Virus record (IMG/VR): IMGVR_UViG_3300046003_004909
Location: 1-30,217 of that record
Source of the DNA: a virus
Strand: one strand, 5' to 3'
Length of the DNA: 30,217 bases
The notes beneath the pieces are model-generated. The model worked only from the letters and a program-made list of their open reading frames with translations. It ran no database searches and had not been told where the DNA came from. Below, piece after piece: positions 1-30,217 of the stretch (position 1 is the first letter of the stretch; every line of letters starts with the position of its first letter). A program made the translations under genes and the position numbers.

Positions 1-750
1 ATTGGAAAAGCCTTAGTAAGGTTTGTTCCTTCAAAGTACAACCCCGAAAATCCATTTAGAGAATTATACTTCCATTATGGAATCGGGAAAAGAACAATTA
101 TTTCACCTTCAAACTTTGGTGAAAAAGACCCAATTATCGAATTTTCTAAAGAACTTCGTAAAACTAAAGAACCTGAAAACTGGAAACTAGCTAAAAAACT
201 TGAACCAAAAATGAGAGTTTTTGCTCCTGTTATAGTTAGAGGTGAAGAAGACAAAGGAGTACGTTTATGGGAATTTGGTAAGGAAATTTATCAATCATTA
301 CTATCATTAGCTGCTGATGAAGATATCGGAGATTTTACCGATATTATGGAAGGTAGAGATATGAAAATTGAAACAGTAGGACCTGAAACTACAGGAACTG
401 AGTACAATAAATCTCGTATTATGCCTGCTTTAAAAACTACACCATTATGCAATGATAATGATGAGTTAAATAAATGGTTGGAAACACAACCCGATCCTGT
501 TTCATTTTCAAAACGTTATACTTTTGAAGAAATTAAACAATTCTTAGCTGAATGGTTAAACCCAGAAGAAGAAGCTAAAGAAGAAGGAAGCATTATGGAT
601 GGACCTGCTACAGATTTTGAGCCATCAACAACACCACCACCATCTAAATTTGAGTTAGATACTAAAAAACCAACTGCGAATAAAGCATTCCCAGCTAAAA
701 AAGAAATCCCAACCGCTGATGAGTTTGATGACTTATTTGGTGACAATTAA
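1..750 (+). CDS. Single-stranded DNA-binding protein (gp32-like), 5' end missing
   Basis: The reading frame is open from base 1, so the true start lies upstream; 249 residues are visible. The protein would coat single-stranded DNA during replication and recombination, as T4 gp32 does. The visible part is a core with aromatic and basic residues, a Thr/Pro-rich linker (about 595-640) and a strongly acidic C-terminus ending in EFDDLFGDN, which resembles the protein-interaction tails of phage and bacterial SSBs. A uvsX-like gene follows after 7 nt, the gene company expected for gp32. The zinc-binding part of T4 gp32 is not seen and may be upstream or absent. The assignment rests on the tail, the context and a general resemblance, not on a single diagnostic motif. 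Confidence 0.75.
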   Translation: MGKALVRFVPSKYNPENPFRELYFHYGIGKRTIISPSNFGEKDPIIEFSKELRKTKEPENWKLAKKLEPKMRVFAPVIVRGEEDKGVRLWEFGKEIYQSLLSLAADEDIGDFTDIMEGRDMKIETVGPETTGTEYNKSRIMPALKTTPLCNDNDELNKWLETQPDPVSFSKRYTFEEIKQFLAEWLNPEEEAKEEGSIMDGPATDFEPSTTPPPSKFELDTKKPTANKAFPAKKEIPTADEFDDLFGDN

Positions 751-757
751 TTAATTT

Positions 758-1828
758 ATGGCCGGTAAAAAAACAGAAAGCCTTTCCGGTAATATCGGAA
801 AGGCAGTTACTGGGACTTTCTCACTTGATAAGTTCAAAAAAGGTAAAAATCTAGGACAAAGTTCATCTAATTTTAAACCACAAGCATGGATTAAATTTAC
901 TGAACCTGTTTCTGAAATGTTAGAAATGCCTGGTATTCCTAAAGGACATATAACTTTAGTTAGAGGTCACAGTAATACAGGTAAAACTACATTACTGATT
1001 GAAGCTGCAATCGAAGCACAAAAAACTAATGTACTACCAGTTATCATCATCACTGAGATGAAACACAGTTGGGAACACTGGTCTGCAATGGGATTTGATT
1101 TAGGTGAAACTATTGATGAAAATGGTAATAAAGACTATAAAGGTTTCTTTATTTATGCTGATAGAGAATCTTTACAATGTATTGAAGATGTAGCAGCATT
1201 TATGGCTGATTTATTAGACGAGCAAAAGAAAGGTAATTTACCTTATGATTTATTGTTTTTATGGGATTCAATTGGATCTATTCCATGTAAAATGAGTATT
1301 GAGAAAAACTCTAACTCACCAATGTGGAATGCAGGAGCAATGTCTCAACAATTTGCTAACTTTATCAATCAAAGATTGATTATGTCTCGTAAAGAATCAC
1401 AATCATACACTAATACAATGCTTTGCGTAAATAAAGTATGGGTTGAACCAGCACTTATGCCAATGGCTCAGCCTAAACTCAGGAATAAAGGCGGCGATAG
1501 TATGTTTTTTGATGCCTCATTCATTATTACCTTTGGTAACGTAACTAGTCCTGGTACTCAAAAAGTAAAAGCCACTAAAAACGGTAAGGAAATTGAATTT
1601 GCCTTGAAAACAAAAGTATCTTGTGATAAAAATCACGTAACAGGTGTAACAGCTAAAGGTACTATTGTAAGTACTGCTCATGGGTTTATTAAAAATTCAC
1701 CTAATGAGATAAACAAATATAAAAAAGAACACTCTAAAAATTGGGCTAGTATCTTAGGAAGCGATGATTTTGATATAGTTGAAGAAGAAAACCTTGATTT
1801 CTTAGGAGTGGACACATCTGAAATTTAA
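758..1828 (+). CDS. uvsX: UvsX/RecA-like recombinase
   Basis: This is a 356-residue strand-exchange ATPase of the RecA/UvsX family, expected to form filaments on ssDNA for recombination-dependent replication and repair. The Walker A motif GHSNTGKTT is at residues 70-78 and a Walker B strand LLFLWD at 165-170, followed by SIGS. The following NAGAMSQQ stretch fits the RecA-fold core, and the length is close to that of T4 UvsX. It starts 7 nt after the SSB-like gene and ends 2 nt before the exonuclease gene, so the three are probably cotranscribed. The upstream leader is A/T-rich with no Shine-Dalgarno. Family membership is secure; UvsX rather than cellular RecA is inferred from context and divergence. 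Confidence 0.88.
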   Translation: MAGKKTESLSGNIGKAVTGTFSLDKFKKGKNLGQSSSNFKPQAWIKFTEPVSEMLEMPGIPKGHITLVRGHSNTGKTTLLIEAAIEAQKTNVLPVIIITEMKHSWEHWSAMGFDLGETIDENGNKDYKGFFIYADRESLQCIEDVAAFMADLLDEQKKGNLPYDLLFLWDSIGSIPCKMSIEKNSNSPMWNAGAMSQQFANFINQRLIMSRKESQSYTNTMLCVNKVWVEPALMPMAQPKLRNKGGDSMFFDASFIITFGNVTSPGTQKVKATKNGKEIEFALKTKVSCDKNHVTGVTAKGTIVSTAHGFIKNSPNEINKYKKEHSKNWASILGSDDFDIVEEENLDFLGVDTSEI

Positions 1829-1830
1829 TT

Positions 1831-2859
1831 ATGGATTATAAAGATCTTTTAAACAACATAAAAGAAGATTCACAAACAGAAACTCTACATTTAAACAGTA
1901 GGGTTTTGTTAGTGGATAGTATGAATACTTTCCTAAGGTCATTTGCTGTTATAAACAGTACAAACACACAAGGAACACACGTTGGGGGTATGATTGGATT
2001 TTTAAGATCATTAGCTTACGTTGTAAATTTAGTACAACCTACTAGAGTAATATGTGTTTTTGATGGTGAAGGAAATACTACAAATAGAAAACATTTGTAT
2101 GCTGATTATAAAGGTAATCGTAAATTAAAAAGAATTACAAATTGGTCTTCATTTGATGACTTAGCAGATGAATCTGCATCGTTATCTCAACAAATGCTAA
2201 GATTAATTGATTATCTAAAAACATTACCAATCAGCATTATAACTAGAGATAAATTAGAAGCAGATGATTTAATTGGTTACTTAGCCCCTAGATTTGACTC
2301 GTCCATTATAATGTCAGCCGATCAAGATTTCTTACAATTGTGTAGTGATACAGTACAAGTATACTCTCCAATTAAGAAAAAATTCTATGGACCCAAAGAA
2401 GTATTTGATGAGTATGGATTATGGCCTCAAAACTTCATTAATTACAAAGTGCTAATGGGTGATAGTTCTGATAACTTACCTGGAGTTAAAGGATTAGGTC
2501 CTAAAAAATTATACAAATTATTCCCTGAAATTACAGGAGATAAAAAAGTAACATTAAAGGAAATTATTTCTAAAAGTTTAGAAAGTCATGAAGAAAATGG
2601 CATTTATGGTAATGTATGGAATTTTAGAGGACAATTAATGATTAATGAGCAGTTAATGTCTTTAGAAAATCCAAACATTCCTGAACCTGATGAAATTGTA
2701 TTGGAAAGATTAATAGATGAAAATCCTTATACTTTAAATCAAGCAAGATTTTTACAATTACATAAATCAGATTTACTAGAAAGGCAAATCTCCCCCAATA
2801 TAGAATTTTGGTTAAGTTCTAACTTTTCATACTTAACTAAATACTCTCATAAAAAATAA
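1831..2859 (+). CDS. RNase H / 5'-3' flap exonuclease
   Basis: This 342-residue protein belongs to the FEN/5'-exonuclease family, like T4 Rnh, and would remove RNA primers and 5' flaps from the lagging strand. Conserved acidic blocks are visible: LLVDSMN near residue 28, VFDGEG near 70, LEADDLIGY near 142, the SADQDFLQL block near 157, and GDSSDNLPG near 211 followed by the helix-hairpin-helix-like GVKGLGPKK. These supply the carboxylates for two metal ions. It starts 2 nt after uvsX. The next 112 nt contain a likely RNA structure and then a homing endonuclease gene, which separates this gene from the helicase gene. Confidence 0.88.
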   Translation: MDYKDLLNNIKEDSQTETLHLNSRVLLVDSMNTFLRSFAVINSTNTQGTHVGGMIGFLRSLAYVVNLVQPTRVICVFDGEGNTTNRKHLYADYKGNRKLKRITNWSSFDDLADESASLSQQMLRLIDYLKTLPISIITRDKLEADDLIGYLAPRFDSSIIMSADQDFLQLCSDTVQVYSPIKKKFYGPKEVFDEYGLWPQNFINYKVLMGDSSDNLPGVKGLGPKKLYKLFPEITGDKKVTLKEIISKSLESHEENGIYGNVWNFRGQLMINEQLMSLENPNIPEPDEIVLERLIDENPYTLNQARFLQLHKSDLLERQISPNIEFWLSSNFSYLTKYSHKK

Positions 2860-2960
2860 TAGGTTTTCAATATTTATACGTGCATTGTCGCGGTGCAAAT
2901 ATAAAATATTAATTTAGAACCTATAGCAAGTAAGGACCGCGACCCTGAAAGCTGTAGGTT
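2860..2960 (+). promoter_or_regulatory. Candidate RNA pseudoknot / leader element
   Basis: Two interleaved helices are visible. GTCGCGGT at 2887-2894 pairs perfectly with ACCGCGAC at 2936-2943. GAACCTATAGC at 2917-2927 pairs with 2951-2961 through 11 positions including G-U pairs. The A-B-A'-B' order makes an H-type pseudoknot. A competing partner exists: AACCTA at 2918-2923 can also pair with TAGGTT at 2860-2865, so the element could switch. It lies in the leader of the HNH gene. I do not recognise it as a known riboswitch or ribozyme, and pairing was found by eye only. Confidence 0.45.
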
Positions 2961-2971
2961 TCTTATTTCAA

Positions 2972-3562
2972 ATGAAAAAATGTAGTAAATGTAAAATTAA
3001 AAAATCTTTAGATAGTTTTTCTTCAAATAAATCTAATAAGGATAAAAAAAATAATTATTGTAAATCTTGTGATAAAATTAGAGTTACTCAATACCAAAAA
3101 AATAATAAAGTTCAAACCTTATTATATTTAAAAAATTGGAGAGATAATAACCCTGATTATGATAAAAATTATACTAAAAATAATTATATAAAGTCTACAA
3201 GTTATAGGAAAGAATATCAAAAAACTAGAATGAAAAATGATCCTGATATCAGGTTAACTCATAATATTAGATCATTAATTTTAATTTCATTTAAAAATTG
3301 TTTAAAAGGAAGTTATAAAAAAGGAAAAAAAACAGAAGAAGTATTAGGTTGCACTTTAGAAGATTTTACCCAACATTTAAAATCGCAATTTGTTGAAGGT
3401 ATGACTCTAGAAAACCATGGTGAATGGGAAATAGACCATATAATACCTATTTCATCAGCTAAGAATGAAGAAGAAATTTATAAGTTAAATCATTACACTA
3501 ACTTCCAACCACTTTGGAAAGAAGATAATAGAAAGAAAAGTAATAAAATGTTAGGATATTAA
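2972..3562 (+). CDS. HNH homing endonuclease (free-standing)
   Basis: This 196-residue protein starts with a small zinc-ribbon-like module (CSKCKIKK then CKSC, residues 4-33) and ends with an HNH nuclease signature: EIDHIIP, then an N-containing LNHYTNFQPLW and EDNRKKSNK. Such proteins nick or cut DNA and spread by homing. It sits between the exonuclease and helicase genes and does not interrupt either frame, so it is a free-standing element rather than an intron ORF as far as I can see. It is very rich in Lys and Asn codons and more AT-rich than its neighbours, which fits an independently mobile gene. The start follows the pseudoknot-containing leader. Confidence 0.85.
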   Translation: MKKCSKCKIKKSLDSFSSNKSNKDKKNNYCKSCDKIRVTQYQKNNKVQTLLYLKNWRDNNPDYDKNYTKNNYIKSTSYRKEYQKTRMKNDPDIRLTHNIRSLILISFKNCLKGSYKKGKKTEEVLGCTLEDFTQHLKSQFVEGMTLENHGEWEIDHIIPISSAKNEEEIYKLNHYTNFQPLWKEDNRKKSNKMLGY

Positions 3563-3615
3563 ACATCTTTTACATATATTACAAATTACAAACACACAAA
3601 ATAAAAGTTATATAA

Positions 3616-5001
3616 ATGGTTGCATTTTCGTCCTTAAAGGATTACGGTCCTACTTTCCAAATAAAAGTAATTAGTTCTTTACTTAAAAATAAAGCATTTC
3701 TACTTAATGTCAGAGACATTATTGATGATAGCCATTTCGAACACCCTGGTCATAAATGGGTTTTAACTGAAACCTTAAATTATTTTGACAAATATCATAC
3801 AACTCCAACTTTAGATACTTTAAAGATTGAAATTAAAAAAATTGACAATGATATTTTACAAACAGCTGTAAAAGAACAGTTAAAACTAGTTTATACTACC
3901 CAATATGATGATCAAGAGTATGTTGAAGAAGAATTCTCTAATTTCTGCAAAAATCAATTATTAAAAAATGCTCTAATCGATTCAGTAGACTTACTAAAAA
4001 GTGGTCATTACGATGATATTCGAATTTTAATTGATAATGCTTTAAAAGCAGGTGCTGATAAAAATTTAGGTCATGAGTATAAAAAAGATATTGAATCTCG
4101 TTATAGAGAATCAAGTAGAAAAGTAGTACCTACACCTTGGACCGTTTTAAATACATTACTGCAAGGTGGTTTAGGTGGAGGTGATTATGGTTTAATTTAC
4201 GGTGGTCCTGGTGGTGGTAAATCATGGGATTTAGTAGCATTAGGTGCATTTGCTGGTTCATTAGGTTACAAAGTAATTCATTACACTCTAGAATTAGGTG
4301 AAGATTATGTTGGTAAAAGGTACGATGCTTATTATACAGGTATCTCTGTAAGTGATATTCACAATTACCAAGATAAAATTAAAGAAATGTTAGAGGAATA
4401 TGACGATAATATTATCATCAAAGAATACCCCGCTAAAGGAGCATCATTAACTACAATTAAATCACATATTCAGAAAACAATGGATTTAGGTTTTTCACCT
4501 GATTTGATTTTAATTGATTATGTTGATTTATTAAAACCACCTTCACGCCGTAAGGAAAAGAAGGAAGAAATTGATGATTTACATTATGGAACTAAAGGTT
4601 TAGCCAAAGAATTAAATTTACCTATTTGGTCTGTTTCACAAGTAAATAGAGCAGGTGCTAAAGATGAGATTGTAGAAGGTGATAAATCAGCAGGTTCATA
4701 TGAAAAACAAGCTATTGTAGATTTTGGTATGTCTCAATCAAGATTGAAGAAAGACAAAACAGAAGGTACAGGAAGATGGCACATTCAAAAGAATCGTTAC
4801 GGACCTGATGGTATGACCTACAATGTCAATATTGATACTTCTTGTGGTCATATTGAAGTATTAGGAGAGTATGATGATACTGAAGATTACAAAAACCAAC
4901 CACAAGCACCTGCATCTAAATTTGGAGGAATTTCACCTACTGAGAAGAATGCAATGAGTGATTTATTCAAAAACTTTAGTTTAAGTAATGAATCTGAATA
5001 A
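3616..5001 (+). CDS. Replicative DNA helicase, DnaB/gp41-like
   Basis: This is a 461-residue hexameric helicase of the DnaB/T4 gp41 superfamily that would unwind the phage fork and work with a primase. The N-terminal 150 residues form the helical domain. The RecA-type motor follows, with Walker A GGPGGGKS at 196-203, Walker B LILIDY at 297-302, and the SVSQVNRAG segment typical of motif 3. The acidic tail ends without further domains, and no primase domain is fused. It lies downstream of the HNH gene and 36 nt before nrdB. An A-rich leader precedes the ATG. Confidence 0.88.
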   Translation: MVAFSSLKDYGPTFQIKVISSLLKNKAFLLNVRDIIDDSHFEHPGHKWVLTETLNYFDKYHTTPTLDTLKIEIKKIDNDILQTAVKEQLKLVYTTQYDDQEYVEEEFSNFCKNQLLKNALIDSVDLLKSGHYDDIRILIDNALKAGADKNLGHEYKKDIESRYRESSRKVVPTPWTVLNTLLQGGLGGGDYGLIYGGPGGGKSWDLVALGAFAGSLGYKVIHYTLELGEDYVGKRYDAYYTGISVSDIHNYQDKIKEMLEEYDDNIIIKEYPAKGASLTTIKSHIQKTMDLGFSPDLILIDYVDLLKPPSRRKEKKEEIDDLHYGTKGLAKELNLPIWSVSQVNRAGAKDEIVEGDKSAGSYEKQAIVDFGMSQSRLKKDKTEGTGRWHIQKNRYGPDGMTYNVNIDTSCGHIEVLGEYDDTEDYKNQPQAPASKFGGISPTEKNAMSDLFKNFSLSNESE

Positions 5002-5037
5002 TATTTATAACCACGTCTTTTAAAATTAAAAAAAATT

Positions 5038-5988
5038 ATGTTAACTGAACCACGTCACTATTACAAACCCTTTGAATACCAAGAAGCATTTGATTATTAT
5101 TTAAACCAGCAAAGAGTCCACTGGTTGGCAGATGAGGTACCATTAGCTTCTGATTTAAATGATTGGAAACAAAAACTTTCTGAATCCGAAAAAAACCTAA
5201 TAGGTAATATTTTAAAAGGATTTGCTCAAACTGAAGTACATGTAAACGATTATTGGTCTTCAAATGTTTCTAAATGGTTTCCTAAACCTGAAATAGTAGC
5301 AATGACTTCTACTTTTGGTTCATTTGAAGCAATTCACGCTCATGCTTATGCTCGTTTAAATGAAGAATTAGGATTAGAAGATTTTGCAGCATTTTTAGAA
5401 GATGAAGCCTCATCAGCTAAAATTGAGCGTTTACTATCAATTCCTAACGATACTATCGAAGAAAGAGCGCAATCTTTGGCTATATTCTCTGCATTCACGG
5501 AGGGTGTTAATCTATTCTCTTCATTCGCGATTTTAATGTCTTTTCAGTTGAGAAACTTAATGAAAGGTACAGGACAAATTGTAGAGTGGTCAGTAAGAGA
5601 TGAATCACTTCACTCACAAGCGGGCTGTTGGTTATTTAGAACATTACTAAGTGAACAGCCTGAATTAAACACAGACGAACTAAGAAACAAAATAACAGAA
5701 GCATGTCATTTATCAGTTCAATTAGAATTTAATTTCATTGACAAAGCATTTGAAATGGGATCAGTTGAAGGTCTAAATGTAGATCAATTGAAAAACTTCA
5801 TCAAAGCTAGAGCAAATGAAAAAATGATAGAACTTGGATACTCTTCTGTATACAACGATATAGATCCTAACCAACTTAAACAAATGGAATGGTTTGGTCA
5901 CTTAACTTCAGGAAAGAGTCATACTGATTTCTTTGCTTCCCGTGTAACTGATTATGCTAAATCTGTAGCCGACTGGTCAGATCTATAA
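5038..5988 (+). CDS. nrdB: Ribonucleotide reductase class I, small (radical) subunit
   Basis: This 316-residue subunit generates and stores the radical used by NrdA to make deoxyribonucleotides. The visible metal-ligand blocks are FEAIHAHAY (Glu97, His100, with Tyr104 at the usual radical position), TEGVNLF (Glu155) and RDESLHSQ (Glu189, His192). The segment that normally supplies the first ligand as Asp appears here as AQTEVHVNDYW, with Glu66; this needs an alignment to confirm. Length is normal for a phage NrdB. An HNH gene separates it from nrdA. The leader contains ATATTTATA at 5001-5009, a motif repeated ahead of several other genes here. Confidence 0.92.
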   Translation: MLTEPRHYYKPFEYQEAFDYYLNQQRVHWLADEVPLASDLNDWKQKLSESEKNLIGNILKGFAQTEVHVNDYWSSNVSKWFPKPEIVAMTSTFGSFEAIHAHAYARLNEELGLEDFAAFLEDEASSAKIERLLSIPNDTIEERAQSLAIFSAFTEGVNLFSSFAILMSFQLRNLMKGTGQIVEWSVRDESLHSQAGCWLFRTLLSEQPELNTDELRNKITEACHLSVQLEFNFIDKAFEMGSVEGLNVDQLKNFIKARANEKMIELGYSSVYNDIDPNQLKQMEWFGHLTSGKSHTDFFASRVTDYAKSVADWSDL

Positions 5989-6042
5989 AACAAAATGACG
6001 TTTTTCAAAAAAGTCTTGATATTTATTATCAAATAATATATT

Positions 6043-6765
6043 ATGATAAACTGGGAAACTTTATATAATACTCATATAGATAGATGTAAAGAGAATTTAA
6101 AAATAGAAGGTGAAATTTATCACAATCATCATATCCTTCCTAGATCTGATAAAGGAAGTGATGATAAAAGTAATTTAATCTTACTTACATATGAACAACA
6201 TGTGTTTGCTCATTATCTATTATATAAGTGGAAACCTACTAATAGTAATTGGATATCTTATAGATTAATGAGTGGAGTAAGTAAAACAAAAAAACAAGCT
6301 GTAGAGGAATTAAAAATTAAAAGAATTAAAGAAAGTTTGAATAATAAAAATTGGTCTCCTGAAATAATAGAAGAAAGGAGAAAAACTATGATAAAAAATA
6401 TTCAAAATTTATCTAATGAAGAATTCTATTTAAAGTTTATTAAACCTATGGAAGGCCCTAATCATCCAATGTATGGTGTTAAAAGGCCAGGTGAATTAGC
6501 TGGTAATTTTGGAACAAGTAAAGGTAAATATATTCTTATAGATCCTTTAGATAATCAATTAGAATTTAAAAACATTAAATCTTTAATAAAATGGGGTCTG
6601 AATGAATTAACTATAAGAAATTGGGTAAATAAAGGTAAAATACTAAAAAATCCTAAATGTAATAAACCCTTTAAATGGGAAGGGTTTGAAATTAAATTTG
6701 AATCTAACCCAAATTATGGCAAGGTTTATGAAAAAGTAATCAATAGAAAAAGAAAAATTAATTAA
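6043..6765 (+). CDS. HNH homing endonuclease between nrdB and nrdA
   Basis: This 240-residue protein has an N-terminal HNH signature (YHNHHILPRSDKGSDDKSN, residues 26-44, then LTYEQHVFAHYLL) and C-terminal DNA-contact segments resembling NUMOD repeats (NHPMYGVKRPGE near 145; FKNIKSLIKWGLNELTIRNW near 175). It probably cuts at or near the nrd genes and spreads itself by homing, since nrd genes are frequent homing targets in phages. It lies 54 nt after nrdB and 5 nt before nrdA without breaking either. ATATTTAT at 6019-6026 precedes it. Its lysine- and asparagine-rich composition differs from that of the flanking nrd genes. Confidence 0.85.
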   Translation: MINWETLYNTHIDRCKENLKIEGEIYHNHHILPRSDKGSDDKSNLILLTYEQHVFAHYLLYKWKPTNSNWISYRLMSGVSKTKKQAVEELKIKRIKESLNNKNWSPEIIEERRKTMIKNIQNLSNEEFYLKFIKPMEGPNHPMYGVKRPGELAGNFGTSKGKYILIDPLDNQLEFKNIKSLIKWGLNELTIRNWVNKGKILKNPKCNKPFKWEGFEIKFESNPNYGKVYEKVINRKRKIN

Positions 6766-6770
6766 TAAAC

Positions 6771-8501
6771 ATGAGCGTACACGTAGACACAACCCACTGG
6801 GTTAAGGGCAAAAATTACCCTAATTGGATGGATCAAATAGGATTAGATATTATCTCTAAAGGATATCTTTTACCTGAAGAAGATGCATTTAAAGCATTTT
6901 TAAGAGTAAGTAAAGCATCAGCAAGAAGATTAAAACGTAAAGACTTACAACCTTTCTTTTATGAAGCCCTAGTTAAAAACTGGTTATGTTTAGCATCTCC
7001 TGTATTATCAAATATGGGGACAGAAAGAGGTATGCCTATTTCATGTTTTGGTATTGATGTAGAAGATTCAATTGAAGGAATTGCCGGCTCTAATTCAGAA
7101 TTAATGAGATTAACTTCACAAGGTGGTGGAGTTGGTATTGGTTTATCTCGTATTAGAGGTAGAGGTAAAATGATTAAAGATAATGGTACTTCTGAAGGTA
7201 TTGTACCTTGGGCTAAAATGTTTGACTCAACTATCCTAGCTACAAACCAAGGTTCAGTACGTAGAGGAGCAGCATCAGTTAATTTATCAATTAATCACCC
7301 AGATATTGAAGAATTCTTAGGAATTAGACGACCAAAAGGTGATGTTAATAGACAATGTTTAAATTTACACCAATGTGTTGTAATTGATGATGTCTTTATG
7401 AACAAACTTGAAGAAAGAGACCCAAAATCATTAAAATTATGGGGTGAAATTCTTAAAACACGTTTAGAGACAGGTGAACCTTATATTATGTTTGAAGATA
7501 ACGTTAATAATGCTAACCCTCAACCATACAAAAACAATAATTTAAAAGTAACAATGACGAACATTTGTTCTGAAATTGCACTTTACACAGATGAATTACA
7601 CTCATTTATTTGTTGTTTATCTTCATTAAATCTTGCTAGATGGGATGAATGGAAAGATTACAAATTTGAAAATGGAATGGACTTACCTGAACTATCTACA
7701 TGGTTTTTAGAAGGTGCATTACAAGAATTTATTGATCGTGCTAAAAACATTAAATTCTTTGAAAATACTGTAAGATCTGCTGTTAAAGGTAGAGCAATTG
7801 GTTTAGGAGTATTAGGATGGCATACATTTTTACAATCTAAAAACTTACCATTCACAGGAATACCAGCTGACACTTACACTAGATTGATGTTTGATTTTAT
7901 TGAGCAAGGAGCATTAAGAGCCTCTAAAGAACAAGCAGAATTGTACGGAGAACCAGAATGGTGTAAAGGAACAGGATTAAGACATACACATCATTTAGCA
8001 ATTGCCCCAACTGTATCTAATGCTCACATTTCAGGTGGTGTTTCACCATCAGTTGAACCAATCCCAGCTAATGTTTACAACTTAAAAACAGCCAAAGGTG
8101 TATTCATTAAGAAAAACCGAATATTAGAGCAATTACTTGAATCTAAAGGGTTTAATATTGATAGTATTTGGGATCAAATCTTAAAAGATCAAGGCTCTGT
8201 ATTAGGATTACCGGATTACATTTTATCTCAAGAAGAAAAAGAAGTATTCTTAACATTTAAAGAGATTAATCAAATGGATTTAGTAAGACAAAATGCAATT
8301 CGCCAAAAATATGTAGATCAAGCAATGTCTTTAAATTTATGTTTTGATCCAAATGATACTCCTAAATTCATTAGTGCAGTACATAAAGAAGCACATAAAC
8401 TAGGAATTAAAACTCTATATTACTTACGTACTGAATCAGTATTGCGAGGTGATAATTTAAATAGAACAGCTGAAAGCGCTTGCATTTCCTGTGAAGGTTA
8501 A
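6771..8501 (+). CDS. nrdA: Ribonucleotide reductase class I, large (catalytic) subunit
   Basis: At 576 residues this is a short NrdA that lacks the N-terminal ATP-cone allosteric domain. The catalytic set is present: Cys92 in PISCFG, the NICSE motif (Asn264, Cys266, Glu268), Cys281/282 in the partner-cysteine region, the Tyr pair 550-551 in TLYYLRT for radical transfer, and a C-terminal redox pair in CISCEG (Cys571, Cys574). It should therefore be active but without ATP/dATP on-off control through the cone. It begins 5 nt after the HNH gene. A terminator hairpin follows 23 nt after the stop. Confidence 0.93.
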   Translation: MSVHVDTTHWVKGKNYPNWMDQIGLDIISKGYLLPEEDAFKAFLRVSKASARRLKRKDLQPFFYEALVKNWLCLASPVLSNMGTERGMPISCFGIDVEDSIEGIAGSNSELMRLTSQGGGVGIGLSRIRGRGKMIKDNGTSEGIVPWAKMFDSTILATNQGSVRRGAASVNLSINHPDIEEFLGIRRPKGDVNRQCLNLHQCVVIDDVFMNKLEERDPKSLKLWGEILKTRLETGEPYIMFEDNVNNANPQPYKNNNLKVTMTNICSEIALYTDELHSFICCLSSLNLARWDEWKDYKFENGMDLPELSTWFLEGALQEFIDRAKNIKFFENTVRSAVKGRAIGLGVLGWHTFLQSKNLPFTGIPADTYTRLMFDFIEQGALRASKEQAELYGEPEWCKGTGLRHTHHLAIAPTVSNAHISGGVSPSVEPIPANVYNLKTAKGVFIKKNRILEQLLESKGFNIDSIWDQILKDQGSVLGLPDYILSQEEKEVFLTFKEINQMDLVRQNAIRQKYVDQAMSLNLCFDPNDTPKFISAVHKEAHKLGIKTLYYLRTESVLRGDNLNRTAESACISCEG

Positions 8502-8524
8502 AAATTAATACAATTTTACAAAAG

Positions 8525-8550
8525 AGCCTCAATTAACATTGGGGCTTTTT
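8525..8550 (+). terminator. Intrinsic terminator after nrdA
   Basis: An 8-bp stem AGCCTCAA/TTGGGGCT (8525-8532 with 8539-8546, one G-U pair) has a 6-nt loop and runs into TTTTT. It closes the nrd transcription unit. The T-tract merges with ATATTTAT at 8551-8558, which may start the lysis cassette. Confidence 0.75.
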
Positions 8551-8583
8551 ATATTTATTGTAAACCTAAAACTTAAACCTACC

Positions 8584-8784
8584 ATGAACCTACTAAACAG
8601 ACTTAAATCACCTACTCCTAAATTGTGGAAACAAATAGGTAATGCCTTATTAAGTATCTCAACACTAATTACAGGGTACACAGCTTTTATTGATGAACCT
8701 GCTCTGGCAATTACATCTATGATATGTGGTATTTTAGGTAAAGTAATAACAAGTTTCTTTGTAGAGGATACAAATCAAGAATAA
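8584..8784 (+). CDS. Small membrane protein, lysis-cassette first gene
   Basis: This is a 66-residue protein with two hydrophobic stretches (about residues 17-32 and 37-54) separated by a short FIDEPA turn, and a charged tail. I chose the ATG at 8584 because the longer frame would start with TTG inside the terminator hairpin. It stops 1 nt before the endolysin gene. Two membrane segments, small size and position suggest a holin or antiholin-like role, but no family signature is recognised. Confidence 0.7.
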   Translation: MNLLNRLKSPTPKLWKQIGNALLSISTLITGYTAFIDEPALAITSMICGILGKVITSFFVEDTNQE

Positions 8785-8785
8785 T

Positions 8786-9394
8786 ATGAGTTTAAAAAGT
8801 TTACAACAAAAGATAGGAGCTACTCCTGACGGTAATTTTGGTCCAACTACAATGAAAAAGGCAATGGAGTATTTTAGGTTAACTCCAACAGCTGCTGCCC
8901 ACTTCTTCGGTCAAACAGCACACGAAACTGGGGGATTTACAATACTCTCAGAGAATTTAAACTATTCTGCAGAGGGTTTACAAAAAACCTTCTCAAAGTA
9001 TTTTCCAGGCACACTAGAAGAATCATATGCTAAAAACCCTCAAAAGATTGCCAATAGGGTTTATGCATCAAGAATGGGTAATGGTAATGAGGCATCTGGT
9101 GATGGTTGGAAGTTTAGAGGAAGAGGAGCTCTTCAATTAACAGGAAAAGATAATTACACAGCATTCTCCAAGTACCTACAAAAACCAGAAATAATAACCA
9201 ATCCAGACCTAGTAGCGACACTATATTCTTTTGAATCAGCAATATTCTTTTTTAATAATAATAAACTGTGGAACTTATGTAAAGTAGTTGATGATGCATC
9301 AATTCTTGCATTAACTAGAAGAGTAAATGGTGGAACTCATGGTTTGGAAGATCGAGCTATTAGAACTAAGAAGTATTATGAATACATAAAATAG
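8786..9394 (+). CDS. Endolysin, glycoside hydrolase family 19 type
   Basis: This 202-residue muralytic enzyme would cleave the peptidoglycan glycan strand at lysis. The family 19 fold is shown by AAAHFFGQTAHETGGF (residues 36-51, catalytic-acid candidate Glu47), SENLNYSAEGL (second Glu56), the GDGWKFRGRGALQLTGKDNY block near 105-125 (typical of GH19/phage lysozymes) and RRVNGG near 180. The N-terminal LQQKIGATPDGNFGPTT resembles a shortened peptidoglycan-binding repeat. There is no signal peptide, so export would need a holin. It is flanked by small membrane proteins, as in other lysis cassettes. Confidence 0.88.
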   Translation: MSLKSLQQKIGATPDGNFGPTTMKKAMEYFRLTPTAAAHFFGQTAHETGGFTILSENLNYSAEGLQKTFSKYFPGTLEESYAKNPQKIANRVYASRMGNGNEASGDGWKFRGRGALQLTGKDNYTAFSKYLQKPEIITNPDLVATLYSFESAIFFFNNNKLWNLCKVVDDASILALTRRVNGGTHGLEDRAIRTKKYYEYIK

Positions 9395-9399
9395 TTATT

Positions 9400-9825
9400 A
9401 TGAAAACAGGATTAATAATTATACTATCAATGTCAACAATCTTAGCCTTTATTGGCACTTATTTTTTTAATCTAACTTCAGATAATGCTGAGCAATTTCT
9501 TGCTGTGAGTGTTGTTGTATTTGCTGATGGGTTTTTTGGTGTATGGGCAGGAATAAAGAGAGAGGGATTTAAAACTTATAAAGCCCTAAGTGTGTTAAGA
9601 ACATTTGGATTCTGGGTAATAATGCTTGCTTGCATATTAGCAATTGAAAAAGGATTTACAGGAACAGCTTGGTTGAGTGAAACCATAATGGCACCTTTCC
9701 TAGTGTTCCAACTAATCTCAGTATTAAAGAATGCTTCAATGGTGGGTGTTGTAAAAAATGAATTACTTACTCAAATATTAGATAAATTCGATAATCATAA
9801 AGGACAAAGAGATGTTACAGAATAA
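9400..9825 (+). CDS. Holin-like integral membrane protein
   Basis: This 141-residue protein has about four hydrophobic segments (residues 4-23, 32-50, 66-84, 94-108). The ADGFFGVWAGIKREGFKTYK section with following hydrophobic helices resembles phage holins of the large toxin-secretion/phage-lysis holin group, where an acidic residue precedes a Gly-rich helix and a basic loop. It starts 5 nt after the endolysin gene and its 3' end overlaps the next gene by 14 nt. It would form the inner-membrane lesion that releases the endolysin. Holin assignment is by topology and context, not a firm family match. Confidence 0.65.
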   Translation: MKTGLIIILSMSTILAFIGTYFFNLTSDNAEQFLAVSVVVFADGFFGVWAGIKREGFKTYKALSVLRTFGFWVIMLACILAIEKGFTGTAWLSETIMAPFLVFQLISVLKNASMVGVVKNELLTQILDKFDNHKGQRDVTE

Positions 9826-10165
9826 ACAAAACATACTGCTAATCATAGTATTAGTACTAGTAGGATACAGCATTTTTAATACAAATAGTATTAGAACAGA
9901 CGTTAAAGGATTTATAGATAAGATTGAATCACTCCAAACTGAAATAGACTCAGCCCTAGTAGTCAATCGTGAAATAGACACTAAAATAGATTCAGTAACA
10001 CATAAAGTAGTTACAATTACAAATGAAATTCACCAAATTAATAAAACAGTAACAATCATAAAAAAACAAACAAATGAAAAAGCTAATAATATTGACAAGC
10101 TTTCTGATAGTGAACTTGAACTGTTTTTCACAAGCAGATACAAAGACAGTTTGCCTACCGAGTAA
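9812..10165 (+). CDS. Inner-membrane spanin-like protein
   Basis: This 117-residue protein has an N-terminal transmembrane segment (residues 8-22, ILLIIVLVLVGYSIF) and a long heptad-rich periplasmic domain (about 30-95), the architecture of i-spanins such as Rz. It overlaps the holin-like gene by 14 nt. The next gene starts inside it in another reading frame and overlaps it by 92 nt, recalling Rz/Rz1 nesting. It would connect to an outer-membrane partner to disrupt the outer membrane. The sequence itself is not recognised; the call is structural and contextual. Confidence 0.55.
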   Translation: MLQNKQNILLIIVLVLVGYSIFNTNSIRTDVKGFIDKIESLQTEIDSALVVNREIDTKIDSVTHKVVTITNEIHQINKTVTIIKKQTNEKANNIDKLSDSELELFFTSRYKDSLPTE

Positions 10166-10475
10166 AGTAGCCAGACAAGCAGCTAAGGAATTAGTACGTT
10201 ATGATGGATGTGTAGCTGAAAATGATTTACTATCAACTGTAGTAAATAAGTTAGAAGAAAGAGATGAGCATAAGGATACAATCATTGAGTTACTGAATGA
10301 TAAAGACGAGAATAACCAATACATCATTCGTCAACAAGAATTACAAATTGGTCAGTACGAACATATGACTAGTGATCTACGAGATGAAATAAAAAAACAA
10401 AGAACAAAAACCTTTTTATATAAACTAGGTACACTAGTTGGAGTAATTACCTCAGGGTATCTCTTTATAAAATAA
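10074..10475 (+). CDS. Exported coiled-coil protein, spanin-partner candidate
   Basis: This 133-residue protein starts inside the previous gene. It has an N-terminal signal sequence (MKKLIILTSFLIVNLNCFSQ) with a Cys at residue 17, not a perfect lipobox, then a central coiled coil (about 50-110, rich in Glu, Gln and Lys) and a C-terminal hydrophobic segment (114-132). Nesting with an Rz-like gene at the end of a lysis cassette suggests it is the outer-membrane or second spanin component. The C-terminal membrane helix is unlike classical Rz1, so another envelope role is possible. A hairpin and promoter follow immediately. Confidence 0.55.
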   Translation: MKKLIILTSFLIVNLNCFSQADTKTVCLPSKVARQAAKELVRYDGCVAENDLLSTVVNKLEERDEHKDTIIELLNDKDENNQYIIRQQELQIGQYEHMTSDLRDEIKKQRTKTFLYKLGTLVGVITSGYLFIK

Positions 10476-10476
10476 A

Positions 10477-10508
10477 TTTGGCTCCCTAAGGGAGCCTTCG
10501 TACATTTA
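10477..10508 (+). promoter_or_regulatory. Bacteroidota-type promoter with internal hairpin
   Basis: TTTG at 10477-10480, a 20-nt spacer, then TACATTTA at 10501-10508. The spacer contains most of the terminator hairpin of the previous unit. It serves the gene at 10527; the leader ends AAAAGTT before the ATG. Confidence 0.7.
10480..10496 (+). terminator. Hairpin after lysis cassette
   Basis: A perfect 7-bp GC-rich stem GGCTCCC/GGGAGCC with loop TAA, at 10480-10496. The following T-tract is weak (TTCGTACATTT), so termination may be partial. Confidence 0.6.
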
Positions 10509-10526
10509 AGTATTAAAATAAAAGTT

Positions 10527-11042
10527 ATGATATACAATCCTTCTTACTCACAAGAACAATTAGAGAAAAAATTTAAAAAGTTACGTAAATTAAATTACAA
10601 TGCTTTTAGGTGGTGGAGAATGTATGACGATCCAAAACCTTCTTTATCTAAACAATCCTTTATATTAGACCGGATTAAAAATGGTGATTTTAATTACTCT
10701 CACTACAACTATCAAGCTATGTGGTGTGAGCATGAAATGAATAAAATTTACAATAAATTTGGTTTAGATGATATGGGACGATATGTAGAGGAAACTTCAT
10801 TACTTCGTTCACGTAGAAAACGTTTATTAGAAGATCACTACAAGGAAGAAGATAATAGATTAGAATCTATTGCTATTGAATTATCTAAAAACTTCAAAAT
10901 TACTAAAGATGAAGTAAAAACTCTAATGGGAGAATTTGATGGTACACTAGAAGAGTTGTACATTCACTTACAACAAAAATACCCTTATAATAAATTTTAT
11001 TTACCAAAATCATTAAAACATTTACAATCACGTTATGATTAA
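10527..11042 (+). CDS. Hypothetical protein
   Basis: This 171-residue, highly charged protein has no signal peptide or membrane segment. It is aromatic-rich near the N-terminus (NYNAFRWWRMY, about 29-39) and has a basic RSRRKRLLEDH helix near 90-100. I do not recognise a family. It is the first gene behind the promoter at 10477 and overlaps the transglycosylase gene by 8 nt, so the two are translationally coupled. A role linked to DNA modification is possible from that coupling only. Confidence 0.8.
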   Translation: MIYNPSYSQEQLEKKFKKLRKLNYNAFRWWRMYDDPKPSLSKQSFILDRIKNGDFNYSHYNYQAMWCEHEMNKIYNKFGLDDMGRYVEETSLLRSRRKRLLEDHYKEEDNRLESIAIELSKNFKITKDEVKTLMGEFDGTLEELYIHLQQKYPYNKFYLPKSLKHLQSRYD

Positions 11043-11823
11043 AATTTCACACGAATTACCCTTAACCCTAATGGAATATAGCCATGAATGGAATAATTTT
11101 GACTATTGTTTACCCCACTTGTTGGATAAATACTCTGATTACAGACAATATTTTTTAGATGCTCGAGAAAGAGACAGATTCATAATCTGTGATAATGGAT
11201 TATTTGAGGGAGTAACTCATACTACTCAAGATTTACTTGAAAAAATTGATTTAATTAAACCTGATATTTTTATTGTTCCTGACGAGTGGAATGATTCAAC
11301 AATCACGGCTAAAAATGCTAAACATTGGTTACAATATAAGATGCCGATGCGTACTAAATTAATGGTAGTATTGCAAGGAAAAACCGTGAGTGATATACAT
11401 TTATTATACCAACAATGTGTTGATTTAGGTTATACTCATTTTGCATTTAATCATTCCTCTATTGTTTATCAAGAATTAGGAGGATCAGAAAATGTTTTAG
11501 CTAATCAATCTGTTGGGAGAGTATTACTTATACAATTTTTATTATCCCAAAATGTAATTAAGGATCATCACTATATTCATTTATTAGGAGCTTCTACTCC
11601 ACAAGAATTTACATTTTATAGAGACGCAATCCCTACCGTTGTTAATTCAGTTGATACTTCAAACCCAATTATTTGTGGTGCTTTAGGTATAAGATATACT
11701 GAAACAGGTTTATTAGAAAAACCCAAAGAAAAGATTGAAGAATTTATGGAAGAAAATTTGGATTCCAAATTAGAAGATATTATATTTAATATAAATAAAT
11801 TTAAAGAATTTTGTAATCAATGA
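11035..11823 (+). CDS. TGT-like / DpdA-type deazaguanine transglycosylase
   Basis: This 262-residue protein looks like a divergent tRNA-guanine transglycosylase family member of the phage DpdA type, which exchanges guanine in DNA for a 7-deazaguanine. Blocks parallel to TGT are visible in order: ICDNGLFEG (Asp53, cf. DSGGFQ), IVPDEWND near 80, VVLQGK (111-116, cf. the VQGG loop), YTHFAFNHSS near 133 (cf. the GGLS region), YIHLLGAST near 180 (cf. LMGVGTP) and NSVDTSNP with Asp207 at the place of the nucleophile in DCVLPTR. The zinc-binding C-terminal region of bacterial TGT is absent. A queC gene lies 600 bp downstream, which supports the role. The match is by eye, so DpdA is a strong inference rather than proven. 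Confidence 0.7.
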   Translation: MIKISHELPLTLMEYSHEWNNFDYCLPHLLDKYSDYRQYFLDARERDRFIICDNGLFEGVTHTTQDLLEKIDLIKPDIFIVPDEWNDSTITAKNAKHWLQYKMPMRTKLMVVLQGKTVSDIHLLYQQCVDLGYTHFAFNHSSIVYQELGGSENVLANQSVGRVLLIQFLLSQNVIKDHHYIHLLGASTPQEFTFYRDAIPTVVNSVDTSNPIICGALGIRYTETGLLEKPKEKIEEFMEENLDSKLEDIIFNINKFKEFCNQ

Positions 11824-11960
11824 TAAAGTTTTATTTAATACAATTAGTAAACCGACCACTTAGTTGGTTTGGGTATAGCTATCAAAGAATGGCTGAGTTT
11901 GGTCCTGAAACCCTTGATATAACCTTCCATCCTTGGAAATTAGAAAAATTAAAAAAATGA
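11820..11960 (+). CDS. Small hypothetical protein
   Basis: This 46-residue frame starts at an ATGA overlap with the transglycosylase stop and ends at another ATGA overlap with the next small frame. It begins MIKFYLIQLVNRPLSWFGYS and is aromatic- and basic-rich. No family is recognised. The chained start/stop overlaps are the main support that it is translated. Confidence 0.55.
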   Translation: MIKFYLIQLVNRPLSWFGYSYQRMAEFGPETLDITFHPWKLEKLKK

Positions 11961-12109
11961 CCGAAGTTATAAATCATATTTGTGGAACTTGTGGGGAAAA
12001 TCATCCCCACATTTTTAACCTTTCTGCACTTTTTGTTGGAGTAGCAGGATATTTTTCATATATTAAATTTGCAATAAAAAATAAATTAAAGTTATGGACA
12101 AAAAATTAG
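11957..12109 (+). CDS. Small CxxC membrane-anchored protein
   Basis: This 50-residue protein has a CGTCGENHPH zinc-knuckle-like segment (residues 9-18) followed by one hydrophobic helix (about 21-40) and a basic tail. It overlaps the previous frame by 4 nt and the next by 16 nt. It is too short for a family assignment; the Cys/His cluster next to a membrane helix is the notable feature. Confidence 0.5.
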   Translation: MTEVINHICGTCGENHPHIFNLSALFVGVAGYFSYIKFAIKNKLKLWTKN

Positions 12110-12432
12110 TATCATTATTGATCAAATCATCACCAAGTTCGATTTTTACAAAACAAAACGTATTAGAAATTATTAATTTAATCACAGAACCAGTTATGGA
12201 ACAAAAAGTTATGGAACAAAAACCTTACATGATGTCGCTTTATGACTATTTAGGTAGAGCAGCAGGAAAACAATTAGGAGCAGAAGTAAATAATGTTGCT
12301 GTAAAGCTTAAAGAAACTATCCACGAAAGACATATTGAAAATCCTGCTTACAAAGGGACAGTACATTTGTATCGTAGAGAATTTTTAGATGAATATTTTG
12401 GAAAAAAGATTTATGAAGGAGAGCAAAAATAA
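12094..12432 (+). CDS. Hypothetical protein upstream of queC
   Basis: This 112-residue soluble protein contains a short internal duplication of EQKVMEQK near residues 36-43. No family is recognised. It overlaps the small gene before it by 16 nt and queC after it by 20 nt, so it is coupled to the deazaguanine genes and could assist them; that is inference from position only. Confidence 0.75.
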   Translation: MDKKLVSLLIKSSPSSIFTKQNVLEIINLITEPVMEQKVMEQKPYMMSLYDYLGRAAGKQLGAEVNNVAVKLKETIHERHIENPAYKGTVHLYRREFLDEYFGKKIYEGEQK

Positions 12433-13249
12433 GAAACATGTAGTCCTTTCACTGAGTGGAGGCATGGATAGCAGTACGTTACTACTTAGATGTCTAAAAG
12501 AGTATGACACAGTTACTGCTATTTCATTTGACTATGGTCAAAAACACAGAGTAGAGCTAGAGAGAGCTCAATCACTAGTAGAGTATATTAGAGTAGAGTA
12601 CGCTAAAAGGTCTGATAAATGGACAACACCTATTAATTACCGCCAAATCCAATTAAACGGATTAGTTGATTTATTAGATTCAGCCTTAGTAACAGGAGGT
12701 GAAGAAGTACCAGAAGGTCACTATGAGCAATCAAATCAAAAAGAGACAGTTGTTCCTAATCGTAACAAAATGTTTGCTTCAATAGTACAAGCAGTAGCTT
12801 TATCTGTTTCTAATAGAACAAAAGAAAATTGCGATATTGCTTTAGGAATTCATGCAGGAGATTTTGGAGTTTATCCAGATTGTAGACAAGAATTCAGAGA
12901 TGCTGATGATGCTGCTTTTAGAGCAGGTAACTGGGATGCTGAAAGAGTAGGATATTTCACTCCATATCTTGAAGGAATGAAATATGATATTTTAGTTGAT
13001 GGCCAAATCTTATGTGAAGAATTAGGATTAGACTTTAACGAAGTATATAGTAGAACTAATACGAGTTATAAACCATACCCAAGTGGGAATTCTGATTATA
13101 AGAGTGCTTCATCAGTTGAAAGAGTAGAAGCGTTTATTAAATTAGGTCGTCCTGATCCTGTAATTTATGAGGATGAAGATGGTATAGCTTCTTGGGATAA
13201 AGTAGTAGCTCATGTTTCTAAAGTATTAGCAGATCATCAAGCTTCTTAA
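12413..13249 (+). CDS. queC: 7-cyano-7-deazaguanine synthase QueC, zinc-site variant
   Basis: This 278-residue enzyme would convert carboxy-deazaguanine to preQ0 using ATP and ammonia. The PP-loop SLSGGMDSS is near residues 13-21, and VPNRNKMF and YPDCRQEF are typical QueC blocks. I prefer the ATG at 12413 over 12389 because it places the start closer to the PP-loop. In QueC the C-terminus normally reads like TxSCYxGxxxxCGxCxxCxxR, with four zinc-binding Cys. Here the aligned stretch, TNTSYKPYPSGNSDYKSASS followed by VERVEAF, has none of them. The fold is otherwise intact, so altered or zinc-independent activity is possible. The product is the expected substrate source for the upstream transglycosylase. 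No queD, queE or folE is in the window. Confidence 0.88.
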   Translation: MKESKNKKHVVLSLSGGMDSSTLLLRCLKEYDTVTAISFDYGQKHRVELERAQSLVEYIRVEYAKRSDKWTTPINYRQIQLNGLVDLLDSALVTGGEEVPEGHYEQSNQKETVVPNRNKMFASIVQAVALSVSNRTKENCDIALGIHAGDFGVYPDCRQEFRDADDAAFRAGNWDAERVGYFTPYLEGMKYDILVDGQILCEELGLDFNEVYSRTNTSYKPYPSGNSDYKSASSVERVEAFIKLGRPDPVIYEDEDGIASWDKVVAHVSKVLADHQAS

Positions 13250-13301
13250 ATTTTCTTAAACTTTATGATATTTATAGTAGTACCACATATACCACTATGA
13301 T

Positions 13302-14012
13302 ATGAAAGTTTATATATATTGCATTTTTGATGAAAATGAGATTCCTATTTACATAGGGAAAACTAAAAATTCTTTAATTAAAAGGGAATCTCAACATCAA
13401 AAACGATTAAAACAGAAAGTAAATATTTTTGAATTAGATTTTGTAGATGAAAGTGATTGGAAACGTTGGGAATGTTATTGGATAGAACAATTTAAAACTT
13501 GGGGTTTTAATCTATATAATCAAAATAAAGGAGGAGGTGGTGTTGAATCACATTCTTTAGAAACCCGAAATAAAATGAGTTTAACTCCAAGACCCGGAAC
13601 TTCTAATAAACTTAAGGGTGTAAAAAGACCTGATGTTAGTAATAGAATGAAAGGTGTTAAATTTAGTGAAAAAACATGCCAAAAAATAACTCAATCTAAA
13701 ACAGGACATCAATGTTATTCAAATCCTAAGAGGGCGTTAAAAATCGTTGAATCTAATTTAATTCATTATCAAATTGAATCTGAAAGGAATAAAAAAATTT
13801 CTAATAAATTAATAGGTAGAGAAGCATCTTGGGTTAAAGATAGTTTAAGTAAACCTATTCTACAGTTTGATAAACAAAATAACTTTATTAAAGAATGGGA
13901 AAGTGCGAGTGAAGCAGCAAAATCTTTAAATAAATCTTCTTCAGCGATCTCTGAATGTTGTTCAGGAAAAAGAAAAAGTATTTATGGTTTTGTTTGGAAA
14001 TTTAAAAATTAA
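13302..14012 (+). CDS. GIY-YIG homing endonuclease with NUMOD modules
   Basis: This 236-residue protein starts with a GIY-YIG nuclease core: YIYCIFDENEIPIYIGKT (residues 4-21), Arg29-like basic helix and catalytic-Glu candidates near WIEQF (62-66). Then come two NUMOD3-like repeats (NKLKGVKRPDVSNRMKGVKF near 108-127) and a C-terminal NUMOD1-type helix-turn-helix (FIKEWESASEAAKSLNKSSS then GFVWKF). It is like the Seg endonucleases of T4. It stands 52 nt after queC, preceded by ATATTTATA at 13268-13276, and leaves queC intact. Confidence 0.88.
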   Translation: MKVYIYCIFDENEIPIYIGKTKNSLIKRESQHQKRLKQKVNIFELDFVDESDWKRWECYWIEQFKTWGFNLYNQNKGGGGVESHSLETRNKMSLTPRPGTSNKLKGVKRPDVSNRMKGVKFSEKTCQKITQSKTGHQCYSNPKRALKIVESNLIHYQIESERNKKISNKLIGREASWVKDSLSKPILQFDKQNNFIKEWESASEAAKSLNKSSSAISECCSGKRKSIYGFVWKFKN

Positions 14013-14024
14013 TTAGTATATTAC
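13993..14024 (+). promoter_or_regulatory. Bacteroidota-type promoter
   Basis: TTTG at 13993-13996, 20-nt spacer, TATATTAC at 14017-14024, inside the 3' end of the GIY-YIG gene. It would drive the gene at 14039. Confidence 0.65.
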
Positions 14025-14038
14025 ATAAAATATAAATT

Positions 14039-14452
14039 ATGAACGATAAAACAAATTTACTAGGATATAGCCAAGCAGTAGGAATAAGCCTAAGTAATGC
14101 ATCAACAACACTAACAACAAACTGTAATGGTATAGTTAATACATACCATGATGGAAATTGGTCAACTCCTCATACCGGAGGAAGTGGTCTAAGTTACAGT
14201 AACGGAAGTGATTACACTTCACTATCACAAGCAATAACAAATTCAAATAACATGAACAGACAAACAAAAGTAGCTGTATTTACAGTAGAGAGAAACGAAG
14301 ACAATAAAGTAATATCTTCAAAATTCGTAAAAGAATTATGGGTAGAGATTAAAAACGGGGAATCATTAGAATTATCTGTTGCTAAGCAATTGGATAAAGA
14401 CTTTGATCCAAGTGCCACAATCATTAGAGAGCTATCATCAGTTACGTTCTAA
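14039..14452 (+). CDS. Hypothetical protein
   Basis: This 137-residue protein has a Ser/Thr/Asn/Gly-rich N-terminal half (to about residue 70) and a mixed, probably folded C-terminal half from TKVAVFTVERNED on. There is no signal peptide or recognised family. It follows the promoter at 13993 and is 1 nt ahead of the next gene. The low-complexity first half suggests an extended or surface segment; function unknown. Confidence 0.75.
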   Translation: MNDKTNLLGYSQAVGISLSNASTTLTTNCNGIVNTYHDGNWSTPHTGGSGLSYSNGSDYTSLSQAITNSNNMNRQTKVAVFTVERNEDNKVISSKFVKELWVEIKNGESLELSVAKQLDKDFDPSATIIRELSSVTF

Positions 14453-14453
14453 T

Positions 14454-14738
14454 ATGGGAATGTACAGAAAAAAACCAGTTGTAGTTGAAGCAGTTCAATT
14501 TAAAGGGTTTGATAAAGAGACAAGTCAAGTAATGCTATCAGACAGACCAGAATGGTTAGTTAGCGAGTTTGGAAATAGAATACTGTTTTTTGGAGAACAA
14601 AATAACCTTACAATACAGACCCTTGAAGGTAATATGAAAGCTTCAATAGGTGATTTCATTATCAAAGGAATAAACGGAGAATTTTATCCATGCAAACCAG
14701 ATATTTTTGAAAAAACTTACGAAGAAGTTTGGGATTAA
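14454..14738 (+). CDS. Conserved phage hypothetical protein
   Basis: This 94-residue protein starts at the ATG 1 nt after the previous stop; the upstream in-frame extension lies inside another gene and is unlikely to be used. It has the pattern MYRKKPVVVEAVQ at the start and TLEGNMKASIGDFIIKG then GEFYPCKPDIFEKTYE at the end, which I recognise as a small protein widespread in phages of many hosts with no assigned function. The C-terminal GD-I-KG-GE-Y half looks like a small beta barrel. Confidence 0.82.
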   Translation: MGMYRKKPVVVEAVQFKGFDKETSQVMLSDRPEWLVSEFGNRILFFGEQNNLTIQTLEGNMKASIGDFIIKGINGEFYPCKPDIFEKTYEEVWD

Positions 14739-14759
14739 GAAAAAAAGTTCGTATATTTA
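14728..14759 (+). promoter_or_regulatory. Bacteroidota-type promoter
   Basis: TTTG at 14728-14731 (inside the end of the previous gene), 20-nt spacer, TATATTTA at 14752-14759. It precedes the lipoprotein gene by 26 nt. Confidence 0.72.
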
Positions 14760-14785
14760 TTTATAATTAATTAACAAAAACAAAA

Positions 14786-14965
14786 ATGAAAAAAGTATTT
14801 TTAGTATTAGCCGTAATGGCTTTAGTAGCAGTAGGTTGCAAACAAGTAGAAGCACCAGCTTCAGTAACAACAGCAGACTCAACAGCAGTTCAAGTTGATT
14901 CAATTTCAGTGGATTCAGCCTCATTGGAGGTACCACAAGTTGATACAACTAAAACAGTAAAGTAA
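14786..14965 (+). CDS. Small lipoprotein
   Basis: This 59-residue protein has a textbook lipoprotein signal: MKK, a hydrophobic core, and lipobox AVGC with the lipidated Cys at residue 18. The mature part is short, Ser/Thr/Val-rich and acidic, without a fold I recognise. It has its own promoter (14728-14759). Phage lipoproteins of this kind can act in superinfection exclusion or lysis; neither is shown here. Confidence 0.78.
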   Translation: MKKVFLVLAVMALVAVGCKQVEAPASVTTADSTAVQVDSISVDSASLEVPQVDTTKTVK

Positions 14966-15056
14966 TTTACACAATAACCTGTACCCTTGAAAAACTCGTA
15001 TTTAAAGATAAGCAGGTTAGCTCGATATAAAGGGGTATTAGAATAAGAGCAAAAAT

Positions 15057-15152
15057 AGTTAGGTGGTGTAAGATATTGGTTATCACGTTTGACCTCCCAA
15101 AAAATTATTGGGGATATGGAAAAAGACACAGGTTCAAATCCTGTCCTAACTA
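15057..15152 (+). tRNA. Atypical tRNA-like element A, Leu/Ser-type, isotype unassigned
   Basis: A perfect 7-bp acceptor (AGTTAGG/CCTAACT), a D arm closed by GTG/CAC and a perfect T arm (ACAGG TTCAAAT CCTGT) are present; A73 is followed by CAA. The 41 nt between the D and T arms do not form a normal anticodon arm: the best 5+7+5 fold (CCCAA AAAATTA TTGGG) has no T at position 33. It is 96 nt long, as for a type II tRNA. It may be an inserted, rearranged or degenerate tRNA. Confidence 0.55.
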
Positions 15153-15193
15153 CAATTGTTACACATTCTCTTGCATTTTTAGGAATGCAGTTA

Positions 15194-15264
15194 GTCAGGT
15201 GGCGTAATGAGGCGTGGTTGCCGAGTCCTGTATGGTTGCTTTAAGGTTCGAGTCCTCCCTGACA
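15194..15264 (+). tRNA. Degenerate tRNA-like element B
   Basis: GTCAGG/CCTGAC closes a 71-nt unit with a D arm closed by GGC/GCC and a GGTTCGAGTCC T-loop region, but the T stem has only 3 pairs and no standard anticodon arm is found. Likely a decayed tRNA. Confidence 0.4.
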
Positions 15265-15275
15265 ACAAATTCAAG

Positions 15276-15609
15276 ACTACCGTTCTTTGAAACAAAAACT
15301 ATAAAATATGGAACAAATAGCAGCATTTGTTTTAGGGGTTAGTGCAGTTACCTTTGTATGGGTAGTTGCGGTAGCGTTTAGAACAGCAAATTTAGCAAAA
15401 CAAAACGAAGAAAGCATTCGAAATGTAGAAGAGTGGATTTCAAGAAACGATGAATTAGTAAATCGTAGAATTGATCAAGAAATTGAAAGAGTAGACAATC
15501 TACATAAAGATAGCATCAGCTATACTGACTCCAGAGCAGATAAACTGGATTCAAAGATTGAGAATAATAAACATTTATTAAAAGGATAAATTAACAAAAG
15601 AACGGTAGT
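15276..15609. repeat. 13-bp perfect inverted repeat flanking one gene
   Basis: ACTACCGTTCTTT at 15276-15288 and AAAGAACGGTAGT at 15597-15609 are perfect inverted copies. They lie 19 nt before the start and 7 nt after the stop of the gene at 15308. In RNA they would pair the leader with the trailer. No terminal direct repeats are evident. Confidence 0.6.
15308..15589 (+). CDS. Small membrane protein with coiled-coil tail
   Basis: This 93-residue protein has one N-terminal membrane helix (about residues 4-26) and a long charged coiled coil (30-93). The layout is like that of small phage envelope proteins or i-spanins. It lies between tRNA-like elements and a holin-like gene, and is bracketed by a 13-bp inverted repeat. 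No family is recognised. Confidence 0.75.
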   Translation: MEQIAAFVLGVSAVTFVWVVAVAFRTANLAKQNEESIRNVEEWISRNDELVNRRIDQEIERVDNLHKDSISYTDSRADKLDSKIENNKHLLKG

Positions 15610-15684
15610 TAAAAAACAAGTTAACGTTTTTATTTTTTCTATATATTTATAATAAAGTAATAACAAACATAAACACAAAATAAA

Positions 15685-15951
15685 ATGGGAATCGTACAAG
15701 ACAATTTCGAAAAAGCAAAAGCTTGGTATCAATCAAAAACAATTATTGGTTTAATCATCTCTTCTGTAGGAGCAGTGGTATTTGCTTTGACAGCAGGTAA
15801 AGTAGATGTTCAAGGAGCAGCTAATGAAGTATTAAACGCTAACGATGCAGTAGTAGCTGTAGACCAAGTATGGTCAGGAGTATTATTTGCAGTAGGACAA
15901 CTAGTAGCTTTGTGGGGAAGAATCACAGCTAAAACAAACATTAAGCTATAA
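15685..15951 (+). CDS. Holin-like two-helix membrane protein
   Basis: This 88-residue protein has hydrophobic segments at about 20-37 (TIIGLIISSVGAVVFAL) and 64-77 (GVLFAVGQLVALWG), with a polar loop KVDVQGAANEV between and a basic C-terminus (GRITAKTNIKL). The pattern of a charged start, SKTIIG..., VD-QGA... and GRI-AKT resembles small holin-like proteins seen in many phages. ATATTTATA at 15643-15651 lies upstream. A holin role is plausible, but there is a separate lysis cassette at 8.6-10.5 kb. Confidence 0.72.
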   Translation: MGIVQDNFEKAKAWYQSKTIIGLIISSVGAVVFALTAGKVDVQGAANEVLNANDAVVAVDQVWSGVLFAVGQLVALWGRITAKTNIKL

Positions 15952-15964
15952 TAACGTAATTAAA

Positions 15965-16102
15965 ATGAAAGCAATTCAAAACATACAACAAACATCACTG
16001 AATCATAGAGCCATTAGTATATGGTCGGATTCGTTATGTGGAGATGTTATTGTAGGCTTTACATATAATAACGAACCGAAACAAGACACAGATCTGGGAT
16101 GA
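15965..16102 (+). CDS. Small hypothetical protein
   Basis: This 45-residue frame begins 13 nt after the previous stop with an A-rich leader (TAATTAAA then ATG). No family is recognised, and the support is start context and position only. A strong terminator follows 34 nt later. Confidence 0.45.
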   Translation: MKAIQNIQQTSLNHRAISIWSDSLCGDVIVGFTYNNEPKQDTDLG

Positions 16103-16136
16103 TATAAGAAATTATAGCATATAAATTCTAACAAGA

Positions 16137-16168
16137 ACCCGGATCAAAAAAGATTCGGGTTTTTTTTT
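16137..16168 (+). terminator. Strong intrinsic terminator
   Basis: A 9-bp stem ACCCGGATC/GATTCGGGT (one G-U) with loop AAAAAA, followed by eight T. It isolates the small-gene unit from the tRNA array. Confidence 0.88.
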
Positions 16169-16175
16169 AGAAAAG

Positions 16176-16207
16176 TTTGGATACACAAAAATAAATTCGT
16201 ATATTAC
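16176..16207 (+). promoter_or_regulatory. Promoter of the main tRNA array
   Basis: TTTG at 16176-16179, 20-nt spacer, TATATTAC at 16200-16207, 50 nt ahead of tRNA-Ser. The -7 region is centred in a 15-nt palindrome TTCGTATATTACGAA, which could also be an operator. Confidence 0.72.
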
Positions 16208-16256
16208 GAATGTTAAAAAGATAAAGAGTTCATTGACATATTGGATAAAATTAAAA

Positions 16257-16340
16257 GGAAGGCATCCGGCTGGATCAGGAGCTTGTCTTGAAAACAAGTA
16301 GCGGGTAACACCGTTGTGAGTTCGAGTCTCACGCCTTCTT
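16257..16340 (+). tRNA. tRNA-Ser(TGA)
   Basis: Acceptor GGAAGGC/GCCTTCT, anticodon arm CTTGT CTTGAAA ACAAG with TGA at 16289-16291, a long variable arm as in type II Ser tRNAs, and T arm GTGAG/CTCAC. Position 73 is T, followed by CGA. Confidence 0.92.
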
Positions 16341-16346
16341 CGACAA

Positions 16347-16418
16347 TGTCCTATGGTATAATGGTTATTACACTTGACTTTGACTCAAGTAATTGTGGTT
16401 CGATTCCACATAGGACAA
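16347..16418 (+). tRNA. tRNA-Gln(TTG)
   Basis: Acceptor TGTCCTA/TAGGACA, anticodon arm CTTGA CTTTGAC TCAAG with TTG at 16380-16382, T arm TGTGG/CCACA. A73 is followed by CAA. Confidence 0.92.
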
Positions 16419-16426
16419 CAAATAAA

Positions 16427-16498
16427 CGGGTAGGAGTCGCGAGGTGCGACGCTTGCTTTGGGAGCAAGAGGCGGAAGGTTCGACACCTTTCTACCCGA
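16427..16498 (+). tRNA. tRNA-Pro(TGG)
   Basis: Acceptor CGGGTAG/CTACCCG, anticodon arm CTTGC TTTGGGA GCAAG with TGG at 16459-16461. A73 is followed by CAA. Confidence 0.92.
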
Positions 16499-16512
16499 CA
16501 ATAAGACTGTTA

Positions 16513-16558
16513 CTAATTCATAGATCACCACCTAATAAGCACCGACGCATAGAATTAG
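16513..16558 (+). other. Closed stem in tRNA spacer
   Basis: CTAATTC at 16513-16519 and GAATTAG at 16552-16558 form a perfect 7-bp stem around 32 nt. It is one of several such stems between tRNAs. Function unknown. Confidence 0.4.
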
Positions 16559-16562
16559 ATTT

Positions 16563-16634
16563 GCCCCTATAACTTAATGGCTAAAGTACCATGCTTTTAA
16601 CATGGGAACCCAAGTTCGACTCTTGGTGGGGGTA
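16563..16634 (+). tRNA. tRNA-Lys(TTT)
   Basis: Acceptor GCCCCTA/TGGGGGT (with G-U pairs), anticodon arm CCATG CTTTTAA CATGG with TTT at 16596-16598, T arm CCAAG/CTTGG. A73 is followed by CAA. Confidence 0.92.
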
Positions 16635-16647
16635 CAAAGTAGTTACA

Positions 16648-16681
16648 TGGCATAGGACCTACATAAAAAATACCGATGCCA
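16648..16681 (+). other. Closed stem in tRNA spacer
   Basis: TGGCAT at 16648-16653 pairs with ATGCCA at 16676-16681 in the Lys-Val spacer. Confidence 0.35.
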
Positions 16682-16685
16682 CCAT

Positions 16686-16756
16686 ACCCCGATCGTCTAA
16701 TGGTAGGGCCGTTGTTTTACATGCAACAGATGGAAGTTCAATTCTTCCTTGGGGTA
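16686..16756 (+). tRNA. tRNA-Val(TAC)
   Basis: Acceptor ACCCCGA/TTGGGGT, anticodon arm GTTGT TTTACAT GCAAC with TAC at 16718-16720, T arm GGAAG TTCAATT CTTCC. A73 is followed by CAA. Confidence 0.92.
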
Positions 16757-16777
16757 CAAAAATGGGAATGATAGTTT

Positions 16778-16799
16778 GTATTAGACGGCAATCTGATAC
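16778..16799 (+). other. Hairpin in tRNA spacer
   Basis: GTATTAG/CTGATAC, 7 bp with one G-U and an 8-nt loop, in the 101-nt spacer between tRNA-Val and element C. Confidence 0.4.
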
Positions 16800-16857
16800 A
16801 TGAGTTCATAGCCATACTGTGAAAGATTGGTCTTGCCGGACTTGTTGAGGTAACAGT

Positions 16858-16927
16858 TTCATTGATAGTGTAAAGGAAGCACGGCTACGTGGAGTAGTAG
16901 GTCAGGGTTCGAATCCCTGTAATGAGC
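16858..16927 (+). tRNA. Atypical tRNA-like element C, isotype unassigned
   Basis: Acceptor TTCATTG/TAATGAG (two G-U), D arm closed by GTG/CAC, perfect T arm CAGGG TTCGAAT CCCTG. The anticodon region folds only as GGCTA CGTGGAG TAGTA with 4 pairs, and position 33 is G instead of T. It is followed by AAA, not CNA. It could be a decayed tRNA or one not used in normal decoding. Confidence 0.5.
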
Positions 16928-16933
16928 AAAATT

Positions 16934-17004
16934 GGGATAGGCAGATAAGGTATCGGCCGGCTCTGTAAAAGCCTAGCGAGGGGGTTCGATTCCCTTCTAT
17001 CCCA
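16934..17004 (+). tRNA. tRNA-Tyr(GTA)
   Basis: Acceptor GGGATAG/CTATCCC, anticodon arm with GGCT CTGTAAA AGCC and GTA at 16965-16967, T arm with TTCGATT. A73 is followed by CAA. It lacks a long variable arm. Confidence 0.88.
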
Positions 17005-17010
17005 CAAAAT

Positions 17011-17063
17011 CCTGCATTAGGGTAGATGGAAGGTTTAGTTTTACTAAAAGCCGCTAATGTAGG
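17011..17063 (+). other. Two-helix structured spacer between tRNA-Tyr and tRNA-Phe
   Basis: CCTGCATTAG at 17011-17020 pairs with CTAATGTAGG at 17054-17063 (10 bp, one G-U). Inside, TTTAGT/ACTAAA (17034-17039 with 17043-17048) makes a second hairpin. Structured RNA of unknown role. Confidence 0.5.
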
Positions 17064-17069
17064 TAAATT

Positions 17070-17142
17070 GGATCTTTTGTATAGCTGGTGCGTACGCTAG
17101 TCTGAAGAACTAGAGGAGTAGGTTCGATTCCTACAGGACCCA
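17070..17142 (+). tRNA. tRNA-Phe(GAA)
   Basis: Acceptor GGATCTT/AGGACCC (one A-C mismatch at 3-70), D stem GTA/TAC, anticodon arm CTAGT CTGAAGA ACTAG with GAA at 17104-17106, T arm GTAGG/CCTAC. A73 is followed by CAA. Confidence 0.88.
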
Positions 17143-17161
17143 CAAACAAGGAAACAACCCC

Positions 17162-17189
17162 TGAGTTGGTAAGGCCTTACCCGGACTCA
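17162..17189. other. 28-nt near-palindrome in tRNA spacer
   Basis: GGTAAGG/CCTTACC at 17168-17181 is a perfect 14-nt palindrome, extended outward by TGAGT (17162-17166) and ACTCA (17185-17189). It could be an operator-like DNA site or a hairpin in RNA. Confidence 0.45.
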
Positions 17190-17227
17190 AGAGAAGTAAA
17201 GTTACTAGATGGGTGCGTAACGCCTTG

Positions 17228-17286
17228 GACTACTAAGAATGAATGATACGAGCCTGTAAAGTTCGAAAGGAGTCAGGTAGTAGTCA
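17228..17286 (+). ncRNA. Armless tRNA-Tyr-like mini element
   Basis: GACTACTA (17228-17235) pairs with TAGTAGTC (17278-17285) as an acceptor-like 8-bp stem. Inside is a perfect anticodon arm CGAGC CTGTAAA GTTCG with GTA at 17256-17258. There is no D stem and no T arm, giving about 58 nt. It may be a relic of tRNA-Tyr or a deliberate tRNA mimic; a canonical tRNA-Tyr is 300 nt upstream. Confidence 0.45.
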
Positions 17287-17291
17287 AAACT

Positions 17292-17364
17292 GGACCTATA
17301 GCTCCAATGGTAGAGCGAGAAGCTGTTAACTTCGAGGTTGGGGGTTCGAGTCCCTCTAGGTCCG
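17292..17364 (+). tRNA. tRNA-Asn(GTT)
   Basis: Acceptor GGACCTA/TAGGTCC, anticodon arm GAAG CTGTTAA CTTC with GTT at 17325-17327, T loop TTCGAGT. G73 as usual for Asn, followed by CAA. Confidence 0.92.
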
Positions 17365-17373
17365 CAATTAAAT

Positions 17374-17516
17374 GCTCGTATAACAGGTAGTGAGGTCGCT
17401 CCCCAACCTGAAGTGGGTTAATGATGGTAAAGAATTACTGCCCGATATTCTAGATAAAGTATGGTAAGTGTCTGCGCAGGTAATTAACAAAGCTGGTTCG
17501 ATTCCAGCTATGAGCA
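17374..17516 (+). tRNA. Oversized tRNA-like element D (143 nt), possible insertion
   Basis: Acceptor GCTCGTA/TATGAGC and T arm GCTGG TTCGATT CCAGC are canonical, and A73 is followed by CAA, but the unit is about 70 nt too long. ACCTG at 17406-17410 can pair with CAGGT at 17477-17481 as an anticodon stem enclosing 66 nt, or with CAGGT at 17384-17388. This looks like a tRNA with an insertion in the anticodon loop region. Isotype is not assignable. It is too short for a group I intron. Confidence 0.5.
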
Positions 17517-17522
17517 CAAATT

Positions 17523-17594
17523 GCTCCTATAGTAGAATGGTTAGCACACATCTCTGATAAGGATGAAATGGAGGTTCAATTCCTTCTAGGAGTA
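17523..17594 (+). tRNA. tRNA-Ile(GAT)
   Basis: Acceptor GCTCCTA/TAGGAGT, anticodon arm CATCT CTGATAA GGATG with GAT at 17556-17558, T loop TTCAATT. A73 is followed by CAA. Confidence 0.92.
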
Positions 17595-17610
17595 CAAAGT
17601 AGAATAAGCT

Positions 17611-17648
17611 AGTGTTGGGCCTACAGGAATGATATCTTCCACAACACT
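17611..17648 (+). other. Two-helix structured spacer
   Basis: AGTGTTG (17611-17617) pairs with CAACACT (17642-17648), enclosing GGAA/TTCC (17626-17629 with 17637-17640). Confidence 0.45.
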
Positions 17649-17652
17649 CTAT

Positions 17653-17738
17653 GGAGAGTAAAACAATCAGGGTATTGTCACCGCCTGCTAAGCGAGTGGT
17701 TCAGTAAAATGGATGGATTTCGAATATTCTGCTTTCCG
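17653..17738 (+). tRNA. tRNA-Ser(GCT)
   Basis: Acceptor GGAGAGT/GCTTTCC, anticodon loop CTGCTAA with GCT at 17687-17689 (three strong stem pairs), long variable region, T loop TTCGAAT. G73 is followed by CAA. Confidence 0.82.
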
Positions 17739-17753
17739 CAATGTGTTGTTCCC

Positions 17754-17824
17754 TTGAGAAAGGAAATTGTTCCATAAAATGTAGATACACCAAATACAGT
17801 CTACACAACATAGAGGCTTCTCAA
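17754..17824 (+). ncRNA. 71-nt closed structure in tRNA array
   Basis: TTGAGAA (17754-17760) pairs with TTCTCAA (17818-17824) as a 7-bp end stem. Inside are GGAA attg TTCC (17762-17773, placed like a D arm) and TGTAGA/TCTACA (17780-17785 with 17800-17805, 14-nt loop). There is no T arm or anticodon. tRNA-sized but not a tRNA; unknown. Confidence 0.4.
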
Positions 17825-18117
17825 CAAGTAGTTATTTACAAAGGGCGATATTAATAGGAGTCCATATTAATTGATTTAACTGCGTGACCCTACTCTTATA
17901 AGGTCTTAAATGGATAGGAAGCTTAGCGAAAAGCGAAGGTGGATAGAATAATTTAAGAAGCTAAGTAAGAAAGAGGGTTCTAATAAAAGCCTGTTCCCCG
18001 TCCTCACAACGCATCTAAGGAATGCAGGAGTAGAATAGTACGTTCGGGGCCTTAGTGGTAGGACACTTGATCAAAAAATCTAAAGTACAACGATAAGTTA
18101 ACGGGCTCTTATCAACT
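17825..18117 (+). other. Unassigned interval in tRNA array
   Basis: About 290 nt without a gene. It holds a perfect 6-bp hairpin GATAAG/CTTATC (18092-18097 with 18108-18113), a D-arm-like TTAGTGGTAGGACAC near 18051-18065 with no matching T arm, and an anticodon-loop-like CTTATAA near 17895. I see no complete cloverleaf and no convincing ORF. Confidence 0.4.
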
Positions 18118-18186
18118 ACCGAGTGAGCTTGGGATCAAGGATGGCTCATATCCACCCTTAGGTTGGTTCGAATCCAACACTCGGTA
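18118..18186 (+). tRNA. tRNA with CAT anticodon (elongator Met or Ile2)
   Basis: Acceptor ACCGAGT/ACTCGGT, anticodon loop CTCATAT with CAT at 18147-18149 and stem GATGG/CCACC (one mismatch), T arm GTTGG/CCAAC. A73 is followed by CAA. Sequence alone does not separate Met from the lysidine-modified Ile isoacceptor. Confidence 0.82.
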
Positions 18187-18208
18187 CAAAATTAAAAAAT
18201 GAAGATTA

Positions 18209-18243
18209 AACCAAACTCATGCCGGATGGGCTTCTTATTGGTT
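18209..18243 (+). other. Closed stem in tRNA spacer
   Basis: AACCAA (18209-18214) pairs with TTGGTT (18238-18243), enclosing a short GCC/GGC hairpin. Confidence 0.35.
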
Positions 18244-18259
18244 GTCTAATTTTTACATG

Positions 18260-18332
18260 GTGATTGTAGCTGAATTGGTAAAGCGTCTGATTGTGATTCA
18301 GGAGATTGTGGGTTCGAGTCCCATCTTTCACA
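18260..18332 (+). tRNA. tRNA-His(GTG)
   Basis: Anticodon arm TCTGA TTGTGAT TCAGG with GTG at 18293-18295 and T arm GTGGG/CCCAT are clear. The acceptor GTGATTG/CTTTCAC has two T-T mismatches. G at 18259 could be the extra His G-1. A73 is followed by CAA. Confidence 0.85.
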
Positions 18333-18339
18333 CAAAAAT

Positions 18340-18412
18340 ATCCCTGTGGTGAAATGGTAAACACAACGAGTTTAAGCCTCGTAAGCTGCAGGTTCGACTC
18401 CTGTCAGGGATA
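18340..18412 (+). tRNA. tRNA-Leu(TAA) with short variable loop
   Basis: Acceptor ATCCCTG/CAGGGAT, anticodon arm ACGAG TTTAAGC CTCGT with TAA at 18373-18375. The variable region is only 5 nt (AAGCT, 18383-18387), unlike the long arm normal for bacterial Leu tRNAs. A73 is followed by CAA. Confidence 0.87.
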
Positions 18413-18416
18413 CAAA

Positions 18417-18509
18417 ATTAAAGTGGCGGAATTGGTAGACGCTAATTAACAGATAGAGGGAATAAAGGAATGGTTATCTCTCATACAGGTTCGACTCCTG
18501 TCTTTAATT
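18417..18509 (+). tRNA. Atypical Leu-like tRNA element E
   Basis: Acceptor ATTAAAG/CTTTAAT, a Leu-type D arm (TGGCGGAATTGGTAGACGC) and T arm ACAGG TTCGACT CCTGT are sound. The middle 42 nt lack a 5+7+5 anticodon arm; AGATAG/TTATCT closes a 17-nt loop instead, next to a 5-nt variable region. Followed by TTT, not CNA. An enlarged anticodon loop or an insertion is possible. Confidence 0.5.
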
Positions 18510-18515
18510 TTAATT

Positions 18516-18588
18516 GGTCTTATAGCATAAATGGAAATGCACTTGAATACGAATCAAGAGACTGTAGGTTCGACTCCTACTAAGACCT
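18516..18588 (+). tRNA. tRNA-Arg(ACG)
   Basis: Acceptor GGTCTTA/TAAGACC, anticodon arm CTTGA ATACGAA TCAAG with ACG at 18549-18551, T arm GTAGG/CCTAC. T73 is followed by CAA. A34 would need deamination to inosine by host TadA. Confidence 0.92.
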
Positions 18589-18748
18589 CAAAATATAATT
18601 ACAAAGCGTAGGTAAGAAGACGTGGAGAGACGTTACGCAAGGGTACACACTAAGGATAAGTAGCAATACTCAACTCTCTAATGGTGTGTGAAGCACTGAG
18701 TAATCAGAAACCAGATTCCTGATAAATCTTACTAATTATATTTTACTT
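18589..18748 (+). other. Unassigned structured spacer
   Basis: 160 nt without a complete tRNA. ACACAC/GTGTGT (near 18645 and 18684) and ACTCA/TGAGT (near 18668 and 18697) are perfect complementary pairs, and an anticodon-loop-like CTCTAAT lies near 18677. No T arm is seen. Confidence 0.35.
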
Positions 18749-18820
18749 GCCCTATTAGTTAAACGGATATAACAAATCTCTTCTAAAGATTAATTTCTGG
18801 TTCGATTCCGGAATGGGGTA
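18749..18820 (+). tRNA. tRNA-Arg(TCT)
   Basis: Acceptor GCCCTAT/ATGGGGT, anticodon arm AATCT CTTCTAA AGATT with TCT at 18782-18784, T arm TCTGG/CCGGA. A73 is followed by CAA. Confidence 0.92.
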
Positions 18821-18826
18821 CAAAAT

Positions 18827-18897
18827 GCGTCAGTGGTGCAATGGTAGCATACCGGTCTCCAAAACCGACGATGAGGGTTCGACTCCCTCCTGGCGTG
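18827..18897 (+). tRNA. tRNA-Trp(CCA), CCA end encoded
   Basis: Acceptor GCGTCAG/CTGGCGT, anticodon arm CGGT CTCCAAA ACCG with CCA at 18859-18861, T arm GAGGG/CCCTC. G73 as in Trp tRNAs, followed by a genuine CCA at 18898-18900. Confidence 0.93.
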
Positions 18898-18930
18898 CCA
18901 AGTAAATTGTTTCACTAAAAATTACAAATC

Positions 18931-19437
18931 ATGAACAAGTACCAAAAAACACTGGTAGTAGATTCAAGCTTTATGGCAAGATCAATTATATCGACTGAGC
19001 GTGCTTTCGTGATTTCGTATAAAGGTAATGCAGAAGTAGTAGCTGAACATCCAGAAACATTTGGATTAGTAAATCCAAACCTACAAATTTACAAACCTTC
19101 AATCATTAGGGTTTATCAGTTTGTAAAACAACACATACATAAAGTACCTCTTACAAGAGAAAATGTATACAAAAGAGATAATTACGAATGTGTATACTGT
19201 GGATATTCAAATGTAAAAATGTTAACCCTTGACCACGTCATTCCTCAATCAAAAGGAGGAAAAGATACTTGGGATAATTTAGTTACAGCATGCAGACAAT
19301 GTAATGGAGAAAAATCAGATCTGACCCTTGAGGAATATGGAAAACAAATTCCAGAACCTAAAAGGCCACACTATCTAATGCTGATGAAGCAGATAACAGA
19401 TATACCAAAAGAATGGGAAACATTTTTGTTCTTTTAG
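18931..19437 (+). CDS. HNH endonuclease inside the tRNA array
   Basis: This 168-residue protein has an HNH core with zinc-binding CxxC pairs: YECVYCGYSN (residues 89-98), MLTLDHVIPQSKGG (102-115), TWDNLVTACRQCNGEKSD (118-135). The N-terminal 80 residues resemble those of phage and bacterial HNH proteins that carry a leading beta-rich domain. It sits between tRNA-Trp and a new promoter that restarts the array, so it has probably inserted into the tRNA cluster. Next to it lies the split tRNA described at 19485. Confidence 0.88.
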   Translation: MNKYQKTLVVDSSFMARSIISTERAFVISYKGNAEVVAEHPETFGLVNPNLQIYKPSIIRVYQFVKQHIHKVPLTRENVYKRDNYECVYCGYSNVKMLTLDHVIPQSKGGKDTWDNLVTACRQCNGEKSDLTLEEYGKQIPEPKRPHYLMLMKQITDIPKEWETFLFF

Positions 19438-19468
19438 TTGGAAAATTAAAAATAAGTTCGTATATTTA
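19437..19468 (+). promoter_or_regulatory. Promoter restarting the tRNA array
   Basis: GTTG at 19437-19440, 20-nt spacer, TATATTTA at 19461-19468. Transcription would begin just before the 3' half of the split tRNA. Confidence 0.7.
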
Positions 19469-19484
19469 AGTATAAGAAAAAAGA

Positions 19485-19568
19485 TAAAATAGTAGGACGT
19501 TGGTTCGATTCCAACAATCGTAATCCTGGTGACCAAGATTTAGCTGTAATGGTAGAGCGACTATTTTA
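19485..19568 (+). tRNA. Candidate circularly permuted tRNA (3' half precedes 5' half)
   Basis: The order is reversed. First comes the 3' half: anticodon-stem strand ATAGT (19489-19493), 5-nt variable loop AGGAC, T arm GTTGG TTCGATT CCAAC (19499-19515) and an acceptor strand starting AATC. Then comes the 5' half: acceptor strand ending GATT (19537-19540), TA at positions 8-9, D stem GCT/AGC (19543-19558) with GG in the loop, G26, and anticodon-stem strand ACTAT (19560-19564). ACTATTTTA (19560-19568) is perfectly complementary to TAAAATAGT (19485-19493). The acceptor pairs imperfectly: AATC/GATT directly, or AATCCTGG/CCAAGATT (19522-19529 with 19533-19540, one mismatch) around loop TGA. The anticodon cannot be fixed without knowing the joint. 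The alternative is a decayed tandem tRNA pair. Confidence 0.55.
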
Positions 19569-19572
19569 ATTT

Positions 19573-19642
19573 GGGCAGGATGGTCTTGGAGGCCAGCTGG
19601 ATTGCAAACTCAGCGGAGCAAGTTCGATTCTTGCCTTGCCCT
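19573..19642 (+). tRNA. tRNA-Cys(GCA)
   Basis: Acceptor GGGCAGG/CTTGCCC, anticodon loop TTGCAAA with GCA at 19604-19606 and stem CTGGA/CTCAG (one mismatch), T arm GCAAG/CTTGC. T73 is followed by CAA. Confidence 0.9.
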
Positions 19643-19650
19643 CAACAATT

Positions 19651-19724
19651 GCCCTCATGGCGGAACTGGTATACGCACTAGATTTAGGCTCTAGGATTTG
19701 TAGGTTCGACTCCTACTGAGGGTA
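19651..19724 (+). tRNA. tRNA-Leu(TAG) with short variable loop
   Basis: Acceptor GCCCTCA/TGAGGGT, Leu-type D arm, anticodon arm CTAGA TTTAGGC TCTAG with TAG at 19685-19687. The variable region is 5 nt (GATTT, 19695-19699) instead of a long arm. A73 is followed by CAA. Confidence 0.88.
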
Positions 19725-19812
19725 CAAAATAAAAAAATAGTAGGACCGGGTTACCGGATATGGGTTCCTTAATTGGACAGAAGGATCGGAGTACTGATCG
19801 CCTACATAAAAG
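19725..19812 (+). other. Structured spacer in tRNA array
   Basis: CCGG GTTA CCGG and TCCTT/AAGGA hairpins are enclosed by GTAGG/CCTAC (near 19740 and 19800). No T arm or anticodon arm is present. Unknown. Confidence 0.35.
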
Positions 19813-19883
19813 AATTACAGTTAGCTTATAGTAAAGCACCGCACTGATAAAGCGAAGAACGGATACGAGAACCGGCTGTAATT
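19813..19883 (+). ncRNA. Cloverleaf-like element with degenerate T arm
   Basis: AATTACAG/CTGTAATT (19813-19820 with 19876-19883) is a perfect 8-bp end stem. A D-like arm GCTT/AAGC (19824-19837) and an anticodon-like CGC/GCG hairpin with CTGATAA in its loop follow. The T-arm position has only CGG/CCG and no TTCGA. It resembles a decayed tRNA-Ile(GAT). Confidence 0.45.
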
Positions 19884-19889
19884 TAACTT

Positions 19890-19961
19890 GCTTCTAAAAC
19901 ATAAGTGGTAATGTACCTGATTTGTACTCAGGAAAATAGGGTTCGACTCCTTATAGAAGCT
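19890..19961 (+). tRNA. tRNA-Thr(TGT)
   Basis: Acceptor GCTTCTA/TAGAAGC, anticodon arm CCTGA TTTGTAC TCAGG with TGT at 19923-19925, T arm TAGGG/CCTTA. T73 is followed by CAA. Confidence 0.93.
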
Positions 19962-19969
19962 CAACAATT

Positions 19970-20041
19970 GCGACTATCGTATAATGGTTATTACTTTAGA
20001 CTTCCAATCTAAAGATGACAGTTCGATTCTGTCTAGTCGCT
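19970..20041 (+). tRNA. tRNA-Gly(TCC)
   Basis: Acceptor GCGACTA/TAGTCGC, anticodon arm TTAGA CTTCCAA TCTAA with TCC at 20003-20005, T arm GACAG/CTGTC. T73 is followed by CAA. Confidence 0.93.
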
Positions 20042-20047
20042 CAAATT

Positions 20048-20119
20048 GGCCCTGTCGTCTATCGGTTAGGACATATCTCTTTCACGGATAAAAGTTGGGT
20101 TCGACTCCCAGCAGGGCTA
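20048..20119 (+). tRNA. tRNA-Glu(TTC), CCA end encoded
   Basis: Acceptor GGCCCTG/CAGGGCT, anticodon arm TATCT CTTTCAC GGATA with TTC at 20081-20083, T arm TTGGG/CCCAG. A73 is followed by CCA (20120-20122), and tRNA-Ala begins at the very next base. Confidence 0.93.
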
Positions 20120-20122
20120 CCA

Positions 20123-20194
20123 GGGGATTTGGTGAAATTGGAATCACAGTAGATTTGCATTCTACAATTCTGGGTTCGAGCCCCAGTCTCTCCA
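20123..20194 (+). tRNA. tRNA-Ala(TGC)
   Basis: Anticodon arm GTAGA TTTGCAT TCTAC with TGC at 20156-20158 and T arm CTGGG/CCCAG are perfect. The acceptor GGGGATT/TCTCTCC pairs at 5 of 7 positions. A73 is followed by CTA. Confidence 0.88.
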
Positions 20195-20245
20195 CTAGCT
20201 TAATCGACTTTACAGATTTGACAACTTGGAACAGACAGGTATTTT

Positions 20246-20318
20246 GGCTGAGAGGTGTTATAGGTAACATGCTGCACTGTCACTGCAGAGATTGCGGGTT
20301 CGATGCCCGTGTCAGCCG
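20246..20318 (+). tRNA. tRNA-Asp(GTC)
   Basis: Acceptor GGCTGAG/GTCAGCC (one mismatch), anticodon arm CTGCA CTGTCAC TGCAG with GTC at 20279-20281, T arm GCGGG/CCCGT. G73 as usual for Asp, followed by CTA. Confidence 0.92.
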
Positions 20319-20324
20319 CTATAT

Positions 20325-20399
20325 CGCGAGTTAGACTGGAGATGGTCCCAGCTTGGTCTCATAAGCCAAACCACGTCGGTTCGAATCCGGCACTCGCTA
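20325..20399 (+). tRNA. tRNA-Met(CAT), initiator-like
   Basis: Six acceptor pairs GCGAGT/ACTCGC with an unpaired C1-T72, the hallmark mismatch of bacterial initiator tRNA. Anticodon arm TTGGT CTCATAA GCCAA with CAT at 20360-20362, T arm GTCGG/CCGGC as in fMet tRNAs. The usual run of three G-C pairs in the anticodon stem is not kept. A73 is followed by CTA. Confidence 0.8.
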
Positions 20400-20404
20400 C
20401 TAAT

Positions 20405-20478
20405 GTCCTTTTAGCTCAGTTGGTCAGAGCAGCTCGCTCATAACGAGAAGGTCACAGGTTCGAGCCCTGTATAGGACA
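20405..20478 (+). tRNA. tRNA with CAT anticodon (elongator Met or Ile2)
   Basis: Acceptor GTCCTTT/ATAGGAC (one mismatch), classic D arm TAGCTCAGTTGGTCAGAGC, anticodon loop CTCATAA with CAT at 20439-20441, T arm ACAGG/CCTGT. A73 is followed by CTA. Last gene of the array. Confidence 0.9.
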
Positions 20479-20524
20479 CTAAATTTTATCCATTATGAGG
20501 TCAATTCCTTCGTCTCCAATGTAG

Positions 20525-20541
20525 ATTAGCTATTAGCTAAT
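20525..20541 (+). promoter_or_regulatory. Hairpin just before a start codon
   Basis: ATTAGCT att AGCTAAT, a perfect 7-bp stem ending 2 nt before the ATG at 20544. It could mask the start or act as an operator or processing end after the tRNA array. Confidence 0.5.
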
Positions 20542-20543
20542 TT

Positions 20544-20777
20544 ATGACTCAAAAATTGAGAATTTGGAGAGTAGTCCCTACCAGTAAGACTGGTGTTCAG
20601 GCTCCCACGTTTTTTGTTGAAACAACAGAAAATGGTAGAGAAGAAGCAGTAGCATCTGCAAACCGCCAAGCTAGACAAAGGTCAGGTTTGGGTAAGTTTA
20701 ACAATTGGTATTTTGAATTAACTAAAATGAATGTCAGAGTTGACAGACATGGAAAGTATATCAAACATCACCAATAA
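20544..20777 (+). CDS. Hypothetical protein
   Basis: This 77-residue basic protein starts MTQKLRIWRVVPTSKTG and has many Arg, Lys and aromatic residues (FNNWYFELTKMNVRVDRHGK near 50-69). No family is recognised. It is read through from the tRNA array or has an unseen promoter, and a hairpin abuts its start. Basic composition would allow nucleic-acid binding; that is speculation. Confidence 0.75.
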   Translation: MTQKLRIWRVVPTSKTGVQAPTFFVETTENGREEAVASANRQARQRSGLGKFNNWYFELTKMNVRVDRHGKYIKHHQ

Positions 20778-20790
20778 GAAAAATATTCGG

Positions 20791-20818
20791 AGAAAGATTT
20801 GGATATCTGGATCTTTCT
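20791..20818 (+). terminator. Hairpin ahead of a promoter
   Basis: AGAAAGAT/ATCTTTCT, 8 bp, overlapping the next promoter's -33 box and spacer. The T-tract is interrupted, so termination is likely weak. Confidence 0.55.
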
Positions 20819-20829
20819 TCGTATATTAA
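20798..20829 (+). promoter_or_regulatory. Bacteroidota-type promoter fused to a hairpin
   Basis: TTTG at 20798-20801, 20-nt spacer containing the right arm of the hairpin, TATATTAA at 20822-20829. Serves the gene at 20848. Confidence 0.68.
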
Positions 20830-20847
20830 AATATAGAAATAAAAGTT

Positions 20848-21237
20848 ATGGAAAAAGAATTTATACCTTACGAACAAGCATTAGCTTTAAAAGAATTAGG
20901 ATTTGATGAACCTTGTTTAGCTTTTTATGATGGCAAAGGAGATAGTACAATCTACTATAACAGTTTAAGAGATGGTTCTGGTGATTATAAACCATTTAAA
21001 GCTACAGAAAGACTTAAGTGGTTTGGAGCACCACTTTACCAACAAGCATTTAGATGGTTTAGAGAGAAGTGTGGATTATGGCAAATAGTTATGCAAAATA
21101 CAGATAAAGATTGGACTTATGATATAATGACAATTATAGGTATGGTAGATTATAAAATATTTGATGTATTTGATACTTACGAAGAAGCAGAACTTGCTTG
21201 TCTTAAAAAACTAATAGAAATAGTAAAAAATAAATAA
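20848..21237 (+). CDS. Conserved hypothetical protein
   Basis: This 129-residue soluble protein has an N-terminal EFIPYEQALALKELGFDEPC motif and a central APLYQQAFRWFREKCGLWQ helix; it ends in a helix AELACLKKLIEIV. I recognise this pattern as a recurrent protein of Bacteroidota phages and prophages with no assigned function. It has its own promoter and an AAAAGTT leader, and is separated by 15 nt from the next gene. Confidence 0.82.
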   Translation: MEKEFIPYEQALALKELGFDEPCLAFYDGKGDSTIYYNSLRDGSGDYKPFKATERLKWFGAPLYQQAFRWFREKCGLWQIVMQNTDKDWTYDIMTIIGMVDYKIFDVFDTYEEAELACLKKLIEIVKNK

Positions 21238-21252
21238 TTTTAAATCATAGTT

Positions 21253-22164
21253 ATGAAAAATTCATTATCGTCAAAAGGGTTATCAATGTCTCAAGCACAA
21301 TCAGTAAGTAACTTGTGCAACCAACGTTCAAAAGATATTACAGCACAATTGGCTGATATCAATAACGTAGAGAAAACCTTAGTAATAGGTTCAGACACCT
21401 ATATCGAAACCAAAGGAAACCCAATTCCTACCGATGTAGTAGCATTACTACAAGCTAAAGCAAGATTAGCTGCTACTCAAGCATTCTTGATGGAAAACAT
21501 CAAAGCTAAGGATGAGTTAATCAAAGACATTCAAACTGAGAGATTCAACTATGAGGTAGAAGCTCCAGTTCGTCCACTAACAATCTCTAAAAATCTTCCA
21601 ATGGAAGTAAGTGAGGATTTCGGTTGGGATCAATTAACTGCATCTGAATACAATGAGTTTCTAGAGGCAGAGGCATATGCTTCACATATCGGACAATTTA
21701 TCCATAAAGGAGGTAAATTAGATCGATTAAGAGCAGAACTACCTACCATTAAAACTTTAGAGTTTATGGAAATTGAAGTAGGAAAGAAAACTCCACTTAA
21801 AGTATCTATTCACCACACACCTGAGCAATTACTTACAATTCATGAGGAGTTAGCAGCTCTACATAGAGGGTATGAGCAAAAAGTGAATTACTTTAAATCT
21901 AAAGTAAAAAATGCTGTTACTTCTGAGAATGCAAGAATCCAGAAAGAGAGAGGAAACATTCAAGCTGAGGTTAATCAACAAAATGCAGATCTAGCAAATG
22001 CTTATAAAATAGCATATGAGCAATGGAGTGCAGATCAGTACAAGGCTCAACATGAGTTTGAAGAAAAACGTCAAGGCAGAATTCAGGATGCTGTTAGCTT
22101 AAAAATTAACGTAGCAGAAAGATTCCAGGACGTAGTGGATGAATTCTTGAATCAATTAAAATAA
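21253..22164 (+). CDS. Helical coiled-coil hypothetical protein
   Basis: This 303-residue protein is almost entirely helical by composition. N-terminal (10-100) and C-terminal (190-270) stretches are rich in Ala, Gln, Glu and Lys and look like coiled coils. The middle (105-150) holds PVRPLTISKNLPMEVSEDFG. No signal or membrane segment. It may be a structural or scaffold protein, but no family is recognised. A structured RNA candidate follows it. Confidence 0.8.
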   Translation: MKNSLSSKGLSMSQAQSVSNLCNQRSKDITAQLADINNVEKTLVIGSDTYIETKGNPIPTDVVALLQAKARLAATQAFLMENIKAKDELIKDIQTERFNYEVEAPVRPLTISKNLPMEVSEDFGWDQLTASEYNEFLEAEAYASHIGQFIHKGGKLDRLRAELPTIKTLEFMEIEVGKKTPLKVSIHHTPEQLLTIHEELAALHRGYEQKVNYFKSKVKNAVTSENARIQKERGNIQAEVNQQNADLANAYKIAYEQWSADQYKAQHEFEEKRQGRIQDAVSLKINVAERFQDVVDEFLNQLK

Positions 22165-22170
22165 TTTGGT

Positions 22171-22479
22171 ACCAAAGGGCTAAGCACAAGCCGATGCCCT
22201 AAGGTTTTATGCTGGGATAGTGAGGTTTTAAATTATATACTATATGATAGCAAATCAACTACAGACGTACGTGGCCCCGTGCCACCTATAAACTCGCTTC
22301 TTCTTAAAAAATCACAAACTGAGATAGAACTCACGTATAGATAGATTACTTAAACCTCATGGAGGAAGATAACTAGCTATAAAAAATGAGCCTTAGACTG
22401 TGCCTTTGTCTTTGAAAAGAAGAAGGTCTTTGATTTTGATTTTAGCTTGGACCTAGTCTATATGCTTTACATCCCAGCA
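22171..22479 (+). ncRNA. Candidate structured noncoding RNA, about 300 nt
   Basis: This gene-free interval has many complementary segments. A perfect 9-bp closing stem TGCTGGGAT/ATCCCAGCA (22210-22218 with 22471-22479) encloses TGAGGTTT/AAACCTCA (22221-22228 with 22352-22359), GTGGC/GCCAC (22271-22275 with 22281-22285), TGAG/CTCA (22320-22333), TAGACT/AGTCTA (22394-22399 with 22455-22460) and, adjacent to it, AGGTC/GACCT (22424-22428 with 22450-22454). A separate AGGGC/GCCCT hairpin lies at about 22177-22200. I do not recognise RNase P RNA, tmRNA, 6S or a group I/II intron. Confidence 0.6.
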
Positions 22480-22504
22480 ACATATTTATTACTAAAGCAA
22501 TAAA

Positions 22505-22930
22505 ATGATTAAATTAATAGATCTACTAACAGAATCACTATTTCCTTTTTATGAAGATGATGCGACATTTGACGAAACAGATGATTCGTTACTTTCTGTA
22601 GATTATGTATTTGAAACACCAGACAACACATACACGGTTACTTTTTACTCAGGAGAGTATAATCCTGAGGATAAAACATTTGACATATCTTTTGGTGAAA
22701 AACCTCAACCTCTAAGTAAATTAGATACGTTTAAAATGACAGGGGAAGGAAAGGTATATAGTATTGTACAAACAATTTGTAAAATAATTGAAGAGTTTGT
22801 AGATGATTACCAAGATGATGTGGAAAAACTAGTAATTGATCCAACAAGTGATAAGAGAGGTAGAGTTTACAGAGAACTTATCCCAAAATATCTAGACCCA
22901 GCTATAATGCAAATGGTCACTATTAAGTAA
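22505..22930 (+). CDS. Hypothetical protein
   Basis: This 141-residue acidic protein has a beta-rich first half (NTYTVTFYSGEYNPEDKTFD near 43-62) and a helical second half (SIVQTICKIIEEFVDDYQDD). The start MIKLIDLLTESLF resembles that of a group of phage proteins with a short leading helix, but no function is known to me. It lies just after the structured RNA and is preceded by ATATTTAT at about 22482. Confidence 0.8.
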   Translation: MIKLIDLLTESLFPFYEDDATFDETDDSLLSVDYVFETPDNTYTVTFYSGEYNPEDKTFDISFGEKPQPLSKLDTFKMTGEGKVYSIVQTICKIIEEFVDDYQDDVEKLVIDPTSDKRGRVYRELIPKYLDPAIMQMVTIK

Positions 22931-22953
22931 AATATTTTAAAAATAATTAACAA

Positions 22954-22980
22954 AAGGCTTGCTTACGCAGGTCTTTTTTT
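22954..22980 (+). terminator. Intrinsic terminator fused to next promoter
   Basis: AAGGCTTGC ttac GCAGGTCTT, 9 bp with two G-U pairs, then a run of T. The same hairpin sequence recurs at 26062. Confidence 0.8.
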
Positions 22981-22989
22981 GTATATTTA
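22958..22989 (+). promoter_or_regulatory. Promoter inside terminator hairpin
   Basis: CTTG at 22958-22961 is in the left arm of the terminator; 20 nt later comes TATATTTA at 22982-22989. Serves the gene at 23007. Confidence 0.68.
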
Positions 22990-23006
22990 AGTATAAAATA
23001 AAAGTT

Positions 23007-23177
23007 ATGAGAGGAAAAAGAACATACTGTGAAGATCTTTCACCAACACTAAAATCTATTCGTTCACACAAAAATCATGGTAAAATCATGACTATAAACG
23101 ATCAACAGTACGAGTGTGTAGGGGGTGATATGTTTTTTAATCTTAAAACTTATCGCATAGAAAAGTTGGTAAATTAA
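23007..23177 (+). CDS. Small hypothetical protein
   Basis: This 56-residue basic protein is read from the ATG at 23007 behind the AAAAGTT leader; the longer upstream frame would start inside the terminator. It contains two Cys (residues 8 and 39) and a KSIRSHKNHGK basic segment. No family is recognised. The last bases of the gene carry the -33 box of the next promoter. Confidence 0.72.
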   Translation: MRGKRTYCEDLSPTLKSIRSHKNHGKIMTINDQQYECVGGDMFFNLKTYRIEKLVN

Positions 23178-23196
23178 AATAAATTTCGTATATTTA
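23165..23196 (+). promoter_or_regulatory. Bacteroidota-type promoter
   Basis: GTTG at 23165-23168, 20-nt spacer, TATATTTA at 23189-23196, ahead of the gene at 23221. Confidence 0.68.
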
Positions 23197-23220
23197 AGTA
23201 TAAATTTAAAAACAAAGGTT

Positions 23221-24120
23221 ATGAAAAACATACACTTAATACCAACAGATAAACCAAGTAGGGTTTATAAACATTTAGGTAGAGAACTTAAATATACTGT
23301 AAGATATTTTGAACAAAAGGGACTTTTATGTATAAACCAACACATATACATCACTAATGATGAAGAAATTAAATTAGGAGATTGGGTTATTGAATTTCAA
23401 AAAGGAGATAGTATTGGTGAAGTTCATTTTATAAATAGTGAATATGTTATTGCAAATGATATTCAAAAGAAAATCATCCTAACAACAGACCCATCACTTG
23501 CACCTGATGTACAAAAGATTAATGATGAGTTTTTAGAATGGTTTGTAAAGAATCCAAGTTGTGAAGAGGTTAAAATAGAAAAATTAGACACTTTTAAAAA
23601 AACTAATGAAGTTTATATAGACGAAATAACAAAAGGTAATTATTGTGAGATTATTAAACAATACCAAATCATCATTCCAAAAGAAGAACAAAAGCAACAC
23701 ATCATCGATATAATGAAATCAGATGAAGAGTTAGGATTGTATGAACAAACAAAATGCTATTGTGGTCATACTACAACTTGTGATTGTGGACCTGAACAAG
23801 AAATACTACTTGAAGATATCTTCAATGATGATAAAAAAGAGAATATTAAAAAGTTTATTGATGAAATAAATAATCCATCTCAACCGAATGACAAATTAAA
23901 ACAAGCATTCGAGAAGTATTCAGAATATTTAGAGGATTTTGAAAATAAGGATACTTACGAACATGGATTTAAAGATGGTGCTAAATGTCAACAAGAAATA
24001 AGTTATAGTGAGGAAGAAGTACTACAATTAGTTTCTGATTGGACTGATTACAGAATGTCTGAAGATATAAAAAGTAAAGTAACATTCAAAAAATGGTTTG
24101 AACAATTTAAAAAGAAATAG
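23221..24120 (+). CDS. Hypothetical multidomain protein
   Basis: This 299-residue protein starts MKNIHLIPTDKPSRVYKH. An N-terminal segment NDEEIKLGDWVIEF (about 44-57) looks like a small KOW/SH3-like barrel, followed by DPSLAPDVQKINDEFLEWFV (about 92-111). A Cys/His cluster CYCGHTTTCDCG (178-189) may bind zinc. The C-terminal part is acidic and helical. The pattern recurs in small-gene blocks of flavobacterial phages and prophages; function unknown. It is followed 1 nt later by the next gene. Confidence 0.8.
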   Translation: MKNIHLIPTDKPSRVYKHLGRELKYTVRYFEQKGLLCINQHIYITNDEEIKLGDWVIEFQKGDSIGEVHFINSEYVIANDIQKKIILTTDPSLAPDVQKINDEFLEWFVKNPSCEEVKIEKLDTFKKTNEVYIDEITKGNYCEIIKQYQIIIPKEEQKQHIIDIMKSDEELGLYEQTKCYCGHTTTCDCGPEQEILLEDIFNDDKKENIKKFIDEINNPSQPNDKLKQAFEKYSEYLEDFENKDTYEHGFKDGAKCQQEISYSEEEVLQLVSDWTDYRMSEDIKSKVTFKKWFEQFKKK

Positions 24121-24121
24121 T

Positions 24122-24739
24122 ATGGAAGATTTTTTCGAAGACTTAAAAAACAGACCAAGACCAAGCCTATACAGAAGAATAAGAGCATGGTGGGTTGTTG
24201 AGGGGAAGTACTCTCACAAATACTTTAAAATTGGAGTAAAAAACTTATGGTACTGGTTTCCAGTTATATGGAAGGATAGATCTTGGGATCATTCTTATAT
24301 TTATAAAATTCTAAAGCATAAATTAAAAAAGCAAGCTGAATTCACTCAAGAGAAGAATTGGCATACATGCTCACAGCAAAATGCTAGGAGAATGCAGATT
24401 TGTGTTAAGTTGATTCAATCATGTAAAGACGATACATATGGAATAGAGTATCTGGATTATATAAAAGAGAGACATTGGTTTGAACCTTGCAAAGACAAAG
24501 AAGGATATTCAACTTGGGAATCAGAAACACTTTATGAAAACTTTGATGATTTCTTTAAAAAGTATCCTCTTGTTTATAAACAAGTAATGAATGGAGCAGG
24601 TCCATTTACTTTGGATGGTAGAGATGAAGCTGGTCTAAAAAAAACAATAGCAATGAATATTGCACACTTAAATCAAAATCGAGCAAAAAAACTACTATTT
24701 AAAATAATGGAAGAAAATATTGAAAGATGGTGGGATTAA
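24122..24739 (+). CDS. Hypothetical protein
   Basis: This 205-residue protein uses the ATG 1 nt after the upstream stop; an earlier in-frame ATG would overlap the previous gene. It is very rich in Trp (AWWVVEGKY, LWYWFPVIW, NIERWWD) and Lys, with a DGRDEAGLKKTIAMNIAH segment near 170. No family is recognised. Its arrangement before two small overlapping genes suggests one operon. Confidence 0.78.
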   Translation: MEDFFEDLKNRPRPSLYRRIRAWWVVEGKYSHKYFKIGVKNLWYWFPVIWKDRSWDHSYIYKILKHKLKKQAEFTQEKNWHTCSQQNARRMQICVKLIQSCKDDTYGIEYLDYIKERHWFEPCKDKEGYSTWESETLYENFDDFFKKYPLVYKQVMNGAGPFTLDGRDEAGLKKTIAMNIAHLNQNRAKKLLFKIMEENIERWWD

Positions 24740-24741
24740 CT

Positions 24742-24945
24742 ATGTGGCAAGTATATGTTTTAATGGGAATAGTAACTATAGTAGTTGCTTTCCTATGGGT
24801 ACGAGGAATTGTTTATATGCAAGAGAATCATCCTGACTATAAAGGAGGTAAGCAGGAAGGATTTGATTTCGATGATGAAATAAAAGACTGGGACGTAACA
24901 ATAGCAGACGGATTAGATGAATTACAAAAACAAGAAAAACAATGA
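24742..24945 (+). CDS. Small single-span membrane protein
   Basis: This 67-residue protein starts at the ATG 2 nt after the previous stop. A membrane helix spans about residues 3-23 (QVYVLMGIVTIVVAFLWVRG), followed by an acidic cytoplasmic or periplasmic tail. It overlaps the next gene by 4 nt (ATGA). Confidence 0.7.
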   Translation: MWQVYVLMGIVTIVVAFLWVRGIVYMQENHPDYKGGKQEGFDFDDEIKDWDVTIADGLDELQKQEKQ

Positions 24946-25145
24946 AAGAAGAAATAAGACCAATCCACAAATTCAACAACGGTAGAGGAGCAATGTTGTG
25001 TAACAACTGCAGAACAATAATTTCCACAGGTCCAGCAACTAAAGAACTATTTTGTGAAAAATGTAAAGGAGAAAAACAAGTACAAGCATTCTATGAACTG
25101 ATGGAAAAAGAAGTACATTTTAATAGAGGAAATTTAAACAAATAG
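24942..25145 (+). CDS. Small zinc-ribbon protein
   Basis: This 67-residue protein has two CxxC pairs, CNNC (20-23) and CEKC (38-41), about 15 residues apart: a classical zinc ribbon. It is translationally coupled to the membrane protein before it. Zinc ribbons of this size often bind nucleic acids or proteins; the partner is unknown. Its stop overlaps the next promoter's -33 box. Confidence 0.75.
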   Translation: MKEEIRPIHKFNNGRGAMLCNNCRTIISTGPATKELFCEKCKGEKQVQAFYELMEKEVHFNRGNLNK

Positions 25146-25176
25146 TTGGTTATTCAAAATAAATTTCGTATATTTA
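25145..25176 (+). promoter_or_regulatory. Bacteroidota-type promoter
   Basis: GTTG at 25145-25148, 20-nt spacer, TATATTTA at 25169-25176, ahead of the gene at 25197. Confidence 0.68.
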
Positions 25177-25196
25177 GTTATATAAAAAGGTATAAA

Positions 25197-26054
25197 ATGA
25201 AAAAATACAAATTAATAAAACAGTACCCAGGAAGTGTAGAATTAGGTACTATTGTTAGTAGAAAATGTACAACTGATATTTGGAAAGGAACCACTTACTA
25301 TGAAACATATCCAGAATTCTGGCAAGAAGTAATTGAAAAGGATTATGAAATTGTAAGTCAAGTTACAAAATACAATCCTTTAGATGACTACAAAGCATCT
25401 GGAACTAAAATACACTCAGTAAAACGTCTTTCTGATGGAGAAATATTTACAGTAGGTGATTTAATTACAGGACATTCTCACACAGATGCTAGAGCTATTG
25501 AAGAAATTAAAATAAGATATGATGGATCAATTGGATTAGAACAAAAGCATGGTAGTACCGAATTAATATATGCAACTAAAGCAAAAAATCCAATCTTTCT
25601 AACACACGATGGAAAAGATATTTTTGAAGGAGACAAAGTATGGTGGGTGAGAAAAGATAGTTCCTACTACGATTCTCTTATATCAGTGCCTGGAATGAAA
25701 TTTTACTCAAACCTAAATGCATACTTCCTAACACAAGAAGCAGCTTTAAATTATATTAATAAAAACAAAGTTCTTTTTACAACAGAGGATGGAGTTGATA
25801 TTAAAGAAGGAGATATTTGTTATTTTGTAGATACAGACTTTAGCGTAAGTATGATGAAAGCACATCAAGGAGCTGGACAATACTCAGAAAGGAAATATTT
25901 CTCAACATTTGAAAATGCAGAAAACTATGTAATACTAAACTCAAAAAGTTTATCAATAGAGGATTTTTGGGAGATAACATGCATGTCAACAAGCAATTTC
26001 AATAAGAGTACTTATATGAGAGATTTAGTAAAAAAGGCATTAGGAATAAAATAA
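25197..26054 (+). CDS. Hypothetical protein with tandem domains
   Basis: This 285-residue protein is read from the ATG behind the promoter. It contains two related units of about 60 residues: one with FLTHDGKDIFEGDKVWWV and YFLTQEAALNYINKNK (about 152-210), the next with FTTEDGVDIKEGDICYFV and YFSTFENAENYVILNSK (about 212-271). Each looks like a small beta barrel plus helix. The N-terminus KLIKQYPGSVELGTIV and the SDGEIFTVGD part are similar in style. Function is unknown; such modules are common in small phage proteins of Bacteroidota. Confidence 0.8.
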   Translation: MKKYKLIKQYPGSVELGTIVSRKCTTDIWKGTTYYETYPEFWQEVIEKDYEIVSQVTKYNPLDDYKASGTKIHSVKRLSDGEIFTVGDLITGHSHTDARAIEEIKIRYDGSIGLEQKHGSTELIYATKAKNPIFLTHDGKDIFEGDKVWWVRKDSSYYDSLISVPGMKFYSNLNAYFLTQEAALNYINKNKVLFTTEDGVDIKEGDICYFVDTDFSVSMMKAHQGAGQYSERKYFSTFENAENYVILNSKSLSIEDFWEITCMSTSNFNKSTYMRDLVKKALGIK

Positions 26055-26061
26055 ATGAGAA

Positions 26062-26087
26062 AAGGCTTGCTTACGCAGGTCTTTTTT
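26062..26087 (+). terminator. Intrinsic terminator fused to next promoter
   Basis: The same 22-nt hairpin as at 22954 (AAGGCTTGC ttac GCAGGTCTT) followed by T6. Confidence 0.8.
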
Positions 26088-26097
26088 CGTATATTTA
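26066..26097 (+). promoter_or_regulatory. Promoter inside terminator hairpin
   Basis: CTTG at 26066-26069 in the hairpin's left arm, 20-nt spacer, TATATTTA at 26090-26097. Serves the gene at 26121. Confidence 0.68.
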
Positions 26098-26120
26098 AGT
26101 ATAAATAAAAAATAAGAGTT

Positions 26121-26807
26121 ATGATAAAAATTTGGCACATTAGCGACACTCACACGTATCACGATCAATTACAAATACCACAAGGTATCGACATGGTTAT
26201 ACACTCAGGTGACTGTAGTAACCCAAGAGATCCTTACAACAACGAACCTGAGGTAAGAAATTTTATTCATTGGTTTAAATCATTACCTATCAAGCATAAA
26301 GTATATGTTGCAGGTAACCACGACACCTCTATTGAAAAAAAATTAGTTACTAAAAAAGATTTTGAAGACTACAATATTTACTATTTAGAGGATGATCTAG
26401 TTGAAATACAAGGGCTATTGATTTATGGAAACCCATACACACCAAACTTTGGATACTGGGCTTTCATGAAAGACAGAGTTAAATTAGATCGATACTGGCC
26501 TCAGGCAATGCCTTCTTATGTTGATATTCTAGTAACACATGGTCCACCAAAAGGTATTTTAGATAAATCATACGATAGAAACAATGTATTGGAGTGCTGT
26601 GGTGATAAATCACTTTTAAACAAAGTGTTACAAGTAAAACCACAATATCACTTGTTTGGACACATTCACAACTGTAAGGATATAGTTAATGCTGGAATGC
26701 AAAAATTAAGTACATGTGATACTTGGTTTAGTAACGGATCAGTTGTAACAGATGGTAAATTTGGTACACTAAGTAGTAACGGAAATATAATTGAAATAGA
26801 TATATAA
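26121..26807 (+). CDS. Calcineurin-like metallophosphoesterase
   Basis: This 228-residue protein carries the full two-metal phosphoesterase set: DTH (Asp9, His11), SGD (Asp31), GNHD (65-68), VTHGPP (His140) and GHIH (180-183). It would hydrolyse phosphoesters; the substrate (nucleotide, RNA end, DNA) is not evident. Length is normal for this family. It is the first gene after a terminator-promoter module and is followed 1 nt later by a hypothetical gene. Confidence 0.92.
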   Translation: MIKIWHISDTHTYHDQLQIPQGIDMVIHSGDCSNPRDPYNNEPEVRNFIHWFKSLPIKHKVYVAGNHDTSIEKKLVTKKDFEDYNIYYLEDDLVEIQGLLIYGNPYTPNFGYWAFMKDRVKLDRYWPQAMPSYVDILVTHGPPKGILDKSYDRNNVLECCGDKSLLNKVLQVKPQYHLFGHIHNCKDIVNAGMQKLSTCDTWFSNGSVVTDGKFGTLSSNGNIIEIDI

Positions 26808-26808
26808 A

Positions 26809-27207
26809 ATGAACACATACAAAAACAGATACGGTGATCAATTCACTTTCACACTAGACAGTGATAAAAATATTTTATGGGAAGGGAATTTTAATTACTG
26901 TAGAATTGGTTATCCAAACGATTACACAAAAGCATACAATGCTTACGTAGCAGATGGAGGCAGATTAAGCTTCAGTGAATTTAAAGATACTGTACATAAG
27001 TACGATGAGGATAAAAGAGAATATACTCATGTAAAATACCTAAATTTAGTTACATCAAATAAAGACATCATTGATATGGTAGATCCCTCAGGTGGTCCTT
27101 ACATTGGTTGTGGAGATAACATGGGTAGGTATGGTGAGGAGTTTGAACAAATGATTGTAGAACGATTTGAAAGTATTGATACAGGATATAAAATTATTGT
27201 AAAATAA
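26809..27207 (+). CDS. Hypothetical protein
   Basis: This 132-residue mixed alpha/beta protein has NTYKNRYGDQFTFTLDSDKN at the start and a Gly-rich DPSGGPYIGCGDNMGR loop near 92-107. No family is recognised. It is cotranscribed with the phosphoesterase gene and followed by a terminator-promoter module. Confidence 0.78.
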   Translation: MNTYKNRYGDQFTFTLDSDKNILWEGNFNYCRIGYPNDYTKAYNAYVADGGRLSFSEFKDTVHKYDEDKREYTHVKYLNLVTSNKDIIDMVDPSGGPYIGCGDNMGRYGEEFEQMIVERFESIDTGYKIIVK

Positions 27208-27213
27208 ATTAAA

Positions 27214-27237
27214 AAAAGCTTGCTTAGGTAAGCTTTT
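27214..27237 (+). terminator. Intrinsic terminator fused to next promoter
   Basis: AAAAGCTTGC ttag GTAAGCTTTT, 10 bp with one G-U. It is a variant of the hairpins at 22954 and 26062. Confidence 0.75.
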
Positions 27238-27250
27238 CTTCGTATATTTA
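27219..27250 (+). promoter_or_regulatory. Promoter inside terminator hairpin
   Basis: CTTG at 27219-27222, 20-nt spacer, TATATTTA at 27243-27250. Serves the operon starting at 27273. Confidence 0.68.
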
Positions 27251-27272
27251 AGTATAAATCAAAATAAAAGTT

Positions 27273-27632
27273 ATGATATTTAAAAAATTATTCAAGTACA
27301 CACCTACCACTCAGGAACAACAATTTATAGACATTGCTCAAGATTTATTAAATCACCCAGACACAGTAGTTAGAATGACTTTCTCTTCAAGAAAATATTT
27401 CTTAACAAACGAAAAAAAGCATTACTATATGATGCTTCAACATTCAAACGTACAAATAACTAATACAAAATTCTCATTCTGTAAATCAATCCATGAAAAA
27501 GCATATGATATGATTTTAGAATTAGTACATGATTTTATTGAAAAAGATAGACAAGCCCTAGAAGATCAAATCTTTGACAATGAAAACAAAATGCTTGAGC
27601 AAGTAAGAACTAAATTACAATTAACAGCATAA
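27273..27632 (+). CDS. Hypothetical protein
   Basis: This 119-residue helical, charged protein starts MIFKKLFKYTPTTQEQQFID; its central FSSRKYFLTNEKKHYYMMLQ is aromatic-rich. No family is recognised. It is the first gene of a chain of tightly overlapping genes (stop-start TAATG with the next). Confidence 0.76.
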   Translation: MIFKKLFKYTPTTQEQQFIDIAQDLLNHPDTVVRMTFSSRKYFLTNEKKHYYMMLQHSNVQITNTKFSFCKSIHEKAYDMILELVHDFIEKDRQALEDQIFDNENKMLEQVRTKLQLTA

Positions 27633-27856
27633 TGGAAAAAGTTACAATAGCAAAAGCAACTATAAACGACAATGAAGTTAGTTTAGTAAAACAATACGAT
27701 AGGTACTTTATTTACTGGGGAGAACCACTAGATAACTACCAGTCATCAACTGAACTACTAACTCCCTCAGGAAGGATACCATCACAAACATCAGCACATA
27801 AAAAATTCATACAAGCAGTAAAAGCAGCAAAGTATTTAAAATTTAGTAAACTGTAA
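27632..27856 (+). CDS. Hypothetical protein
   Basis: This 74-residue protein has an N-terminal beta-like half and a C-terminal basic helix (AHKKFIQAVKAAKYLKFSKL). It overlaps both neighbours by 1 nt through TAATG, so translation is coupled. No family is recognised. Confidence 0.74.
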   Translation: MEKVTIAKATINDNEVSLVKQYDRYFIYWGEPLDNYQSSTELLTPSGRIPSQTSAHKKFIQAVKAAKYLKFSKL

Positions 27857-28092
27857 TGGAAAATAAACCTAAAAACCCGGACGCTTTTCCTTGTGATAAT
27901 AAATCAGAAGGTTATTCAGGAATGACTCTTAGAGATTATTTTGCAGCTAAAGCAATGCAAGGATATATATCAAATCCTACAGTAACACAAACATTAGCTG
28001 ATAATTTGACAGATGAACATCCTTTGGTATATATAACCGAAATGGCATATGAAGCAGCAGACGCAATGTTAAAACAAAGAGAAGAGATATGA
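27856..28092 (+). CDS. Conserved small phage protein
   Basis: This 78-residue protein contains GMTLRDYFAAKAMQG (23-37) and ITEMAYEAADAMLKQRE near the end. This combination is widespread in small proteins of phages and prophages of many bacteria and has no known function. It overlaps the next gene by 4 nt. Confidence 0.8.
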   Translation: MENKPKNPDAFPCDNKSEGYSGMTLRDYFAAKAMQGYISNPTVTQTLADNLTDEHPLVYITEMAYEAADAMLKQREEI

Positions 28093-28451
28093 TTTCATTT
28101 TCAACATTGGTATTTGTATTACTGATACATTTTTTAGCTGATTTCGGGTTACAGACACATGATCAGGCTACAAAAAAGAGCACAGATGTAATATGGTTAA
28201 CCTATCACGTAGCTGTTTACTCACTAATGTGGTTATTTGCAACATTTGCTTATTATGGAGATTTAGCATTAGCTTTACAGTTTTCACTTGTAACATTTTT
28301 AGTACACTGGATCACAGATTTCTTTACAAGTAGAATAGGTAAACCATTTTGGGACAAAGGTGATTTACACAACGGGTTTGTAGTAATAGGTTTTGACCAA
28401 CTCTTACATTATGTACAACTTGTACTAACACTACTAATACTAACTAAATAA
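28089..28451 (+). CDS. DUF3307-like integral membrane protein
   Basis: This 120-residue protein has about four membrane segments. Conserved polar residues match the DUF3307 pattern: HFLADFGLQ (H10, D14, Q18), a His in the second helix (TYHVAVY), HWITDFFTSR (near 72-81) and GFDQLLHYVQL (near 99-109). Function of the family is not known to me. Its stop codon overlaps the next gene's start. Confidence 0.78.
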   Translation: MISFSTLVFVLLIHFLADFGLQTHDQATKKSTDVIWLTYHVAVYSLMWLFATFAYYGDLALALQFSLVTFLVHWITDFFTSRIGKPFWDKGDLHNGFVVIGFDQLLHYVQLVLTLLILTK

Positions 28452-28660
28452 TGGCAGCAACTTCAGGTAATAAGTACGATGTTTTTAGTTGGATAGTGAG
28501 CATTTACAGTTCTTGTGAAACTTTACAACATTTACTGGCAACTAAAAGATTGGAAAGAAAATTTAATGACAGGTTTGATGATGTCAAACTAAAATCTAGG
28601 TTAGATGGACACTGGATGATAGCTTATCAAAGACTACAGGACAAAACAGGTAAAACATAA
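28451..28660 (+). CDS. Small hypothetical protein
   Basis: This 69-residue soluble protein starts MAATSGNKYDVFSWIVSIYS and has a basic C-terminal half (RLERKFNDRFDDVKLKSRLD). No family is recognised. 1-nt overlap with the membrane protein gene upstream. Confidence 0.74.
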   Translation: MAATSGNKYDVFSWIVSIYSSCETLQHLLATKRLERKFNDRFDDVKLKSRLDGHWMIAYQRLQDKTGKT

Positions 28661-28665
28661 CAGAT

Positions 28666-29067
28666 ATGACTATAACACATAAATACGTAGACTTTATTCT
28701 AGACAGTATCATTCAGGATAGGGTAACTGTGCAACTTTACAAACCGTGTGAGAACGGTTCCAGAGTGCAGGTTAAGTTAGGGCCTACTGTACACTGTAAA
28801 GTTAAAATTGAAGTAGTGGAAAAGTATTCAAGATCTGCTAAATTAAAACTAACATTTGATAGGTATGAGATTGAACAGATATTCTTTATGCCATGTAATT
28901 CTAGCCCAGATTCTATAGAATTCAACACAGTAGGTAAAATTGAAAAATTAGTAAACAAAACTTTTATTGACGATAGTAGAACTGAGGACATAAAACAGAT
29001 GTACGAAAAAGAGAATAGAAGACTTGCTGAGGCTTTTTCAAAAATTGTAGGAAGAAAAGTTAAATAA
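28666..29067 (+). CDS. Hypothetical protein
   Basis: This 133-residue protein has a beta-rich centre (VQVKLGPTVHCKVKIEVVEK, about 33-52) and a helical basic C-terminus (EKENRRLAEAFSKIVGRKVK). No family is recognised. It starts 5 nt after the previous stop and ends 1 nt before the dioxygenase gene. Confidence 0.76.
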   Translation: MTITHKYVDFILDSIIQDRVTVQLYKPCENGSRVQVKLGPTVHCKVKIEVVEKYSRSAKLKLTFDRYEIEQIFFMPCNSSPDSIEFNTVGKIEKLVNKTFIDDSRTEDIKQMYEKENRRLAEAFSKIVGRKVK

Positions 29068-29068
29068 A

Positions 29069-29707
29069 ATGGAATTTAAAACATATACAGGTAAAGAAAC
29101 ATTAATAGAAGATGGATTTCAAGTATTTACTCACCCTGTGATGAGTGAACTTATCCCTTATTACGAGAAAAATTTAGAGAAGATTGCAAAGGAAGTGGAA
29201 AGTAGGGATGTGTTTAGAACAAAGTTGGGTGATATAAAACAGATTCAGAATCTAAATTTTGAAGGAGTAAATAGTATTCTTGCTAACTTAATAGGTGCAA
29301 AGAAGTTTAAAGTATTGAATAACCAGTACTTCTGTAAACCACCAAATTATAAAATGACATCAGCTCATCAAGATAATGCCTATTTTGAAAGTAATAGGAA
29401 AGTTTACACTTTTTGGATACCGTTACAAGATGTAGATACACTAAATTCATGTATGTTTTACGTTCCTGGAAGTCACAAAGAGGGGTTAGTAGAACACAAA
29501 GTAATAGGTACAAATGTAAGAACTAGGACAGGAAAGACAGGTTTCTCTTTGTACTCTGACTATTACCAAAATAAAGATTTTGTAAAAGTACCTATGAAAA
29601 TGGGAGAGATATTAGTTCACGATAAGGACTGTATGCACTTCAGTTCACCTAATTTATCAGACGATTACAGAATTGCAATAACAAGTATAATTGAAATAAT
29701 AAACTAA
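29069..29707 (+). CDS. PhyH-family Fe(II)/2-oxoglutarate dioxygenase
   Basis: This 212-residue protein has the facial triad of phytanoyl-CoA-dioxygenase-like enzymes: HQD (His100, Asp102), MHFSSPN (His190) and the 2-oxoglutarate-binding Arg201 in YRIAITS. FYVPGSHKEG (130-139) is the typical PhyH loop after the core strand. It would hydroxylate a small molecule or possibly a base or sugar. No substrate is indicated by neighbours; a link to DNA modification or envelope chemistry is speculation. 1-nt overlap with the next gene. Confidence 0.87.
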   Translation: MEFKTYTGKETLIEDGFQVFTHPVMSELIPYYEKNLEKIAKEVESRDVFRTKLGDIKQIQNLNFEGVNSILANLIGAKKFKVLNNQYFCKPPNYKMTSAHQDNAYFESNRKVYTFWIPLQDVDTLNSCMFYVPGSHKEGLVEHKVIGTNVRTRTGKTGFSLYSDYYQNKDFVKVPMKMGEILVHDKDCMHFSSPNLSDDYRIAITSIIEIIN

Positions 29708-30126
29708 TGAGATACACAGACAGGCATAACAAGGCTTACATAGGGTTACTAAATTTCGAAGGAGATGTTTTTAGAGCTTATGAAGAAGGAAATGGAATTT
29801 TCACGATAGTAGATGAAAAGATGAATACTGTGGTAACTTGTACTGCAGATACCATTATACAAGTAATGGAAGGAAGAGTACAACTTAGAAGTGCCCACGG
29901 TAGAGTATACAACTTTGCAGAAGAACATGCAAATGCCAAACCAACTAAAAAAGCACTTTATAACTTCCTTAAAGTAGAACGTCCAGTAAAAGAGACAGCA
30001 ATTGAATTTGCAAAATGGATGAGAAGAGTTGTAATGTACGAAGCAGTAGTAGATACGTTCTTTTATGATGGAAAAGCATACGAAAATATTGAACAGTTAT
30101 ATGATCTTTATGAACAAACTAGATAA
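29707..30126 (+). CDS. Hypothetical protein
   Basis: This 139-residue protein has a beta-rich N-terminal half (AYIGLLNFEGDVFRAYEEGN) and a helical C-terminal half (VKETAIEFAKWMRRVVMYEA). No family is recognised. It overlaps the dioxygenase gene by 1 nt and the following partial gene by 17 nt. Confidence 0.75.
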   Translation: MRYTDRHNKAYIGLLNFEGDVFRAYEEGNGIFTIVDEKMNTVVTCTADTIIQVMEGRVQLRSAHGRVYNFAEEHANAKPTKKALYNFLKVERPVKETAIEFAKWMRRVVMYEAVVDTFFYDGKAYENIEQLYDLYEQTR

Positions 30127-30217
30127 GATTAAGTGTTGGTTTGGAAACCATACAGGAGAGATAATTAAAAAAGAGAGAACAAAGGAGGTAGATTACGTTT
30201 CAGGATGTTACTTAATC
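30110..30217 (+). CDS. Hypothetical protein, 3' end missing
   Basis: An ATG at 30110 opens a frame that runs off the window end: 36 residues beginning MNKLDKIKCWFGNHTGEIIK. It overlaps the previous gene by 17 nt, as is common in this block. Too short for assignment. Confidence 0.55.
   Translation, partial: MNKLDKIKCWFGNHTGEIIKKERTKEVDYVSGCYLI

What the first reader, a model, noticed from the sequence alone, without database searches (positions are those of the whole stretch)
19437..19573. Candidate circularly permuted tRNA gene in a phage
The 3' half of a tRNA (anticodon-stem strand, 5-nt variable loop, T arm, acceptor strand) lies upstream of a matching 5' half (acceptor strand, T8-A9, D arm, G26, anticodon-stem strand). 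Both halves keep exact canonical spacing. The nine bases TAAAATAGT at 19485-19493 are the perfect complement of ACTATTTTA at 19560-19568, where the two anticodon-arm strands should meet. The acceptor is connected by a short linker with a 3-nt loop (TGA), as expected for a permuted precursor. A promoter sits directly upstream, so the unit would be transcribed. Permuted tRNAs are known from some algae and archaea; I know of none established in phages. The honest alternative is two tandem copies that each lost an outer half and are now dead; the imperfect acceptor pairing keeps that open.
Basis: partly seen in the sequence, partly recalled or inferred. Interest (0 to 1): 0.88.

Follow-up and report, generated by a model that had tools for sequence, protein, structure and literature searches.

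The report
Phage tRNA-mimic RNA, Y-RNA-like
The 'reversed' tRNA in this phage is a real, conserved RNA, but it is best read as a small tRNA look-alike of the bacterial Y RNA (YrlA) type, with its acceptor end sealed and no anticodon, rather than a scrambled gene for a working tRNA; it matters because it adds Y-RNA-like tRNA mimics without a detectable Ro60 partner to phages that probably infect Bacteroidota.

Summary
At 19485-19568 a tRNA 3' half precedes a 5' half with canonical spacing and a 9-bp closing helix. It is not chance or decay: homologous units occur in two phage groups, with compensatory changes in the closing helix, the acceptor-like stem and, in one contig, the D stem. RNAalifold recovers the four-way junction unaided.

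The interpretation as a permuted tRNA gene is not supported. In group B the would-be anticodon loop is base-paired, so there is no anticodon or U33. The acceptor is 4 bp with a conserved 17-nt loop; a 7-bp acceptor never forms. A sister unit beside it in the same phages has a 3-4 bp sealed acceptor.

This topology (basal stem, T arm, sealed acceptor, D arm) is that of YrlA, the bacterial Y RNA that mimics tRNA. Rfam YrlA finds the sister units (30-41.5 bits, below the 69-bit cut-off). A model built only from this family finds unannotated YrlA-like RNAs in two isolated phages. No Ro60/TROVE or DUF2828 partner was found; group B has T4-type RNA ligases 3-10 kb away. Verdict: divergent, apparently Ro-less YrlA-like tRNA mimic. 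Its function is inferred, not shown.

The parts
19438..19469 (+). Promoter: TTG (19438-19440) and TCGTATATTTA (19458-19468), the phage's recurrent Bacteroidota-type promoter
   Evidence: Same TCGTATATT motif at 8 places in the window, most just upstream of genes; promoter class is inference from -33 TTG / -7 TAnnTTTG knowledge
19485..19493 (+). 5' strand of basal (closing) helix, TAAAATAGT; inner five bases equal tRNA positions 39-43
   Evidence: 9 bp perfect with 19560-19568; 4 of 5 inner pairs change on both sides among homologues
19494..19498 (+). Variable-loop equivalent AGGAC
   Evidence: Sequence; 5 nt in all aligned TLS-a homologues
19499..19515 (+). T arm, 5 bp, loop TTCGATT
   Evidence: Invariant in all aligned homologues
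19516..19540 (+). Sealed acceptor: AATC / GATT stem, 17-nt conserved loop GTAATCNTGRTGACCAA
   Evidence: Third pair is U-A, A-U or C-G; 7-bp extension never pairs
19543..19558 (+). D arm, 3 bp plus a mismatch, loop with GG
   Evidence: compensatory G-C to A-U in L229
19560..19568 (+). 3' strand of basal helix, ACTATTTTA; inner five bases equal tRNA positions 27-31
19573..19643 (+). tRNA-Cys directly downstream, likely co-transcribed and a processing neighbour
   Evidence: ARAGORN
18931..19437 (+). HNH endonuclease gene upstream; neighbour, not needed for the RNA
   Evidence: Pfam HNH 4.4e-16; present also in relatives without the RNA

Best explanation
A small non-coding RNA that folds as a tRNA elbow (T arm plus D arm) on a four-way junction, with the acceptor branch sealed by a loop and the anticodon branch replaced by a basal helix holding the 5' and 3' ends: the architecture of YrlA-type bacterial Y RNAs. 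It is transcribed at the head of a tRNA operon (inferred from the promoter) and released by processing of the neighbouring tRNA (inferred). It cannot be charged or decode. Most likely mechanism (inferred): it is bound and probably modified by host tRNA enzymes, and acts as a tRNA mimic that occupies or tethers an RNA-processing protein (PNPase or a tRNA-cutting nuclease, say) during infection, in the setting of phage tRNA supply and RNA repair. Identity is the well-supported part; the partner protein is unknown.
For: Homologues in two phage groups with compensatory changes: covariation score 0.356 against 0.122 in shuffles, 0 of 500 reach it; the consensus fold recovers the junction. No anticodon loop in group B; no 7-bp acceptor. 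Sister unit TLS-b is found by the TLS-a model (about 33-34 bits, E 1e-6 to 3e-7) and by Rfam YrlA over its full length (30-41.5 bits). The TLS-a model also finds, in isolated phages, places that Rfam YrlA marks independently: Erwinia phage pEa_SNUABM_47 44.5 bits (E 7.5e-12) and Enterococcus phage EfV12-phi1 37.3 and 32.3 bits. The unit is a self-contained cassette: L187 and L152 lack just the stretch that L212 carries between promoter and next hairpin. Published YrlA anatomy matches (PMC8394870).
Against: The window copy itself scores only 15.9 bits with YrlA, within the tandem-tRNA background; no copy reaches the 69-bit gathering score. No TROVE, DUF2828 or DUF7788 protein found in these contigs. 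Independent origin from a phage tRNA is not excluded. No RNA data.
Confidence: 0.78

Rival explanations
1. A true permuted tRNA gene: transcript ends are joined at the anticodon (for example by a phage T4-type RNA ligase) and RNase P / RNase Z cut out the acceptor linker, giving a decoding tRNA.
For: Permuted order and canonical spacing; in group A the loop could read UU-UAA-AA with U33 and A37 (sequence); group B contigs carry Rnl1-type ligases 3-10 kb away and several group A relatives an Rnl2-type ligase.
Against: Group B homologues pair through the anticodon-loop positions and lack U33; two of the seven acceptor pairs never form; sister unit acceptor 3-4 bp; no BHB motif.
Confidence: 0.07
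2. A tRNA-mimic RNA that arose inside phages by permutation of a tRNA gene and is not related to YrlA by descent; the shared fold is convergence.
For: No gathering-score hit; no Ro60-like partner; T and D arms resemble those of the same phage's tRNAs.
Against: TLS-b full-length YrlA alignment at 41.5 bits with shared GUAGCUCA..GGUAGAGC and sealed acceptor; cross-detection of YrlA-like RNAs in other phages.
Confidence: 0.2
3. Two tandem tRNA genes that each lost an outer half: dead remnants.
For: Position inside a tRNA array beside an HNH gene; weak single-sequence fold (z -1.15).
Against: Compensatory changes in the closing helix, acceptor and D stem across phages; conserved 17-nt acceptor loop; clean cassette boundaries.
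Confidence: 0.02
4. Functional refinement of the best explanation: a decoy for a tRNA-targeting host defence. The elbow mimic titrates an anticodon nuclease or toxin and cannot be cut because it has no anticodon loop.
For: Linkage in group B to Rnl1 and, in one contig, Rnl2, a P-loop kinase-like protein and a phosphoesterase; the same idea was raised for Salmonella YrlA (PMC7790460).
Against: Linkage shown only in one related group of phages, not in the window; no defence target known.
Confidence: 0.3

Closest known systems
YrlA, bacterial Y RNA (Rfam RF02553)
   Same: Order basal stem - T arm - sealed acceptor - D arm - basal stem; conserved T loop and GG D loop; reported in phages too (mycobacteriophages, as cited in PMC12282133)
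   Different: Scores below the curated cut-off; acceptor 4 bp with 17-nt conserved loop; no Ro60 partner found; sits in a tRNA array or near T4-type RNA ligases instead of an rsr-rtcBA operon
Permuted tRNA genes of Cyanidioschyzon and Thermofilum (own knowledge)
   Same: 3' half upstream of 5' half
   Different: No anticodon loop, no BHB, no 7-bp acceptor
Permuted (two-piece) tmRNA, RF04321
   Same: Permuted order around an acceptor linker
   Different: Has a canonical GG D arm; only 10.1 bits with the model

Membership tests
YrlA (RF02553) | Domain order basal stem, T arm, sealed acceptor hairpin, D arm, basal stem | tested here: met
   covariance-model alignment of the sister unit
YrlA (RF02553) | Rfam gathering score of 69 bits | tested here: not met
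   Window 15.9 bits; TLS-a group B about 24-25; TLS-b up to 41.5
YrlA (RF02553) | Ro60/Rsr partner gene in the same genome | tested here: inconclusive
   No TROVE, DUF2828 or DUF7788 found in the carriers, but contigs may be incomplete, the source record is 30 kb, and the host's genes were not tested
YrlA (RF02553) | Basal stem that binds Rsr | tested here: inconclusive
   Basal helix of 9 bp or more present, with a 1-nt bulge or mismatch in group B; no binding data
YrlA (RF02553) | Pseudouridine and dihydrouridine in T and D loops | not testable with these tools
   Target sequences are present; needs RNA
Permuted tRNA gene | 3' half precedes 5' half | tested here: met
Permuted tRNA gene | 7-bp acceptor stem after joining | tested here: not met
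   Two of seven pairs never form in any homologue
Permuted tRNA gene | 7-nt anticodon loop with U33 | tested here: not met
   Group B pairs through it; group A alone would allow it
Permuted tRNA gene | Joined mature product | not testable with these tools
   Needs RNA sequencing

The most novel reading that the evidence does not exclude
Bacteroidota phages carry a family of Ro-independent tRNA mimics, in one lineage as a three-RNA array (TLS-b, a D-loop-extended tRNA-like RNA, TLS-a) near RNA ligases, that work as uncleavable decoys or regulators against tRNA-cutting defences.
Probability: 0.3. Interest if true: 0.8.

Novelty: new variant of a known kind. Interest (0 to 1): 0.58.

Why it matters
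YrlA-like RNAs are known mainly together with their Ro60 partner. A conserved phage form without a detectable Ro60, placed in tRNA arrays or near T4-type RNA repair genes, makes it testable whether the tRNA-mimic module works alone, and suggests that other 'permuted tRNA' calls in phages should be checked against Y RNAs first.

Tried and rejected
Permuted tRNA precursor: rejected on acceptor and anticodon evidence. Dead tandem copies: rejected on covariation. Permuted tmRNA: 10 bits, no. Permuted intron-exon circle: no room for an intron between the promoter and tRNA-Cys in group A. Searches that found nothing: INPHARED by DNA similarity to TLS-a, GTDB genomes by exact motif, RtcB, TROVE, DUF2828/DUF7788 in the carriers. 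The motif scan CGTAATCNTGNTGACCAAG also hit six unrelated contigs without the tRNA arms (L217-L222), discarded. The core Y RNA papers (PMC4201824, PMC6281776, PMC6047535) are not held, so YrlA facts rest on PMC8394870 and citing papers. Single-sequence folding alone was not significant (z -1.15).

Full report
Observation. The unit reads TAAAATAGT-AGGAC-[GTTGG TTCGATT CCAAC]-AATC-GTAATCCTGGTGACCAA-GATT-TA-[GCTG TAATGGTA GAGC]-G-ACTATTTTA at 19485-19568, between an HNH gene and tRNA-Cys in a 23-tRNA array. ARAGORN and Rfam tRNA do not call it. It follows a promoter motif seen eight times in the window. In 512 tandem tRNA pairs from the fetched loci none shows the same double match, and random halves give it in 0.2%.

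Homologues. Pattern scans of IMG/VR gave the unit in phages of two groups, and a covariance model added two contigs. Group A (window, a contig identical over this region seen as L130/L210, L212, L215) keeps it before tRNA-Cys. Group B (L003, L030, L213, L209, L211, L214, L216, L234, L229) has it in another setting. The inner closing helix is ACTAT/ATAGT in A and TACAC/GTGTA in B; the third acceptor pair is U-A, A-U or C-G; in L229 the first D-stem pair is A-U instead of G-C. Pair counts: 16 double-change cells against 6.4 in shuffles, 0 of 500. The shuffles ignore relatedness and there are only six distinct rows, but sliding the pairing by 1-3 columns destroys the signal. The junction fold comes out of RNAalifold without being given. 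This argues strongly against chance and decay.

Cassette. Aligned promoter-to-tRNA-Cys regions show L187 and L152 lacking the unit that L212 carries, with flanks otherwise alike. The basal helix is therefore the natural boundary.

Why not a permuted tRNA. In group B the helix continues 6-9 bp past a single mismatch or bulge after the five anticodon-stem pairs, so the anticodon-loop positions are paired and U33 is absent. The acceptor has 4 pairs; two of the further three needed for a normal acceptor are invariant mismatches. A sister unit TLS-b, found in 21 contigs, has the same order, with acceptor hairpins such as CGGA-UUUA-UCCG, and its basal helix also covaries. A 3-4 bp sealed acceptor cannot be a charged acceptor stem.

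What it is. This is the topology of YrlA, a bacterial Y RNA whose basal stem holds the Ro60 relative Rsr and whose tRNA-like domain is modified by TruB and DusA and binds PNPase (PMC8394870). Rfam YrlA matches TLS-b end to end, group B TLS-a at about 24-25 bits, and the window copy at 15.9 bits, which is no better than tandem tRNAs. The stronger link is through the family: the TLS-a model detects TLS-b and also YrlA-like RNAs in Erwinia phage pEa_SNUABM_47 and Enterococcus phage EfV12-phi1 that Rfam YrlA marks independently. I therefore call it YrlA-like, not a member.

Partner and context. No TROVE, DUF2828 or DUF7788 protein is seen in the carriers, whereas EfV12 and the Erwinia phage encode a DUF2828-DUF7788 protein and CcrColossus encodes TROVE. 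Sixteen contigs of the TLS-b-bearing group B carry Rnl1 about 3-10 kb from the RNAs, in one case with Rnl2, an AAA_33 kinase-like protein and a phosphoesterase alongside; L003's 145-kb contig has none. Several relatives of group A carry an Rnl2-type ligase; the window has none. The bacterial rsr-yrlBA-rtcBA repair operon is a parallel (PMC7790460), and a Listeria phage with a candidate Rsr and abundant ncRNAs has been reported (PMC12282133).

Mechanism. Shown: conserved structure, no anticodon in group B, sealed acceptor, promoter motif, cassette behaviour. Inferred: transcription, release by tRNA processing, modification, binding to a host or phage RNA-handling protein, and that the host is a member of the Bacteroidota (promoter type; nearest named relative of the window is Flavobacterium phage immuto). 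Decoy or tether cannot be told apart with these tools.

Noticed in passing
L209 10202-10266 (-), L213 1425-1491 (+), L223 5537-5599 (-) and 18 more contigs: TLS-b, a second permuted sealed-acceptor tRNA mimic, in several contigs behind its own promoter; YrlA 30-41.5 bits
   Followed up: yes
L213 1507-1599, L214 147-238, L209 10092-10185: TLS-c: linear tRNA-like gene between TLS-b and TLS-a with a conserved hairpin inserted in the D loop and a GAAA-type loop instead of a normal anticodon loop; unlikely to decode
   Followed up: partly
L273 1106-1213 and 1439-1552 (Enterococcus phage EfV12-phi1); L271 1495-1563 (Erwinia phage pEa_SNUABM_47): Unannotated YrlA-like RNAs in isolated phages; EfV12 has a 510-aa DUF2828-DUF7788 protein with a weak vWA match (possible Ro60-like partner) just downstream, and the Erwinia phage has a homologue (35% identity)
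   Followed up: partly
window 16934-17004: A tRNA-Tyr (GTA) that ARAGORN missed; with it and a CAT tRNA at about 18118-18186 the array appears to cover all 20 amino acids
   Followed up: no
window 15057-15152 and about 17384-17520: Oversized or interrupted tRNA-like genes (96-nt Rfam tRNA hit at 38.7 bits; long insert between matching acceptor halves)
   Followed up: no
window 19734-19810: Inter-tRNA hairpin RNA whose start AAAATAGTAGGAC repeats 13 nt of the TLS-a 5' strand and variable loop
   Followed up: no
L214 865-1269, L213 2576-2983, L262 8611-9016: GOLLD RNA (about 300 bits), and a tmRNA in L213 and L262, near the TLS cluster in group B phages
   Followed up: no
L187 8150-8270, L212 6890-6970, L098, L152, L139: Conserved hairpin ACCTACTAC..GTACTGTCTGGCAGGTCAGGCTAGGTG between promoter and tRNA-Cys in relatives of the window phage
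   Followed up: no
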